A DNA stretch of 64,000 nucleotides. Origin: Pseudomonas rhodesiae. GTDB lineage: Bacteria; Pseudomonadota; Gammaproteobacteria; Pseudomonadales; Pseudomonadaceae. A program made the translations under genes and the position numbers. The stretch is taken from positions 434,001 to 498,000 of the forward strand of contig NZ_VFEU01000003.1 of the NCBI RefSeq assembly GCF_007858255.1, given 5' to 3'. The notes beneath the pieces are model-generated. The model had not been told where the DNA came from and did not search any database. It saw only the letters and a program-made list of their open reading frames with translations. The stretch's first letter is position 1. Every line of letters starts with the position of its first letter. Below, piece by piece: positions 1 to 64,000 of this stretch.

Positions 1-90
1 GCCATCGGCATCTACATAGATCTCACAGGCTGACCCACAACGGTGTGGTGAGCGGGCTTGCCCCGCGCGGGGGCAGTTCGTTCGCCATTC
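1..90. repeat. Degenerate REP/REPIN remnant
   Basis: Bases 1-42 resemble the inner part of the REPIN copies at 2.95-3.13 kb (the CTACATAGATCTCACAGGCTGACCC-like stretch, read on the opposite strand). A degenerate GGGCTTGCCCC core follows at about 53-65. It is probably the end of a REP pair cut by the window edge. Confidence 0.5.
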
Positions 91-447
91 AATTCAAGGC
101 TGAAACCGCCGTGCATGCAGCGACGTTCTGTCACTGTTACCAAATCGGAAATGATGCATCTTGCGATTTGCGCTTTCTCTCGGCGCGTCATCTCTTTATC
201 CTTGCCGCAACAAACTGAAACGTTTCACGCCTGCGGTCGATTCCATCTTGCCGAATATCTCCCACACCCAAGACAGCGCTGTCTTATCTCGACCTGCGCC
301 TGGGGTTCAATCGCCCGCCGGTGGATAACCCCCGCTATCCCCCACAAAAACCGAAATAACGCTGAACCAAGCCCGCGCCGAATCGTCATCTACAGTGAGT
401 GAAGCACGGGGTTACACAATTATTCCAACGTCACGGAGAAACACACT
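91..447. other. Intergenic region upstream of gcd
   Basis: I see no gene here that I can support. The only longer open frame (58-402, plus) begins inside the REP remnant, has no ribosome binding site, and has an Arg/Ser/Pro-rich composition typical of chance frames. The stretch must hold the gcd promoter, but I could not pick convincing -35/-10 elements. A CGGAG ribosome binding site sits at about 434-438, nine bases before the gcd ATG. Confidence 0.5.
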
Positions 448-2865
448 ATGAGCACTGATGGTGCTTCGAGCCCAAGCCGCCTGCTGCCCAGGCTGCTCGG
501 CGTCTTGCTGCTGATCATGGGCCTGGCCCTGCTGGCCGGCGGTATCAAGCTGACCACGCTCGGCGGGTCGCTGTACTACCTGCTGGCCGGTATCGGTATC
601 ACCCTCACCGGCATTCTGCTGCTGGCCACCCGCCGCGCGGCACTGGGCCTGTACGCACTGGTGCTGTTCGCCAGCACCGTGTGGGCACTGTGGGAAGTCG
701 GCCTGGATTGGTGGCAACTGGTGCCGCGTCTGGCGCTGCTGTTCGCCCTGGGCATCGTCATGTTGCTGCCGTGGGTTCGTCGCCCGTTGCTGCGTGGTCA
801 ACCTGCGCCACTGGGCACCGGCGCGCTGAGCGTGGCCGTGGTGCTGGCCGGTGCGACCGCCCTGGCCAGCCAATTCACCAACCCCGGTGAAATGGTCAAG
901 ACCGGCGAACTGGACCGTGACGCTGTACCGGGAATGGCCAGCGTTGCGCCGGCCCAGGCCGATGGCGACTGGAATTCCTACGGCCGTTCGGCCTTTGGTG
1001 ATCGCTATTCGCCGCTGGCGCAGATCACCCCGGAGAACGCGCACAAACTGGTGCCGGCGTGGACCTATCGCACCGGCGACATCCCTGGCCCTAACGATCC
1101 GGGCGAGACCACCGCGGAAAACACCCCGCTGAAAGTCAACGGCATGCTCTACGTGTGCACGCCGCACAGCCAGGTCATCGCTCTGGACCCGGACACCGGT
1201 AAGGAAATCTGGCGCTTCGATCCGAAGATCAGCAGCCAGGGTGCCGAGAACTTCAAGGGCTGGGCGCACATGACGTGCCGTGGCGTGTCTTATCACGACG
1301 ACGCCGTCTACGCCTCCGAGCAGAGCCCAACCGGCAGCGCCAGCCCGGCCGCCGCGCCGAATGCCTGCCCGAAACGCATCTTCGTGCCGACCGCCGACAC
1401 CCGCCTGATCGCCCTGAACGCCGACACCGGCAAGATGTGCGAAGACTTCGGCGACAAAGGCCAAGTCGACCTGCGTGCCAATATCGGTAGCTTCGCCCCA
1501 GGCGGTTACTACTCCACCTCGCCACCGGCCGTGACCAAAAACCTGGTGGTGATCGGTGGTCATGTGACCGACAACGTTTCCGTCGACGAGCTAAGCGGTG
1601 TAATCCGTGCGTTCGACGTGCACACTGGCAAGCTGGTGTGGAACTGGGACAGCGGCAACCCGGACGACACCACCCCGTTGGCCGAGGGCAAGACCTACAC
1701 CCGTAACTCGCCGAACATGTGGTCCATGTTCGCCGTGGATGAAAAACTCGGCATGCTCTACCTGCCGATGGGCAACCAGATGCCCGACCAGTACGGCGGC
1801 GACCGTACCGATGAATCCGAGAAGTACGCCGCGGGCCTGACCGCCCTGGACATCGACACCGGCCATGTGAAGTGGACCTTCCAGTTCACTCACCATGACC
1901 TGTGGGACATGGACGTTGGCGGCCAGCCTTCGCTGATCGACATCAAGACCGAAGCCGGCGTGAAGCAGGCGGTGATGGCGTCGACCAAACAGGGCAGCAT
2001 CTACGTGCTGGACCGTACAACCGGCCAGCCGGTGGTGCCGATCCACGAAGTGGCCGTGCCTCAGGGCGCAGTCGCGGGCGACCGTACCTCCCCTACTCAG
2101 CCGAAGTCCGAACTGAACTTCATGCCACCGCCGCTCAAAGAGCGTGACATGTGGGGTGTGACGCCGTTCGACCAGATGCTGTGCCGTATCGATTTCAAAT
2201 CCATGCGCTATGACGGTCCGTTCACCCCGCCGTCGTTGCAGGGTTCGATCGTGTACCCAGGCAACTTCGGTGTGTTCGACTGGGGTGGCATTTCCGTCGA
2301 CCCAGTACGTCAGATCGCCTTCGTGAACCCGAGCTACATGGCGTTCAAATCCAAACTGATCCCGGCCGCCGACATCGCCAAGCAAGGCCCGCGCGTCAGC
2401 GAAACCGAAGGCGTGCAGCCGAACAAAGGCGCACCGTACGGTGTGATCCTTGAAGCCTTGCTGTCGCCGATGGGCTTGCCCTGCCAGGCGCCGGCGTGGG
2501 GTTATGTGGCGGCGGTAGACCTGACCACCCACAAGACCATCTGGATGCACAAAAACGGCACCGTGCGTGACAGCTCGCCGGTTCCAGTGCCACTGACCAT
2601 GGGCGTACCGAGCCTGGGCGGCACCTTCACCACGGCCGGTGGTGTGGCGTTCCTCAGCGGCACCCTCGACCAATACCTGCGCGCCTATGACGTGAAAAAC
2701 GGCAAGCAACTGTGGGAAGGCCGCCTGCCAGCCGGCGCCCAAACCACCCCGATGACCTACACCGGCAAGGACGGCAAGCAATACGTGCTGGTCATGGCCG
2801 GCGGTCACGGCTCCCTGGGCACCAAGCAGGGTGACTATGTGATGGCGTTCAAACTGCCGGAATAA
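448..2865 (+). CDS. gcd: Membrane-bound PQQ-dependent glucose dehydrogenase
   Basis: This quinoprotein oxidises D-glucose to glucono-1,5-lactone on the periplasmic face of the inner membrane and passes electrons to ubiquinone. It starts the periplasmic gluconate route and acid release used in phosphate solubilisation. The 805-aa length fits the family. Residues about 10-140 hold five hydrophobic helices; the rest is the eight-bladed PQQ propeller. Family landmarks seen are a His in GWAHMTCRG, the Asp-rich HHDLWDMDVGGQPSL segment and the Lys of STKQGSIYVLD, which matches the PQQ-contacting lysine. An ATG preceded by CGGAG supports the start. It stands alone and is followed by a strong terminator. 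PQQ synthesis genes are not in the window, so the cofactor must come from elsewhere in the genome. Confidence 0.97.
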   Translation: MSTDGASSPSRLLPRLLGVLLLIMGLALLAGGIKLTTLGGSLYYLLAGIGITLTGILLLATRRAALGLYALVLFASTVWALWEVGLDWWQLVPRLALLFALGIVMLLPWVRRPLLRGQPAPLGTGALSVAVVLAGATALASQFTNPGEMVKTGELDRDAVPGMASVAPAQADGDWNSYGRSAFGDRYSPLAQITPENAHKLVPAWTYRTGDIPGPNDPGETTAENTPLKVNGMLYVCTPHSQVIALDPDTGKEIWRFDPKISSQGAENFKGWAHMTCRGVSYHDDAVYASEQSPTGSASPAAAPNACPKRIFVPTADTRLIALNADTGKMCEDFGDKGQVDLRANIGSFAPGGYYSTSPPAVTKNLVVIGGHVTDNVSVDELSGVIRAFDVHTGKLVWNWDSGNPDDTTPLAEGKTYTRNSPNMWSMFAVDEKLGMLYLPMGNQMPDQYGGDRTDESEKYAAGLTALDIDTGHVKWTFQFTHHDLWDMDVGGQPSLIDIKTEAGVKQAVMASTKQGSIYVLDRTTGQPVVPIHEVAVPQGAVAGDRTSPTQPKSELNFMPPPLKERDMWGVTPFDQMLCRIDFKSMRYDGPFTPPSLQGSIVYPGNFGVFDWGGISVDPVRQIAFVNPSYMAFKSKLIPAADIAKQGPRVSETEGVQPNKGAPYGVILEALLSPMGLPCQAPAWGYVAAVDLTTHKTIWMHKNGTVRDSSPVPVPLTMGVPSLGGTFTTAGGVAFLSGTLDQYLRAYDVKNGKQLWEGRLPAGAQTTPMTYTGKDGKQYVLVMAGGHGSLGTKQGDYVMAFKLPE

Positions 2866-2884
2866 GCGTTACCGGCGATAAGAC

Positions 2885-2917
2885 AAAGGCGGCTTCCCTT
2901 ACGGGTAGCCGCCTTTT
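2885..2917 (+). terminator. Rho-independent terminator of gcd
   Basis: AAAGGCGGCTtCCC pairs with GGGtAGCCGCCTTT around a TTAC loop, and the right arm runs into a T tract. It begins about 20 bases after the gcd stop codon. Confidence 0.9.
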
Positions 2918-2939
2918 TCATGGGCTCGCCCTGCCCACC

Positions 2940-3128
2940 ACAGTGTTGTGGGTCAGCCTTTGAGATTTATGTAGATACCGACGACCATCGGGGGCAAGCC
3001 CCCTCCCACATTGCACAGCATCGGTATCTATATTGCTTCGTTGAAAACATGCAGTTCTTTTGTGGGTCAGTCTGTGAGGTTTGTGTAGATACCGTGAGCC
3101 ATCGGGGGCAAGCCCCCTCCCACATTGG
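2940..3128. repeat. Two tandem REPIN-type units
   Basis: Two related units lie in direct orientation. Each has a GTGGGTCAG segment, then a GTAGATACC segment, then an ATCGGGGGCAAGCCCCCTCCCACATTG palindrome (ends near 3016 and 3126). They fill the gap between gcd and the convergent globin gene. No gene is seen in the stretch. Confidence 0.85.
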
Positions 3129-3147
3129 AATGGGGTTGGCGCTGGGA

Positions 3148-3567
3148 TCAGTGCTCGATCACGTCGCCGCGCATGCGTGCCAGGCGGGCGAGCAGGCGGT
3201 TTTGTGTGGGCACTGGGATCCCTTCGCTGTCCATCGCTTTGATCAGATCCTCCACCAGCGCGTTGAAATCACTGCGGCTGACGTTCTGGCCTTTGTGGCT
3301 CTCGGCCATGCTGTCGCCGGTGTAGGTGCATGGCCCGCCGGCTTCGACGCAGAACTGTTCGATCAGTTTGTTGCGCAGGCGCTGGATGTCGATACGCCGG
3401 AAGCGCTCGACGATGCGTTCGTCGCGGGCGATGTTGAGCAGCATGCCTTCGACGATGCGGGTGATGCCGGGCATGGCGCCGAGGTCGCGGTAGAGGCTGT
3501 CGTCCTTGGGCGGTTGCTGGGCGCAGGCGCTCAGCAGCACCAGCAGTAGCACGGGCAATACGCGCAT
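3148..3567 (-). CDS. Group 1 truncated haemoglobin, predicted lipoprotein
   Basis: Proteins of this family bind haem and O2 or NO. This one has a lipoprotein signal (LLLVLLSAC, lipobox Cys about residue 15), so it is probably membrane-anchored on the periplasmic side. The mature part of about 125 residues matches the short 2/2 globin fold: SLYRDLGAMPGITRIVEGML helix, an FRR turn, KLIEQFCVEAGGP, a TYTG segment and a His (AESHKGQN) at the place of the proximal haem ligand. Its ATG overlaps the stop of the DUF3034 gene as TGATG, which implies translational coupling. It is the last gene of a four-gene operon with a cupredoxin-like protein and a c-di-GMP protein. The function is inferred from the family. 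Confidence 0.85.
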   Translation of the reverse strand: MRVLPVLLLVLLSACAQQPPKDDSLYRDLGAMPGITRIVEGMLLNIARDERIVERFRRIDIQRLRNKLIEQFCVEAGGPCTYTGDSMAESHKGQNVSRSDFNALVEDLIKAMDSEGIPVPTQNRLLARLARMRGDVIEH

Positions 3568-4424
3568 CAGAAACTCCCCTGGACGGACAGGTAAGTGCCG
3601 TTCTGGTTATCCAACGTGGCGATTTCCCCCAGCCGTGCGTACGCCAGCACAAACGACACATGCTTGCTGGGGAAGTAAGCGAGGAACACGTCCGCCCAGT
3701 CGCTTTCTCCGGCGAAGGACAGGTTGTCGGGTTTCTCGCGGTACTCCACACCCAGCGCCCAGCGCGGGTTGAACAGCAGCGCCACCGAGCCTTCCTTGAG
3801 CAGGCTGCGGCGGTCGCGGCGGTCGCCGCCAAAACCGAGCAGGCCGGTTTCATTGGCGCGGCTGTAGCGCAGGCCGCCGTTGACCAGCACGTTGTAGCCA
3901 AAGGCCGCGCCCATGAACAGGCGGCTGGCGGCCAGGTAGCCTTCCACGTCGCTGTCACGCTTGGCGCCGACCAGGCGCGGAATATCGAACGTGTTCTGAT
4001 GCTTGTATTGCAGGCCCAGCGAAACCTGGGGCAAGCGGTCGTAGATCACATCGCCGAACAGCCGCACTTTGACCCCCAGCACATCCTGGCCGAGGTGGTC
4101 GTCGGGCAGGTTCAGCTTGTGTACCAAGGTGCCCAGGTCAAAACGTTGCCGAGCGAAAGAGACTTCCACGCGGTTGTCGTAGGCCAGCGCCAACCCGGCG
4201 ACATCGAGCCGGTAGTCCGGCAGGTCGACCGTGGTGGCAAACGCCGTGGCGCCCCATTCGTGTTGCTCGCCGTAACCGGTGAGCACCGCCCACGGTGTGA
4301 TGCCGCCGCCCGCCGCGCCTTCCAGGCTGCTGGCGCCGCCAGTGGCAATCAGGCGACCGTTATCGGCCAGGGCGGAGGGCAGGCTCAGGCTGGCCATGCA
4401 ACCGATCAGTAGAGAAAGACGCAC
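3567..4424 (-). CDS. DUF3034 family protein, predicted outer-membrane protein
   Basis: A 285-aa protein with a cleavable signal (LSLLIGCMASLSLPSALA) and a mature part built from alternating amphipathic strands (for example YRLDVAGLALAYDNRVEVSF, VRLFGDVIYDRLPQVSLGLQ) that ends in an aromatic residue (VQGSF). Both features fit an outer-membrane beta-barrel. I recognise the DUF3034 family; no biochemical role is known to me. I chose the GTG at 4424 over the longer ATG at 4460 because GAGGG lies seven bases upstream and the signal peptide then starts at residue 1. It begins 10 bases after the stop of the GGDEF/EAL gene and shares TGATG with the globin gene. Transport or sensing at the cell surface is conjecture. 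Confidence 0.75.
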   Translation of the reverse strand: MRLSLLIGCMASLSLPSALADNGRLIATGGASSLEGAAGGGITPWAVLTGYGEQHEWGATAFATTVDLPDYRLDVAGLALAYDNRVEVSFARQRFDLGTLVHKLNLPDDHLGQDVLGVKVRLFGDVIYDRLPQVSLGLQYKHQNTFDIPRLVGAKRDSDVEGYLAASRLFMGAAFGYNVLVNGGLRYSRANETGLLGFGGDRRDRRSLLKEGSVALLFNPRWALGVEYREKPDNLSFAGESDWADVFLAYFPSKHVSFVLAYARLGEIATLDNQNGTYLSVQGSF

Positions 4425-4434
4425 GTCATAGCCC

Positions 4435-6786
4435 TCAATGCACCTGCGAAGTTTGCGCACTGAGAGGCAAGGCCACCCAGGCTTCGAAAGCGTCGGCGCT
4501 CAAGGGCCGACTGATCAGGTAACCCTGCGCCGTATCGCATTGCCAGCGCTCCAGCAGGCGCAGGCTGTGGGCGTACTCGACCCCCTCGGCGACCACCTTG
4601 AGGCCAAGGTTATGGCTCATCTCGATGGTGGAACGCACGATCACTGCGTCTTCGCTGGTTTCGTCCAGGTTGCGCACAAACGACTGGTCGATCTTCAACT
4701 CTTGCACCGGCAGGCGCTTGAGGTGGGCCAACGACGAGTACCCGGTGCCAAAGTCATCCACCGACAGGCTGATGCCGCACTCGCGCAGCAGGTGCAGCAC
4801 TTTCAAGGCCTTTTCCGGTTCGCGCATCACCGCGCTTTCGGTGATCTCGAACACCAGCTGTTCGGCCGGCAGCCCGTAGCGCCGCAACAGCGCCGAAACG
4901 CGGTGGGCCAGCTCATCGCCAAGCAAATCGTCGGCCGAGATGTTCAGCGACAGTTGCAGGTACAGGCCTCGGCGGTTCCATTCGCACAACTGGCGGATGC
5001 CCTCTTCGATCACCCACTGGGTCAGCAACTGGATGCTGCCCGAACGCTCGGCCAGAGGGATGAATTCCGCCGGCGAAACCATGCCGAACTGCGGATGCTG
5101 CCAGCGCAACAGGGCTTCAGCCTGACGCACATGGCCCAGACGAATATCCAGTTTGGGCTGGTAGTGCAGCAGCAACTGGCCTTGGCCGGGGGCGTGGCGC
5201 AGGTCGCGGATCAGGGTGATCTGGCGACGATGAGCAAGGTCGCGGCCCGGCTCGTACACCTGCAAGCGACCGGGCATTTGCGCGGCGTCCTTCATGGCAA
5301 TCGCTGCGCGTTCCAGCAGGCTTTGCGCAGAATCGCCATCGTCCGGGTACACCGCGATGCCCAAGCGGCAGTCGAGCGCCAGGTCGTGGCCGGCAATACG
5401 CTGGGGGCGCAATAGCAATTGCTGCAGCTTGTCGGCCAGGCCCACCGCCTCGTCACGACCGGCGCCGTCAAGCAGCAGCAGGAACTCGTCGGCGATCAGA
5501 TGCGCCAGGGTGTCCCGTGGGCGCAGCACGGCCTGCAGGCGGCGGCTGACATTGAGCAACAACTCATCCACGGCGTCCGGCCCGGCGGTTTCGCTGGCGG
5601 CGCGCAGGTTGTCGATGCCCAGGTAAATCAGCGCCATCGGCCGCTGGGTGGCAATCGCGCTGCCCAGGCGCTCCATGGCCAGCGCACGGTTGGGCAAACC
5701 GGTGAGGCGATCATGCAGCGCGTTGTGGGCCAGTTGCTGTTCACGCTCGGCGATGCCGCTTTGCATCGCGTTGAGCGCCACGGCCAGGCGGCCCAGTTCG
5801 TCGCTGCGGGTCAGGATGACCGGGGTCTGGTAGTCGCCATGGCCAATGCGTTCGGCGGCCTGGGCCAAGGCTTGCACCGGACGCGACACGCCCCGCGCCA
5901 GCAGCAATGCGCCGACCAGCGACGCCGCCAACGCAACCAGTGCGATGGCCAGAATCTTTTCATCCAATGGCACAAAGGCTTGCATTGCCGAATCCAGCGG
6001 GCTTTGCAGCAAGGCCAGCACCTGGCTGTCGGCGTCGCTGGCCAACACCAGCGATTGGCTGAGAAAACGGTGTGCCAGATGCTCGGTGGTGGACACGCCC
6101 TCATGGGTGGACGCCCCCAGCATCAGACTGACGATACTGTCGCGCAGCACCTGGGGTTGGGTGCTGACCAGCGTCCCGGGCTGCTGGCGGTCGATGGCCA
6201 GGAACGACACTTCCAGATTGCTCAACGAACGCAGTTCATCGGCGAACGCCGTGTCCATGCTGAAGCCCATCACCACCCGCGCAATCGGCAACGGCGCCAA
6301 CACCGGCGCTTCCACCAGCAGGTGCGGCGTGCCTTGCAGCGGCACGATCAACAACGCGGCCTGGCGCTGGCGGCGCATTTCGCGCAATGCCTGGTCGTAA
6401 CGAAAGCTCGAACCCTCGGCGACTTCGTCGACGGTGCTGGCCAGGACTTTGCCGTCCATGCCCAGCAAGATCATGTCGCTGGCATTGATGCGTTTGCCAT
6501 GGTTGAGCAGCACCGAGCGCATCGTCGCCGAATCGCCACTGGCCACGGCATCGCGAAAGCCGAAGTCGGCCGCCAGCAGTTGCACGCCATCGGCCAGGCG
6601 CCGGCCGCGCACATCCAGCAAACGCTCGAACACCCGCGTGCCCACCTGCAACTGGGCCAGCGCCTGGCCATGGACAGCCTGGCGGGTGGCCATCTTGACG
6701 CTGAAATACAGCGCGCCGATCACCACCAGCGACAGCAGGATCAGGACCGTGGCGACCCGCGCCTGGTAACTACTGCGCAGTTTCAC
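4435..6786 (-). CDS. Membrane GGDEF/EAL protein (probable c-di-GMP phosphodiesterase)
   Basis: The layout is a transmembrane helix (about 8-30), a periplasmic sensor region (about 35-275, Cache-like), a second helix, a HAMP segment (RGVSRPVQALAQ), a GGDEF domain (about 360-510) and an EAL domain (about 525-770). The diguanylate cyclase signature is degenerate (LIADEF instead of GGDEF), whereas EALLRW, NISADDL, FEITES, DDFGTGYSS and KIDQSFV are all present. The protein therefore most likely hydrolyses c-di-GMP. I chose the GTG at 6786 over 6810 because it aligns residue for residue with the well-supported start of the paralogue at 9978. The gene overlaps the stop of the upstream cupredoxin-like gene by 17 bases. 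The periplasmic domain may sense something bound by its operon partners; this is inference. Confidence 0.88.
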   Translation of the reverse strand: MKLRSSYQARVATVLILLSLVVIGALYFSVKMATRQAVHGQALAQLQVGTRVFERLLDVRGRRLADGVQLLAADFGFRDAVASGDSATMRSVLLNHGKRINASDMILLGMDGKVLASTVDEVAEGSSFRYDQALREMRRQRQAALLIVPLQGTPHLLVEAPVLAPLPIARVVMGFSMDTAFADELRSLSNLEVSFLAIDRQQPGTLVSTQPQVLRDSIVSLMLGASTHEGVSTTEHLAHRFLSQSLVLASDADSQVLALLQSPLDSAMQAFVPLDEKILAIALVALAASLVGALLLARGVSRPVQALAQAAERIGHGDYQTPVILTRSDELGRLAVALNAMQSGIAEREQQLAHNALHDRLTGLPNRALAMERLGSAIATQRPMALIYLGIDNLRAASETAGPDAVDELLLNVSRRLQAVLRPRDTLAHLIADEFLLLLDGAGRDEAVGLADKLQQLLLRPQRIAGHDLALDCRLGIAVYPDDGDSAQSLLERAAIAMKDAAQMPGRLQVYEPGRDLAHRRQITLIRDLRHAPGQGQLLLHYQPKLDIRLGHVRQAEALLRWQHPQFGMVSPAEFIPLAERSGSIQLLTQWVIEEGIRQLCEWNRRGLYLQLSLNISADDLLGDELAHRVSALLRRYGLPAEQLVFEITESAVMREPEKALKVLHLLRECGISLSVDDFGTGYSSLAHLKRLPVQELKIDQSFVRNLDETSEDAVIVRSTIEMSHNLGLKVVAEGVEYAHSLRLLERWQCDTAQGYLISRPLSADAFEAWVALPLSAQTSQVH

Positions 6787-7447
6787 GGGCAGCTCGATTG
6801 AAGGCGTCACCGAAGGCGGTCGGCGCCGGTGGCAGGTCTGCCGAGGCGGGTTGCAGGGTGAGCTGCACGCGGTGGCTCAGGCCGGCGGCGGGAATATGCA
6901 AGGTGCCGCCGTCCAGCGGCTGCATATCCGCCAGTTGCGGGTGCCACAGGGTGGCGTGGTAATCCCCCGGCGCCAATGGTTCCAGGCGCACACGGCCTTG
7001 GGCATCGCTGACACCGAAGTGAGGATCGTCGGTGACATAGATATAGCCGAGCATCCAGTCATGGATATTGCAGCCCAGCACCACCACGCCCGGTTTGTCG
7101 AACAGCAGTGGCGCGGTCGGCGTGCCTTCGTACAGGCGCAGTTCGAAACGCTTGGCGGCCGAAAATGAATACACCTGATGGCGAATATTGTCGCTATTGG
7201 GGAAGCGCACCTGGGTGCCGGTATGCACCGCCAGCACATGCGGGGCGAAGCGCTGGCCACGTTGGTCCATCTCCGCCTTGGGCGCGACGGCCGCCACAGC
7301 GGCCGGGCCTTGCAAAGTCACAACCGCATCGCTGACCGGGCTGCCATCGGCCTGCTGCACCAACACCTCAAGGGTGGCCGCCGAGACGGGCGCTGCCGCC
7401 GCCAGCAACAGCATCATGCGAGATAACAGGTTTACACATCGGGCCAT
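6770..7447 (-). CDS. Periplasmic cupredoxin-like protein (methylamine utilization MauL-like)
   Basis: A secreted protein of about 225 residues: signal peptide (LLSRMMLLLAAAAPVSA), a short carboxypeptidase-regulatory-like strand region (ADGSPVSDAVVTLQ), then a plastocyanin-type core with SDNIRHQVYSFS and GCNIHDWMLGY. These supply the His, Cys, His and Met expected for a type 1 copper site. Annotated relatives are usually called methylamine utilization protein, but no other mau genes are present, so a role in methylamine oxidation is doubtful. It is the first gene of the operon running to 3148. The start is uncertain: the ATG at 7447 puts the signal peptide at the N-terminus, but no clear ribosome binding site precedes it; 7501 is an alternative. 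Confidence 0.75.
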   Translation of the reverse strand: MARCVNLLSRMMLLLAAAAPVSAATLEVLVQQADGSPVSDAVVTLQGPAAVAAVAPKAEMDQRGQRFAPHVLAVHTGTQVRFPNSDNIRHQVYSFSAAKRFELRLYEGTPTAPLLFDKPGVVVLGCNIHDWMLGYIYVTDDPHFGVSDAQGRVRLEPLAPGDYHATLWHPQLADMQPLDGGTLHIPAAGLSHRVQLTLQPASADLPPAPTAFGDAFNRAARETAQ

Positions 7448-7641
7448 GGGAGATCCGGTAGAAAGCGGCCAGCCTTGGCGGAAAAGAACGGTTACGGCCA
7501 TGATGCCGCAATCAAGGCAAAATGCCACTATTGAACACAGGAGGACGCTAAACCGTTGGTCGGTAAAAAACTGTGCAAACGGTCAGGCTCCGTAGAAGTT
7601 ATCGACCATACCTAAAAAAGCTGTAGTCACCTGCAAGGTGT

Positions 7642-9978
7642 CTAGACCGCCGCGCGTTCGCGCCGCATCCACATCTCAAAAGCCATGGCGTTGAGCGGCC
7701 GGCTGATCAGGTAGCCCTGGGCGGTGTCGCAATTCCACTGCTTGAGCAGCTTCAGGCTGGGTTCGAACTCCACCCCTTCGGCCACCACTTTGAGCCCCAG
7801 GTTATGGCTCATCTCGATAGTCGAACGCACGATCACGCCGTCGCCGCCCTCGTTGTCGAGGTTGCGCACGAAGGATTGGTCGATCTTCAGCTCCTGCACC
7901 GGCAGGCGTTGCAGTTGGGCGAGGGAGGAATAACCGGTGCCAAAGTCATCCACCGACAGGCTGATACCGCAGCCGCGCAGTTGCTCCAACACGCTAAGGG
8001 CCTGGCGAGGGTTGTGCATGATGGCGCTCTCGGTGATTTCGAACAGCAATTGCTCGGCGTGCACACCGTGCTGGGCAAGCAAAGTGGTCACGCGGATCGC
8101 CAGGTCGTCGTCGGCCAGGTCGTCCACCGAGATATTCACCGACAACTGGATCAACAGGCCGCGCCGCGCCCATTCGGCGATCTGGCGGATGGCTTCTTCG
8201 ATCACCCAGTGGGTCAGGCTGGCCATGCTGCCGGTGCGCTCGGCCAGGGGAATGAACTCGGCCGGCGACACCAACCCCAGACTGGGGTGCTGCCAGCGCA
8301 GCAGGGCTTCGGCCTGGCGCACCTGGCCGTGCTTGAGGTCGAGTTTGGGCTGGTAACACAGGTGCAACGCGCCTTCGGTGGCGGCACGGCGCAAGTCGCG
8401 AATCAGGGTGATCTGGCGCTGATGGGCGAGGTCGCGGTCCTGCTGGTAGATCTGCAGATAGCCCGGCAGCATCGCCGCATCGTGGCGGGCGATGGCGGCG
8501 CGGCTGATCAATTCTTCCACGTGCTGGCCGTCATTGGGGTAGACCGCAATGCCGATGCTCACTTCGTGGCGCAGCTCGTCGTTGCCAATGCGTTGAGGCT
8601 CGGTGAGCAGCGCATAGAGGCGGTCGGCGCGGGCCACGGCGCGGTCGATGCCGATATTTTCCAGCAACAGCAGAAATTCGCTGCCGGACACCCGCGCCGC
8701 GGTGTCGCTCGCCAACAGGCTCATGGACAGGCACCGGCTGGCTTCGCGCAACATGTCTTCAACCCCCTCCGGGCCGAAGCCTTCGTTGATTGCGCGGTAG
8801 TTTTCGATGCCCAGGTACAGCAGCGCCACCGGCCGCCGCGCACTGATCGCACTGCCCAAGCGCTCCATGGCCAGGGCGCGATTGGGCAGCCCGGTAAGGG
8901 GGTCGTGCAAAGCGTTATGGGCCAGTTGCCGTTCACGCATGGCGATGCCGCTTTGCATGGCATTGAAGGCGCGGGCCAGCAGGCCGAACTCATCGTGGCC
9001 ACGTACCCGCACCGGGGTGCGGTAGTCACCGGCGCCGATCCGCCCGGCGGCGTCCACCAAGGCATTGAGCGGCCGCGACACGCGTCGCGCCAGAAACAAC
9101 GCGCCAGCCAACGACACCACCAACACCGCCAGGGCAATCCCGAGGAACTGCCGGTCCAGCGGCGCAAAGGATTCCAGGGCATGATCCAGCGGGCTTTGCA
9201 GCAACACCCGCACGTCATCGCCCTCACCGGTATTGGCCAGCGTCAGCACCTGGCTGAGCACACGCTCGCCGTAGAACCGATGGATATGCGCCTCGGGGTC
9301 CGGACGGGCCCCACGCAACAGGTTGATCACCGTGGCCTGATAAGCGTCGGGCTGGGTGCTGAATAATTGGCCGACATGCCCGTTGCGCATGCTGAGGAAC
9401 GACACCTCCAGGTTGCTCATGGAGCGCAGTTCATTGGCGAACAACGTGTCCATGGGAAAGCCCATGACCACGCGAGCGATGGGCGTTGTGTCGACGACTT
9501 CGTCCTGCACCAGCAAGTAGGGGCGCTGGTCCATGGCCACGATCAACATCTGCAAGCCACTGCGCCGGGCCCGACGCAGTGCCTCGGCATAAGGGAAGAC
9601 CTGGCCCCGCGTAAACCCCGGCAAGGTGCTGACCATCACCGTGCCGTCCAGCCCCAGCACCAGCACTTCGCTGGAACGGATGCCGCTGCCGTGACGCTCC
9701 AGCACATCCAGGATCGACGCCGAGTTGCCCTCGGCCACCGCGCTTACGAATGGGCCGTCGGCGGTCAGCCAGTCGAGGCCGTATTGCAGGCGCCGGCCCC
9801 GCAGGTCCAAGAGGCGTTCGAACACCTGACTGCCGGTTTTCAGTTGGGCGCGGGCCTGGTTCTCCACGGCGCGGCTGGTGGCGGCCTGCACCGCAAAGTA
9901 GGTCGCGGCGACCACCACCAACAGCAGCAACGCCAATACGCCGGCAATGCGGGTCTGGAACGTATGGCGCCACGTCAT
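7642..9978 (-). CDS. Membrane GGDEF/EAL protein, paralogue of the gene at 4435-6786
   Basis: The 778-aa protein has the same layout as its neighbour: TM helix, periplasmic sensor region, second TM helix near residue 295, HAMP, GGDEF and EAL. Long stretches are nearly identical to the other copy (DDFGTGYSSLA, LPVQELKIDQSFVRNLD, DTAQGYLISRPL). The GGDEF signature is again degenerate (VSGSEF) while EALLRW and the other catalytic-loop motifs are intact, so phosphodiesterase activity is more likely than cyclase activity. The ATG at 9978 has AGAGGG eight bases upstream and is preferred over the ATG at 10080. A gap of 194 bases separates its stop from the cupredoxin operon, so it may be transcribed separately or read through into it. 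Confidence 0.88.
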   Translation of the reverse strand: MTWRHTFQTRIAGVLALLLLVVVAATYFAVQAATSRAVENQARAQLKTGSQVFERLLDLRGRRLQYGLDWLTADGPFVSAVAEGNSASILDVLERHGSGIRSSEVLVLGLDGTVMVSTLPGFTRGQVFPYAEALRRARRSGLQMLIVAMDQRPYLLVQDEVVDTTPIARVVMGFPMDTLFANELRSMSNLEVSFLSMRNGHVGQLFSTQPDAYQATVINLLRGARPDPEAHIHRFYGERVLSQVLTLANTGEGDDVRVLLQSPLDHALESFAPLDRQFLGIALAVLVVSLAGALFLARRVSRPLNALVDAAGRIGAGDYRTPVRVRGHDEFGLLARAFNAMQSGIAMRERQLAHNALHDPLTGLPNRALAMERLGSAISARRPVALLYLGIENYRAINEGFGPEGVEDMLREASRCLSMSLLASDTAARVSGSEFLLLLENIGIDRAVARADRLYALLTEPQRIGNDELRHEVSIGIAVYPNDGQHVEELISRAAIARHDAAMLPGYLQIYQQDRDLAHQRQITLIRDLRRAATEGALHLCYQPKLDLKHGQVRQAEALLRWQHPSLGLVSPAEFIPLAERTGSMASLTHWVIEEAIRQIAEWARRGLLIQLSVNISVDDLADDDLAIRVTTLLAQHGVHAEQLLFEITESAIMHNPRQALSVLEQLRGCGISLSVDDFGTGYSSLAQLQRLPVQELKIDQSFVRNLDNEGGDGVIVRSTIEMSHNLGLKVVAEGVEFEPSLKLLKQWNCDTAQGYLISRPLNAMAFEMWMRRERAAV

Positions 9979-10188
9979 CGGCGTGCCCTCTGGCAGCGTT
10001 CGTCTGTTTCTGCCACTACGTCCATTTGTCATGTGCATTCCCTGCGACAGCTGACCTGGCGTCAAAAAATACCCGTCCATTGCAGGTATTTGTGTTGAGC
10101 AGATTAGCTCGGCGCAGGCGCTTGTCCACCCAATAAAACCGGGGGCTTCACCGTCAGCTTATTGGCGACAGAGGCTTGGCTTTTCGGG
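9979..10188. other. Intergenic region, nothing firm
   Basis: This gap lies between two minus-strand genes and should hold the promoter of the GGDEF/EAL gene. No hairpin terminator for the upstream solute-binding-like gene and no convincing promoter was seen. Confidence 0.4.
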
Positions 10189-11367
10189 TCAGGCCGGCCC
10201 TCGCGCGCGCATGAAATCGCCCCAGCGGCGCACCAGGTAGTTGTGCTCGTCCATCACCGCGTTCCACACCGCGATGTGGCCCATACGCTGTTCATAGGAG
10301 CCGCCGTCGCGCACCTCGCCCCGGTCGATCAGCGGCAGGCCATCGCTGCCCGGCAGTTCTTCACGGGCGGGCTTGCCGGCGTACCAGTAATCCCACTCGG
10401 CGGCGCTCAAATGGTCGCGCGTGCGGGCCGGGTTGCCGATGTAATACCCCTGACGCGCCATCACCGCACCGGGCCAGCCGGACAGCCACCAGTTGAGGTA
10501 CGCGTAGGCGGCATCCAGCACCGGGCCCTGGGCATGGCGCGATAACGACAAACCGCCGAACCAGGCGCGATAGCCTTCGCGCGGCACCGCCAGGCGGTAC
10601 TTCACACCGGCGCGATGCAGGCGCATCAAGGTTGGAGACCACAGGCTCTGGATATCGATACTGGGGCTGAGCATCAGTTGCGCGGCTTCTTCGTCGTCTG
10701 ACCAGAACGCCGCGAAGTGCCCCTCCTTCTGCTTGCGCACCAGGATGTCGGCGAGCACATCGATGTCCTCGATGCTCATATTGCCGATGTCGCGGAAACT
10801 GGCGAGCCCGGCGCCCTGCACCGCCAGCGCGGCATCCAGTGCGCCAATGGCGGCGTCGCTTTGCAGTGCGGTGCGCGCGCGCCACGCCGGGTCCAGCAGC
10901 CAGCCCCAACTTTCGTTGCCCCGGCAAAAGCCTGCGGGCAGACGCTCGGGGCGGTAGGCAAAACTGTCGGCGTTGTGGGTCAGGGGCAGCATGCTGATAC
11001 GTTCGGTCACGGTGCTGCCGAGGCTGCCGTCGTGCTGCACGAACAGCCGCTCGCTGGGCACGCTGCCACTGCCCAGGCGGTCGTTGGGGCTCAGGCGCCC
11101 GCGCTTGGGCAAGTCGTTGATCTCGTGCCATAGCGCGATGCGGCGCGTATCGATAGGCTGGATCGCCCGCGCCGGCCAGACGAAGTCGACGTTGTGAAAC
11201 CATTGATCGTAAAGGTCGTAACTGTCGGGCTGCATCACCGCAATACGCTGGGCCTGCTCGACATCGTGCACCTGATAGACCAGGCGAATGCCAAGTTCCT
11301 GCTCGGCCCGCACGCGCAAACATTCGAGCAATGTCACCGAGGTGCCGAGGACGCGCAGTGTGATCAT
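10189..11367 (-). CDS. Extracellular solute-binding-like protein without signal peptide
   Basis: This 392-aa protein has the look of an ABC-type family 1 (PotD/spermidine-like) binding protein. It opens with a beta strand, ITLRVLGTSVTLLE, and has SYDLYDQWFHNVDFVW, ISMLPLTHNADSFAY, ASFRDIGNMSIEDIDVLADI and a ligand-lobe region, GYYIGNPARTRDHLSAAEWDYW. No signal peptide or lipobox precedes the first strand and no ABC permease or ATPase gene is nearby. It may work in the cytoplasm, or the annotated start may miss an exported form. I chose the ATG at 11367 because it makes an ATGA overlap with the CobW gene; the longer frame upstream overlaps that gene by about 140 bases. It is last in the minus-strand cluster headed by the amidase. 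Confidence 0.7.
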   Translation of the reverse strand: MITLRVLGTSVTLLECLRVRAEQELGIRLVYQVHDVEQAQRIAVMQPDSYDLYDQWFHNVDFVWPARAIQPIDTRRIALWHEINDLPKRGRLSPNDRLGSGSVPSERLFVQHDGSLGSTVTERISMLPLTHNADSFAYRPERLPAGFCRGNESWGWLLDPAWRARTALQSDAAIGALDAALAVQGAGLASFRDIGNMSIEDIDVLADILVRKQKEGHFAAFWSDDEEAAQLMLSPSIDIQSLWSPTLMRLHRAGVKYRLAVPREGYRAWFGGLSLSRHAQGPVLDAAYAYLNWWLSGWPGAVMARQGYYIGNPARTRDHLSAAEWDYWYAGKPAREELPGSDGLPLIDRGEVRDGGSYEQRMGHIAVWNAVMDEHNYLVRRWGDFMRARGPA

Positions 11368-12338
11368 CGGGCCAACCGCCGGGAAAACACCTCGAAAGAA
11401 CGACGCAACAGCGCAGGGTCGAGGCCGCGCAGGATAAATACCAAGCGCGATTGCCGGTCGCTGCCCGGCCACGCAGGCAGATGCACCGGCGCGTGCAGGC
11501 AATGCTGCACGCCATGAATGACGATGGGGGCGTTACTGGCGTTCACGTTGAGCAGTCCCTTGACCCGGAGGATTCGTTCGCCGTGGCATCTTAGCAGCAT
11601 CGACAACCACACCCCGAACCCTACCCAGTCCAGCGGCTGCTCGAAGGTCAGGCAGCACACCTGCGCCGCGCCATGGGAGGCGGTGGTGGATCGATGCAGT
11701 TGCCAGCGTTGCACTTCATCGGCGGGCTCGGCGCTGCGCAGGCCTTCGCCGAGCAGCAATTGGTCGCCGCTGTGAATGGCGTGGGTGTCGAGGATCGGCG
11801 TACCGGCGTTGAGCGCCTGCAAGTGCGCACGCAGCGGGGCGCAATCACCGGCCAGGTCGGTTTTGCTCAGCAGCAGGCGGTCGGCGGCGGCCACTTGGGC
11901 CAGCCATTCCGGGTGCAGGCGTTCTTGCAGGGCGGCGTGGCTGGCGTCCACCAAGGTGATCACCAGGCCGATATGGAAACGCCCGCGCAGTTGCACGTCG
12001 TTGTTGAGTGTGGCGAGGATCGGCGCCGGGTCGGCCAGGCCGGTGGTTTCCAGGATCACGCGCTTGAACGCCGGAATTTCACCGCGTTCGCGGCGCTGCA
12101 ACAGGGCCAGCAGCGCGTCTTTCAACTCGCCGCGAATCGAACAACACACACAGCCGCTGGGCAGCAACACAGTGTCCGGGGCCACTTCTTCCACCAGCAG
12201 ATGGTCGATGCCCACATCGCCGAATTCGTTAATCAGTAACGCGGTGTCGCCCAGGCTTTCACCCTCCAACAGGCGCTTTAGCAAGGTGGTTTTGCCGCTG
12301 CCGAGGAAGCCGGTGATGACGTTCAGGGCCATGCTCAT
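11364..12338 (-). CDS. CobW/G3E-family GTPase (putative metallochaperone)
   Basis: G3E GTPases use GTP hydrolysis to insert or deliver metal to client enzymes. This 324-aa protein has the P-loop GFLGSGKTTLLK right at the N-terminus, NEFGDVGIDHLL, the metal-binding GCVCC motif (the CxCC signature), LLSKTDLAG as the base-recognition region, and the CobW C-terminal domain with VKGLLNV and a final HLPAWPGSDRQSRLVFILRGLD segment. It overlaps the downstream solute-binding-like gene by ATGA and overlaps the upstream CxxC gene stop. The nearby CE4 hydrolase is a metal enzyme and is a plausible client. That pairing is inferred from position only. Confidence 0.88.
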   Translation of the reverse strand: MSMALNVITGFLGSGKTTLLKRLLEGESLGDTALLINEFGDVGIDHLLVEEVAPDTVLLPSGCVCCSIRGELKDALLALLQRRERGEIPAFKRVILETTGLADPAPILATLNNDVQLRGRFHIGLVITLVDASHAALQERLHPEWLAQVAAADRLLLSKTDLAGDCAPLRAHLQALNAGTPILDTHAIHSGDQLLLGEGLRSAEPADEVQRWQLHRSTTASHGAAQVCCLTFEQPLDWVGFGVWLSMLLRCHGERILRVKGLLNVNASNAPIVIHGVQHCLHAPVHLPAWPGSDRQSRLVFILRGLDPALLRRSFEVFSRRLAR

Positions 12339-12634
12339 GGGGCGGACTCCAAGTGATCCAACAGCGTCGCATCGAGGGGGTCTAACGCACGGCCGAGCAT
12401 GCTTTCGGCCGCTTGCCAGAGTTGATCCAGGCCGCTGGCCAGGGCTTGTTTGCCGGTGGCGCCGATCAGTAAATAAGAGGCGCCCTGGAAATCTTCGACC
12501 TTGAGCCGGAACACCGCCAGCACCTGATTGATCGCGGCGATGCGGCGCAGCCGTTCCCGGCGCCTTGGCAACTCATCGCCCAAGGGGTCGCTCCAGTGCA
12601 GGTCTTCACCCAGCAGTCCGCAGAGTCCACACAT
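12335..12634 (-). CDS. Small hypothetical protein with N-terminal CxxC
   Basis: A 99-aa protein that begins MCGLCGLLGEDLHW; the two cysteines at residues 2 and 5 could bind metal. The rest is mostly helical with a charged RRRERLRRIAAINQVL segment. I do not recognise a named domain. The ATG at 12634 has GGGG upstream and lies 13 bases after the dehydrogenase stop; its own stop overlaps the start of the CobW gene by four bases. Tight coupling to a G3E GTPase suggests a helper in the same metal-related task, but this is a guess from position. Confidence 0.65.
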   Translation of the reverse strand: MCGLCGLLGEDLHWSDPLGDELPRRRERLRRIAAINQVLAVFRLKVEDFQGASYLLIGATGKQALASGLDQLWQAAESMLGRALDPLDATLLDHLESAP

Positions 12635-12647
12635 CGCTATACCCCGC

Positions 12648-13397
12648 TCATGGCATGACGTCGCCGGCGTTCGGGCCAAGCGTCTGGCCGACAAACAGAT
12701 TGCCGCCCGGCTCGCTGGCGAGCAGCACGGCGGTGGGCGCCACTTCATCGGCCAGGCCGAAGCGACCCAGGGGCAGCTCGGCGGCTTTGGCGCGTTTCCA
12801 AGCCTCGCTGATCCCGCCCACTAACGGCGTTTCGATTGGCCCCGGGGCGATGGCGTTGACCAGCACATTGTCCTTGGCCACTTCCAGGGCCAGGGACTTG
12901 GTGAAGCCGATCACCCCGGCCTTGGCGGCGGCGTAGTGAGTCAGCTCGGCGCCGCCCTTGATGCCCAGTTGCGAGGCCACATTGATGATCCGCCCCCAGC
13001 GCTGCGCCAGCATGTGCGGCAGGGCGCGCTGACTGGCGACGAACACGCTGGTGAGGTCGACGCGCAGCATGTCGTTCCACATTTCGAGGGTCAGATCGAC
13101 ACAACGCGCCTGGGTCAGCATGCCGGCGTTGTTGACCAGGATATCGATGCCGCCGAACTGCTCGACACACCGGTCGACCCCGGCCTGAGCGCCTTCTAGC
13201 GTGCCGACATCGGCCACACACTCGACCACCTCGGCGCCCAGGTTGCGGCAGGTGATCGCGGTTTCGGCGAGGCTGGCGGCGTTGCGGTCGGCCAATAACA
13301 GACGCGCGCCTTCAACCGCATAAGCGCGGGCGATGGCGGCACCAATGCCGCTGCCGGCACCGGTGATCACAGCGCGACGATCAGTGAGTTGGGGCAT
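12648..13397 (-). CDS. Short-chain dehydrogenase/reductase
   Basis: A 249-aa classical SDR with the NAD(P)-binding motif TGAGSGIGAAIA, NNAG at about residue 89, the catalytic Ser in INVASQ, YAAAK (Tyr-x3-Lys) and the PGPIETPLV loop. The residue after the second strand is Asp (LLLADRN), which favours NAD(H) over NADP(H). The ATG at 13397 has GGAG at ideal spacing; an ATG two codons earlier is too close to it. The substrate is unknown. The cluster context suggests oxidation or reduction of an intermediate of the compound handled by the amidase and CE4 hydrolase. Confidence 0.88.
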   Translation of the reverse strand: MPQLTDRRAVITGAGSGIGAAIARAYAVEGARLLLADRNAASLAETAITCRNLGAEVVECVADVGTLEGAQAGVDRCVEQFGGIDILVNNAGMLTQARCVDLTLEMWNDMLRVDLTSVFVASQRALPHMLAQRWGRIINVASQLGIKGGAELTHYAAAKAGVIGFTKSLALEVAKDNVLVNAIAPGPIETPLVGGISEAWKRAKAAELPLGRFGLADEVAPTAVLLASEPGGNLFVGQTLGPNAGDVMP

Positions 13398-13419
13398 ATC
13401 CATTCTCCAGAAACAAACA

Positions 13420-13712
13420 CAATTCCAATGTGAGAGGGGCCTGCCCCGATTGCAGGGGGTCAGCCAGGGCAGCTGTGTCTGACCCACCACCATCGGGGGG
13501 CAAGCCCCCTCCCACAGTTGAAGCGAGTACATCCGTCAGGCCAGTGACATTCCAATGTGGGAAGGGCTTGCCCCCTACCACCGTTGAAGCGAGTACATCC
13601 GTCAGGCCAGTGACATTCCAATGTGGGAGGGGGCTTGCCCCCGATTGCAGTGGTTCAGCCAGCACAGATGTATCTGGCGCACCACCATCGGGGGCAAGCC
13701 CCCTCCCCCCCA
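13420..13712. repeat. REP array with 46-bp direct repeat inside the gene cluster
   Basis: Five REP palindromes of the GGGGGCTTGCCCCC type lie at about 13426-13450, 13490-13515, 13555-13576, 13621-13643 and 13684-13708. Within the array a 46-base sequence is perfectly repeated at 13517-13562 and 13583-13628 (66-base period), so at least one unit arose by tandem duplication. The array fills the whole gap between two same-strand dehydrogenase genes. Confidence 0.9.
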
Positions 13713-14474
13713 TCAGTCAGGCCAGCGTACGGTCAGGCCACCGTCGATGACGATGCTCTGGCCGGTAAGGTAGCTGGACGCATCACTGGTCAAGAACTGC
13801 ACCAGCGACGCCACTTCATCGGCGCGCCCTACCCGGCCCAGCGGAATAGCGCGGGCGGCTTTGGCCAGGCCTTCGGGGCCGAGGGAGTTTTTGGCGTCCA
13901 GGGACTGCGGCGTCTCGATCAGGCCCGGGATCACCGCATTGCAGCGAATGCCCAGAGGCGCCAGTTCCACCGCCAGCGAACGGCACAACCCCGGCACTCC
14001 AGCCTTGGCGGCGGCGTAGTGGCTGTGGTCCTGCCAGCCGTACACGCCGCCGGCAATCGACGAAATCGCCACCAACGCACCGCCCTCGTTCATATGCCGA
14101 CTGGCAGCGCGAAAGGTGCGCATGACGCCAGTCAGGTCGACGTTGAGCATCTCGTCCCACAGCGCATCGGTCATGTCCAGCAACGGTGCGCGACGCAGCA
14201 GGCCGGCGTTGGCCACCGCGTAGTCGAGCCGACCGAAATGCTGCACAGCCTGCGCGGCCAAGGCGTCCACCGAGGCGGTGTCGCCCACGTCCAGCGGCAA
14301 CATCAGGCAGACGCCACCGGCTTCTTGCACCAGGCTCACAGTGATCTGCGGGTCATGGGGATCAGCCGGAAAATACCCGCCCACCACTGTCACGCCATTG
14401 CGCGCATAGGCCACGGCCAGGGCTTGGCCGATGCCGCTGGCGGCACCGGTAATCAAGGCAACTTTACGATTCAT
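13713..14474 (-). CDS. Short-chain dehydrogenase/reductase
   Basis: A 253-aa classical [28 protein letters not shown], the Ser of [14 protein letters not shown] and PGLIETPQS, ending with the usual SIVIDGGLT. It is similar in fold but not a close copy of the dehydrogenase at 12648-13397. The ATG at 14474 follows AAGGAG; that binding site overlaps the stop codon of the MFS gene, so the two are probably cotranscribed. The substrate cannot be read from the sequence. Confidence 0.88.
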
Positions 14475-14484
14475 CGAATACTCC

Positions 14485-15825
14485 TTACTGCACGGTTTCC
14501 GGGCGGACATGGCGGGCGGCAAACATCAGCGCACCGGACAGGAAGCACGGCACCGCACCGAACCACAGCGCCGCGGTCTGCCAGTCGCTGCCGGCGGACA
14601 GCACTTGAGTGGCACCAAAGCCTGCGACCACCGCACCGATGGGCCCCATGGCATGGATGATCGCGCCGCCAGTGGCGCGAATGCTGGTGGGGAAACTTTC
14701 ACTGATAAAGAACAGCGCCGCCGAGTACGGCCCGATCAGGAAGAACAGGCCCAGGCTGTACAAGCCCACCACCATGGCCATATTGCTCGGGCCGAACAGC
14801 ATGCCGGCGAACGACAGACCGCCGAGCATCCAGCCCAGGCCGATCACATTGCGGCGGCCGATCTTATCGCCCATCCAGCCATGGCTGAGGTAGCCGCAGT
14901 AACCCACCAGGTTCGACAGCACCAGGATGATCAGCGAGTTCTCGAACGAGATGTGGTGCACGCTGACGATCACCGACGTGCCCAGCACACTGAACACCTG
15001 GATCGCCGCCCAGTTGAGCAACAGCGCGGCGCCGATCACCAGGGTGGCGCGGCGTGCCGGGCCACGGAACGCGGCTTTGAGCCCGGCCTTGCTGTGTTCG
15101 TCGTAGTCCACGCCGTAGGTGGCGGCGACGTTCTGCGCTTCGTTCACCGCGCCACTTTTACGCAGTTCGCTGATGCGCTGATGGATCTGGAACTGCGGGC
15201 TCTCCTTGAGCTTGCGCGCCATGATTGCAATCACAATGGCCGGGATCGCCGCGAAGATAAAACACCCCTGCCAACCGATGATCGGCAGCAACAAGGCGGT
15301 CAACCCCGCCGCAATCAGTGCCCCTACCGGCCAGCCGCCCTGCACCAGGCTGTAGATGAAACCGCGCCGCTTGGTCAGTCGTGGGTCTTCCGACGCGCCA
15401 TACAGCTCGGTGAGGTAGGTGGCGTTGACGGTTTCTTCGGCATAACCCAGACCGCCCAACGAACGGATCAGAATCAGCGGCGACTTGCCCCACGCCCCGC
15501 CGATCGCGGTCAGCGCCGAACACAGCGCCGAACCGGCCACGGTGAAAATAATCCCTTTGCGCCGCCCCAGTTTGTCGACGATAGGGCCGATGGCCAGGGC
15601 GACCACGGCGGTGCCCACCGCTACCCAGGTCGCGATCTCGGCTTGCTCCACTTCACCCCAGCCGAAGTGCCGGCCGATCTCCGGCAGCAAGGTGCCGAAC
15701 AGAATGAAGTCGTACACCGCAAACACCCAGGCGAAAAACGCGATCCAGGTGGCGAAGCGCACTTCCTGGGACGTCAATTGCCGGGGTTTCCAACCGGTCA
15801 GGTCAAGCTTGTTGTAGATGGACAT
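14485..15825 (-). CDS. MFS transporter, sugar/organic-acid proton symporter type
   Basis: This 446-aa inner-membrane protein has about 12 hydrophobic helices and the MFS loop signatures DKLGRRKG (helix 2-3) and GDKIGRRNV (helix 8-9). A soluble N-terminal stretch ([20 protein letters not shown]) precedes the first helix, as in metabolite:H+ symporters. Its position between the CE4 hydrolase and the dehydrogenase genes suggests that it imports the substrate of the pathway. GAGG precedes the ATG at eight bases. Confidence 0.88.
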
Positions 15826-15848
15826 GGGTGGCGCCTCAAGGGGTGGGG

Positions 15849-16727
15849 TCAGGAACGCGGTTGGCGACGGATAAAGTCGTCGGCGATTTCATCGAACGTG
15901 ACAAAACGCACGCCGGCATGGCTCTGGATGTGTTCGATCAAGCGTTCGAGCATCAGCAGCACTTGCGGGCGGCCGGATACGTCGGGGTGGATGGTCATGG
16001 TGAACACCGCGTGTTCGTGTTCGCGGTAGACCCAGTCGAACTGGTCGCGCCACATTTCTTCGAGGTGACGCGGGTTGACGAAGCCGTGGCTGTTGGGGGC
16101 TTTCTTGATGAACATCATCGGCGGCAGGTCATCCAGGTACCAGTTGGCCGGGATCTCTACCAAGTCGGTTTCTTCACCGCGTACCAGCGGTTTCATCCAG
16201 GTGTCGGGGTGCTGGCTGTAGTCGATCTTGGTCCAGCTGTCGCCCTTGCGTACGTAGTAGGGGTGGAAGTCGTTATGCATCAGGCTGTGGTCGTACTTGA
16301 TGCCTTTTTTCAGCAACAGCTCGTTGGTGACCTTGCTGAATTCCCACCACGGCGCAACGTAGCCGGTGGGGCGTTTGCCGGTGACTTGGGTGATCAGTTC
16401 GATGGACTTGTCGAGGACGATTTCTTCCTGCTCGGCGGTCATCGCAATCGGGTTTTCGTGGCTGTAGCCATGCACGCCGATTTCGTGGCCGGCATCGGCG
16501 ACGGCCTTCATCTGCTCGGGGAACGTCTCCATCGAGTGGCCGGGGATAAACCAGGTGGTGCGCAGGCCGTAGCGTTCGAACAGTTTGAGCAGGCGCGGCG
16601 CGCCGACTTCGCCGGCGAACAGGCCGCGAGAGATGTCATCCGGCGAGTCCTCGCCGCCGTAGGAACCGAGCCAGCCGGCGACGGCATCAACGTCGACGCC
16701 AAATGCACAAAGGATGTCTTTAGCCAT
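15849..16727 (-). CDS. CE4 polysaccharide deacetylase-family hydrolase, imidase/allantoinase-like
   Basis: A cytoplasmic-looking 292-aa protein with no signal peptide. It has the CE4 metal site: Asp14 (GVDVDAVAG), His86 and His90 ([10 protein letters not shown]), then [10 protein letters not shown] and a late HPD ([10 protein letters not shown]). The [17 protein letters not shown] block is typical of the subgroup that contains the H. pylori PgdA-type enzyme and, as I recall, the cyclic imide hydrolase of Pseudomonas putida, which has nearly the same length. Hydrolysis of a small cyclic amide or imide fits better than peptidoglycan editing because the protein is not exported and its gene sits beside an amidase and a transporter. 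A perfect AAGGAG site overlaps the amidase stop region. Confidence 0.82.
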
Positions 16728-16738
16728 GGTGTATCTCC

Positions 16739-18070
16739 TTAAACGTTAAGTACGGATTCGACGGACAACGCGGCGCGCAGCAGGCGCGCGTCCTCCCCCA
16801 TCGGGGCGCTGAGCAGCATCCCGGTGGGCAGGCCCAAGGCATCGCGGCCGCTGGGCAAGGTCACGCCGGGCATGTCCAGCAGGCTGCCGGGCATGGTCAG
16901 GCGCAGGGTGGCGAGGTTGGTGGTGGCGAACAGATCGTCTTCGGCTTCCACAGGCGCCAGGGCCGGGGCGACGTGGGCGACGGTGGGCGTGATCAGGATC
17001 GCGCCGTCGAGGTCGTCGACCAGTTGGAGTTGCAGGCGTTGGCGTGCCTCGATCAGGCCGATCAACTGGCTGGCGGGCAGCCCGCGCGCGGTTTCGAGGC
17101 GGCGGCGCACCCGTGGATCGAGTTGCGCGGCGTCGGCGCTGTCGAGCAGGGCTTGGTGCAGGGCGAAGGCTTCGAAGGCGCCGAGCCAGCCATGTTGCTG
17201 GATCAGTTCCAGTGCGCCTTTGAAAGTCGGGCTTTCACGGTTTTCGATCAGCGCACCGGCGGCCTTGAGTTGCTCCACGGCGCGCAGCAGGTTATTGCCT
17301 ACGGCCGGTTCAACGTGGCTCAGCACGCTGTGCTCCAGCACAAACCGCTGACCCTTTAGACTGCGTGCGGTATGGGTGTGCGTGCGGCCGTGAAGGATAT
17401 CGTCGAGGGTCAGGGCATCGCGCACGCTACGCGCCAGCGGGCCGAGACTGTCGAGGGTGCGAGCCAAAGGGAACACACCGTCGCGGTTATAGCGCCGACT
17501 GCTGCTGCGATACCCCACCAGGCCATTGAAGGCCGAGGGGATGCGGATCGAGCCGGCGGTGTCGGTGCCCATGGCGATCGGCACGATTCCAGCGGCGACG
17601 GCCACCGCCGAACCGGACGACGAACCACCGGGGATACGCGGCTGATCGCTGGCATGGGGATTGTGCGGCGTGCCGAAATGCGGGTTCAGGCCCAGGCCGG
17701 AATACGCCAGTTCACTGAGGTTGGTCTTGCCCACGCTGACCATGCCGGCGCGGCACAACAGGCCGACAACGGGGGCATCGAGCGCGGCGGCGGGGGCATT
17801 GCGACGGTAGGCGGCACCGGCGGTGGTGACGCTGCCGGCCATGTCAAACAGGTCTTTCCAGGCCAGCGGCACGCCGTCGAACAGGCTCAATGGCTGACCG
17901 GCACGCCAGCGGGCAGCGGCGGCTTCGGCTTCACGGCGTGCGCGGTCGGCGGTGAGGCTGATAAACACGCTGCTGGCCCGCAGGGCTAGGTCAAGCGAGT
18001 GCTCCAGAGCTTGCACCGGGTCGCTGCGACCGTGGGCGAAATCCTCGGCCATTGATGTGGCATCTGACAT
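16739..18070 (-). CDS. Amidase signature family hydrolase
   Basis: This 443-aa enzyme hydrolyses amide bonds with a Ser-cisSer-Lys triad. I read Lys72 (PLAWKDLFD), the cis-Ser in PGGSSSGSA (about residue 150) and the nucleophile Ser174 in [18 protein letters not shown] precedes the ATG at eight bases. It is the first gene of the minus-strand cluster and is read divergently from the GntR regulator. Together with the CE4 hydrolase it could open a cyclic imide or amide and then deamidate the product. The real substrate is not shown by the sequence. Confidence 0.9.
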
Positions 18071-18085
18071 CAGCGCAGTCCTTTT

Positions 18086-18116
18086 AAAACGTACATATTC
18101 ATAAAATGTACATTTT
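18086..18116. promoter_or_regulatory. Candidate operator 1 (inverted repeat)
   Basis: AAAACGTACAT and ATGTACATTTT form an inverted repeat with 10 of 11 matching pairs and a 9-base spacer. The outer geometry is GTA-N15-TACATTTT. It lies 16-46 bases upstream of the amidase ATG, overlapping the expected promoter. It is a likely binding site for the divergent GntR regulator. Confidence 0.6.
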
Positions 18117-18250
18117 ACAAAGGCAGCTTTCGTGCCAGCCTTGGGTGATCTATTGGCGCTTTCCGGGTCGTTAACGCTAGAGATAGCGGACTAGAGCCCT
18201 TTCAGGGTTGCAGAATAATCCGACAAGCAGAGGAGAAGTGACTTAGGCTC

Positions 18251-18284
18251 AAATAATGTATCTTTTATTAATAAGTACATTTTG
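18251..18284. promoter_or_regulatory. Candidate operator 2 (same geometry as operator 1)
   Basis: AATGTA is followed after 15 bases by TACATTTT, the same half-sites and the same spacing as the repeat at 18086-18116. It lies about 80 bases upstream of the GntR start and could serve autoregulation. Finding the same spacing twice in one 290-base gap makes chance less likely. Confidence 0.55.
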
Positions 18285-18361
18285 GTGCAGAAAAGTAACA
18301 ACGATCCGTTTCAGGCCCCAAAAAAGTGCCCACAACGTGGCGCAGAGTGACACCCACATCT

Positions 18362-19396
18362 ATGAGAGAATCCCCGGCCATCGTCCTACAGGCTCTTGAG
18401 AAATCGATGAAAGCAGCGTCTGCCTCGGCCTCCCGTTACGCGATGATTCACCAGGTGTTGCGTGATGCGATCGTCAACGGCACTGCCCGCCATGGGCTGG
18501 TGTTGCTGGAAGCGCCCCTGGCCGAATTGTTCGGCACCAGCCGCGTGCCGGTACGCCGGGCGTTGGACCTGCTGCATGAAGAAGGGCTGATTTGCCGTTT
18601 CAATGGCCGCGGTTACCTGATCAATCCCGAAGGCCTGGCCATGGAGCCGCTGCGCCTGCCCTTGAGCGCTGCGCACCTGGGCTTGAACGGCGAAGATGAG
18701 TTGGTGGACACACGACCGTTGGGCGAACGGATCGTCGATGAAATCGGCGCGGCGCTGTCCACCTGCATCGCCTTCGGCCATTACCGCCTGGATGAACAGG
18801 CGGCCGCCGAACACTACGGCGTCAGCCGCGCGGTGGTGCGTGAAGCGCTGATGCGTCTGCGCGACCGTGGCCTGGTGGAAAAGGAGCCCTACTCCCAATG
18901 GCTGGCCGGCCCATTGACAGCCCGGGAAGTGACCGAGGATTACGAACTGCGCGCCTGCCTGGAGCCCGAAGCCTTGCGCCAGAGCGCGCCGAACCTCGAC
19001 CGCGAGGTGCTGCAAGCCATGCTGCAACGGGTGCTGGAGGCCCAGAGCACTCCGCACTGCAGCCTGGAAGCCATCGAGCGCATCGAAGAGGACTTGCACC
19101 AGCACTGCCTGGCCGGTCTGCAAAACCGCAAGATCGCGGCGTTGATCCGCCAGGGCCAGAGCCCGATGATCATCAGCCGGATATTCCACGGTTTGCTGGG
19201 GATCGGCGCCGATCCGTCAATGCTTGCCGAACATCGCTTGATTCTCGAACTGCTGCTGCACGGAGCCTTCGATGCCGCCGCGCTGAACCTGCGCGAGCAC
19301 TTGCAGCGGGCGCGACAGCGAATGTTGCAGCGCTTGAAAGTACTCTCGGTGCTGCCAGAACAGCCGCTCCCGGCCTACCTTCATAAAATCAGCTGA
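18362..19396 (+). CDS. GntR-family regulator with two winged-helix domains and an FCD-like domain
   Basis: The 344-aa protein has a first winged-helix domain near residues 25-85 (LRDAIVNGT, LAELFGTSRVPVRRALDLLHEEGLI, GRGYLI). A second follows near 115-185 (EQAAAEHYGVSRAVVREALMRLRDRGLVE). A helical C-terminal FadR/FCD-type ligand domain comes last (LRACLEPEALR, EDLHQHCL, EHRLILELLLHGAFDAAALNLREHL). FCD regulators normally have a single DNA-binding domain, so two is unusual. It is divergent from the amidase cluster and probably controls it. No strong ribosome binding site decides the start; 18326 (GTG) and 18407 (ATG, GAG upstream) are alternatives. Confidence 0.85.
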   Translation: MRESPAIVLQALEKSMKAASASASRYAMIHQVLRDAIVNGTARHGLVLLEAPLAELFGTSRVPVRRALDLLHEEGLICRFNGRGYLINPEGLAMEPLRLPLSAAHLGLNGEDELVDTRPLGERIVDEIGAALSTCIAFGHYRLDEQAAAEHYGVSRAVVREALMRLRDRGLVEKEPYSQWLAGPLTAREVTEDYELRACLEPEALRQSAPNLDREVLQAMLQRVLEAQSTPHCSLEAIERIEEDLHQHCLAGLQNRKIAALIRQGQSPMIISRIFHGLLGIGADPSMLAEHRLILELLLHGAFDAAALNLREHLQRARQRMLQRLKVLSVLPEQPLPAYLHKIS

Positions 19397-19513
19397 CCCC
19401 ATGGCCGGATCGCCGCCGTAATTTTATGCAATATGTTGCTATCGCAACCCCACCATTGAAACCACCGCTACCTCGCCCCATCTAAGCACCATACTTCCTG
19501 ATGCAGGTGCCCC

Positions 19514-21934
19514 ATGAGCGACCAGCAAGAATTTCCCGATTACGACCTCAACGATTACGCCGACCCCGAAAACGCTGAATCCCACTCGTCCAATACCGGC
19601 CTGGCCCTGCCTGGGCAGAACCTGCCGGACAAGGTCTATATCATCCCGATCCACAACCGGCCGTTTTTCCCCGCGCAAGTGTTGCCGGTGATCGTCAATG
19701 AAGAGCCTTGGGCCGAAACCCTGGAACTGGTGAGCAAGTCCGAGCACCACTCCCTGGCCCTGTTCTTTATGGACACGCCGCCGGAAGACCCGCGCCACTT
19801 CGACACCTCCAGCCTGCCGCTGTACGGCACCCTGGTGAAGGTGCATCACGCCAGCCGCGAAAACGGCAAGCTGCAATTCGTCGCCCAGGGCCTGACCCGC
19901 GTGAGGATTCGCACCTGGCTCAAGCACCATCGCCCGCCGTACCTGGTGGAAGTCGAATACCCACACCAGCCGTCCGAGCCGACCGACGAGGTCAAGGCTT
20001 ACGGCATGGCGCTGATCAACGCGATCAAGGAGCTGCTGCCCCTCAACCCGTTGTACAGCGAAGAGTTGAAGAACTACCTCAACCGCTTCAGCCCCAACGA
20101 CCCATCGCCGCTGACCGACTTCGCCGCCGCACTGACCTCCGCCACCGGCAACGAACTGCAGGAAGTGCTGGACTGCGTGCCCATGCTCAAGCGCATGGAA
20201 AAAGTGCTGCCGATGCTGCGTAAGGAAGTCGAAGTCGCGCGCCTGCAAAAAGAGCTGTCCGCCGAAGTGAACCGCAAGATCGGCGAGCATCAGCGCGAGT
20301 TCTTCCTCAAAGAACAGCTCAAAGTCATCCAGCAGGAACTGGGTTTGACCAAGGACGACCGCAGCGCGGACGTCGAGCAATTCGAGCAGCGCCTGGAAGG
20401 CAAAGTACTGCCAGCCCAGGCGAAAAAACGCATCGATGAAGAACTCAACAAACTGTCGATCCTGGAGACCGGCTCGCCGGAATACGCGGTCACCCGCAAC
20501 TACCTGGATTGGGCCACGTCGGTGCCGTGGGGCGTGTACGGCAAGGACAAACTCGACCTTAAGCACGCGCGCAAGGTGCTGGATAAACACCACGCGGGCC
20601 TTGACGACATCAAGAGCCGTATCCTCGAGTTCCTCGCGGTGGGCGCCTATAAAGGCGAAGTCGCCGGTTCCATTGTGCTGCTGGTGGGCCCGCCGGGCGT
20701 GGGCAAGACCAGTGTCGGCAAATCCATCGCCGAGTCCCTGGGCCGCCCGTTCTATCGGTTCAGCGTCGGCGGCATGCGTGACGAGGCCGAAATCAAGGGC
20801 CATCGCCGCACCTACATCGGCGCCCTGCCCGGCAAACTGGTGCAGGCGCTCAAGGACGTGGAGGTGATGAACCCGGTAATCATGCTCGACGAGATCGACA
20901 AGATGGGCCAGAGCTTCCAGGGCGACCCGGCGTCGGCGCTGCTGGAAACCCTGGACCCTGAGCAGAATGTCGAATTCCTCGACCACTACCTGGACCTGCG
21001 CCTGGACCTGTCCAAGGTGCTGTTCGTGTGCACCGCCAACACCCTGGATTCCATCCCCGGCCCATTGCTCGACCGGATGGAAGTGATTCGCCTGTCGGGC
21101 TATATCACCGAAGAGAAAGTCGCCATCGCCAAGCGCCATCTATGGCCCAAGCAGCTGGAAAAAGCCGGCGTGGCGAAAAACAGCCTGACCATCAGCGACG
21201 GCGCCCTGCGCGCGCTGATCGACGGTTACGCCCGTGAAGCTGGGGTGCGCCAGTTGGAGAAACAGCTGGGCAAACTGGTGCGCAAAGCGGTGGTCAAGTT
21301 GCTGGATGCGCCGGACAGCGTGATCAAGATCGGCAACAAAGACCTGGAAAGCTCCCTGGGCACGCCGGTGTTCCGTAATGAACAAGTGTTGTCCGGCACT
21401 GGGGTCATCACCGGCCTGGCGTGGACCAGCATGGGCGGTGCCACCTTGCCGATCGAGGCGACGCGCATTCACACCCTTAACCGTGGCTTCAAGCTGACCG
21501 GCCAGTTGGGTGAGGTGATGAAGGAGTCCGCCGAAATCGCCTACAGCTACATCAGTTCGAACCTGAAGTCTTTTGGCGGCGACCCGAAGTTCTTCGACGA
21601 AGCCTTTGTGCACCTGCATGTGCCGGAAGGCGCCACGCCGAAGGATGGCCCAAGTGCTGGTGTGACCATGGCCAGCGCCCTGCTGTCCCTGGCCCGAAAC
21701 CAACCGCCGAAGAAAGGCGTGGCCATGACCGGCGAACTGACACTGACCGGGCATGTGCTGCCAATTGGCGGAGTGCGCGAAAAAGTAATCGCCGCGCGGC
21801 GCCAGAAGATTCATGAACTGATCCTGCCGGAGCCCAATCGCGGCAGTTTCGAAGAATTGCCGGAGTACCTGAAGGAAGGCATGACGGTGCATTTCGCCAA
21901 GCGCTTTGCGGATGTGGCGAAGGTGCTGTTCTGA
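19514..21934 (+). CDS. lon: ATP-dependent Lon protease, second-Lon (AsrA) type
   Basis: This 806-aa cytoplasmic serine protease degrades damaged and regulatory proteins. It has the LonA N-terminal domain (about 45-245), a coiled region (VEVARLQKELSAEVNRKIGEHQ), the AAA+ module with Walker A PPGVGKTS (Lys398) and Walker B MLDEIDKMG, and the protease domain with the catalytic Ser714 in KDGPSAGVTMAS and Lys757 in VREKVIAARR. A chagasin-like inhibitor and a YhhN protein follow, the same order as I recall around P. aeruginosa PA0779 (AsrA, a Lon paralogue tied to heat and aminoglycoside response). It is thus unlikely to be the clpX-linked main Lon. The ATG lies in a short upstream region with no obvious heat-shock promoter. 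Confidence 0.92.
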   Translation: MSDQQEFPDYDLNDYADPENAESHSSNTGLALPGQNLPDKVYIIPIHNRPFFPAQVLPVIVNEEPWAETLELVSKSEHHSLALFFMDTPPEDPRHFDTSSLPLYGTLVKVHHASRENGKLQFVAQGLTRVRIRTWLKHHRPPYLVEVEYPHQPSEPTDEVKAYGMALINAIKELLPLNPLYSEELKNYLNRFSPNDPSPLTDFAAALTSATGNELQEVLDCVPMLKRMEKVLPMLRKEVEVARLQKELSAEVNRKIGEHQREFFLKEQLKVIQQELGLTKDDRSADVEQFEQRLEGKVLPAQAKKRIDEELNKLSILETGSPEYAVTRNYLDWATSVPWGVYGKDKLDLKHARKVLDKHHAGLDDIKSRILEFLAVGAYKGEVAGSIVLLVGPPGVGKTSVGKSIAESLGRPFYRFSVGGMRDEAEIKGHRRTYIGALPGKLVQALKDVEVMNPVIMLDEIDKMGQSFQGDPASALLETLDPEQNVEFLDHYLDLRLDLSKVLFVCTANTLDSIPGPLLDRMEVIRLSGYITEEKVAIAKRHLWPKQLEKAGVAKNSLTISDGALRALIDGYAREAGVRQLEKQLGKLVRKAVVKLLDAPDSVIKIGNKDLESSLGTPVFRNEQVLSGTGVITGLAWTSMGGATLPIEATRIHTLNRGFKLTGQLGEVMKESAEIAYSYISSNLKSFGGDPKFFDEAFVHLHVPEGATPKDGPSAGVTMASALLSLARNQPPKKGVAMTGELTLTGHVLPIGGVREKVIAARRQKIHELILPEPNRGSFEELPEYLKEGMTVHFAKRFADVAKVLF

Positions 21935-21960
21935 TAGACCGTTGGCGCGTGCACTGGCCT

Positions 21961-22034
21961 CATCGGGGGCAAGCCCCCTCCCACAGGTTGAGTTGTGAAC
22001 CCATTCAAGTGTGGGAGGGGGCTTGCCCCCGATG
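21961..22034. repeat. REPIN (inverted REP pair)
   Basis: ATCGGGGGCAAGCCCCCTCCCACA at the left faces TGTGGGAGGGGGCTTGCCCCCGAT at the right with about 26 bases between. The pair begins about 26 bases after the lon stop and could fold as one long hairpin in the transcript. Confidence 0.9.
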
Positions 22035-22124
22035 ACGTAAGTGGCCGCAACCTGTATCCACCTTGTAACACCTTGTCTTATCTTCGGTTATGCTCGGTCT
22101 TCGTCGCCAAACAACGGAGCCCTC

Positions 22125-22514
22125 ATGACCGCTGCCCGCCTGCTTCTCCCCTTGAGCCTTGCCCTGCTGGCCGCCTGCGCCAGCGCTCCCAAGCAAAACG
22201 TCACCGTGGAAAACCAGAGCGCCTGCCCGCTTCAGCTGAAAACCGGGCAAAACCTGATCCTTACCCTGCCCAGCAACCCCACTACTGGTTACCGCTGGGC
22301 GATCCAGGATTCGGCCGGCGGCGTGCTGCGTGCGCTGAGCCCCGAGGTCTACAGCAGCAGCGAATCCGGGGTGATCGGCGGCGGCGGCCAGTCGACCTGG
22401 CGGTTCCAGGCTTTCGCGCCGGGTCAGGGTCGCTTGCGCCTGACCTCCCAGCAGCCCTGGGAGCCGGAAGCCGAACCCGTTGAAGCCTTCGACTGCGCCA
22501 TTACGGTGAACTGA
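22125..22514 (+). CDS. Chagasin/ICP-family cysteine peptidase inhibitor lipoprotein
   Basis: A 129-aa protein with a lipoprotein signal (LSLALLAACAS, lipobox Cys about residue 19), followed by an immunoglobulin-like inhibitor domain. The three inhibitory loops of the chagasin family are visible: NPTTGYRW, the glycine loop (GVIGGGGQSTW) and QPWEP. Family members block papain-like cysteine proteases. This one would sit in the envelope and could protect against host or self proteases. CGGAG precedes the ATG. The next gene begins one base after its stop codon, so the two are an operon. Confidence 0.88.
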   Translation: MTAARLLLPLSLALLAACASAPKQNVTVENQSACPLQLKTGQNLILTLPSNPTTGYRWAIQDSAGGVLRALSPEVYSSSESGVIGGGGQSTWRFQAFAPGQGRLRLTSQQPWEPEAEPVEAFDCAITVN

Positions 22515-22515
22515 T

Positions 22516-23163
22516 ATGCCGTGGCTGATTCTTGCGCTGATGGGCGCCGGCACTTTTATCTACGGCCTGACCACCCACGCCACGCTGCTGTGCCTGCTGG
22601 TCAAACCCTTGCCGGTCCTGGCACTGCTGGGCTGGCTGCACGATGCGCCGCCCACCGACTATCGCCGCTGGATCAGCCTGGGGCTGATTTTCTCGCTGGT
22701 GGGGGATGTTCTGCTGGCCTGGCCGGGGGACCTGTTTATCTTTGGCCTGGGCGCGTTTCTGTTGGCGCACTTGGCGTACCTCAAGGCCTACTTCAGCGAT
22801 TGCCGCCGCTTGGCGCCGCTGCCGTTGATCCTCGCGCTGGGCGTGGGAGCGGTGCTGTTGAGCCTCCTGATTTCCCATGGCCTGGGGGATTTGTTAATAC
22901 CTGTGGTGGTTTATGCCCTGGTGATCAGCGCCATGCTCTGGCGCGCGCTGGCCCGCTTGGGCGGTGATGTGCCCAAGCGTTCGGCGCTGCTGGCCGCGGC
23001 GGGGGCCGCATCCTTTGTGTTTTCCGACACGCTGATCGGCATCAATCGGTTCGTGGTCGCGTTCGAGGCCGCGCCGTATTTGCTGATTACCACCTATTGG
23101 CTTGGCCAGTGGGGAATTACAGCCGCGGCATTCTCAGTAAGCGCCTCTAAGCGCACTCTTTAA
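22516..23163 (+). CDS. YhhN/TMEM86-family membrane protein (lysoplasmalogenase-like)
   Basis: This 215-aa inner-membrane protein has about eight hydrophobic helices. Family residues include a conserved GLIFSLVGDVLLAWP stretch and SDTLIGINRF near the C-terminal end. Eukaryotic and some bacterial relatives cleave the vinyl ether bond of lysoplasmalogens; the Pseudomonas role is unknown. The ATG follows the chagasin stop with a one-base gap, which makes translational coupling likely. Confidence 0.85.
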   Translation: MPWLILALMGAGTFIYGLTTHATLLCLLVKPLPVLALLGWLHDAPPTDYRRWISLGLIFSLVGDVLLAWPGDLFIFGLGAFLLAHLAYLKAYFSDCRRLAPLPLILALGVGAVLLSLLISHGLGDLLIPVVVYALVISAMLWRALARLGGDVPKRSALLAAAGAASFVFSDTLIGINRFVVAFEAAPYLLITTYWLGQWGITAAAFSVSASKRTL

Positions 23164-23325
23164 ACTCAATCAATAAAACACTCATTAGACAATTCAGCGC
23201 GAAACCTTATATCAAATCCGTCTATCAAACTGTCATAGTTGACAGTATTCCAATTTTCAAACCCAGAATAGATTACTTATACGTCCAACATGTAATGTTT
23301 ATTCAGAAAATTGGAGACTAAAATC

Positions 23326-23730
23326 ATGAGAAACCAAAAGAACGCAAATGGAGAATTTTCGGGTACTATTTCCAAGAATGATGCGCCCACAGACTTCGTC
23401 GGCGAGAGCTTTTACTTATATTATGACGACAGGGAACTTGAGATCTATGCAGGGGATAAGGTTTCCGAAAATCGTTGGTCGTCAATAACCTTGACACTGA
23501 CCCCAAACATTGTTGCAGGCAAACATGTTTTAGATAACTTTTCCAGTTTCAGAAGCGCCATGGTAGTTCCAGCAGAACCTGATAGCCTTCAAAACTACGA
23601 AGGCACCCTTGATATCACACCTGATCATACTAATCGACATTACAAAGGCAAACTTTCCCTCACTGCCAAAAGCAATGGTTCAGACACTTACAAAATAGAC
23701 GCAACGTTTGATCTCCAAGAATCAACTTAG
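23326..23730 (+). CDS. Hypothetical AT-rich protein, possible recent acquisition
   Basis: A 134-aa protein that I do not recognise. It has no signal peptide and consists of short alternating strands (GESFYLYYDDRELEIYAGD, SSITLTLTP, YKGKLSLTAKS, YKIDATFDL), so an all-beta fold is likely. GGAG nine bases upstream of the ATG at 23326 decides the start. The gene and its upstream 160 bases are clearly AT-richer than the flanking genes, with codons such as TTA, ATA and AAA that the neighbours avoid. This points to horizontal transfer or an orphan gene. A hairpin follows at 23756. Confidence 0.7.
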   Translation: MRNQKNANGEFSGTISKNDAPTDFVGESFYLYYDDRELEIYAGDKVSENRWSSITLTLTPNIVAGKHVLDNFSSFRSAMVVPAEPDSLQNYEGTLDITPDHTNRHYKGKLSLTAKSNGSDTYKIDATFDLQEST

Positions 23731-23755
23731 CTACCGTCATTACCCACCGCTTACG

Positions 23756-23789
23756 AAGACTGCACCCGCTAACGAGCCCGTGCAGTCTT
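23756..23789 (+). terminator. Hairpin, probable weak terminator
   Basis: AAGACTGCAC and GTGCAGTCTT form a perfect 10-bp stem with a 14-base loop, 26 bases after the AT-rich gene. Only a short T-rich tail follows, so termination may be partial. Confidence 0.5.
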
Positions 23790-23882
23790 ATCTGAATCGA
23801 TAGTGGCTTTCAGACAAACCGCGCACTCCTCCTTCAACTTGGCTAAAATGCCGGCCTTTCCCCCAACGTCGCCGGAACAACC

Positions 23883-24626
23883 GTGAGCCAAGAACCCGAT
23901 CGCCTGTTCGCCCAGCCCCTGCCCCAGGTGCCGGACTTCGCCTTTAACGAGGATGTAGTGCGGGTGTTTCCCGACATGATCAAACGCTCGGTGCCTGGGT
24001 ATCCGACCATTGTCGAGAACCTCGGCGTGCTGGCCGCGCAGTTTGCCCAACCCCACAGCGTGCTCTACGACCTGGGCTCATCCCTCGGCGCGGTGACTCA
24101 GGCTCTGCGGCGCCATGTGCGCACCGAGGGCTGCTCGGTGATCGCGGTGGATAACTCGGCGGCGATGGTCGAGCGCTGTCGCGAATACCTCAATGGCCAG
24201 GACTCGATGTTTCAGGAGTTGCTGCCGGTGCAGGTGGTCGAGGGCGATATCCTCGCGTTGCAGTTCCAGCCGGCTTCGGTGGTGGCGCTGAACTTCACCT
24301 TGCAGTTCATCGCCCCCGAGGAGCGCCTGGCGTTGCTCGGCCGCATTCGTCAGGCACTGTTGCCGGGCGGCGCGCTGATCCTCTCGGAAAAGCTGCGCTT
24401 CGATGACCTGGAAGAACACGCACTGCTCACCGACCTGCATGTGGCGTTCAAACGCGCCAACGGCTATAGCGAACTGGAAATCGCCCAGAAACGCAGCGCC
24501 ATCGAAAACGTCATGAAGCCCGACAGCCTCGAAGAACACCGCGAACGCCTGCTGGCGGCCGGGTTCTCGAAAGTCGTGCCGTGGTTCCAGTGTCTTAACT
24601 TTGCCTCGTTGATTGCCTTGCCATGA
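23883..24626 (+). CDS. cmoA: Carboxy-S-adenosyl-L-methionine synthase
   Basis: CmoA converts S-adenosylmethionine and prephenate to carboxy-SAM, the donor for cmo5U at tRNA position 34. The 247-aa length is typical. The N-terminal [19 protein letters not shown] block, the SAM-binding [15 protein letters not shown] and NFTLQFI are diagnostic. The start codon is GTG. The stop overlaps the start of cmoB as ATGA, so the two are cotranslated. Confidence 0.96.
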
Positions 24627-25579
24627 TTGATCTGTCCCCCCTCGCCCGCCATCTGGTCGGCACGCCCCTGGCCGTCTGGGCCCAGGGCCTGCAGGCGCAA
24701 CTCGACAGCAAAATGGAGAAAGGCCACGGCGACCTCGCGCGCTGGCAGAGCGCGCTGGACGCACTGCCGACCCTAGCGCCCGACCACGTCGATCTGCTGA
24801 ACGGCCTGACCCTGGACGCCGACTGCGACGACGCCACCCGCACGCAGATGCACACCGCACTCATGGGCCTGAGCCCCTGGCGCAAAGGCCCGTTCCATTT
24901 GTTCGGCGTGCACGTGGACACCGAATGGCGCTCGGACTGGAAGTGGTCGCGGGTGGCGCCGCACCTGAACCTCAAGGGCAAGCGCATCCTCGACGTCGGC
25001 TGCGGCAACGGCTACTACATGTGGCGCATGCTCGGCGCCGGTGCCGACAGCGTGATCGGCGTGGACCCCAACTGGTTGTTCTTCTGCCAGTTCCAGGCGG
25101 TGCAACGCTACCTGTCCGAGCCCAAAGCCTGGCACCTACCGTTCCCGTTCGAAGACCTGCCGCCCAACCTGGAAGGCTTCGACACGGTGTTTTCCATGGG
25201 CGTTTTCTACCACCGCCGCTCGCCCATCGAGCACTTGCTGGCGCTCAAGGACACACTGGTCAAGGGCGGCGAGCTGGTGCTGGAAACCTTGGTAGTGGAA
25301 GGCGATCAGCAGCAAGTGCTGGTGCCGGAAGATCGCTACGCGCAGATGCGCAACGTGTGGTTCCTGCCCTCGGTGCCGGCGTTGATGCTTTGGCTGCGGC
25401 GTGCCGGGTTCAGTGATGTGCGGTGTGTGGATGTGAGTGTGACCACGGTGCAGGAACAACGGGGGACGGAATGGATGAAGTATCAATCCCTCAGCGATTT
25501 CCTCGATCCGGATGATCACAGCAAGACCATTGAAGGGCTGCCGGCGCCTATGCGGGCCGTCATCATCGCCAAAAAGTAA
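24623..25579 (+). CDS. cmoB: tRNA U34 carboxymethyltransferase
   Basis: CmoB transfers the carboxymethyl group from carboxy-SAM to 5-hydroxyuridine at tRNA position 34, giving uridine-5-oxyacetic acid that widens codon reading. The 318-aa protein has the typical [21 protein letters not shown] region and the SAM site [19 protein letters not shown] with GVDPNWLFF. It overlaps cmoA by four bases and is followed by a REP pair. Confidence 0.96.
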
Positions 25580-25613
25580 GCCCCCGTCCCGCTGGAAAAA
25601 TAAAGCTCAAAAT

Positions 25614-25703
25614 ATGGGAGGGGGCTTGCCCCCGATTTCAGAGTGTCGGTCAGCATAGCCTTAGCTGACCCGCCGTCATCGGGGGCAAGCCCCCTCCCAC
25701 ATT
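25614..25703. repeat. REPIN (inverted REP pair)
   Basis: GGGAGGGGGCTTGCCCCCGAT and ATCGGGGGCAAGCCCCCTCCCAC face each other, with an inner inverted segment (GTCAGC...GCTGAC). The pair lies between the converging cmoB and tadA genes. Confidence 0.9.
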
Positions 25704-25719
25704 TGATCTGCTGTGTTCT

Positions 25720-26217
25720 TTAGAGGGCGGGTTTGGCACGGCGCGCTTTGAAGAATTCGCTCAGCACCGTGCCGCACTCTTCAGCCAGTACACCGCCTTC
25801 AAACAACACCCGATGATTCAAAAAGGCCTGGGTAAAAAACTGCCCCTGGCTCTGCACGATCCCCGCCTTAGGCTCCAATGCGCCGTACACCACTCGTGCG
25901 ATGCGTGAATGCACGATCAAACCGGCGCACATGCTGCACGGCTCCAGGGTCACATACAGCGTACTGCCGGGCAGGCGGTAGTTGCTGACGGCCTGGGCGG
26001 CGGCGCGGATGGCGACCATTTCGGCGTGGGCGCTAGGGTCGTTACCGCTGATGGGGCAATTAAAGCCTCGTCCGATGATTTCACCGTCTTGCACCAGCAC
26101 TGCGCCGACCGGCACCTCACCCAGCGCTGCGCCTTGGGCGGCGAGGGCCAGGGCTTCACGCATAAAGTCCTGGTCCCGGCTGCGGTCGATGATCGCGGTG
26201 GGGCGAAACTGACGCAT
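25720..26217 (-). CDS. tadA: tRNA-specific adenosine deaminase
   Basis: TadA deaminates adenosine 34 of tRNA-Arg(ACG) to inosine. The 165-aa protein has both zinc-site motifs of the cytidine deaminase fold: HAE in SAHAEMVAIRAAA (with the catalytic Glu) and PCSMC in LEPCSMCAG. The ATG at 26217 shares TGATG with the stop of the multicopper oxidase gene; the longer frame upstream overlaps that gene by 70 bases and is rejected. Confidence 0.94.
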   Translation of the reverse strand: MRQFRPTAIIDRSRDQDFMREALALAAQGAALGEVPVGAVLVQDGEIIGRGFNCPISGNDPSAHAEMVAIRAAAQAVSNYRLPGSTLYVTLEPCSMCAGLIVHSRIARVVYGALEPKAGIVQSQGQFFTQAFLNHRVLFEGGVLAEECGTVLSEFFKARRAKPAL

Positions 26218-27599
26218 CACGCCACCTCGATGGCGGCCATCAGGCCAGTTTCCATATGGTCGATCACATGGCAGTGGAACATCCATACCCCCGGGTTATC
26301 CGCCACCAACGCCACCCGGGCGCGCTCGTTCTTGCCCAGCAGGTAGGTGTCGGTGAAATACGGGATCACCTTGTGGCGGTTCGAGGCGATCACCTTGAAA
26401 CTCATGCCGTGCAGGTGGATCGGGTGCTGGTACTGGGTCATGTTCTTCAATTCGAAAATGTAGCTCTTGCCCTTTTGCAGCGTGGCGATCGGGCGGTCGG
26501 CGCAGGTCTTGTCGGTGATGTCCCAGGCCTGGCCGTTGATCTGCCACAGGCTCGGCGGCTTACCGTTGTCCACATTGACCGAGACCGAACCAACCCACTC
26601 GAAATTGAAGTTGAGTTTCTCGGCATTGGCCAGGTCCGGCTCGCTGATCGGGTTGGCCGGCAGCGCCGGTGGCCAATCGGTGGGCGCGTCGGTATTGGCC
26701 ACTGAGCGGAAGGTGCCCAGGCGCACCGGGCCGTTGCGGATCGACAGTTCTTCACCCGCCGCCGGCGCCTTGACCGCCAGGCAGATACGCATGCCCGGGC
26801 CCAGCCAGTACTCCTTGCCCAGCGGGCGCGGTTCGATAGGGTTGCCATCCAACGCGTAGATGCGCGCTTCGACGTCGGGAATATTGATGCGATAAGTCAG
26901 GGTGTTATCCAGGTTGAGCAGACGCACACGGGTGATCTGCCCGGCCGGCAAGTCGATCACCGCCTGGGACACACCGTTGATCGTCGACAAGCGCCCGGCC
27001 GTACCGCCACGCGCCGCTTCGCGGGGGATGCTGAAGGCGACAAACGCGCCCTCTTCGTCCACGTGCCAGCTCTTGAGGCTCAGGGTGCATTCGTGTTTGA
27101 AACCGGTAGGCTCGCGCTCTTCGATGATCAGCGGGCCCACCAGGCCACGGCCGAGTTCTTCGCTGCTGTTGACGTGAGGGTGGTACCAGTAGCTGCCGGC
27201 GTCGGGCACGCGGAACTTGTAGTCGAAGTATTCGCCAGGCAGCACCGGCAACTGCGAGACGTAGGGCACGCCGTCCATTTCCAGCGGCAGGCGGATGCCA
27301 TGCCAGTGGATGGTGGTGGCGACTGGCAAGTGGTTGATAAAGCGCACCCGCAGCCACTCACCCTGGCGCACGCGCAACTCGGTGCCCGGCGCCGACGGGC
27401 CGAACGCCCAGGCCTCGGTCTTGTGTCCCGGCACCAGCTCAACATCCAGCGGCGCCGCGATCAGTTCGTAATCGTGCCCCGCCTCGGCTTCGGCGACTTT
27501 CCCCAGCCAGTAGCGGTAGCCGCCACCGGCACCGACACCTACTACAGCCAGGCCTGCAAGACCACCCAGGATTTGTCGACGGGAAAAGGATCGGGACAC
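26217..27599 (-). CDS. Tat-exported multicopper oxidase
   Basis: The 460-aa protein begins with a twin-arginine signal (SRRQILGGLAGLAVVGVGAG) and is exported folded to the periplasm. All four copper ligand blocks are present: TIHWHGIRLP, SYWYHPHVNS, HPIHLHGMSF and MFHCHVIDHMETG. It is shorter than CueO and lacks a long Met-rich insert, so cuprous oxidase activity is not certain; a laccase or metal oxidase role is equally possible. The start is GTG with GAGG upstream. It is coupled to tadA by TGATG, an unexpected partner. Confidence 0.88.
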   Translation of the reverse strand: MSRSFSRRQILGGLAGLAVVGVGAGGGYRYWLGKVAEAEAGHDYELIAAPLDVELVPGHKTEAWAFGPSAPGTELRVRQGEWLRVRFINHLPVATTIHWHGIRLPLEMDGVPYVSQLPVLPGEYFDYKFRVPDAGSYWYHPHVNSSEELGRGLVGPLIIEEREPTGFKHECTLSLKSWHVDEEGAFVAFSIPREAARGGTAGRLSTINGVSQAVIDLPAGQITRVRLLNLDNTLTYRINIPDVEARIYALDGNPIEPRPLGKEYWLGPGMRICLAVKAPAAGEELSIRNGPVRLGTFRSVANTDAPTDWPPALPANPISEPDLANAEKLNFNFEWVGSVSVNVDNGKPPSLWQINGQAWDITDKTCADRPIATLQKGKSYIFELKNMTQYQHPIHLHGMSFKVIASNRHKVIPYFTDTYLLGKNERARVALVADNPGVWMFHCHVIDHMETGLMAAIEVA

Positions 27600-27685
27600 A
27601 ACAACCTCGCGTATCGGCCAGCAGGCGCATAGCCTGCAAAGGGCGGATACGATACACCCACACGGGCTAAACAGTAAGGGTTCTC

Positions 27686-27711
27686 ATGTGGGAGGTGACG
27701 CCCTCCCACAT
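27686..27711. repeat. Short REP-derived hairpin
   Basis: ATGTGGGAGG and CCTCCCACAT form a perfect 10-bp stem around TGACGC between pdxJ and the multicopper oxidase gene. It looks like a REP pair reduced to its outer arms. No T tract follows on the minus strand, so a terminator role is doubtful. Confidence 0.55.
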
Positions 27712-27727
27712 TGCAGCTTGGCTGTTT

Positions 27728-28468
27728 TTAGTGCTTGGCGGCGGCCAGGATCAGGGCCTTCATTTCGGCAACCGCGCCTTTGAAGCCGACGAACAGCGCG
27801 TGGGCCACCAGGGCATGGCCGATGTTCAGTTCGTTAATGCCCTTGATCGCGGCGACGGCCTCGACGTTGTGGTAGTGCAAACCGTGGCCGGCATTGACGA
27901 TCAAGCCTTCATTGAGACCGCAGTTCACGCCTTCGATAATGCGTTGCAGCTCGTCTGCGACCTCCGTCGGAGTGGTGGCATCGGCGTAGCGGCCAGTATG
28001 CAGTTCGATGGCGGGCGCGCCGACGCGGCGCGAGGCCTCGATCTGGCGCGGGTCGGCGTCGATAAACAACGACACTTCGCTGCCGATCTTCGACAAACGC
28101 TGCACCGCGGCCTTGATCCGCGCTTCCTGGCCAGCCACATCCAGGCCGCCCTCGGTGGTGAGTTCCTGGCGGGTTTCCGGCACCAGGCAGATATGTGCCG
28201 GGCGGATGCGCTCGGCGAACGCCATCATTTCTTCGGTGACGCCCATTTCGAAATTCATGCGGGTTTGCAGCACGTCCTTGAGCAGCAGCACGTCGCGTTC
28301 CTGGATGTGCCGACGGTCTTCGCGCAAGTGCACGGTGATGCCGTCGGCGCCCGCTTCTTCGGCGTCCAGCGCGGCCTTGACCGGATCGGGGTAGCGAGTG
28401 CCCCGGGCCTGGCGCAGGGTAGCGACGTGGTCGATGTTGACGCCAAGAAGAATGCGATTGCTGGTGGT
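27728..28468 (-). CDS. pdxJ: Pyridoxine 5'-phosphate synthase
   Basis: PdxJ condenses 1-deoxyxylulose 5-phosphate with 3-amino-2-oxopropyl phosphate to make pyridoxine phosphate (vitamin B6). The 246-aa TIM-barrel protein shows [36 protein letters not shown] and [10 protein letters not shown]. The GTG at 28468 has AGGAGC seven bases upstream and gives the usual family length; the longer frame adds an unrelated 16-residue lead. It is the last gene of the lepA-pdxJ series. Confidence 0.96.
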
Positions 28469-28523
28469 CACGGAAGCGCTCCTGAAAAGGGGAAAGAAAC
28501 GCTGCACAGCATACACGGGGATG

Positions 28524-29213
28524 TCAGGGCTTTCGAAACAACTCGCGACTGACCAGCGGCCGCCCGCCCAGGTGCACGGCCAGGGCCTGGCGCATCAGGC
28601 GCTTGGCGGCGGACAAGGCGCCGGGCGCGGTCCAGTCGGCTTCGCTCATGGCCAGCAGCTCGGTGCCCTGAAATAGACCGGGTTGCAGCAAGTAGACGCG
28701 CTCCAGCCCCGCGTCCACTTGCAGGCGATACATACCATCGGCGGCGATGGGTTCGCCGTGCAGGTCGTTGTTCAGCTCAAAGCCGTAACCCAGGTCGTCC
28801 AGCAGACGCCATTCGAAGGCGCGCAGCAACGGCTCCAATGGACGACCTTCGGCCAGGGCCAGCAACGTGGCGGCGTAGTGATCGAAGACCGCCGGGTGCG
28901 GATCTTCGGCTGGCAGCAGGCGAATCAGCAGTTCATTGAGGTACAGGCCGCTGAACAGCGCATCGCCATTGAGCCAGGCGCAGGTGCCGACGCTTTCCAG
29001 GCGGCCGACGTTCTTCAGCTCGCCCTTGCCGCGAAACTCCACATCCAGCGCCACAAAGGGCCGCGCCAATGTCCCGGCCTTGCCCCGCGCACTGCGCAAC
29101 ACCGCGCGCAGGCGACCTTGCGGGGTGAGGAAATCCACCAGGGCGCTGGTCTCGCGATAGGCACGGCTGTGCAGGACATAGGCGAGTTGGCTGGGAGGTG
29201 GGGACTGGGACAT
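28524..29213 (-). CDS. recO: DNA repair protein
   Basis: RecO loads RecA on SSB-coated single strands in the RecFOR recombination pathway. The 229-aa protein has the N-terminal OB-fold ([32 protein letters not shown]) and the helical C-terminal part ([31 protein letters not shown]). It lies in the same order as in other pseudomonads, era-recO-pdxJ, with a REP pair separating it from era. Confidence 0.94.
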
Positions 29214-29245
29214 GGGTTCTCTATCGTGAAAACAACATAAACCTA

Positions 29246-29338
29246 ATGTGGGAAGGGGCTTGGCCCCGATGGCGGTGGCTCAGTCACGTATTTATTAACT
29301 GGTCCACCGCTATCGGGGCCAAGCCCCCTCCCACATTT
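29246..29338. repeat. REPIN (inverted REP pair) between era and recO
   Basis: AATGTGGGAAGGGGCTTGGC faces GCCAAGCCCCCTCCCACATTT; both cores carry the variant TTGGCCCC instead of TTGCCCCC, so the two ends have changed together. The pair lies inside an otherwise continuous same-strand gene series. Confidence 0.88.
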
Positions 29339-29355
29339 TTTGCCCTGCGGTGTAC

Positions 29356-30258
29356 TTACAGGTCGCCGTAGCCGAGGGAGCGCAACGCACGCTCGTCATC
29401 GGACCAACCGCCTTTCACCTTCACCCACAGGTTGAGCATGATCTTGGAATCGAACAGCAATTCCATATCCTTGCGCGCCTCGGTGCCGATGCGCTTGATG
29501 CGCTCGCCCTTGTCGCCAATGATGATTTTCTTCTGGCCGTCGCGCTCGACCAGGATCAACGCATGGATATGCAAGGTCTTGCCCTGCTGCTTGAACTCTT
29601 CGATTTCGACGGTGATCTGGTACGGCAGCTCGGCGCCCATCTGGCGCATGATTTTCTCACGCACCAGTTCGGCGGCGAGGAAACGGCTGCTGCGGTCGGT
29701 GATCTGGTCTTCCGGGAAGAAGTGTTCGTTCTCCGGCAGGTGCTCGGCGATCACGCGCTCCAGGGCATCGAGGTTGTGGCCGTGCTGGGCGGAAATCGGG
29801 ATGATCTGGGCGTTCGGCAGTTGTTCCTGCAGCCAGCTCAGGTGCGGCATCAGCTCGGCTTTGTCTTCGATGCGGTCGGTCTTGTTCAGCGCGACGATCA
29901 ACGGGCCGGTGACGTACTGCACGCGCTCCAGAACCATCTGGTCTTCGTCGGTCCACTTGGTGCGGTCGACCACGAAGATCACCACGTCGACGTCTTTCAA
30001 CGCGGCCGAAGCGGTCTTGTTCATATAGCGGTTAAGGGCTTTTTCGCCGCCTTTGTGCATGCCCGGGGTGTCGACGTAGACCGCTTGCACATTGCCTTCG
30101 GTCTTGATGCCCAGCATGTTGTGGCGGGTGGTCTGCGGCTTGCGCGAGGTAATCGCCAGCTTCTGCCCCAGGATGTGGTTGAGCAGCGTGGACTTGCCCA
30201 CGTTGGGGCGGCCGACGATGGCAACATAGCCACAGCGTGTTGCGGTTGAATCAGTCAT
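29356..30258 (-). CDS. era: GTPase Era, ribosome maturation
   Basis: Era binds the 3' end of 16S rRNA and checks 30S assembly. The 300-aa protein has the G1 motif [15 protein letters not shown] (G3), NKTD (G4) and the C-terminal KH domain with [13 protein letters not shown]. The ATG at 30258 has GGAG at eight bases and overlaps the rnc stop by eight bases, which supports it against the longer frame. The rnc-era overlap is conserved in Proteobacteria. Confidence 0.97.
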
Positions 30259-30940
30259 GGCCATTCTCCACGCCCAGGGCAATCAGTGCTGCAGCGGCCG
30301 CTACCTGTTCGGCAATACGACGGCTCACACCCTGACCTCGGCTTTTTTCGTTCAGTAAGGTGATTTCACATTCCACGAAGAACACGCGGCAATGGGGCTC
30401 ACCCTGGATATCCACCACTTCGTAGCGGGGCAGTTCGCAGCCGCGCGATTGCAGGAATTCCTGCAGGCGGGTCTTGGGATCTTTGTTGGTATCGACCAGG
30501 GTCAGGCTTTCGATCTCGGAGGTCAGCCATGCGGTGACCCGCTCCTTGGCCGCTTCCATGCCCGCATCCAGGTAGATAGCGCCGATCAGCGCTTCGAGGG
30601 CATCGGCCAGGATCGATTCACGGCGGAACCCGCCGCTTTTCAATTCGCCGGAACCCAGGCGCAGGTACTCGCCCAGGCCGAAACCGCGAGCCAGTACGGC
30701 CAGGGTTTCGCCCTTGACCAGGCGAGCGCGCAGGCGCGATAGCTGGCCTTCACGGGCTTGGGGGAAGCGCTCGAAAAGGGCTTCACCGGCAACGAAATTG
30801 AGGATGGCATCACCGAGAAATTCCAGGCGCTCGTTATTGCGCCCTGCGAAGCTGCGGTGTGTGAGGGCAAGGACCATCAATTCCTGGTCCTTGAAGGTGT
30901 AGCCGAGCTGGCGCTCGAGACGACTGAGAGAAACGGTCAC
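30251..30940 (-). CDS. rnc: Ribonuclease III
   Basis: RNase III cuts double-stranded RNA in rRNA and mRNA processing. The 229-aa protein has the catalytic signature [14 protein letters not shown] at residues about 35-48, the second acidic site [13 protein letters not shown], and a C-terminal double-stranded RNA-binding domain ([38 protein letters not shown]). The start is GTG. The leader of rnc may be a target of autoregulation as in E. coli; the 146-base gap upstream ends with an inverted repeat after lepB. Confidence 0.96.
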
Positions 30941-31058
30941 GGTTTATCCATAGTGAGTTGGTGGCACCGGCGGCCATCGACGATTGACGCAGTGTTCAAA
31001 TTCAAATCCTGATGGGTGTTGCATGGGGCGCGAATTGTCCACGCCCCAGAAAAGCATT

Positions 31059-31080
31059 CGGCGCTGTGTTCACAGCGCCG
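31059..31080 (-). terminator. Perfect inverted repeat after lepB, probable terminator or attenuator
   Basis: CGGCGCTGTG and CACAGCGCCG are perfect 10-base arms. On the minus strand the hairpin is followed by AATGCTTTTC, a short T-rich tail. It lies just after the lepB stop and before rnc, so it may reduce read-through into rnc-era. Confidence 0.6.
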
Positions 31081-31086
31081 CTTGTA

Positions 31087-31941
31087 TTACTTGATCAGCC
31101 CGACCCGCGAGAAGTTCGGCAGGTGGCTGAGCTTGGGTTCCGGCCAACTCATCCAGACCGCGAAGGCCTTGCCGACGATATTCTGGTCGGGAACCATGCC
31201 CAGCAGCTCTTTGGGAATACTGGGGTCATCCCAGTAGCGGCTGTCATTGGAGTTGTCGCGGTTGTCGCCCATCATGAAATAGTGCCCGGCAGGCACTTTC
31301 CACTGGCCGTCAGGCTGGGCGCGATAGCGGCTCATCTCCTTACGGATCTCGTGCTCCACGGCACCGAGCTTCTCCTGATACAGCTCGGCGCTGCCCAGGC
31401 TGTTCGGTTCGGAACCGAGCAGTTTTTCGGCCACCGACTCACCGTTGATGAACAGGCGCTTGTCGCTGGTGTAACGGATCACATCGCCCGGCAGGCCAAC
31501 CACACGCTTGATGTAGTTGACGTTCGGATCACTTGGGTAGCGAAACACCATCACGTCGCCGCGCTGGGGGTCGCCAACTTCGATGACCTTCTTATCGATC
31601 ACCGGCAGGCGGATCCCATAGGAAAACTTGTTCACCAGGATGAAGTCGCCCACATCCAGAGTAGGTTTCATCGACCCCGACGGGATCTGAAACGGCTCCA
31701 CCAGGAACGAACGCAGCACCAGCACGATGAACAACACCGGGAAGAACGACTTGCCGTATTCAACCAGCAAAGGCTCTTTGTTCAGCTTCTCGATCACCAC
31801 GCCATCGGGCTGGCTGACGCTGCCTTGATAGGACGCGATAGCCGCCCGCCGACGCGGGGCGAAGAACACCAGATCGAGCAACGCCAAGAGACCGCAGACG
31901 GCAACGGCGATGACCAGCAACAGCGGGAAATTTAGCGACAT
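31087..31941 (-). CDS. lepB: Signal peptidase I
   Basis: LepB removes signal peptides from exported proteins at the periplasmic face. The 284-aa protein has two N-terminal membrane segments (FPLLLVIAVAVCGLLALLDL and FFPVLFIVLVLRSFL), the catalytic Ser in PSGSMKPTL, the catalytic Lys in YIKRVVGLPGD and the GDNRDNSNDSRYW box. It follows lepA by five bases and is cotranscribed with it. Confidence 0.97.
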   Translation of the reverse strand: MSLNFPLLLVIAVAVCGLLALLDLVFFAPRRRAAIASYQGSVSQPDGVVIEKLNKEPLLVEYGKSFFPVLFIVLVLRSFLVEPFQIPSGSMKPTLDVGDFILVNKFSYGIRLPVIDKKVIEVGDPQRGDVMVFRYPSDPNVNYIKRVVGLPGDVIRYTSDKRLFINGESVAEKLLGSEPNSLGSAELYQEKLGAVEHEIRKEMSRYRAQPDGQWKVPAGHYFMMGDNRDNSNDSRYWDDPSIPKELLGMVPDQNIVGKAFAVWMSWPEPKLSHLPNFSRVGLIK

Positions 31942-31946
31942 AGGAC

Positions 31947-33746
31947 CTAACTATCCAACCTGAGCACCGCAAGGAAGGCTTCTTGTGGAACTTCCACGTT
32001 GCCCACTTGCTTCATGCGTTTTTTACCGGCCTTTTGCTTCTCAAGCAGCTTGCGCTTACGGCTTACGTCACCGCCGTAGCATTTGGCCAGCACGTTCTTT
32101 CTGAGTGCCTTGACGGAGGTTCGCGCAATGATCTGCCCGCCGATGGCGGCCTGGATCGCGACGTCGAACATCTGACGCGGAATCAGTTCTTTCATCTTCT
32201 CGGTCAACTGGCGACCTTTGTAATGCGCATTGTCCTTGTGCACGATCAGTGCCAAGGCATCGACCTTGTCGCCGTTGATCAGCACATCCAGTTTCACCAG
32301 ATTAGCCGATTGGTAACGATCGAAATGGTAGTCCAGCGAAGCATAGCCGCGACTGGTGGACTTGAGACGGTCGAAGAAGTCCAAGACCACTTCGTTCATC
32401 GGCATGTCGTAAGTCACTTGAACCTGAGTGCCGAGGAACAGCATGTCGCGCTGAACGCCACGCTTTTCGATACACAGGGTAATGACGTTGCCCAAATGCT
32501 CCTGCGGAACCAGGATATTGGCCCGCACGATAGGCTCGCGCATGTCTTCGATCGACGACAGATCCGGAAGCTTGGAGGGGTTGTCGACGTAAATCGTTTC
32601 ACCGGTTTTGAGCAGCAGCTCGAAAATAACGGTAGGCGCGGTGGTGATCAGGTCCAGGTCGTATTCGCGCTCCAGGCGCTCCTGGATGATTTCCATGTGC
32701 AGCATGCCCAGGAACCCGCAGCGGAAGCCGAAGCCCAGGGCGTCGGAGCTTTCCGGGGTGTACTGCAACGACGAGTCGTTGAGGGTCAGCTTTTGCAGGG
32801 CTTCGCGGAAATCTTCGAAATCGTCAGAGCTGACCGGGAACAGACCGGCGTAGACCTGCGGCTGGATACGCTTGAAGCCTGGCAGCACATCCACATCCGG
32901 GGTGGAGCTGAGCGTCAGGGTGTCACCCACCGGCGCGCCGTGGATGTCCTTGATACCGGCGATGATGAAGCCTACTTCACCGGCTTTAAGATCAACGGTC
33001 GCGGTGTGCTTGGGGTTGAAGACACCGACGCTGTCCACCAAGTGGATCTTGCCGGTGGACTTGACCAGAATCTTGTCGCCCTTCTTCACGCGGCCGTGGC
33101 GCACGCGGACCAGGGACACAACGCCCAGGTAGTTGTCGAACCAGGAGTCGATGATCAACGCTTGCAGCGGATCTTCGATGTTGCCGGTGGGGGCTGGAAT
33201 GGTGTGGACCAGGCGTTCAAGCACTTCGTCGACACCCAGGCCGGTCTTGGCGCTGCAGGTGACCGCGTCGGTGGCGTCGATGCCGATGATCTTCTCGATC
33301 TCTTCCTTGACGCGCTCGGGCTCGGCCTGCGGCAGGTCGATCTTGTTCAGCACGGGCATGACTTCCAGGCCCTGTTCGATCGCGGTGTAGCAGTTGGCGA
33401 CCGATTGCGCTTCCACGCCCTGGCCGGCGTCGACCACCAGCAAGGCACCCTCACAGGCCGCCAGGGACCGGCTGACTTCGTAGGTGAAGTCAACGTGGCC
33501 GGGGGTGTCAATGAAGTTCAGTTGGTAAGTGATGCCGTCTTTGGCCTTGTAGTACAGCGTGACGCTGTGGGCCTTGATGGTGATCCCGCGTTCGCGCTCG
33601 AGGTCCATGGAGTCCAGGACCTGGGCTTCCATCTCACGCTCGGCGAGGCCGCCGCACATCTGGATGAATCGATCGGCCAGCGTCGACTTGCCATGGTCAA
33701 TGTGGGCGATGATGGAGAAATTGCGGATATGACTCAAATCACTCAC
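31947..33746 (-). CDS. lepA: Elongation factor 4 (back-translocating GTPase)
   Basis: LepA/EF4 is a ribosome-bound GTPase related to EF-G that acts in translation fidelity and initiation under stress. The 599-aa protein has [13 protein letters not shown] (G1), [11 protein letters not shown] (G3), NKIDLP (G4), the EF-G-like domains and the LepA-specific C-terminal end ([22 protein letters not shown]). In other pseudomonads mucD usually precedes it; here a terminator and the lptFG genes lie upstream, so its promoter must lie within 33747-33846. Confidence 0.97.
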
Positions 33747-33846
33747 GGATCAACACTCAAAAAGGCTGCAGGCAGATTGCCCGCTGAAAAATAGCCGGGA
33801 ATTGTACCTGATGCTCAGGCCAGGCGTCATCTTTGCTGACCAGAAC

Positions 33847-33880
33847 AAAAATGCCCCGATCTCTCGACCGGGGCATTTTT
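33847..33880 (-). terminator. Strong terminator downstream of lptG
   Basis: AAAAATGCCCCG and CGGGGCATTTTT form a 12-bp stem with a 10-base loop and T tracts on both sides. It separates lptG from lepA, which are on the same strand. Confidence 0.9.
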
Positions 33881-33897
33881 TGTTCATAAGCGCGCGA

Positions 33898-34977
33898 TCA
33901 ACCGGCGCGGCGCAGCAGCCAGAACCCGGCCAAAGCGCAGATGGCGGTCGGCACCAGCACCGCAAATAGCGGCGAGAAGCCAAACACCAGGCTCGACGGG
34001 CCGAGCAGATCCTGGGCAATCCGGAAGGTGAACCCCACCAGCACGCCGGTAAACACCCGCTGGCCCAGGGTCACGGAGCGCAGCGGCCCGAAGATGAATG
34101 AGATCGCCATCAACACCAGCGCGGCGGTCACCACCGGCTGCAACACTTTGACCCAGAATGCCAGCCAATAACGGCCATTGTTCAGGCCCTGGTCCTTGAG
34201 ATAGTGGATATAGCTCCACAGACCGGAGATCGGCAGGCTTTCCGGGATCATCACCACGGTGTTGAGCAGTTCCGGCTTGAGGGCGATGTCCCACGCTTCG
34301 CTCGGTACGTTGATCACTTCGGTGCTGGCCTTGGTGCCCTGGCCGGGGTTGCGGAAATAAGTGGTGGTGACATCGCTCAGTTGCCATTTTTCCGCGTCGT
34401 ACTGCGCACGTTTGGCGAAACTGGACGACAATATATGACGTTCTTTATCGAAGGTGTAGCGCGTCACCCCGATCAACAAGCCGCCAGGCTGCACGGCGTT
34501 GATGTGGATGAACTCGTCACCCTGACGGTGCCACAGGCCATGCTTGGCGCTCTGCGCGTCACCCGAACCCTGGGCCAGGGCGCGATTGGCCTGGGCCGTG
34601 GACTCAGCCGGCGGCGCGATGTACTCGCCGATCAGCACGCTGCAGAGCATCAGCAGCAACATGGGCTTCATGACCGCCCATACGATCCGGCCGATGGAGA
34701 CCCCGGCGGCACGCATGATGGTCAGCTCACTGTTGCTGGCCAGGCTGCCCAGGCCGATCAGGCAACCGATCAGCGCGGCCATCGGCATCATGTCGTACAG
34801 GCGGCGCGGAGCGGTCAGCGCCACGTAGCTCAGCACGTCGGTGACGGTGTAGGTGTCGCTGACGTTGCCCACTTCATCGATGAAGGCAAACAACGAGGCC
34901 AGGCCCAGGATGATGCCCAGCACCGCCAGGATGGCAATGAGTACGCTGCTACCAATGTAGCGATCGAGCTTAGCCAC
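33898..34977 (-). CDS. lptG: LPS export permease LptG
   Basis: LptG pairs with LptF in the LptB2FG inner-membrane ABC transporter that extracts lipopolysaccharide for transport to the outer membrane. The 359-aa protein has six hydrophobic helices, three at each end (IAILAVLGIILGLASLFAFI; PMAALIGCLIGLGSL; late helices to the C-terminus), with a periplasmic beta-jellyroll between. The GTG at 34977 has AAGGAG nine bases upstream and overlaps the lptF stop by eight bases; the ATG at 34998 is therefore rejected. Confidence 0.94.
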   Translation of the reverse strand: MAKLDRYIGSSVLIAILAVLGIILGLASLFAFIDEVGNVSDTYTVTDVLSYVALTAPRRLYDMMPMAALIGCLIGLGSLASNSELTIMRAAGVSIGRIVWAVMKPMLLLMLCSVLIGEYIAPPAESTAQANRALAQGSGDAQSAKHGLWHRQGDEFIHINAVQPGGLLIGVTRYTFDKERHILSSSFAKRAQYDAEKWQLSDVTTTYFRNPGQGTKASTEVINVPSEAWDIALKPELLNTVVMIPESLPISGLWSYIHYLKDQGLNNGRYWLAFWVKVLQPVVTAALVLMAISFIFGPLRSVTLGQRVFTGVLVGFTFRIAQDLLGPSSLVFGFSPLFAVLVPTAICALAGFWLLRRAG

Positions 34978-36088
34978 GAGCCAACTCCTTCTGGCCACGA
35001 CGGCTCTTCATCTTCAAGCGTATAGGTTCCCAATAAAGCAGCCCCAGGCCGATCACCAGGAAAATCCCGTGTACCCACCACAGGCCCAGGACCGGCGACA
35101 GCTTGCCTTTTTCCAGGGAACCGCGGGCGGAAATCAGGATGGTGAGGTAAGCCATGTACAGCAGAATCGCCGGCAACAACTTGAGGAAACGGCCTTGGCG
35201 CGGGTTGACGCGCGACAGCGGCACCGCCATCAAGGTCACGATAAACACCAGCAGCGGCAAGGAAATACGCCATTGCAGCTCAGCGATGGAACGCAGTTCC
35301 TGGCTGCCGATCAATTGCGCGGTGGGGATGGCATCGCGGTCGGTGACTTCATCACTGACTTCCGGACGGGCCAGCATCACGCCGTACGTGTCGTACTTGA
35401 TGGCCCGGTAATCGGCCTGGCCCGGGCTGCCGTCATAGCGGTAGCCGTTTTCCAGGATCAGGTAGCGGCTGCCATCGGGGCGTACTTCCTGACGGCCCGA
35501 ATCGGCCACCAGCACCGAAATGCCACGGTCCTTCTTGTCCTGGCCCAGGCGCTTCTCGGAGATGAATACGCCGCCCAGGTTGGCGCGGTCTTCGGTCATG
35601 GTCTCGGTGTAGGTCACCCGAGTGCCGTCGCTGAGGGCCTGGAAGCGGCCGGGTTCGAGGGTATCGAACTCGGTCATCGCGTCCTGCTTGTTCAGCACCA
35701 ACTGAAATTGCATGGCGCCCTGGGGAGCCAGGCTCAGGCTCAGCCAGGCGACGATCAGGGCGATGCCGGCGGCTGGGATCATGGTCATGCCCAGCAGGCG
35801 CTGCTGGCTCATGCCGGTAGCCGACAGCACGGTCATTTCGCTTTCAAGGTACAGACGACCGTAGGCCAGCAGAATGCCCAGGAACAGGCCCAACGGCAGG
35901 ATCAGTTGCAGGAACCCTGGCAGACGAAAGCCCATGATCAGGAACAGCGAACCTGGGTCGAGCGCGCCGGAAGCGGCCTGAGCCAGGTATTTGACGAAAC
36001 GACCACTCATGATGATGACCAGCAGCACCGCACTCACGGCACTAAGGGTCAACAGGACTTCGCGGGACAGATAACGGAAGACAATCAA
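34970..36088 (-). CDS. lptF: LPS export permease LptF
   Basis: This is the partner of LptG in the LPS extraction complex. The 372-aa protein has an N-terminal helix (VLLTLSAVSAVLLVIIMSG), LPLGLFLGILLAYGRLY, a periplasmic jellyroll (about 130-265) and C-terminal helices. The likely start is TTG at 36088 (MIVFRYLSREVL), eight bases after GGAG; the GTG three codons earlier directly abuts GGAG and leaves no spacing. It is read divergently from pepA and overlaps lptG by eight bases. Confidence 0.92.
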   Translation of the reverse strand: MIVFRYLSREVLLTLSAVSAVLLVIIMSGRFVKYLAQAASGALDPGSLFLIMGFRLPGFLQLILPLGLFLGILLAYGRLYLESEMTVLSATGMSQQRLLGMTMIPAAGIALIVAWLSLSLAPQGAMQFQLVLNKQDAMTEFDTLEPGRFQALSDGTRVTYTETMTEDRANLGGVFISEKRLGQDKKDRGISVLVADSGRQEVRPDGSRYLILENGYRYDGSPGQADYRAIKYDTYGVMLARPEVSDEVTDRDAIPTAQLIGSQELRSIAELQWRISLPLLVFIVTLMAVPLSRVNPRQGRFLKLLPAILLYMAYLTILISARGSLEKGKLSPVLGLWWVHGIFLVIGLGLLYWEPIRLKMKSRRGQKELARG

Positions 36089-36324
36089 ACCAGACACTCC
36101 AGGGTTGTCAGGCTAAGGCGGCCAAACAAGCAAGCATACCGAGTCAGCCCCGTTTACACAGGGCCGGCTAAAAAGATGGCGCATTATCCTGTGATTGACC
36201 GCGCCTGTCACTGCGCAACCTCATGCACACGCACAAAGCGTGCGCCAAGGGTTGTCAGGCTCTGCCGGCGAGGTTCAAACTGCGGCCTTTGTCGCGGGTG
36301 GTTGACACGACTGCCACGCTTTAA

Positions 36325-36347
36325 AGCCTGGGTACAAACGCCAGGCT
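36325..36347. promoter_or_regulatory. Inverted repeat in the pepA leader
   Basis: AGCCTGG and CCAGGCT are perfect 7-base arms 9 bases apart, ending 26 bases before the pepA ATG. It could be a leader hairpin or an operator; PepA is a DNA-binding protein in E. coli, so autoregulation is conceivable. Nothing else in the 285-base lptF-pepA gap was assignable. Confidence 0.35.
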
Positions 36348-36352
36348 CATAG

Positions 36353-37864
<1,512 letters not shown>

Positions 37865-37924
37865 ACAGTGCCCGTCCCGCCCTTGCGTCTATAAAGGGTG
37901 GGACGGGACGTTGCAGGAACCCAC

Positions 37925-38353
37925 ATGCCCCAAGTCGACTTCTATATATTGCCCAGCGCCGATCCCCTCGCGCGCCTGGACTTCGCCTGCAAACTCACGG
38001 AAAAAGCCTGGCGCATGGGCCATCGCATTTACCTGCATTGCAGCGATGCCGCCCAACGCGAGGAGCTCGATGCCCGTCTGTGGCGTTTCAAGGGTGAAAG
38101 CTTTGTACCCCATGGCCCCGCAGAAACAGAACCCGAAGGGCTGGTGGTACTGGGTTTGGGCGACAGCTGCGGCGCGCATCACGACCTGCTGGTCAACCTG
38201 GACCTGAAAGTACCACCCTTTGCCCAGGCATTCGCCCGCGTGGCGGAGGTGGTGGTGGAAGATCCGGCTATTCGTCAGGCTGCGCGGGAGAGTTTCCGTT
38301 TCTACCGCGAACAGGGCTATCCTTTGCAAGATCACCGGCTACAACGACTTTGA
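37925..38353 (+). CDS. holC: DNA polymerase III chi subunit
   Basis: Chi links the clamp loader to SSB during replication. The 142-aa protein shows the family N-terminus VDFYILPSADPLARLDFACKL, then AWRMGHRIYLHC and FKGESFVPHG, and ends with the FYREQGYPLQDHRL pattern. The ATG at 37925 has GCAGGA upstream; the longer frame adds a lead with no binding site. The pepA-holC-valS order is common in Gammaproteobacteria. Confidence 0.93.
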   Translation: MPQVDFYILPSADPLARLDFACKLTEKAWRMGHRIYLHCSDAAQREELDARLWRFKGESFVPHGPAETEPEGLVVLGLGDSCGAHHDLLVNLDLKVPPFAQAFARVAEVVVEDPAIRQAARESFRFYREQGYPLQDHRLQRL

Positions 38354-38360
38354 GCACACG

Positions 38361-38750
38361 ATGGACACTTTCAACCCGTTAAAAAAAGATGACCACCTGC
38401 TGGACGACCTTGAGTCGATCCGTCAGTTGCTGGGTGATGAAGGTTTGCAACCGCCACTGCTGACCGAGGCGGTCACAGGCGAGGTACAGATTCCGCTGTT
38501 GTTCGACATGGTCGGCGGCAAACCTGCCGTGCCTGAACCCGTCGCGCCAGCCACCGTTGCGCAACCCGCTACCGCCGCTGAAAAAACCCCCGACGCCTTG
38601 CTGCTGCACCTGGACAACGAACTGCGTGCCGCCGCACAACTGATCATGCAAGACGTGATCGACGATTTTGCCCCGCATATCGAAACCGAGATCAAACGTC
38701 GGTTGGATGCGCGGATGGAGCGGCTGATCGCCGCTGCTATAAACAACTAA
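38361..38750 (+). CDS. Conserved hypothetical protein between holC and valS
   Basis: A 129-aa protein starting seven bases after holC. It opens with a charged helix (KKDDHLLDDLESIRQLLGDE), has a Pro/Ala-rich linker (about 55-80) and a C-terminal helix (LQLDNELRAAAQ-like, then DDFAPHIETEIKRRLDARMERL). I know it only as a hypothetical protein of this neighbourhood in pseudomonads. Its place next to a replisome subunit does not prove a shared role. Confidence 0.75.
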   Translation: MDTFNPLKKDDHLLDDLESIRQLLGDEGLQPPLLTEAVTGEVQIPLLFDMVGGKPAVPEPVAPATVAQPATAAEKTPDALLLHLDNELRAAAQLIMQDVIDDFAPHIETEIKRRLDARMERLIAAAINN

Positions 38751-38873
38751 CCACAAGCCGCAAGTTAAAGCACTGCACTCCACTTGCAGCTTGTGGCTTA
38801 TAGCTTGCAACTGCTTCACACCGCTATACTTGCCGGCTTTCCTGAATTAATGCCAACTAGGGTCCCGCCGCGC

Positions 38874-41720
38874 ATGGATAAGACCTACCAGCCCCACGCT
38901 ATCGAAACTTCCTGGTACCAGACCTGGGAGTCCGAAAATTATTTCGCCCCACAAGGTGCGGGCGAGTCCTACACCATCATGATTCCGCCACCGAACGTCA
39001 CTGGCAGCCTGCACATGGGCCATGGCTTCAACAATGCGATCATGGATGCGTTGATCCGTTTCCGCCGCATGCAGGGCCGCAACACCCTGTGGCAACCGGG
39101 TACCGACCACGCCGGTATCGCCACCCAGATGCTGGTGGAACGCCAACTCGAAGCCACCGGCCAGAGTCGCCATGACCTGGGCCGTGAGAAATTCCTGGAA
39201 AAAATCTGGGAATGGAAGGATCAGTCCGGCGGCAATATCAGCCGTCAGATCCGTCGCCTGGGCTCGTCCGTCGACTGGAGCCGCGAGCGCTTCACCATGG
39301 ACGATGGCCTGTCCGAAGCGGTCAAAGAGGCTTTCGTGCGCCTGCACGAAGACGGCCTGATCTACCGCGGCAAACGCCTGGTCAACTGGGACACCAAGCT
39401 GCACACGGCGATTTCCGACCTCGAAGTGGAAAACCACGACGAGAAAGGCTTCCTGTGGAACCTCAAGTACCCACTGGCCGACGGCGCCAAGACCGCCGAA
39501 GGCAACGACTACCTGATTGTCGCCACCACCCGCCCGGAAACCATGCTCGGCGATGCCGCCGTCGCGGTTAACCCGAACGACGCGCGCTACCAGGCGCTGA
39601 TCGGCAAGTTCGTCGAGCTGCCATTGGTCGGCCGCCGCATCCCGATCATCGCGGACGATTACTGCGACCCTGAATTCGGCACCGGCTGCGTGAAAATCAC
39701 CCCGGCCCACGATTTCAACGACTACGAAGTGGGCAAGCGCCACAACCTGCCGTTGCTCAACATCTTCGACAAGAACGCCACTGTCTTGCCGGCCTGCCAG
39801 GTGTTCAACCTGGACGGCACCCTCAACGACAGCGTCGACGGCAAGATCCCGGCTGAATTCGCTGGCCTCGACCGCTTCGAAGCACGCAAGCAGATCGTGG
39901 CCGCCTTCGACGCCGCCGGCCTGCTGGTCAGCGTCGACGATCACGCATTGAAAGTGCCGAAGGGCGACCGCTCCGGCACCGTGATCGAGCCGTGGCTGAC
40001 CGATCAGTGGTACGTGTCCACCAAACCGCTGGCCGAGCCCGCTATCGCTGCCGTGGAAGACGGCCGTATCCAGTTCGTGCCTAAGCAGTACGAAAACATG
40101 TACTTCTCGTGGATGCGTGACATCCAGGACTGGTGCATCAGCCGCCAACTGTGGTGGGGCCACCGCATTCCGGCCTGGTACGACGAGTCGGGCAAGGTCT
40201 ACGTAGGTCGCGACGAAGCCGAAGTGCGCGCCAAGCACAACCTCGGTGCCGACGTGGCACTGCAACAGGACAACGACGTACTGGACACCTGGTTCAGTTC
40301 GGGCCTGTGGACCTTCTCCACCCTGGGTTGGCCGCAGCAGACCGAGTTCCTGAAGAAATTCCACTCCACCGACGTGCTGGTCACCGGTTTTGACATCATT
40401 TTCTTCTGGGTCGCCCGGATGATCATGCTGACCATGCACTTGGTGAAGAACGAAGACGGCACGCCGCAAGTGCCGTTCAAGACCGTGTACGTACACGGCC
40501 TGGTGCGCGATGGCCAGGGCCAGAAGATGTCCAAGTCCAAAGGCAACGTCCTGGACCCGCTGGACATCATTGATGGCATCGACCTGGAAACCCTGGTGCA
40601 GAAACGCACCTCGGGCCTGATGCAGCCGAAACTGGCGAAGAAGATCGAGAAACAAACCCGCGATGAATTCGCCGATGGCATTGCCAGCTACGGCACCGAC
40701 GCCCTGCGCTTTACCTTCTGCTCGCTGGCGTCCACCGGTCGCGACATCAAGTTCGACATGGGCCGCGTCGAAGGCTATCGCAACTTCTGCAACAAGATCT
40801 GGAACGCCGCGCGCTACGTGCTGGACAAGGGCGAAGACTGCGGCCAGAACGGCGAAGCCTACGAGCTGAGCCTGGCGGACCGCTGGATCATCTCGCAGTT
40901 GCAGCGCACCGAAGCCGAGGTGACTCGCCAGCTCGATCAGTTCCGTTTCGACCTGGCGGCCCAGGCGCTGTACGAGTTCATCTGGAACCAGTATTGCGAC
41001 TGGTACCTGGAGCTGTCCAAGCCGGTCCTGTGGGACGAAAACGCGCCGGTCGAACGTCAGCGCGGCACCCGCCGTACCCTGGTGCGCGTGCTGGAAGTGG
41101 CGCTGCGCCTGGCCCACCCGTTCATGCCGTTCATCACCGAAGAAATCTGGCAGCGCCTGGCGCCACTGGCGGGTATCGAAGGCAAGACCATCATGTTGCA
41201 ACCTTGGCCGGTGGCCAATGAAGCCCGCATCGATGAAGCGGCCGAAAGCGATATCGAATGGCTCAAGACCCTGATGCTCGGCACGCGCAACATCCGCGCC
41301 GAGATGAACATCGGTCCGGGCAAACCACTGGCGGTGTTCGTCAAGAACGCCAGCGTTGAGGATCAGCGTCGCCTGAGCGAGAACGATGCACTGCTCAAGA
41401 AGCTGGCCAAGCTGGAGTCGATCACCGTATTGGCTGCCGATGCCGAAGCACCGCTGTCCGCCACCGCACTGGTCGGCGACATGGAAGTGCTGGTGCCAAT
41501 GGCTGGGTTGATCGACAAGGGCGCGGAACTGGCCCGTCTCGACAAAGAAATCGCACGCCTGCAAGGCGAAGTGCAGCGAGTGGGCGGCAAGCTGTCCAAC
41601 GCGGCATTCGTTGACAAGGCCCCGGCCGAAGTGATCGAGAAAGAACGCGCCAAGCTGGCCGAGGCTGAACAGGCCCTGGGCAAACTGGCGGAGCAGCATG
41701 CGCGGATTTCCAGCCTCTAA
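38874..41720 (+). CDS. valS: Valyl-tRNA synthetase
   Basis: ValS charges tRNA-Val. The 948-aa class I enzyme has the HIGH-type motif in [13 protein letters not shown], the editing domain ([15 protein letters not shown]), the KMSKS loop in [14 protein letters not shown], the anticodon-binding domain ([19 protein letters not shown]) and a C-terminal coiled coil ([19 protein letters not shown]). The ATG at 38874 gives the usual [12 protein letters not shown]-terminus. A terminator follows. Confidence 0.98.
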
Positions 41721-41738
41721 GGCTTGGTTCGCGTCGAG

Positions 41739-41764
41739 AAAGAGACCTTCGGGTCTCTTTTTTT
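41739..41764 (+). terminator. Rho-independent terminator of valS
   Basis: AAAGAGACC, a TTCG loop and GGTCTCTTT followed by more T residues, about 20 bases after the valS stop. Confidence 0.93.
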
Positions 41765-41876
41765 GCCTGCAATTTCCCAATCCCTTGCTGGCAGCACCGC
41801 CCCTCCCACATTTGACCAAGCTTTCCTCGGGAATGTGTGACAATGGCCGCCACTTTGAGCCAACACCAGAATCATC

Positions 41877-42893
41877 ATGACCGCCCCCACTACGCCCAAA
41901 CCTCCGCGCAAGAAGCCTAAATCCGCCGCCCCAGCCAAGCCCGTGGTGCCGCGCAAAGAGGCGACTCTGCACCCGCGCAACCGCCACACGGGCCGTTACG
42001 ACTTCCCGGCGTTGATCAAGACCACGCCCGAACTGGCGCAATTCGTGATCACCAACCCCTATGGCAAAGAAAGCATCGACTTTGCCAGCCCGGATGCGGT
42101 GCGGGTGTTCAATCGCGCGTTGCTCAAGGCTTTCTACGGTATCCAGCATTGGGATATCCCAGCGGATTACCTCTGCCCGCCGGTGCCAGGGCGTGCCGAT
42201 TACGTGCATTTCCTCGCCGACCTGCTGGCCAGCGTCAACGAGGGCAAGATCCCACGCGGCTCGATCGTCAAGGTGCTGGATATTGGCATGGGCGCCAACT
42301 GCGTCTACCCGCTGATTGGCTATATGGAGTACCGCTGGAACTTCCTCGGCTCGGAGGTCGACCCGATTGCCGTGGCCGCCGCCAAGGCCATCGTGCAGTC
42401 CAACGACCTGAGCAAGGTCATCCAGCTGCGCCAGCAGACCAACCCCAAGCAGATCCTGCTGGGCCTGCTGGAGCCGGGCGAGCGCTTTGACCTGACCATG
42501 TGCAATCCGCCGTTCCACGCGTCCATGGACGAAGCCACCAAGGGCAGCGAACGCAAGTGGCGCGCTCTGGGCAAGGCCGATCCCAAGCGTAAATTGCCGG
42601 TGCTGAACTTCGGCGGCCAGTCGGCCGAGCTGTGGTGTGAGGGCGGCGAGGCGCGGTTCGTGACGCAGCTGATCGCCGAGAGCGCGCACTTTGCCCACAA
42701 GGTGTTGTGGTTCAGCACCCTGGTGTCGAAAGCGTCGAACCTGCCCGCCATCGAGACCGCGCTGAAAAAAGCCGGCGCGCTGGAGAGCCAGGTGGTGGAG
42801 ATGTCCCAAGGCCAGAAACAAAGCCGCTTCGTCGCTTGGACCTTCCAGACCAAGAACGAGCAGCAGATCTGGCGCCAGCGCTGGGTGCGGTAA
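41877..42893 (+). CDS. rlmF: 23S rRNA (adenine-1618-N6) methyltransferase
   Basis: RlmF methylates A1618 of 23S rRNA. The 338-aa protein has a basic Pro/Lys-rich N-terminus, [16 protein letters not shown], the SAM site [16 protein letters not shown], the NPPF catalytic motif ([13 protein letters not shown]) and a C-terminal FVAWTF. The ATG follows a short gap after the valS terminator. It converges on the HU gene and shares a terminator with it. Confidence 0.95.
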
Positions 42894-42912
42894 AGCACAA
42901 ATCGCAGGCAAC

Positions 42913-42953
42913 AAAAAACCGTGCCCGGATCGCTCCGAAGCACGGTTTTTTTT
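42913..42953. terminator. Bidirectional terminator between rlmF and HU
   Basis: AAAAAACCGTGC and GCACGGTTTTTT form a 12-bp stem around a 15-base loop, with A and T tracts that let it work in both directions for the two converging genes. Confidence 0.9.
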
Positions 42954-42961
42954 GCTGCGTC

Positions 42962-43243
42962 TTACTTGTTAACAGCGTCGGTCAGGCCTTTGGCCACAAC
43001 CAGCTTGATAACTTTCTTGGCAGCGATTTCGATGGCAGCGCCAGTCGAAGGGTTACGGCCAGTACGGGCAGGACGCTCGGTCACTTTCAGTTTGCCAACG
43101 CCTGGCAGAGTGATTTCGCCGCCGTTTTCCAGCTGATCGGCAACAACCTGGCTCAGTTGGTCCAGCAGAGCGCGCACGGTGGTTTTCGGTGCGTCTACTG
43201 CTTCAGCCAGGTCAGCGATCAGTTGGTCTTTAGTAATAGCCAT
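42962..43243 (-). CDS. hupA: DNA-binding protein HU (alpha-type)
   Basis: A 93-aa histone-like nucleoid protein that bends DNA. It has helix 1 (KDQLIADLAEAVDAPKTTV), the ITLPGVGKLKV strand pair, the beta-arm block RPARTGRNPSTGAAIEI and a final helix (KLVVAKGLTDAVN). Pseudomonads carry several HU genes, so the exact letter is a best guess. Its short leader faces a 396-base gap with no other gene. Confidence 0.9.
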   Translation of the reverse strand: MAITKDQLIADLAEAVDAPKTTVRALLDQLSQVVADQLENGGEITLPGVGKLKVTERPARTGRNPSTGAAIEIAAKKVIKLVVAKGLTDAVNK

Positions 43244-43639
43244 TGTGGTGTTCCTTCCCTATCAAATTCATATGGATTGCAGAGTGCAGTGTCAGCCGTC
43301 GAGCCCGACCGTCTAGGTCTGGCACCCCAGGCTATAACCGCGGAGATCGGGGTTATAGATGCTTGAAACGGGGATTGGTTCGACCTGACAAATGCTGAAT
43401 GCACGCTTATCGCCGAGACTTGGCGTAAGACCGGGCAAAACTAGCACAGAGACGGGGAAATATCCGCTTCTACCTACCCATTTGGTCAGCTTTATCGCTC
43501 TAAACCGTGAAAAAAAGGCATATGCCCCGTCGGACGGTGTGCAAAACCCCCTTCGAGGCGTGTCTTGGCCAATGGGTGCGGTACACTGGGCAACTTTTCG
43601 GGGAGGCCAACCGCTCCCCTTCAACCAGCCGAGAAGCCT
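43244..43639. other. Intergenic region between divergent HU and yejK
   Basis: This gap should hold the promoters of both genes. I see no open frame worth calling. A short hairpin (GGGGAG and CTCCCC around eight bases, about 43601-43620) lies in the yejK leader. No RNA gene was recognised. Confidence 0.4.
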
Positions 43640-44644
43640 ATGCCGATCCGTCATTGCATCGTCCACCTGATCGACAAAAAACCCGACGGCACACCTGCGG
43701 TTCTCCATGCCCGCGACTCCGAGCTTGCCGAGTCCGCCGCCATCGAAAACATGCTCGCCGACCTCAACGAGAGCTATAACGCCAAACAAGGCAAGGCCTG
43801 GGGTTTCTTCCATGCCGAGTCCGGCGCGCACCCGTTCAGCGGCTGGTTGAAGGAGTATTTCGACGGTGGCCAGGACTTCACCACGTTCAGCCGCACGGCG
43901 GTCGAGCACCTGCAGAAGCTGATGGAAGAATCCAACCTCTCCACCGGCGGCCATGTGCTGTTTGCCCACTACCAGCAAGGTATGACCGATTACCTGGCCA
44001 TCGCCCTGTTGCACCACAGCGAAGGCGTGGCGGTGACCGACGAGCTGGACGTGACGCCCTCGCGCCATCTGGACCTGGGCCAGTTGCACCTGGCGGCGCG
44101 CATCAACGTGTCCGAGTGGCAGAACAACAAGCAGTCCAAGCAGTACATCTCGTTTATCAAAGGCAAGAACGGCAAGAAGGTCTCGGAGTACTTCCGCGAC
44201 TTTATCGGCTGCCAGGAAGGCGTCGACGGCCCCGGCGAGACACGTACCCTGCTCAAGGCCTTCAGCGACTTTGTCGAGAGCGAAGATCTGCCGGACGAAT
44301 CCGCCCGCGAAAAAACCAAGACCCTGGTGGATTACGCCAGCAGCCAGGCCAAACTCGGCGAGCCCATGGGCCTGGAAGAACTGTCGGGCCTGATCGATGA
44401 AGATCGGCCCAAGGCGTTCTACGACCACATCCGTAACAAGGACTACGGCCTGTCGCCGGAGATCCCGGCCGATAAACGTACCCTCAACCAGTTCCGCCGC
44501 TTCACCGGGCGCGCCGAGGGCTTGTCCATCAGTTTTGAAGCGCACCTGCTGGGCGACAAGATCGAGTATGACGAAGCCGCCGGCACCTTGATCATCAAGG
44601 GCCTGCCGACCCAGCTGACTGACCAGCTCAAGCGCCGCAACTAA
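43640..44644 (+). CDS. yejK: Nucleoid-associated protein YejK/NdpA
   Basis: A 334-aa protein of the NA37 family found on the nucleoid; its function is poorly known. Landmarks are the N-terminal [59 protein letters not shown]-type core and a C-terminal [16 protein letters not shown]. The ATG at 43640 is preferred because the longer frame begins far inside the leader. The stop shares one base with the start of the glutaredoxin gene (TAATG). Confidence 0.93.
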
Positions 44645-44994
44645 TGCTCGGCGGGGTGTTCAAGAAAGTCCTGCTGGTGTTGCTGGTGGTGGTGGTCTTT
44701 CAGAACTGGGGCAAGATCGAGCGAGTGTTCAACCCGTCCCAGGTGGTGTCCGAGCAGGTTCGCGCCAATGCGCGCGTGGTGCTCTACACCACCGAATGGT
44801 GCGGCTACTGCAAGCAGATTCGCCGCTTCCTGGACCAGAAAGGCATTCCCTATCAGCAGTTCGATATCGAAAAAGACGCCCAGGCGCGCAAGGCGTACGA
44901 GGCGCTGGGCGGCGGCGGGATTCCGTTTGTGGACGTCAATGGCACGCTGATTCGCGACTACCGGCCCGAACAGATCATGGCGGCGTTGAAATAA
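44644..44994 (+). CDS. Membrane-anchored glutaredoxin-family protein
   Basis: A 116-aa protein with one N-terminal membrane helix (VLLVLLVVVVFQNW) followed by a glutaredoxin fold with the dithiol site CGYC in YTTEWCGYCKQI, a cis-Pro region (GGIPFVDV) and DYRPEQIMAAL at the end. It probably faces the cytoplasm or periplasm as a thiol reductant; the side cannot be told. It is coupled to yejK by a one-base overlap and ends directly against the convergent fecR-like gene. Confidence 0.85.
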   Translation: MLGGVFKKVLLVLLVVVVFQNWGKIERVFNPSQVVSEQVRANARVVLYTTEWCGYCKQIRRFLDQKGIPYQQFDIEKDAQARKAYEALGGGGIPFVDVNGTLIRDYRPEQIMAALK

Positions 44995-45972
44995 TCAGCG
45001 CACCACGATCACCCGTCCCAACAGGTTGTGTTGCTCGAAGCCCAGCACCGCCTGCAACGCATTCAGCACTGCCTGTGGGTCTTTGCTCGGGAAACTGCCG
45101 CTGACGCGCTTGGCGCCCATCGCTTCGTTTAGCAACAGGATGCGGCCTGGGTAGTAACGTCCAAGGTCCTCGACCACGTCGGCCAACGGCGCTTTGTAGT
45201 AATTGAGCCAACCATCGCGCCAAGCCAGGCGCGATGCGCTGTCGACGGCATGCAGGGGCTGGGCGATGCCATCGGCATAAGCGATCTGCTGGCCGGCGGT
45301 CAGTACCTGTTGCCGGCCTTGTTTCGACGCTGTCACCCCAACACGCCCAGTCAACACCGTCACCTGCGCGCCCGCCGGTTGCAGGCGCACTTCAAATTGC
45401 GTGCCGAGCACCCGTGCTTCACCGCTGCCCGCCTCCACCACAAATGGCTCACCGGTGTGGCTCACGCTGAAAAAGCCGGCGCCACGCCGCAACTGGATAT
45501 GCCGCTCGCCGTGGGTGAAATCCACCGCGATGGCGCTGTCGGCATCCAGGGTCACTTGAGTGTTATCCGCCAGGGTCACGGTCTTGACCTCCCCCGGCGC
45601 GCTCACATAGTCGGCCCCGAAGTCATCGACCCAGCGCGACGGCTGCCAGCCGGCGCCCATCGAAATCATCAGCAGCAGGCACGCGGCGATGGCCAGTGCG
45701 CCCGACCAACGCGCCACCCGCGAACGCTTCGAGCGGTTCATCGCATCGAGGTAGCCCTGCAGCGCTTGGGCCTCTTCATTCGCAAGCTGGCGTGCGGGCA
45801 CTTCGCTCAACTCCCACAGCACTTGGGCCTGGGCATAGGCTTCGACGTGGGCCGGGTCGGCGCGCAACCAGCGGCTGAACGTGGCCTGATCGCCGCTGCT
45901 GGGCTGGTCGTGCAGCAGGCTCAGCCAGGCCAGGGCGGCTTTTTCCTGGTCGGACGTGGGGGTGAGGTTCAC
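44995..45972 (-). CDS. FecR-family anti-sigma factor / signal transducer (pair 1)
   Basis: This 325-aa protein has a cytoplasmic N-terminal domain (LSLLHDQPSSGDQATFSRWL), one membrane helix (LAIAACLLLMISMGAGW, about 92-108) and a periplasmic FecR domain (YVSAPGEVKTVTLADNTQVTLDADS, VLGTQFEVR), ending in an STN-like segment. FecR proteins relay the signal of a loaded TonB receptor to the ECF sigma factor. Its GTG start forms a GTGA overlap with the sigma factor gene. No receptor gene follows; its stop lies next to the stop of the opposite glutaredoxin gene with no spacer. Confidence 0.9.
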   Translation of the reverse strand: MNLTPTSDQEKAALAWLSLLHDQPSSGDQATFSRWLRADPAHVEAYAQAQVLWELSEVPARQLANEEAQALQGYLDAMNRSKRSRVARWSGALAIAACLLLMISMGAGWQPSRWVDDFGADYVSAPGEVKTVTLADNTQVTLDADSAIAVDFTHGERHIQLRRGAGFFSVSHTGEPFVVEAGSGEARVLGTQFEVRLQPAGAQVTVLTGRVGVTASKQGRQQVLTAGQQIAYADGIAQPLHAVDSASRLAWRDGWLNYYKAPLADVVEDLGRYYPGRILLLNEAMGAKRVSGSFPSKDPQAVLNALQAVLGFEQHNLLGRVIVVR

Positions 45973-46547
45973 GGTGCTTTCCCTGGCGTGCGTGGGGTCG
46001 ATGGCTCGCGAAGGCTGGCCTTGCAGGCTTCGAGGGCACGCATCATATGTTTTTCCACGGCACTTTGGGACAACCCCATGGCCTTGGCGATATCAGCGTA
46101 TTTGCGCCCGTGGATACGGTTGAGCAGAAAGATGTGCCGGGTGCGCTCGGGCAGGCTGCGCAGGGCCGCTTCGACATGCCGCAGATCATTGCCCGCTTCC
46201 AGCGCCGCCTGGGGTTCGCAGCCCTGGTGGTCATGCTGTTCCGGCAGCCAGCCTTCATTGCTGCGCACCCGCGCGCCTTCGCTGCGCAGGTGATCGATGG
46301 CGATATTGCCCGCGCAACGCAACAGGTAGGTGCTGAGTTCTTCGACCTGCACCAGGGGCCGACGCCAGAAGCGCAGGAACAGGTCCTGCACCAGGTCCGC
46401 CGCAGTGGCGCGGCAGCCTACGCGGCGATTCACCAGGGCTTCCATCTGTGAACGCTGAGATAGGAACACCTGCAAAAAATGCGCGCGTCCACCCTGCGCA
46501 TCGGCCTGGGGCGGGTCCTGGGAATCCGGTGGGGTGCCGATCATCAT
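45969..46547 (-). CDS. FecI-like ECF sigma factor (pair 1)
   Basis: A 192-aa sigma-70 family protein of the ECF iron-starvation group. Region 2 reads CRATAADLVQDLFLRFWRRP and STYLLRCAGNIAIDHLRSE; region 4 reads LPERTRHIFLLNRIHGRKYADIAKAMGLSQSAVEKHMMRAL. The ATG at 46547 begins 10 bases after the stop of the DUF3325 gene, so the sigma factor may be the fourth gene of the operon starting at 48758. It overlaps fecR by four bases. The receptor that drives it is not adjacent. Confidence 0.9.
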   Translation of the reverse strand: MMIGTPPDSQDPPQADAQGGRAHFLQVFLSQRSQMEALVNRRVGCRATAADLVQDLFLRFWRRPLVQVEELSTYLLRCAGNIAIDHLRSEGARVRSNEGWLPEQHDHQGCEPQAALEAGNDLRHVEAALRSLPERTRHIFLLNRIHGRKYADIAKAMGLSQSAVEKHMMRALEACKASLREPSTPRTPGKAP

Positions 46548-46557
46548 GCAAAGACGC

Positions 46558-46884
46558 TCAGAGGGTGGCGAAGGCCGCAACTGGACTGGCCAGCAGGCCG
46601 ACGCCCGCCAGGATCAAGGCCAGCCTTGGCCGATACGGCAATAACAGCACCAGCAGCAAAGCGCTGAGCATCAACACCGCGCACCATTCCACCAAGCCCT
46701 GAGCCCAGCCGGCGACTGCGACCGCCGGCGCTATCGACAGCGTCAGCAACAACCAGCCCGCCACACGTAAGCCCAGGCGCCGAGCGGGCGACGGTTTACT
46801 GCGCAGCAGTTCGCCATGGTGACGGTCGGTGGCCAGGCACAACGCGGTAAACCCGGCGTAGCACATCAACAACGCGATCAACAT
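46558..46884 (-). CDS. DUF3325 family membrane protein
   Basis: A 108-aa protein with three to four hydrophobic helices (MLIALLMCYAGFTALCLAT, VAGWLLLTLSIAPAVAVAGW, AVLMLSALLLVLLLPY). It follows the PepSY gene stop with no gap and is a usual companion of such iron-reduction or siderophore-processing operons. Its biochemical role is unknown. Confidence 0.8.
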   Translation of the reverse strand: MLIALLMCYAGFTALCLATDRHHGELLRSKPSPARRLGLRVAGWLLLTLSIAPAVAVAGWAQGLVEWCAVLMLSALLLVLLLPYRPRLALILAGVGLLASPVAAFATL

Positions 46885-48459
46885 TCAGTGGGCCTCGCGC
46901 TTGAGGGTCAAGGTTCGTGGGCGCTCTGGCTTGGCCGCCGGCGCGCTGCGACGCTGCATCTTGCGGGCGGCCCAAGCGAGGAACAGGCCGCTGGCCAGAC
47001 ACGTCAGGTCGAAACCGGCCATGGCCCAATCGCCGCTGGCCAGTGACACCCCCAGGTGATGGGAAGTGGTCAGTGCATTGAGCACCGGGATTGCCATAAA
47101 CAGCAGTGCGGCGACGCTCAGTTGCTCGACCCAGCCCTGGCGGCCTCGGCGCAGGATCGCGTGCAGCAGGCTCAAGCCCCAAGCGATGAAGAACGCCTGC
47201 ACTTCCCAACTGGAACGCTCGGCGAAGCTCACCGGCAGTAGCCGGTTGGCCCAGAAAAACGCTGCAATGGCGATCAACAGCCCGGACATGCTGGCGATGT
47301 TCAGCACTTCCACCAGACGCAGTTCAAACGGCATCCCATCGGTTTTGGCATGTTTGAGTTGCCGCTTACCCAGCCAGATCACCAGCCCGGTGCCAATCAT
47401 GGCCGTGCCCGCCAGGCCACAAATAAAGTACAACCAGCGCAACACCGGCCCGGCGAAATGGCCCATGTGCAGACCGTAGAAACTGCCGCCGACCACCGCC
47501 GGCAACGATGGCTCGCCGCTGACCCGCAGCAGCTCGCCGGTGGTGCCGTTGAACGACACGGTGCTGCCAAAGTCATGCACCACGCTGTCGGAACCGGCGC
47601 GGAACACATTCACTGACGCATTTACATCGCTGGGATTATTCACCGCCACACGTCCGACATGGCCGCCCGCCCACTGCGCTCGCGCCTGTTCGTACATCGA
47701 CGCCAACGGCAGCAAGCGGCCAGGCTGGCCGAGGGCCGGGGCGTTATCGGTGGCCGGGAATACTTCGCTGAAGAATGCCCGTGTGTCGTTGCCGTAGGAG
47801 GCCAGGATCGGCGCCGGCATCACCATGCTCATGAAAATCACCAGGCTGCTGTAGGTGATCATCAAATGGAACGGCAATACCAGCACACCCACGGCGTTAT
47901 GCCCGTCGAGCCAGGAACGCTGGCCTTTGCGCGGGCGGAAGGTGAAGAAGTCCTTGAAGATTTTTTTGTGGGTGATGATGCCGGTGATCAGCGCCACCAA
48001 CATCACCATCGCGGCCAGGGTGGACAACCAGCGCCCCCACGGATGGGGCATTTGCAGTTGGAAGTGGAAACGATAGAAGAACTCGCCGCCCATGCTTTCC
48101 CGAGCCTGCACGGCGAGGCCGGTCAGCGGGTCGAGGGTTTTCTGTATGAAATTGCCGCGTTTGCCGGGGTCGACTTTGTCTTGCCACATCACCGACAGGC
48201 CGGGGTCGCGGGCATCCGGCAGGTTGATAAACCAGCGCGCGGCGGTCGGGGCGTTTTCCTGCAAGTACTGTTGCGCCACGTTCAGGCTGCGCACGTCGTC
48301 CAGCGGATGCGCCTGCACTTCGGGCTGCATCCAGTGGCTGATCTCTTCCTTGAAATAGGCCAGGGTGCCCGTCAGAAAAATCGCGAACAGCAGCCAGCCG
48401 AAGATCAACCCGGCCCAGGTGTGCAACCAGGCCATGGCCTGACGGAAGCCCTCTTTCAT
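46885..48459 (-). CDS. PepSY-domain membrane protein (siderophore/iron reductase-like)
   Basis: This 524-aa inner-membrane protein has PepSY-associated helices: an N-terminal WLHTWAGLIFGWLLFAIFLTG with a conserved His, periplasmic PepSY segments, a second helix pair (MLVALITGIITHKKIFKDFF), a WLDGHNAVGVLVLPFHLMI stretch and four C-terminal helices. Paired His in the helices suggest haem binding. Relatives in ferrisiderophore operons reduce or process siderophore-bound iron in the periplasm (FpvG/FoxB type). The ATG at 48459 overlaps the DUF3649 stop as ATGA. Confidence 0.87.
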   Translation of the reverse strand: MKEGFRQAMAWLHTWAGLIFGWLLFAIFLTGTLAYFKEEISHWMQPEVQAHPLDDVRSLNVAQQYLQENAPTAARWFINLPDARDPGLSVMWQDKVDPGKRGNFIQKTLDPLTGLAVQARESMGGEFFYRFHFQLQMPHPWGRWLSTLAAMVMLVALITGIITHKKIFKDFFTFRPRKGQRSWLDGHNAVGVLVLPFHLMITYSSLVIFMSMVMPAPILASYGNDTRAFFSEVFPATDNAPALGQPGRLLPLASMYEQARAQWAGGHVGRVAVNNPSDVNASVNVFRAGSDSVVHDFGSTVSFNGTTGELLRVSGEPSLPAVVGGSFYGLHMGHFAGPVLRWLYFICGLAGTAMIGTGLVIWLGKRQLKHAKTDGMPFELRLVEVLNIASMSGLLIAIAAFFWANRLLPVSFAERSSWEVQAFFIAWGLSLLHAILRRGRQGWVEQLSVAALLFMAIPVLNALTTSHHLGVSLASGDWAMAGFDLTCLASGLFLAWAARKMQRRSAPAAKPERPRTLTLKREAH

Positions 48460-48758
48460 GTGCGCGCCATCCAAAAACCCAGGCCCGCCAGGGTGGCAAA
48501 CACCGCACTGGGCAGCATCACGCCGAGCCAGGCGCGCATGGCGCTACGGCAGGCGAAGCACCAGAGCACGGCCAGCAGATAGAACACAAAGGAACTCATC
48601 ATCCCGGTGATCACCGCGTCGGCACGAGAAGTCGGCAACCACAGCGCCAGGCAGATGCTGGCCAGGGAGGCCATCAGGTAGCCGCCAATGACCGCCGCCA
48701 ACACACGTGACGTGACGGCAAAGCGGTAAGCCAGAGGCAGTGAGGGTTTGCTTTTCAT
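48456..48758 (-). CDS. DUF3649 family small membrane protein
   Basis: A 100-aa protein with three hydrophobic helices (VLAAVIGGYLMASLASICLAL, VFYLLAVLWCFACR, LGVMLPSAVFATLAGLGF). It is the first gene of the operon DUF3649-PepSY-DUF3325 and probably continues into the sigma/fecR pair. No clear ribosome binding site precedes the ATG. A Fur-box-like sequence lies about 30-50 bases upstream. Confidence 0.8.
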   Translation of the reverse strand: MKSKPSLPLAYRFAVTSRVLAAVIGGYLMASLASICLALWLPTSRADAVITGMMSSFVFYLLAVLWCFACRSAMRAWLGVMLPSAVFATLAGLGFWMART

Positions 48759-48788
48759 GGGTGGGCGCCAGGTTCGTCAGCGCGCAAT

Positions 48789-48810
48789 ATTAATGATAAA
48801 TATTCTCATA
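48789..48810. promoter_or_regulatory. Candidate Fur box 1
   Basis: TTAATGATAAATATTCTCA resembles the Fur consensus, with an excellent TAATGATAA half. It sits between the divergent DUF3649 operon and the sigma factor gene at 48928, so it could give iron control of both. Confidence 0.5.
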
Positions 48811-48876
48811 AGCAAAACAGAACAGATGAATCACCTCCCCGTTCCGATTGCCGAACCTCGTTGCCGGCCCTACAAT

Positions 48877-48895
48877 GCGAACAATTCTTGTTCTC
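48877..48895. promoter_or_regulatory. Candidate Fur box 2 (GAACAA-TTC-TTGTTC palindrome)
   Basis: A perfect 6-base inverted repeat, GAACAATTCTTGTTC at 48879-48893, sits within a 19-base window that matches the Fur consensus at about 10 positions. It lies 35 bases upstream of the likely sigma factor start. Confidence 0.4.
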
Positions 48896-48927
48896 TAACG
48901 CCTACCGATGCTTGCGGAGTGTTCGCG

Positions 48928-49416
48928 TTGTCGCCGTCCAACACCGTCGAAGTTTTGTACAACGACCATCACCACTGGCTCACCGGCTGGTTGCGACGCA
49001 AGCTCGGCTGCCCGGAAAGTGCCGCCGACCTGGCCCAGGACACCTTTATCCGCGTGCTCACCGCCCGCGAAACCCCGACACTGATCGAACCGCGCGCCTT
49101 CCTCACTACCGTAGCCAAGCGCGTGCTGTACAACTTCTATCGCCGCCAGGACCTCGAACGCGCCTACCTCGAAACTCTCGCGCAGATGCCCGAGCAGGTA
49201 GCGCCCTCGGAAGAAGAACGCGCAATCATCCTGCAAACCCTGATGGAGCTGGACCAATTGCTCGACGGCCTGCCCGTTCAGGTCAAACGCGCCTTTCTGC
49301 TGGCCCAGCTCGACGGCCTCACTTACGCGCAGATCGGCGCCGAGTTGGGCATCTCCATCGCCACCGTCAAACGCCACCTGCATAAAGCGGCGCTGCGCTG
49401 CTACTTCGCCCTATGA
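48928..49416 (+). CDS. FecI-like ECF sigma factor (pair 2)
   Basis: A 162-aa ECF sigma factor of the iron-starvation group: TVEVLYNDHHHWLTGWLRRKL, the region 2 block SAADLAQDTFIRVL with FLTTVAKRVLYNFYRRQDLE, and region 4 LPVQVKRAFLLAQLDGLTYAQIGAEL with SIATVKRHLHKA. I chose TTG at 48928 because GGAG lies eight bases upstream and the length then matches FecI; longer in-frame starts run through the Fur-like palindrome. It overlaps fecR as ATGA and is followed by a receptor gene, the classical fecIRA order. Confidence 0.88.
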   Translation: MSPSNTVEVLYNDHHHWLTGWLRRKLGCPESAADLAQDTFIRVLTARETPTLIEPRAFLTTVAKRVLYNFYRRQDLERAYLETLAQMPEQVAPSEEERAIILQTLMELDQLLDGLPVQVKRAFLLAQLDGLTYAQIGAELGISIATVKRHLHKAALRCYFAL

Positions 49417-50354
49417 ACGTTTCCCACCAGGTGGCCGAACAAGCTGTGCACTGGCTGCTGGAAATGCAGCAAGGCGCGCTCACCCCGCGTCAGCAGGCCG
49501 CCTGGCAGCAGTGGCTGAACGCCCACAGCGAACACCAGCGCGCCTGGGAGCATATCCAACGCGTCAATCAACGCCTGCGCGGCATGCCTTCGCCTTTGGC
49601 CCACGCAGCACTGAATGCGCCAACCTCCAACAGTCGGCGCCAGGCGTTGAAGTTGTTGTTGATCCTGGGTGCCGGCTCGGCCGCGGCCTGGAGCCTGCGC
49701 CAGCAGCACATCCTGCCGCCTTTGACCGCCGATTACCGCAGCCCCGTCGGCCAGCGACGCAAGGTGCAGTTGGCGGACGGCAGCCAATTGCAGCTCAACA
49801 CCGGCAGCGCGGTGGATGTGCATTTCGATGGCGAACAACGCCTGGTGCGCCTGCTCGAAGGCGAGATCCTGCTCAACGCCAACGCCGGCAGTAGCCCGCT
49901 GCAAGTGCTGACCGGCCAGGGCCTGCTCAGCAGCCAAGCCGCGCGCGTCAATGTGCGCCAGTTCAACGACCACACTCAAATGGCGGTGCTCAATGGCCGC
50001 GTCGAGGTGATGCCCAACACCTACAGCGGCCTGCCGCTGACGGTGGAGGCGATGCGCCAGGTCAATTTCACCCGCAAGGGCTGGGACACGCCGCGCGCCA
50101 CCGACGCCAACAGCGGCGCCTGGGCCGAAGGCATGCTGATGGCCGCCCATATGCGCCTGGAGGACTTCCTCGAAGAACTGGGCCGCTATCGCCGCGGCCA
50201 GCTCAATTGCGATCCGCAGGTGGCCAATCTGCTGATTTCCGGCAGCTATCCATTGGATGACAGCGAACGCATCCTCGACCTGCTGGAAATAAGCCTGCCG
50301 GTGAAAGTCCGGCGTTTCACCCGCTACTGGGTCACGGTGCAGGCCCGCGCTTAA
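49413..50354 (+). CDS. FecR-family anti-sigma factor / signal transducer (pair 2)
   Basis: This 313-aa protein has an N-terminal sigma-binding domain (WLLEMQQGALTPRQQAAWQQWL with conserved Trp residues), one membrane helix (LKLLLILGAGSAAAWSL, about 79-95) and the periplasmic FecR domain (RKVQLADGSQLQLNTGSAVDV, RVEVMP). It lies between its sigma factor and the FecA-like receptor and should pass the receptor signal to the sigma factor. Confidence 0.92.
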   Translation: MNVSHQVAEQAVHWLLEMQQGALTPRQQAAWQQWLNAHSEHQRAWEHIQRVNQRLRGMPSPLAHAALNAPTSNSRRQALKLLLILGAGSAAAWSLRQQHILPPLTADYRSPVGQRRKVQLADGSQLQLNTGSAVDVHFDGEQRLVRLLEGEILLNANAGSSPLQVLTGQGLLSSQAARVNVRQFNDHTQMAVLNGRVEVMPNTYSGLPLTVEAMRQVNFTRKGWDTPRATDANSGAWAEGMLMAAHMRLEDFLEELGRYRRGQLNCDPQVANLLISGSYPLDDSERILDLLEISLPVKVRRFTRYWVTVQARA

Positions 50355-50446
50355 ATTATTTCCAAACACCGTGAGCCGTTTTCCGTACCTCGCGTGACAG
50401 AGAAGAAAAGCCCCCCTTGATCCTTTCCTTCTCAGGACCGCCCGTC

Positions 50447-52786
50447 ATGCCCCAGCAACCCACCCTTCTCGCCCGCACCCTGCGCCAACTGCTGCTCGGC
50501 GCCAGCCTCAGCCTGACGGTGTTGCCGTCGGTGATGGCGGCCGAGACCAAGCCTTATCACATCGCCCCCGCCTCCCTTGAAGCGGCGCTCAATCAATTTG
50601 GCCGCGAAGCTGGCGTGTTGATTTCGTTCGGCTCCGAGGTCACCGCCGGCCAGCAGAGTCGCGGCCTGTCCGGCAACTACAGCGCCGCCGACGGCCTGCA
50701 AAAACTGCTGGAAGGCACCGGCCTGCAAGCACGCGCCGAGGGCGACAACGCCTACAGCGTGCAACCGGCCAGCGCACCGGCCACTATTGAGTTGGGTACT
50801 TCCAGCGTGGTCGGCGACTGGCTCGGCGATGCGGCACAGACCAACGTATTCGAACACCCCGGGGCCCGGGACGTGATCCGCCGCGACGAGTTCGAACGCC
50901 AAGGTGCCACCCAGGCCCGCGATGTGCTTAACCGCATCCCTGGCGTCAACGCCCCGGACAACAACGGCACCGGCAGCCACGACATGGCGCTCAACTTCGG
51001 CATCCGTGGCCTCAACCCGCGCTTGGCCTCGCGCTCTACTGTGCTGATGGACGGAATTCCGGTGCCGTTCGCGCCCTATGGCCAGCCGCAGTTGTCCTTC
51101 GCGCCGATCAGCATGGGTAACATGGACGCGGTGGACGTGGTACGCGGTGGCGGCGCCGTACGCTACGGCCCACAGAACGTGGGCGGCGTGGTCAACTTCG
51201 TGACCCGTGCGATCCCGGACGCGCCCACTGTCAAAGGCGGCCTGCAGACTGAAACCAGCCCATCCTCCAGCCACGATGGCTTCAAGACCACCGGCAACTT
51301 GCTGGCCGGCGGCACTGCCGACAATGGCCTGGGCGGCGCGCTGCTGTACTCCGGCACCCGTGGCGGCGATTGGCGCGAACACAGCGACACACGCATCGAC
51401 GACCTGATTCTCAAAGGCAAGTACCAACTCGACGACGCCAACAGCTTCAATGCCATGGCGCAGTACTACGAAGGCCAGGCCGATATGCCCGGCGGCTTGA
51501 ACGTCGCGGACTACAAGGCCGACCCGTATCAGTCCACCCGCCCCTACGACAAATTCTGGGGTCGCCGCACGATGTTCAACGTTGGCTACCGCTACGAGCA
51601 GGACCGTCGCGAATTCACCGTCAACAGCTTCTTCACCAAGACCCTTCGCAGCGGTTACCTGGATCAGGGCACGTTCCTGTCGCTGTCGCCGCGTGAATAC
51701 TGGGTACGCGGTCTGGAAACCCGCTTCGCCCAAGGCTTCGACCTCGGCCCGGCCAGCCATGAAGTCGGCGTCGGCTACCGCTATATCAACGAAGCCGGCC
51801 ACGAACTGCGCTACCGCACGCCGATCAACGCCAATAACCAGCAGCTCCCCAACACCGATAGCCGCAACGACCGCGACACCCGGGGCGGCACCGAAGCCAA
51901 CGCGTTTTTCATCGACGACCGGATCGATATCGGCAAATGGACCCTCACCCCGGGCATTCGCTACGAGATGATCGAATCCCAGCAGACCAACAACCTCAGC
52001 AACGTCAAGTACAAGGGCGACTACAACACCGCGTTGCCGGCGCTCAACGTGCTGTATCACGTCACCGACGATTGGAACCTCTACGCCAACACCGAAGGCT
52101 CGTTCGGCAGCGTGCAATACAGCCAGATGCCCAATCGCGTGACCAGCGGCGAAGTCAAACCGGAAAAAGCCCGCACCTGGGAACTGGGCACCCGCTATGA
52201 CAACGGCACCCTGCGCGCGGAAATCGGCGCGTTCCTGATCAACTTCGACAATCAGTACGAAAGCAACCAGACCAACGATTCGGTGATCGCCCGTGGCGAA
52301 ACCCGGCACCAGGGCATCGAGACCAGCGTGAACTACGCCCTCGACGGTTTGAGCCCGGCACTGGCCGATTTCGACGTGTACGCGTCCTACGCCTATGTCG
52401 ACGCCACCATCCGCGAAGACGGCCCAAACAAAGGCAACCGCGTGCCCTTCTCGTCCAAACACAAGGGCACGCTGGGCGTGGGTTACACCGAAGGCCGCTG
52501 GAAGCTCAACCTGGACAGCAGCTACCAGAGCAGCCAGTTTGCCGACAACGCCAACACCCGTGCCGAAACAGCCGATGGTGCCAATGGACGCATCCCCGGC
52601 TACATGCTGTTCAGCAGCCGCGCGGCATACGACTTCGGCCCGCAGCTGTCGGACCTGAACGTAGCGGTCGGGGTGAAAAACATCTTCAACAAGCAGTACT
52701 TCACCCGCTCGTTCGATGACAACAACAAGGGCAAATACGTCGGCGAACCGCGCACGGTGTATGTGCAGACCTCCATCGCGTTCTGA
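50447..52786 (+). CDS. TonB-dependent FecA-like receptor with signalling domain
   Basis: The 779-aa outer-membrane receptor has a signal peptide (LLLGASLSLTVLPSVMAA), an N-terminal STN signalling domain (YHIAPASLEAALNQFGREAG, about 35-110), a plug domain (DVLNRIPGVNAPDNNGTGSHD, GIRGLNPRLASRSTVLMDGIP, VVRGGGAVRYGPQNVGGVVNF) and a 22-strand barrel that ends in Phe. The plug and the context resemble the ferric citrate receptor FecA, but the ligand is not proven. AGGA precedes the ATG at 50447. Its stop lies next to the LysR stop with no spacer. Confidence 0.9.
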   Translation: MPQQPTLLARTLRQLLLGASLSLTVLPSVMAAETKPYHIAPASLEAALNQFGREAGVLISFGSEVTAGQQSRGLSGNYSAADGLQKLLEGTGLQARAEGDNAYSVQPASAPATIELGTSSVVGDWLGDAAQTNVFEHPGARDVIRRDEFERQGATQARDVLNRIPGVNAPDNNGTGSHDMALNFGIRGLNPRLASRSTVLMDGIPVPFAPYGQPQLSFAPISMGNMDAVDVVRGGGAVRYGPQNVGGVVNFVTRAIPDAPTVKGGLQTETSPSSSHDGFKTTGNLLAGGTADNGLGGALLYSGTRGGDWREHSDTRIDDLILKGKYQLDDANSFNAMAQYYEGQADMPGGLNVADYKADPYQSTRPYDKFWGRRTMFNVGYRYEQDRREFTVNSFFTKTLRSGYLDQGTFLSLSPREYWVRGLETRFAQGFDLGPASHEVGVGYRYINEAGHELRYRTPINANNQQLPNTDSRNDRDTRGGTEANAFFIDDRIDIGKWTLTPGIRYEMIESQQTNNLSNVKYKGDYNTALPALNVLYHVTDDWNLYANTEGSFGSVQYSQMPNRVTSGEVKPEKARTWELGTRYDNGTLRAEIGAFLINFDNQYESNQTNDSVIARGETRHQGIETSVNYALDGLSPALADFDVYASYAYVDATIREDGPNKGNRVPFSSKHKGTLGVGYTEGRWKLNLDSSYQSSQFADNANTRAETADGANGRIPGYMLFSSRAAYDFGPQLSDLNVAVGVKNIFNKQYFTRSFDDNNKGKYVGEPRTVYVQTSIAF

Positions 52787-53659
52787 TCAACTGCCCGCCA
52801 GGCACGAGGGCGTGCCGGCCACCAGCGCGTCGATGGCACAGCGCGTCTTGGCCGGCAGGTGAGTGGCCGTTGGCCAGATCACATGGATCGGTGCGGGCTG
52901 CTCACGGCAGTCCGGCAGCACCGCCAGCAATTGCCCACGCAGCACGTAATGGGCAATCAACCAACTCGGCAACCACACCAGGCCGACACCCGCCATCGCG
53001 GCATCGGCCACGGCCTGTAGGTCGTCCATGATCAACGGCGAGGCGATGCCGGCACGCTGCGTAGGTTGGCTGCGATAGGCGATGCTACGGCGACTGGCAA
53101 GGTCGTCGACATGATGGATCGGTCCCGTGCGTTGCAGGTACGCCGGTGACGCGGCCAAGCCCATCACTTGTTCGCCCAGGCGTCGTGCGCTGAGCCGGTC
53201 GGTATCGGGCAATGCGCCGATGCGTACGGCAATATCGAACCCTTCCTGCGCCAGGTCCGTCAGCCGATCGGCGAAGCAAATCTCCACCTCCAGCCCTGGA
53301 TACCGGTCCATCAAGCCCCACAGCGCCGGCGCCGCGTAGTGATGACCGAACGCCAACGGTACGCTCGCCCGCAGGCGCCCGCGCGGTTGCTGCCGACCGC
53401 TTTGCAGCACCGATTCGGCAGCCTCCAGCTCCGCCTGGGCGCGCAAGCAATGTTCGTAGTACGCCTGGCCATCCTCGGTCAGACGTTGACGGCGGGTGGA
53501 GCGCTGTAGCAAACAGGTGCCCAGCCGCGCTTCCAGCCGCGCCAAGCCCTTGCCAACGGCGGACCGCGTGAGGTGCAAACGTTCGGCGGCCTCAGTCAGG
53601 CTGCCGCTTTCAACGATCTGCAAAAACAATTCAACGCCATCGAAACGGGGGGTGACCAT
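52787..53659 (-). CDS. LysR-family transcriptional regulator
   Basis: The 290-aa protein has an N-terminal winged helix (FLQIVESGSLTEAAERLHLTRSAVGKGLARLEARLG) and an effector domain (RLRASVPLAFGHHYAAPAL, DIAVRIGALPDTDRL, AVADAAMAGVGLVWLPSWL). It is read divergently from the MFS efflux gene at 53765 and is its likely regulator. The start is ATG at 53659. Confidence 0.92.
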   Translation of the reverse strand: MVTPRFDGVELFLQIVESGSLTEAAERLHLTRSAVGKGLARLEARLGTCLLQRSTRRQRLTEDGQAYYEHCLRAQAELEAAESVLQSGRQQPRGRLRASVPLAFGHHYAAPALWGLMDRYPGLEVEICFADRLTDLAQEGFDIAVRIGALPDTDRLSARRLGEQVMGLAASPAYLQRTGPIHHVDDLASRRSIAYRSQPTQRAGIASPLIMDDLQAVADAAMAGVGLVWLPSWLIAHYVLRGQLLAVLPDCREQPAPIHVIWPTATHLPAKTRCAIDALVAGTPSCLAGS

Positions 53660-53699
53660 GATGTGATTGTCGCCTTTAATTCCCTAACTGGCGGAAAAC

Positions 53700-53712
53700 T
53701 TATCACGGATAA
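53700..53712. promoter_or_regulatory. Candidate LysR operator
   Basis: TTATC-ACG-GATAA is a perfect 5-base inverted repeat in the 105-base gap between the divergent LysR and MFS genes. LysR sites often have such short AT-rich arms. The evidence is position and symmetry only. Confidence 0.35.
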
Positions 53713-53764
53713 AGAATTCAATTCCCCTGAAAATGGCTAATCCATTTGTTTACAGGAGAATCCC

Positions 53765-55273
53765 ATGTCCGCCGCCGATACCTTGACCGCCAGCCCCGCG
53801 CGCGCTCCCCGACAGGCCGTCGCCCTCACCGCCGTGTGCCTGGTGGCGCTGATGTTCGGCCTGGAAATCTCCAGCGTGCCCGTGCTTCTGCCCACACTTG
53901 AACATGCACTCGGCACGGGTTTCCAAGACGCCCAATGGATCATGAATGCCTACACCCTGGCCTGCACCAGCGTGCTGATGGCGGCCGGCACCCTGGCTGA
54001 TCGCTTTGGGCGGCGACGCGTGCTCGTGCTGTGCTTGTGGCTATTTGGGCTGGCCTCACTGGCCTGCGGGCTGGCCGAAAGCGCCGCCACCCTGATCACG
54101 GCACGCTTTGTTCAGGGCATCGGCGCCGGGGCGATGATGATTTGCCAGTTCGCGATTCTCTCGCATCTGTTCCGTGAACCGGCGGCACGGGCGCGGGCAT
54201 TCGCTATCTGGGGCGTGATCGCCGGTATCGGCCTGGGCTTCGGGCCGATGGTCGGCGCGTTGATCCTCGCGGTCGCGGATTGGCGCTGGGTGTTTCTGGT
54301 GCATGTGCCGCTGACACTGTTCACCCTGTTGCTGTTGCGCATCAGTGTGCAGGAATCCCGCGATCCGGCCGCCCACCGCCTGGATATCGGCGGCATGCTG
54401 ACCCTGACATTGGCGGTGTTTGCCCTGGTGTATGTCATCACCCAGGGCAGCGAAAACGGCTTCGCCACGCCGGCGATGCTGGGCTTGGCCAGTCTGTCGG
54501 CGGCCGCCTTATTGTTGTTCGTGCAGATCGAACGGCACAGTGCGCACCCGATGTTCGATTTTTCGGTGTTCCGCATTCGCCGCTTCAATGGCGCGCTGAT
54601 GGGATCGATCGGCATGAACGTCAGTTTTTGGCCATTCATGATCTACCTGCCGCTGTATTTCCAGAACGGCCTGGGCTACGACACCCTCACTACCGGCGCT
54701 GCGCTACTCGCCTACACCCTGCCCACCTTGCTGGTGCCGCCTCTAGCCGAGCGCCTGGCATTGCGCCATGGTGCCGAGCGCATCATTCCGCTGGGCCTGG
54801 GTTTGATGGGGGCGGGTTTTCTGGCGATGGCCGCCGCCAACCAAGCCGAGCACGCTGCTGTCGGATGGATGCTGGCCAGTTGTGTGATTGCCGGCGTGGG
54901 CCTGGCGCTGATCAATTCCCCAACCACCAACACCACTACCGGTTCGGTGTCGGCGGATCGGGCGGGAATGGCGTCGGGCATCGATCTGAGCGCGCGCCTG
55001 ATTACGTTGGCGCTCGCTATTGCGCTGATGGGCCTAGTGGTATTGCTGGGCATCAGCCACTACCTGGGCAGTGTGCTGCCTGCCAGCTCGGCCCAGACGT
55101 GGCCGGCCATCAGCCAGCAACTTGCGGCGGGCAAACTCAACGCGGCGGGGCTGACAACGGCGGATGCACAGGCGGCGCTGCGCCACGGGGCTGGCTGGGC
55201 GATGGTATTCGCGGGGTTGGGAGCGGCTGGGTTGGGGCTGTTGAGCGGGTACTTTTTCCGACGAGCCCAGTAG
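53765..55273 (+). CDS. MFS drug transporter, DHA2 (14-helix) type
   Basis: This 502-aa inner-membrane antiporter has about 14 hydrophobic helices and the family motifs LADRFGRRRVLVLCL (loop 2-3) and ARFVQGIGAGAMMICQFAIL. The C-terminal half has NTTTGSVSADRAGMASGID. DHA2 proteins export drugs, dyes or metabolites. AGGAG precedes the ATG. The divergent LysR gene makes substrate-induced expression likely. A terminator follows. Confidence 0.9.
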   Translation: MSAADTLTASPARAPRQAVALTAVCLVALMFGLEISSVPVLLPTLEHALGTGFQDAQWIMNAYTLACTSVLMAAGTLADRFGRRRVLVLCLWLFGLASLACGLAESAATLITARFVQGIGAGAMMICQFAILSHLFREPAARARAFAIWGVIAGIGLGFGPMVGALILAVADWRWVFLVHVPLTLFTLLLLRISVQESRDPAAHRLDIGGMLTLTLAVFALVYVITQGSENGFATPAMLGLASLSAAALLLFVQIERHSAHPMFDFSVFRIRRFNGALMGSIGMNVSFWPFMIYLPLYFQNGLGYDTLTTGAALLAYTLPTLLVPPLAERLALRHGAERIIPLGLGLMGAGFLAMAAANQAEHAAVGWMLASCVIAGVGLALINSPTTNTTTGSVSADRAGMASGIDLSARLITLALAIALMGLVVLLGISHYLGSVLPASSAQTWPAISQQLAAGKLNAAGLTTADAQAALRHGAGWAMVFAGLGAAGLGLLSGYFFRRAQ

Positions 55274-55277
55274 CGAA

Positions 55278-55305
55278 AAACGGGCCTGCGTGTGCAGGCC
55301 CGTTT
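55278..55305. terminator. Bidirectional terminator
   Basis: AAACGGGCCTGC, a GTGT loop and GCAGGCCCGTTT form a perfect 12-bp stem between the converging MFS and HPF-family genes. Confidence 0.88.
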
Positions 55306-55333
55306 CCAGAGGGGATGACAGAACGGTCAGTGA

Positions 55334-55744
55334 TCAGCCGTTGAAAACGGCGCGTTCTTTTTCCAGGAACTCCTGTTCAAGCTCATCTTCGTTGACTTTG
55401 GTGGTCGGCTGGCCTTTGCCGGCAGCGCGAGGCTTGCCTTGCAGTTTACCGAACAGGTGTTCCAGCGCGTGGTCCAGCTTGGTCGCTGCACCGTCGATCG
55501 CTTGTTCTAAGGTATCGGCCTTGTGCAGAACCGACAGCGGTTGATGGCCTTTTGGCCGCGCTTCCAGGCGGCAACTCAGATCATGGGGGCCAGGCTTGTC
55601 GCCGTTCTCATCCCGCAGGTAGACCTCGACACGGGTCAGGTCTTCTTCATAACGTTCGAGCGTGCTCTCAATGGTAGTACGTACCCACTCCTCCAGTCGG
55701 ATGCTGCTTTCAATATGGTTATCGCTATTGACTTGGATTTGCAT
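55334..55744 (-). CDS. HPF/RaiA-family ribosome-associated protein
   Basis: A 136-aa protein with the sigma-54-modulation/S30EA fold: MQIQVNSDNHIESSIRLEEWV, RYEEDLTRVEVYLRDENGDK, CRLEARPKGHQPLSVLHKADTL (split here for clarity) and an amphipathic helix with LDHALEHLFGKL. Family members bind the 30S subunit and promote ribosome hibernation. It is not in the rpoN operon where the main HPF lies, so it is probably a second copy with a stress role. Confidence 0.82.
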   Translation of the reverse strand: MQIQVNSDNHIESSIRLEEWVRTTIESTLERYEEDLTRVEVYLRDENGDKPGPHDLSCRLEARPKGHQPLSVLHKADTLEQAIDGAATKLDHALEHLFGKLQGKPRAAGKGQPTTKVNEDELEQEFLEKERAVFNG

Positions 55745-55961
55745 AGTTCTTCCCTTATTTCAGCTAGCTCGCGAGAGATCACAAACTGCAACACCGTTGT
55801 GGTGAAACCATGACCTCTTGATTACACAATTGAGCACCTGCGGAAACAATTCAACCCCTTTGCAAAGATAAATCCCACATTACAAATTAACCCTGACGAC
55901 AAGCAAAAACGCTGGTAGGGTGGGGAGTTAGTTACATCTTCTTACGTCCTATCGATCTTCA

Positions 55962-56906
55962 TCATTGCGCCTCTCCCAACGGGTGCAAACTGCGAAAAAA
56001 CCCCGCTTCCTCTACCAGCCAGTCATGTACCGCGCGCACGCCCGGGTGGCTCAACGCGCCTGGCGCGTACAGCAACACGTAACGTTTGTGGTTCGGCACG
56101 GCAAGGCCGAACGGCACGATCAAGGTGCCGCGCTCCAGCTCATCGTTGAGCAAGGTACGCCGCGCAATGGCCACCCCCATGCCGGCGATGGCCGCTTCGA
56201 TGGTCAGGTGGTTGCGGTTGAAGGTATGGCCGCGGCGCACATCGGCGTCGGGATAACCGATGGCATTCAAGTAGAACTCCCACTCGGCGTACTCATAACT
56301 CCCACGCCAGGCCGTGATGTCGTGCAACAGCGGGAAATGCGCCAGGTCGGCGGGGCCATGCAACGGCGGGCGTCCGCGCAGCAGGCTCGGCGCGCACACC
56401 GGGAAGATCTGTTCGTCGAGCAAGGCTGTGGATAAAAGGCCGGGGTAGCTGCCGTCGTTGAGGTCGATGGCCAGGTCGAAGTCGCCTTCGTGCAGGGCGA
56501 CGCTGCTGTCTTCGGCGACCAGGCGCAGTTGGATATCCGGAAAGCGTTGCTGCAGACGCGGCAAGCGCGGGGTCAACCACTTGCCGAGGAACGACGGGAT
56601 CGACCGCAGCCGCAAGGTGCCGCTGATCATGCCGGCGTCCAGCCGCCGCAACTCGGCGTCGATGCTGCCGTAGGCCTCCCCCACCGTCGCCGCTAATCGC
56701 TGCCCCTCGGCACTGAGTTCCACGCCCCGGGCGCGCCGATGGAACAGGCGAAAGCCTAGGCGCTCCTCCAATTGGCGAATCTGCTGACTCACCGCCCCCG
56801 GTGTGATGTGCAGTTCTTCGGCGCAGCGGGTGAAAGACAAATGCCGCGCCGCACAGGAGAAAACATGCAGCCAGACGTACGTCTGACCATGGAGTGGCCG
56901 AACCAT
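55962..56906 (-). CDS. LysR-family transcriptional regulator, GcvA-like
   Basis: The 314-aa regulator has a winged helix (WLHVFSCAARHLSFTRCAEELHITPGAVSQQIRQLEERLG) and an effector domain (RLRSIPSFLGKWLTPRLPRL, DLAIDLNDGSYPGLLS, IEAAIAGMGVAIARRTLL). It is divergent from sdaA with about 137 bases between and probably controls serine catabolism. The GcvA-like label rests on the LSFTRAAEELHIT pattern and the domain layout. Confidence 0.88.
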   Translation of the reverse strand: MVRPLHGQTYVWLHVFSCAARHLSFTRCAEELHITPGAVSQQIRQLEERLGFRLFHRRARGVELSAEGQRLAATVGEAYGSIDAELRRLDAGMISGTLRLRSIPSFLGKWLTPRLPRLQQRFPDIQLRLVAEDSSVALHEGDFDLAIDLNDGSYPGLLSTALLDEQIFPVCAPSLLRGRPPLHGPADLAHFPLLHDITAWRGSYEYAEWEFYLNAIGYPDADVRRGHTFNRNHLTIEAAIAGMGVAIARRTLLNDELERGTLIVPFGLAVPNHKRYVLLYAPGALSHPGVRAVHDWLVEEAGFFRSLHPLGEAQ

Positions 56907-57043
56907 AGGGTTTAGTCCTGCTAAAGGGTTTCTTAGGAGAATTCGTTGGTCAGTGGTGTTACAGGCGCTCAGTATCGCGCCAATTGCGCTCGTCCTACAA
57001 AAAATGGCAGCGATTCCTACTCCATTGCTTGTAAGGCTTTAGC

Positions 57044-58420
57044 ATGGCTATCAGTGTTTTCGACCTATTTAAAATCGGCATCGGCCCGTCCAGCTCTCAC
57101 ACCGTCGGCCCCATGCGCGCAGCCGCGACCTTTGCCAAGGCGCTGACCGAGCAACAATTGCTCAGCCGCACCCGCCGCGTCGAAGTACGCCTGTATGGCT
57201 CGCTGTCCGCCACCGGTGTCGGCCATGCCACGGATCGCGCCTGCGTAATGGGGTTGATGAGCGAGTGGCCGGATCAGGTCGACCCCACCTCGATCAATCC
57301 GCGTATTCAGCAACTGCGCGACAGCGGCCGCTTACTGCTGGCAGGCACCGAGGATATCGCCTTCAACTGGCACGCCGACCTCCTGCTGCTCGAAGAGAGC
57401 TTGCCCTACCATCCCAACGCCATGTCCCTACATGCCTATGGCGACCATGGCCTGGTGAGTGAAGAGACGTACTACTCGGTGGGCGGCGGTTTCATCATCG
57501 AGGCGGCCGAGGCGGCGTCGGGCATCACGCCGGTCAGCGATGTGGCATTGCCTTATGACTTTTCCAGCGCCGCCGAACTGCTGGCGCTGTGCAAGCAGCA
57601 CGGTTTAAGGGTGTCGGAGCTGATGATGGCCAACGAACGTGCGTGGCGCAGTGACGCAGACATTCGCAGCGGTCTGCTGCATATCTGGTCAGTGATGCGC
57701 GAATGCGTCGAACAAGGGCTGCGCGATGAAGGCATCTTGCCTGGCGGCCTTGACGTTCCGCGCCGCGCGGCAAAATTGCACCGCAACCTGTTGGAAATCG
57801 GCAAACCGAATGTCATCACGTCCACCTTGTCGGCAATGGAGTGGGTCAACCTGTTCGCCCTGGCCGTCAACGAGGAAAACGCCGCGGGCGGGCGCATGGT
57901 CACGGCACCGACCAACGGCGCGGCCGGCATCATCCCGGCGGTGTTGCATTACTACATGAAGTTCAACGCCGACGCGTCTGACGACGACGTGGTCAATTTC
58001 TTTTTGGCCGCAGCCGCCGTCGGCATCCTGTGCAAGAAAAACGCCTCGATCTCCGGGGCGGAGGTCGGTTGCCAGGGCGAAGTCGGCTCGGCCTGTGCCA
58101 TGGCCGCCGCCGGCTTGGCCGAGATCCTCGGCGCCACGCCCGAGCAATTGGAAAACGCCGCCGAAATCGGCCTGGAACATAACCTGGGCCTGACCTGCGA
58201 CCCCGTCGGCGGCCTGGTGCAAGTACCGTGCATCGAGCGCAACGCCATCGCGGCGGTCAAGGCGATCAACGCAACACAAATGGCCTTGCGCGGCGACGGC
58301 AAGCACTTCATTTCCCTCGACCGAGTGATACGCACCATGCGCGACACCGGCGCCGACATGCATGACAAGTACAAAGAAACCTCTCGGGGAGGCCTGGCGG
58401 TGAGCTGGGTGGAGTGCTGA
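57044..58420 (+). CDS. sdaA: L-serine ammonia-lyase (iron-sulfur, single chain)
   Basis: SdaA deaminates L-serine to pyruvate and ammonia with a [4Fe-4S] cluster. The 458-aa protein has the beta domain first ([20 protein letters not shown]) and the alpha domain with the cluster cysteines in [28 protein letters not shown] and [23 protein letters not shown] lies ahead of the ATG. A REP pair follows. The divergent LysR gene is its likely regulator. Confidence 0.96.
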
Positions 58421-58730
58421 TTGCGCTGTGTGAGATCGTTTTGCCGGTAGCGCCCTGAAATAGATCACGGGCCTGAAACAATTGTGAGAGAGGGCTTGCC
58501 CCCGATGGCGGTGGGTCAGTGGTAGATGGGCTGACTGACCCAGCGCTATCGGGGGCAAGCCCCCTCCCACATTGGGATGGTCGTTATACGGCACGGCCCT
58601 TGCTGTAAAGCTCTTGAGGCAAACGGAATTTGTGCCCCTCAGCGACGAAGTGGCCGGTGGTCAGGCAATGCGAACTAATCCAGACACCGGTCGTCAATGA
58701 CTGCATGTTCTTATCAGGCGGTAACGCACC
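58421..58730. repeat. REPIN and spacer after sdaA
   Basis: An inverted REP pair occupies 58485-58577 (GAGAGAGGGCTTGCCCCCGAT facing ATCGGGGGCAAGCCCCCTCCC) with an inner inverted GGGTCAG/CTGACCC. The remaining 150 bases before the DUF3509 gene hold no frame that I can support. Confidence 0.85.
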
Positions 58731-59048
58731 ATGGACAATCCTTTTCAGATCATCACCGACACATTCAGCCCAAAATATCGCGTCAACCTGAGCATTCAAC
58801 GGCTCGACGGCAGCATCATGCTCACCCTCTCGAATGAGACGGGCGTGGTGGCCAAGCGCATGATCAGTGCCGAGCAACGCAACGACCCCGAACGGCTCAA
58901 GCGCCTGGTGCAGAGCATCCAGTTCGGCATCGCCATCGAGCAGGGCCACAGCGCCATGGAAATCCTGGCGATCATGACCGACGGCGACAACCACAAACTT
59001 ATGCAGCCACCGCCGGCCAGCGACCTGCCGTTCAGCGTCGGGCTTTAA
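58731..59048 (+). CDS. DUF3509 family protein
   Basis: A 105-aa cytoplasmic protein typical of pseudomonads. It has a strand-rich start (NPFQIITDTFSPKYRVNLSIQ, GSIMLTLSNETG) followed by a helix (ERLKRLVQSIQFGIAIEQG). Its role is unknown. The last four bases overlap the stop of the convergent PsiE-like gene. Confidence 0.8.
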   Translation: MDNPFQIITDTFSPKYRVNLSIQRLDGSIMLTLSNETGVVAKRMISAEQRNDPERLKRLVQSIQFGIAIEQGHSAMEILAIMTDGDNHKLMQPPPASDLPFSVGL

Positions 59049-59533
59049 AGCTCACCCTTCTCGGTCTCCAGGCTCGCCTCGCCCTTGCGCCGCGGGCTTT
59101 CGACCTTGACCGAAGGGAACGACGACGATGCGTAACGCACCACCAGGATTGCGAACGCCAACAGCAGAATCCCGCCGCACAGGTAGATGATGCCCAGGTC
59201 CGGCGGGTTGTGATGGGATACGTTGGAGATCAACAGACGTGTCAGCGCAGTGATCGCAACGTAGATCAGGAAGCGCACGGGCATGTGGTTGGTCTTGAAG
59301 TAAATCCCAACCATCGCGCCCAATTCCAAATAGATGAACAACAGCAAGATGTCATCGATCTTGATGTGCCCGTTCTCCAGCATCCCTAGAAACTCCATCA
59401 CCGCCGCCCAGGCCGTGACCGCGCCAATGGCGAACAGCGCCAGGTAGTGGAACGACTCCACAAACAGGTTCCCCAGCGACTCGGCCAGGCCATGGACCTG
59501 GTGGCGCAACTTTTCGGCCCAGTTGATTTTCAC
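59045..59533 (-). CDS. psiE: PsiE-like phosphate-starvation-inducible membrane protein
   Basis: This 162-aa protein has four hydrophobic helices (ALFAIGAVTAWAAVMEFL, DILLLFIYLELGAMVGIYF, VRFLIYVAITALTRLLI, IIYLCGGILLLAFAILVV) and a charged C-terminal tail. The LLFIYLELGAMVGIY and MPVRFLIYVAITALTR blocks mark the PsiE family. Its function is unknown; E. coli psiE is induced by low phosphate. No Pho box was recognised upstream. Confidence 0.88.
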   Translation of the reverse strand: MKINWAEKLRHQVHGLAESLGNLFVESFHYLALFAIGAVTAWAAVMEFLGMLENGHIKIDDILLLFIYLELGAMVGIYFKTNHMPVRFLIYVAITALTRLLISNVSHHNPPDLGIIYLCGGILLLAFAILVVRYASSSFPSVKVESPRRKGEASLETEKGEL

Positions 59534-59723
59534 GATGATGCTTCCTTAGGTCGGTTCGACCGGATAATGCGGGTTGGACGTGACGGTTATTCTGCATGCA
59601 GAAAAAAGGCCAGAGCGTGGAAAGTGAGATGATGTCAGCATGACATGAGGCACACCGGCAGCCTGATAGCCTTGATGCGTCGCCCCACACGTCCATTTCC
59701 CTACTACATTAAAAAACTGCTAC

Positions 59724-59741
59724 CCAAACCCCACGGTTTGG
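59724..59741. other. Short perfect hairpin upstream of the LexA box
   Basis: CCAAACC, CCAC and GGTTTGG form a 7-bp stem with a 4-base loop. It lies 13 bases before the LexA box and overlaps the -35 element of the yebG promoter. On the minus strand a TTTTTT tract follows nearby, so a weak terminator in that direction is possible. Confidence 0.4.
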
Positions 59742-59770
59742 CTTACCCTTTTCGCTGTATATAAATACAG
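59737..59770 (+). promoter_or_regulatory. SOS promoter: -35/-10 with perfect LexA box
   Basis: CTGTATATAAATACAG at 59755-59770 matches the LexA consensus CTGT-N8-ACAG exactly. It covers the -10 TATAAA (59760-59765), which lies 17 bases after a -35 TTTGGC (59737-59742). The site stands 43 bases ahead of the truncated yebG copy, the normal arrangement for SOS control. Confidence 0.88.
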
Positions 59771-59813
59771 TAGTCGCAAAAGACAACTATCGTGAAGGCA
59801 TGTGAGGTGGTGA

Positions 59814-59882
59814 ATGGCCGTCGAAGTGGTATACCGCAGCAGCCGAGATCTGGAGCGTTTGTTTATCGTTTTCTACACCTAA
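59814..59882 (+). pseudogene. yebG: Truncated yebG copy
   Basis: After a GAGGTG site the frame reads MAVEVVYRSSRDLERLF, almost the same as the N-terminus of the intact homologue at 60118 (MAVEVLYRSTRDLEKVF). It then leaves the homology and stops after 22 codons at 59880-59882. It uses GC-rich codons like the host, whereas the intact copy is AT-rich. I read it as the native SOS-regulated yebG cut by an insertion or recombination at about 59865-59870. The rest of the native gene is not seen in the window. Confidence 0.8.
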
Positions 59883-60117
59883 TGCCTGTCCAGTTAGTGT
59901 CAAAATGCTTTGTTTTATTGTTTTAAATCAGCGCGTTAGACGCCAACTGACAAATCAGATACAGGAAGGCGGTGCATAGATTTTCGAAAGGACCTATGCC
60001 TAGTTATCAATGTTCATATGAAGACAAGCACGGATCGTAGAGATAACATCCATCGGATAGAATTTTTTTCAGGGCATTGCCCCAGGTAGGCAGCCCTTTA
60101 ATTTTTGAGAGGCCATC
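59883..60117. other. AT-rich spacer between the two yebG copies
   Basis: About 235 bases of visibly lower GC. I see no frame worth calling, no LexA box and no repeat of the first promoter. GCCC/GGGC-type half-sites near 60073-60093 could form a small hairpin (GGGCATTGCCC...GGCAGCCC). Confidence 0.4.
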
Positions 60118-60384
60118 ATGGCAGTAGAAGTACTTTACCGAAGCACTCGAGATTTGGAGAAGGTTTTTTTGGATCGAAAACTAGCCGATGCACATGATCA
60201 AATGCTTGAATTGGCAGAAATTTTAACTTCCGTTCTCATTAAAAATGTACCAGGTCTTGACGAAAAACAAGCGGAGGACGCAAGCATTTTTATGGCGAAA
60301 AATAGAGCAATCTTTGCGTCGGCGTTTAAGAGTGGTGCTAATGCGTTGGATCAGTTGACAGGGAAAGACGATAGCGCCAACTGA
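60118..60384 (+). CDS. yebG: YebG-family DNA damage-inducible protein (AT-rich copy)
   Basis: An 88-aa protein of the YebG family: MAVEVLYRSTRDLEKVF, a helix with ADAHDQMLELAEILTSVL and a second helix (EKQAEDASIFMAKNRAIFASAF). E. coli yebG is an SOS gene of unclear function. GAGAGG precedes the ATG. Base and codon use (many AAA, ATT, TTA) differ from the GC-rich surroundings and from the truncated copy 300 bases upstream, so this copy is probably foreign. No LexA box is visible ahead of it, but it could be read from the SOS promoter at 59737. Confidence 0.85.
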   Translation: MAVEVLYRSTRDLEKVFLDRKLADAHDQMLELAEILTSVLIKNVPGLDEKQAEDASIFMAKNRAIFASAFKSGANALDQLTGKDDSAN

Positions 60385-60517
60385 GATGGTGTCACAACAC
60401 ATAGCCAACCCATTTGATGCATGGCGGAATCAGCATGCTTGAACGTCCCGCTTTCGGCTCCATAATCGCCCTTGATAATGGATAGCTATGGACGGGACGG
60501 TGCTTAAACTACTGAGC

Positions 60518-61435
60518 CTAGAAGTCCGATCGAATGCCCGATGCATCGAGAGTTTCATGGTCTTCGGATGTACTCGCCGCAGAGTCGATCCAATCCTCCT
60601 CTTGATCGTGCCAGTCGCCCGTGTCTACCATCAAAGAGTCTTCGACGAACTCTAGCGCCTCAGGATTTGGATTTGCCGCTTCGCAGGTCAATTCGCAGGT
60701 GTAATCGAACGACTCATCCAATTCGGCTCCATCGCCTCTTCTGAGATCAGAGTTAGATCCCCACTGCAGTGTTACCCCTATGCTACCGCTTACCCTGATG
60801 TGTACAGTCTCTGAGGTAATACTGGTAACCTCATGCGATTCCACATAGATTTCTTCAAGGGAATAGTGCGAGGCTAGCTCATCTACAGCGTCCAAACTTT
60901 CCCCAACAATCTGCTGGACCGTCGCATCATTGATCGCATGCGATAAACGATCCCCGACGGCGGCTCTGCACTCTTGGATGCAGGCCATCAGTCCGGCCAC
61001 GGCTTCGATTGTTTCTACTGCGAGGTGCTCGATGTCGTCCTCCTCCATGAGGAAAACTTCTGGTGTGATGTGGACGTACCCGTTCAAACGGACTACGGCA
61101 TCTCGAAGCTCCTCAAACTCCTGAGCGAAGTCCAACCGGAGCTTTGTTCGCACGTAGTGGTTGGAAAGCCCGCCCTGCGTTGCATACACACACCGCTCGA
61201 CTCGCGTTACCTCCGGGACAACGCCTTCTGCCTTCTGCTGCCACCATATGCACTTTTTCACCTCGGCGTCTGGAGCCAGGCGCTTCAGCGTGTGACCCAC
61301 CAGCTCGCGCATAGCAAAGGCGAAGTTATGAAAGCGAAGCCTGTTCCTGCGGTCTTCGAGATTAAACATCGCAGCTTCATAAAGGCAACGCTCGAACTGA
61401 GCATCACCGATTAGCTGCAAGATCCTTTCGTCCAT
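60518..61435 (-). CDS. Unrecognised 305-aa protein next to IS66, candidate defence-type gene
   Basis: I do not recognise this protein with confidence. The N-terminal 125 residues are helical and hold two Rx5H patterns (RNRLRFH at 30-36 and RLNGYVH at 116-122), like the Rx4-6H motif of HEPN RNases. A middle helical part follows (HLAVETIEAVAGLMACI). Residues about 205-250 are beta-rich (SETVHIRVSGSIGVTLQW, GSNSDLRRGDGAELDESF), and the tail is strongly acidic (DWHDQEEDWIDSAASTSEDH). The beta-rich block reminds me of proteins annotated as predicted pPIWI-associating nucleases, an unverified memory. The start is the ATG at 61435; no ribosome binding site lies upstream because IS66 sequence begins about there. 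It converges on yebG, with 133 bases between. Confidence 0.6.
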   Translation of the reverse strand: MDERILQLIGDAQFERCLYEAAMFNLEDRRNRLRFHNFAFAMRELVGHTLKRLAPDAEVKKCIWWQQKAEGVVPEVTRVERCVYATQGGLSNHYVRTKLRLDFAQEFEELRDAVVRLNGYVHITPEVFLMEEDDIEHLAVETIEAVAGLMACIQECRAAVGDRLSHAINDATVQQIVGESLDAVDELASHYSLEEIYVESHEVTSITSETVHIRVSGSIGVTLQWGSNSDLRRGDGAELDESFDYTCELTCEAANPNPEALEFVEDSLMVDTGDWHDQEEDWIDSAASTSEDHETLDASGIRSDF

Positions 61436-61469
61436 GTTCGTATGCGTCCGGGCATCACCCCTTGCGTAA

Positions 61470-63059
61470 CTAAACCGGCTGCCACCTATGCGGCAGCAAC
61501 TCCTCAATTTCACTCGCCCGCTGCGTCGGCAGACGCGTGAGGACGTCCTTCAAGTAGGCATACGGATCATGCCCATTCAGTCGCGCCGACTGGATGAGGC
61601 TCATGATGGCTGCCGCCCGTTTTCCACTTCGCAACGAGCCTGCAAAGAGCCAGTTCTTGCGCCCAAGAGCCCATGGCCGGATCTGGTTCTCACACCAATT
61701 GTTGTCTATGGGCACAGCCCCGTTATCAAGATAACGCGACAACGCCGTCCAGCGTTTGAGGCTGTAATCGAGCGCCTTGCTGATGGCCGAGCCGTTGGGC
61801 ACAAGGTCGCGCTGGGCGATCATCCAGGTGTGTAACGTAGCCATCACCGGAGCTGCTTTTTCTTGCCGTATTCGGCGGCGTAAGTCCGGCTCCAGGTCAC
61901 GGACTTCATTTTCGATTTCGTACAACAACTGGATATAGCGCAAGCCTTGTTCAGCGATATGGCTCTTGTTGGTCGCGTGCAGCTCGAAGAACTTTCTCCG
62001 GGCATGGGCCATGCAGCCGATCTCGGTTACACCGAGTTCGAAGCTGGCCTTGTAGCCACCGAAATCATCACAGACCAGTTGGCCTTTCCAGTCTTGCAGG
62101 AAGTTTCGGGCATGCTCTCCGGCGCGGCTGAGGCTGAAGTCGTAGACCACCGCCGCCGTTTCGCAGAACTGGCTGGTGGCATAGGCCCAGACATATGAGC
62201 GATGGGTTTTATTCAGACCCGGCATGAGCATTTGTACCGGCGTTTCATCGACATGAACGACCGGGTGTGCGAGTACAACATCGCGCAGTGCATCAACCAA
62301 TGGCTGCAATTGCACACCGCAGGCCCCCACCCATTGAGCCAGCGTCGAGCGCGGGATCGCCAAGCCGGCACGGCCAAAAATCGATTCCTGGCGGTAAAGG
62401 GGCAAATGATCGGCAAACTTGGCGATCATGACATGAGCCAACAACCCAGCGGCCGGGATGCCTTTGTCGATGATCTGTGCCGGTACCGGTGCCTGGATCA
62501 GTGTTTCGCAGTCATCGCAGACCCACTTGCCACGCACATGGCGCTCGACGGTAAACACGCCAGGCGTGTAGTCCAGTTTTTCGCTGACGTCTTCGCCGAT
62601 ACGTTTAAGTGCGCAGCCGCATGGGCAGTGAGTGTTGTCCGGTTCGTGATGGATCAGCGTGCGCGGAAACTCCGCTGGTAATGCAGTGCGCTTGGGCTTC
62701 TGTTTGGTCTCGGTCGGTGCCGGGGCGAGTTGTAACGTTTGAAGCTCAGCCTCGATCGCCGCGATATCGGTGTCGATCAAGTCATCGAGCAAGCTGGCCT
62801 GCTCCGGGTGCATCTGCTCGCTGCGCTTGGCGTACTTGAACCGCTTGAGCTGCGCGATCTCGTGGGTCAGCTTCTCGATGAGGGTTTTGTCGTGATGGAT
62901 TTTCTTGCCCATCGTCTCGACCGTTTTGCCGAGGGTATCGACTGTCTTGCCCCGCGTATCCACCTCTTGATCGAGGGTGCCGACACGCTGCATTAACTGC
63001 GCGGCCAGTGCGCGCAGTTGTTCGGGTGTCAGGTGGTCAAGATCGGGGAGCGAAGTCAT
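61470..63059 (-). CDS. tnpC: IS66-family transposase TnpC
   Basis: The 529-aa DDE transposase has an N-terminal coiled coil (LDQEVDTRGKTVDTLGKTVE), a zinc-finger-like segment (CPCGCALKRIGEDVSEKLDY; KWVCDDCETL) and the catalytic domain with Asp in VHVDETPVQML, Asp in VCDDFGGYKASF and Glu in WCENQIRPWALGRKNWLF. It is full length, so it could be active. Confidence 0.95.
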   Translation of the reverse strand: MTSLPDLDHLTPEQLRALAAQLMQRVGTLDQEVDTRGKTVDTLGKTVETMGKKIHHDKTLIEKLTHEIAQLKRFKYAKRSEQMHPEQASLLDDLIDTDIAAIEAELQTLQLAPAPTETKQKPKRTALPAEFPRTLIHHEPDNTHCPCGCALKRIGEDVSEKLDYTPGVFTVERHVRGKWVCDDCETLIQAPVPAQIIDKGIPAAGLLAHVMIAKFADHLPLYRQESIFGRAGLAIPRSTLAQWVGACGVQLQPLVDALRDVVLAHPVVHVDETPVQMLMPGLNKTHRSYVWAYATSQFCETAAVVYDFSLSRAGEHARNFLQDWKGQLVCDDFGGYKASFELGVTEIGCMAHARRKFFELHATNKSHIAEQGLRYIQLLYEIENEVRDLEPDLRRRIRQEKAAPVMATLHTWMIAQRDLVPNGSAISKALDYSLKRWTALSRYLDNGAVPIDNNWCENQIRPWALGRKNWLFAGSLRSGKRAAAIMSLIQSARLNGHDPYAYLKDVLTRLPTQRASEIEELLPHRWQPV

Positions 63060-63120
63060 GCCGCTGATTGTGCCAGAGCCGGCACTCAGCGGCGATCAGC
63101 CTATAGGTGAATGGCGGGTA

Positions 63121-63456
63121 TCAGAGCATCGTGATTGCAGCGTTTGAACCGACCCGCTGCCACGGCAGACCCAGTACCAGAGCCTGAAGTTGTTCAGTAT
63201 CGAGTTCGGCTTGCGGGCCATGGCGTATGCCCGGCCAATGAAACTTGCCTTGATGCAGCCGACGCGCTGCAAGCCAAACACCCACACCGTCATGGACCAG
63301 CACTTTCATGCGAGTGGCGCGGCGATTGGCGAACAGATAAGCGCAGTGCGGCTTCGCCGCACCGAACACGTCAATCACCCGGGCCAATGCAGTCTCGGTG
63401 CCGGCACGCATGTCCATAGGCTCGGTGGCGAGCCAGATAGCATCGATGCGAATCAT
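63121..63456 (-). CDS. tnpB: IS66 accessory protein TnpB
   Basis: A 111-aa IS66 Orf2 protein: IWLATEPMDMRAGTETAL, PHCAYLFANRRATRMKVLVHD and a C-terminal LVLGLPWQRVG. The ATG at 63456 overlaps the tnpA stop as ATGA, which marks the true start within a longer frame. Confidence 0.93.
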   Translation of the reverse strand: MIRIDAIWLATEPMDMRAGTETALARVIDVFGAAKPHCAYLFANRRATRMKVLVHDGVGVWLAARRLHQGKFHWPGIRHGPQAELDTEQLQALVLGLPWQRVGSNAAITML

Positions 63457-63785
63457 CGCAGCAGGTCTCGCAGAAAGGTCGCACAGGCAGCGGCGTTCTC
63501 GGTCGGCCAGTTCACTTTGACGGTGCCACGCGGGTGTGGGATTTCCAGACAGATAGCCGATGCCGCGGCTTGCGAAGTTGCTCCGGCTGGTGGCACGGGC
63601 AGCGGAATGAAAGCAGGTTGCAGTGCGGTGGTTTTCTGCGCTTGCACTCGAATCCATTTATGGACGAGGTTCGCGTTGAGACGGTGGCTCAGTGCGACAT
63701 TGGCAATCGAGGCTCCGGGCTGGGCACATTCGTGAATGACCTGGGCCTTGAAGGATATGGAGTAGGAGCGGCGTTGTGGCTGCAT
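63453..63785 (-). CDS. tnpA: IS66 accessory protein TnpA
   Basis: A 110-aa protein with a helix-turn-helix of the transposase-8/TnpA type (YSISFKAQVIHECAQPGASI, NVALSHRLNANLVHKWIR) followed by a variable middle and a strand pair (CLEIPHPRGTVKVNWP). It is the first gene of the IS66 operon. Confidence 0.92.
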   Translation of the reverse strand: MQPQRRSYSISFKAQVIHECAQPGASIANVALSHRLNANLVHKWIRVQAQKTTALQPAFIPLPVPPAGATSQAAASAICLEIPHPRGTVKVNWPTENAAACATFLRDLLR

Positions 63786-63813
63786 GAAAAGACCCGCTTA
63801 AAAGGCTAGAAAG

Positions 63814-63840
63814 GGTGTCCACTTAAATTAGGTGGACACC
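63814..63840. promoter_or_regulatory. Inverted repeat upstream of tnpA
   Basis: GGTGTCCAC and GTGGACACC are perfect 9-base arms around TTAAATTAG, some 30 bases upstream of the tnpA ATG. It could be an operator of the transposase operon or part of the IS end. Confidence 0.5.
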
Positions 63841-63874
63841 ATCGCCTTTGGCGCCGGGGACAGGAAGGGGGGTT

Positions 63875-64000
63875 TGTAGTGGTCAACTAATCCCGGACAC
63901 GACGTTAAGTTTTTCTTCGGCCCGAGCTGGCGCCAGCCCATCATTGAATTGATGGGGTCGAATCCAATTGTACCGATGCATCAAGAAATGGCTGATATCG
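63875..64000 (-). mobile_element. End of an IS3-family element, continues beyond the window
   Basis: TGTAGTGGTCAACT at 63875 has the TG start expected of an IS3-family inverted repeat, and the transposase 3' end lies just inside it. The other end is outside the window. Confidence 0.75.
63883..63999 (-). CDS. IS3-family transposase OrfB, C-terminal fragment (cut by window edge)
   Basis: The last 38 codons read FLMHRYNWIRPHQFNDGL, then APARAEEKLNVVSGIS and a TGA stop. The YNWIRPH...NDGLAPA pattern is the typical end of the IS3-family integrase domain. The 5' part lies past base 64000, so integrity cannot be judged. Confidence 0.85.
   Translation of the reverse strand, partial: DISHFLMHRYNWIRPHQFNDGLAPARAEEKLNVVSGIS

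Follow-up and report, generated by a model that had tools for sequence, protein, structure and literature searches.

The window, a stretch of 64,000 nucleotides from Pseudomonas rhodesiae, contains four consecutive minus-strand genes encoding a MauL-like secreted protein, an inner-membrane receptor, a DUF3034 protein and a globin lipoprotein (Table 1). The MauL-like and receptor genes overlap by 17 bases (6770-6786), a gap of 10 bases (4425-4434) separates the receptor gene from the DUF3034 gene, and the DUF3034 and globin genes have one base in common within TGATG, all as the first-pass annotation had placed them. In related loci, the distance from the preceding stop to an in-frame start was at most 30 bases in 100 of 102 collinear MauL-EAL pairs, 91 of 95 EAL-DUF3034 pairs and 113 of 115 DUF3034-globin pairs, counts that are biased to short gaps by a script that selected whichever in-frame start lay closest to the stop. 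This tight coupling is more than chance would give. The upstream receptor paralogue is an adjacent duplicate, 59.8% identical to the operon receptor over 769 residues, and in 12 of the 116 related loci (L059-L068, L159 and L172) MauL is preceded by an EAL gene on its own strand. A PQQ dehydrogenase gene (448-2865) was considered as a core partner and rejected, a relative being nearby in just 19 of the 116 loci. The P. rhodesiae genome (6.33 Mb) encodes DUF3034 once, and the closest named relative by this protein, among the best 80 of 576 confirmed matches, is Pseudomonas lurida (97%).

Table 1. Features of the operon and of the region upstream of it, in window coordinates.
Feature	Position	Strand	Description
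MauL-like secreted protein gene	6770-7447	minus	predicted cupredoxin domain nested in a transthyretin-like domain
Inner-membrane receptor gene	4435-6786	minus	GTG start; dCache_3, HAMP, GGDEF and EAL domains
DUF3034 protein gene	3567-4424	minus	GTG start; predicted outer-membrane barrel of 12 strands with a C-terminal Phe
Globin lipoprotein gene	3148-3567	minus	group 1 truncated globin, by homology and residue conservation
Intergenic stretch upstream of the MauL gene	7448-7641	minus	likely site of the operon promoter
Receptor paralogue gene	7642-9978	minus	HAMP, GGDEF and EAL domains; outside the conserved core

Ten regulator patterns were sought in the 380 bases before the MauL domain of 106 loci, a stretch that includes coding sequence and a set in which many loci are closely related, and the scan gave no usable signal. 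The loci with a match on either of the two strands, followed by the mean for single-base shuffles of one strand, numbered 1 (0.8) for FNR, 9 (11.1) for NorR, 12 (5.65) for NsrR, 7 (17.0) for CueR, 28 (8.9) for RpoN, 65 (31.1) for CopR, 6 (8.65) for FleQ, 100 (86.8) for ArgR, 0 (0.3) for Fur and 9 (9.15) for TTGA-N6-TCAA. Three proteins were queried against PHROGs without a match.

The product of the first gene had no Pfam match above the curated cut-off and none in NCBIfam; its name, MauL (methylamine utilization), is presumably the customary annotation. Methylamine metabolism was considered as a role: the methylamine dehydrogenase families PF06433 and PF02975 had no match in the P. rhodesiae genome, but were also unmatched in 14 control genomes. 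The MauL profile found the type 1 copper domains of solved proteins (best E=6.3e-5), and the AF2 model (pLDDT 87) best matched the type 1 domain of NirK (6hbe; Z 11.8, 1.9 Å, 90 residues), with further matches to plastocyanins, amicyanins and a purple cupredoxin. Transthyretin-like domains of carboxypeptidase D (Z 11.4, 1.8 Å, 79 residues) formed another group of matches, spanning residues 24 to 199 of the model, which suggests that a cupredoxin domain (approximately residues 55-140) is inserted in a transthyretin-like sandwich (approximately residues 24-199). The predicted ligands C126, H129 and M132 were present in 106/106 copies and H90 in 105/106, with one gap, so the ligands of the copper protein proposed in the first-pass annotation are kept in relatives. 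Together, the conserved residues and the model point to a type 1 copper site in MauL, which would bind copper. The predicted fold and the H, C, H, M ligands in the arrangement C-x2-H-x2-M are common to amicyanin, plastocyanin, pseudoazurin and the type 1 domain of NirK. Unlike in those proteins, the domain sits inside a transthyretin-like domain, and the gene partner of MauL is a receptor rather than a dehydrogenase or nitrite reductase.

The receptor was matched in Pfam by EAL (5.6e-74), GGDEF (1.3e-25), HAMP (7.7e-14) and dCache_3 (3.1e-11). The EAL residues N615, E650, D677, D678, K698 and E734 were kept in 107/107 copies and E557 in 106/107, with one gap; the 107 include loci L107 and L146, in which the EAL gene stands apart. 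The GGDEF motif of the window receptor reads IADEF, which departs from the GG[DE]EF of diguanylate cyclases. Among the 107 relatives, the first glycine was present in 29 and the second in 49, showing that the degeneracy is not universal. As the GGDEF half is degenerate, only the phosphodiesterase side of the receptor is likely to be active, and the degenerate half is probably regulatory. In the dCache region, D74, G76, F77, A80, T88, S91, L93 and R99 were found in 27/27 rows of the alignment. The best NCBIfam match of the receptor was DibA (NF045675) with 373.6 bits, far below the curated cut-off of 980, and LapD (NF045673) matched with 154.1 bits, far below its cut-off of 1020. The HAMP-GGDEF-EAL layout is common to LapD, DibA and the operon receptor, which differs from both in having another sensor and an intact EAL active site.

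The DUF3034 protein matched PF11231 over all 255 positions (E=4.2e-113, 377.5 bits against a cut-off of 25). Its AF2 model has 12 strands, with a moderate pLDDT of 80.8 and a poorly modelled N-terminal stretch. The closest solved structures were FapF (Z 19.5, 2.9 Å, 217 residues), the COG4313 channel (Z 18.4, 3.3 Å, 221 residues) and KdgM (Z 18.0, 2.1 Å, 170 residues). All three are 12-strand barrels, and the fold shared with the DUF3034 model covers nearly the whole protein; identity to DUF3034 is approximately 10-13%, with no sequence-profile match. In a comparison of the DUF3034 sequence profile with PDB sequences, no barrel, FapF included, was found at E<=1. Matches of the profile to Ika8/Ika4 span 40 residues. 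The predicted barrel supports the view of the first-pass annotation that DUF3034 is the outer-membrane part of the system.

The globin matched PF01152 (Bac_globin; E=2.4e-11, 44.3 bits against a cut-off of 21) and has a lipobox Cys15, a CD1 Phe56, a Cys73/Cys80 pair and a proximal His91; the helix names used here (B10, E11, F8 and CD1) are those that we take to apply to these positions. His91 (F8) and Phe56 (CD1) were present in 115/115 copies, and the haem ligands are thus kept in relatives. Cys73 and Cys80 were each found in 114/115 copies, L097 having neither, and the lipobox Cys in 99/115. The globin would bind haem and may carry a Cys73-Cys80 disulfide. The cysteine pair is also present in the globins of L175, L176, L179, L180 and L181, which look exported by eye, fitting a periplasmic disulfide, and is missing from those of L177, L178, L182, L183 and L184. 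Wild-type mycobacterial HbN has an O2 site formed by Tyr B10 and Gln E11, and has a role as an NO dioxygenase. The operon globin is homologous to group 1 truncated hemoglobins (HbN, 1idr) over approximately 114 residues, with the proximal His and CD1 Phe kept, but differs in being a predicted lipoprotein with a conserved Cys pair and apolar B10 and E11. Position 43 (B10) is Leu in 94 copies, Val in 10, Ile in 8, Met in 2 and Asn in 1, and position 68 (E11) is Leu in 108 and Phe in 7, so that the Tyr B10/Gln E11 of HbN is absent from 115/115 copies. The earlier proposal that the globin binds O2 is weakened by a pocket that, unlike that of HbN, is apolar at B10 in 114/115 copies and has Leu or Phe at E11 in all.

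We then considered how widely the genes occur together. In a sample of 398 genomes of the phylum, 39, from 27 of 212 genera, encode DUF3034 (PF11231), as do 47 of the 149 genomes examined in the genus. A close globin homologue was present in 39/39 DUF3034 genomes compared to 2/359 genomes without DUF3034. Of the 398 genomes, 102 matched the globin profile at E<=1e-8, with a break between 41 genomes scoring at least 138 bits and the next match at 94.5 bits; the 41 are all 39 with DUF3034 and two, G328 and G154, that keep the globin without it. MauL was matched at E<=1e-30 in 38/39 DUF3034 genomes and in 14/359 others (72 of the 398 at E<=1e-6, 52 at E<=1e-30). G078 is the sole DUF3034 genome without a MauL match, the weakest match among the others is that of G019 (1.7e-35), and that of G052 (3.6e-30) falls barely short of the 1e-30 line. 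Fisher tests for the co-occurrence of globin and MauL (4.6e-52 and 3.4e-40) are descriptive only, because the genomes share ancestry and the score lines were chosen post hoc. The co-occurrence therefore reaches beyond this lineage, as a recurrent module of the kind first proposed should. A receptor of the dCache/EAL type adjoins MauL or DUF3034 in 36/39 DUF3034 genomes; none was found there in G019, G078 and G142.

At the level of loci, 58 short loci (flanks of approximately 1.5 kb) all had the globin beside DUF3034, and 55/58 had an EAL match. The 116 longer loci, made up of the best 80 of 576 confirmed matches (mostly Pseudomonas and Xanthomonas) and 36 others, included 115 with the globin, 106 with MauL and 107 with an EAL gene. 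MauL is missing from ten of them, of which L099, L107 and L115 end at a contig edge; the EAL gene of L107 and L146 is approximately 3 kb away on the opposite strand. Only L174 lacks a globin: it holds a second, broken copy of DUF3034 in G078, and its neighbouring globin match carries a stop codon. The usual order is MauL-EAL-DUF3034-globin. In L166-L171, from other classes of the phylum, MauL-EAL is divergent from DUF3034-globin; the order is DUF3034-globin-MauL-EAL in L154 and MauL-DUF3034-globin in L146. The MauL-EAL pair occupies a separate genomic site in G261, G213, G225, G246 and G389, and in G126 EAL-DUF3034-globin stand together with MauL at another site. Chance neighbourhood is ruled out because the set is kept across 27 genera and after rearrangement; the operon is a recurrent architecture and no lineage oddity. 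Direct contact and co-regulation look the same in gene neighbourhood alone.

The partners of MauL were compared in 58 MauL loci of the sampled genomes (L139-L213), using a receptor profile of dCache and HAMP built from alignment A5 and a neighbour limit of 1.5 kb. A receptor match lay within this distance in 44/58 loci, always on the strand of MauL, and 39 of the 44 receptors carry EAL/GGDEF. The MauL-adjacent receptor ends in a Ser/Thr protein kinase in L191, in an adenylate/guanylate cyclase in L201 and L202 and in a PAS-histidine kinase-receiver array in L209 and L210. Pfam dCache_3 matched the receptors of L191, L201 and L202 and left those of L186, L209 and L210 unmatched; HAMP was matched in all of these except L210. 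Since the receptor outputs differ, what stays constant beside MauL is the sensing half of the receptor. These loci are better explained by MauL as a receptor input than by a service of MauL to the globin or to c-di-GMP turnover as such. A second constant pair is made up of DUF3034 and the globin.

Where DUF3034 is missing from a MauL locus (29 loci), a barrel-like protein of approximately 410 aa is present in 13 and one of approximately 300 aa in 3, with neither in the other 13. The barrel assignment rests on matches below the Pfam cut-off, a weak Porin_4 match in 2/4 members of the 410-aa family and a weak OMP_b-brl match in 1/2 members of the 300-aa family; the 410-aa family profile had no match among PDB sequences. 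Neither a receptor nor a barrel is obligatory beside MauL, as 14/58 and 13/29 loci, respectively, lack them. On a quick MauL tree (55 rows), in which weak inner branches number 18/52 and long branches come together, the barrel label changes 11 times, compared to a minimum of 3 and a shuffled mean of 23.4 (0/200 shuffles as low); the barrel partners of MauL therefore seem to be clustered but repeatedly exchanged. The two-pair split, the exchangeable barrel and output and the degenerate GGDEF half had gone unseen in the first-pass annotation.

Building on the gene set, its phylum-wide linkage, the conserved ligands, the predicted folds and the exchangeable outputs and barrel-like partners, we propose a trans-envelope receptor module, a reading to which we give slightly less than even credence. 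MauL, with its type 1 copper site, would act in the periplasm as the input to the dCache_3 domain. Copper loading or a redox change of MauL would pass through dCache_3 and HAMP to the EAL phosphodiesterase, whose activity would set the c-di-GMP level. The DUF3034 barrel would serve as an outer-membrane port or anchor, with the globin lipoprotein and its Cys73-Cys80 disulfide beneath it at the outer membrane; the apolar haem pocket would suit NO, CO or a redox change above tight O2 binding. What we infer are the physical contacts, the stimulus, for which NO, copper and the redox state of the periplasm are candidates, and the direction in which the module responds. The earlier interpretation is supported in part: the envelope module with a DUF3034 barrel and a connection to a c-di-GMP phosphodiesterase is upheld, and O2 binding by the globin is weakened. 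More tentatively, MauL may define a general and so far undescribed class of envelope receptors, of which the operon would be one form and in which a nested cupredoxin is the copper or redox input for dCache-type HAMP receptors, outputs and barrels are exchangeable, and the DUF3034 form adds a haem lipoprotein sensor.

An unlikely alternative is an enzyme module, in which the globin clears NO (or peroxide) at the outer membrane, the cupredoxin re-reduces the haem, DUF3034 admits the substrate and EAL adjusts lifestyle. The homology of the globin to the NO dioxygenase HbN, the established function of type 1 copper proteins as electron carriers and the constant company of globin and DUF3034 among the 39 genomes would suit such a module; the apolar B10 and E11 argue against it. 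MauL is also paired with HAMP receptors in 18/29 DUF3034-less loci in which no globin was found, and serving the globin therefore cannot be its general role. Still less probable is copper handling, in which the barrel and MauL acquire or bind copper in the envelope, the receptor reports copper status and the globin is ancillary. The practically full conservation of the type 1 ligands and the recurrence of three kinds of barrel-like partner beside MauL are consistent with this, as is the resemblance of the DUF3034 model to the copper protein PcoB (7pge; Z 12.8, 3.7 Å, 179 residues), which ranks below FapF and the sugar-acid porins. Closed type 1 sites, however, usually serve electron transfer rather than copper storage or transport, no copper exporter or regulator was noticed in the loci inspected by non-systematic reading, and the invariant globin is left unexplained. 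Least likely are two separate units, MauL with the receptor and DUF3034 with the globin, merely inherited or regulated together: each pair does occur without the other at the level of a locus, and pairs or members lie at different sites in the six genomes listed above, but another barrel-like gene adjoins MauL in 16/29 DUF3034-less loci, as if a barrel were wanted, and genome-level coupling is 38/39 despite some split loci.

If the trans-envelope receptor module is correct, approximately a tenth of the species sampled in the phylum (39/398), including plant-associated Pseudomonas and Xanthomonas, set c-di-GMP via an envelope copper protein and a haem lipoprotein. Periplasmic copper, redox state or NO would be tied to biofilm decisions, and a role would be given to DUF3034, the MauL-like family and a group of exported truncated globins. 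In the open literature searched, which leaves most subscription papers outside its scope, we found no description of the operon or of a MauL-receptor system and no paper joining a globin, a cupredoxin and an EAL domain. Mentions of DUF3034 were incidental only, methylamine utilization protein and EAL domain met in a row of a Leptospira expression table, truncated hemoglobin, lipoprotein and c-di-GMP led to Mycobacterium avium, and dCache_3 and copper led to P. aeruginosa PAS and Cache domains. The operon probably represents a means of c-di-GMP control by the cell envelope that has yet to be described.

The YfiBNR/TpbB system of Pseudomonas is likewise an envelope-to-cytoplasm relay, composed of an outer-membrane lipoprotein, a periplasmic protein and a HAMP c-di-GMP enzyme. 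Its enzyme is a diguanylate cyclase and its other parts are OmpA-like and YfiR-like, whereas the operon encodes a phosphodiesterase, a cupredoxin, a barrel and a globin. By analogy, the operon may work like periplasm-to-c-di-GMP relays such as YfiBNR, with different parts.

A relative of the membrane-type PQQ dehydrogenase that adjoins the operon lies close by in 19 of the 116 longer DUF3034 loci. The solute-binding-protein-like gene beside the CobW-type GTPase was assigned on a Pfam score slightly under the cut-off.

Features around the operon and in compared loci and genomes
Feature	Source	Coordinates	Position or strand
Membrane-type PQQ dehydrogenase	window	448-2865	adjoining operon, opposite strand
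G-rich palindromic repeat, two copies	window	about 2985-3125	downstream of globin
Imperfect inverted repeat	window	about 7498-7532	upstream of MauL
CobW-type GTPase and solute-binding-protein-like gene, side by side	window	10189-12338	upstream of receptor paralogue
IS66 family transposase	window	61470-63059	
Decayed DUF3034-globin pair (L174)	G078	C3:72191-73313	
Ser/Thr protein kinase	L191	3029-5725	immediately adjoining MauL-like gene
Tandem truncated globins, example	G029	C4:64743-65603	
Cys-pair-type lipoprotein globin	L175	about 6249-6695	
Cys-pair-type lipoprotein globin	L176	about 6558-7154	

In one sampled genome (G078), the DUF3034-globin pair is intact on contig C1 and is accompanied by a decayed second copy with a stop codon in each gene. 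The kinase next to MauL in L191 carries a dCache_3/HAMP sensor. Lipoprotein globins with the Cys pair of the operon's globin were also observed in genomes without DUF3034 (L175 and L176), where their neighbours appear unrelated. Tandem pairs of truncated-globin genes recur in many genomes of family f39, which are small and belong to a different class of the same phylum; a profile search matched these globins to the operon's globin profile at ~1e-15.

The inverted repeat upstream of MauL, built around TGGCA...GCATCA, has a similar form in several Pseudomonas loci when compared by eye, and is possibly a regulator site. The repeat downstream of the globin, TGTGGGAGGGGGCTTGCCCCCGATGG, was also recognised by eye and resembles a Pseudomonas REP element.
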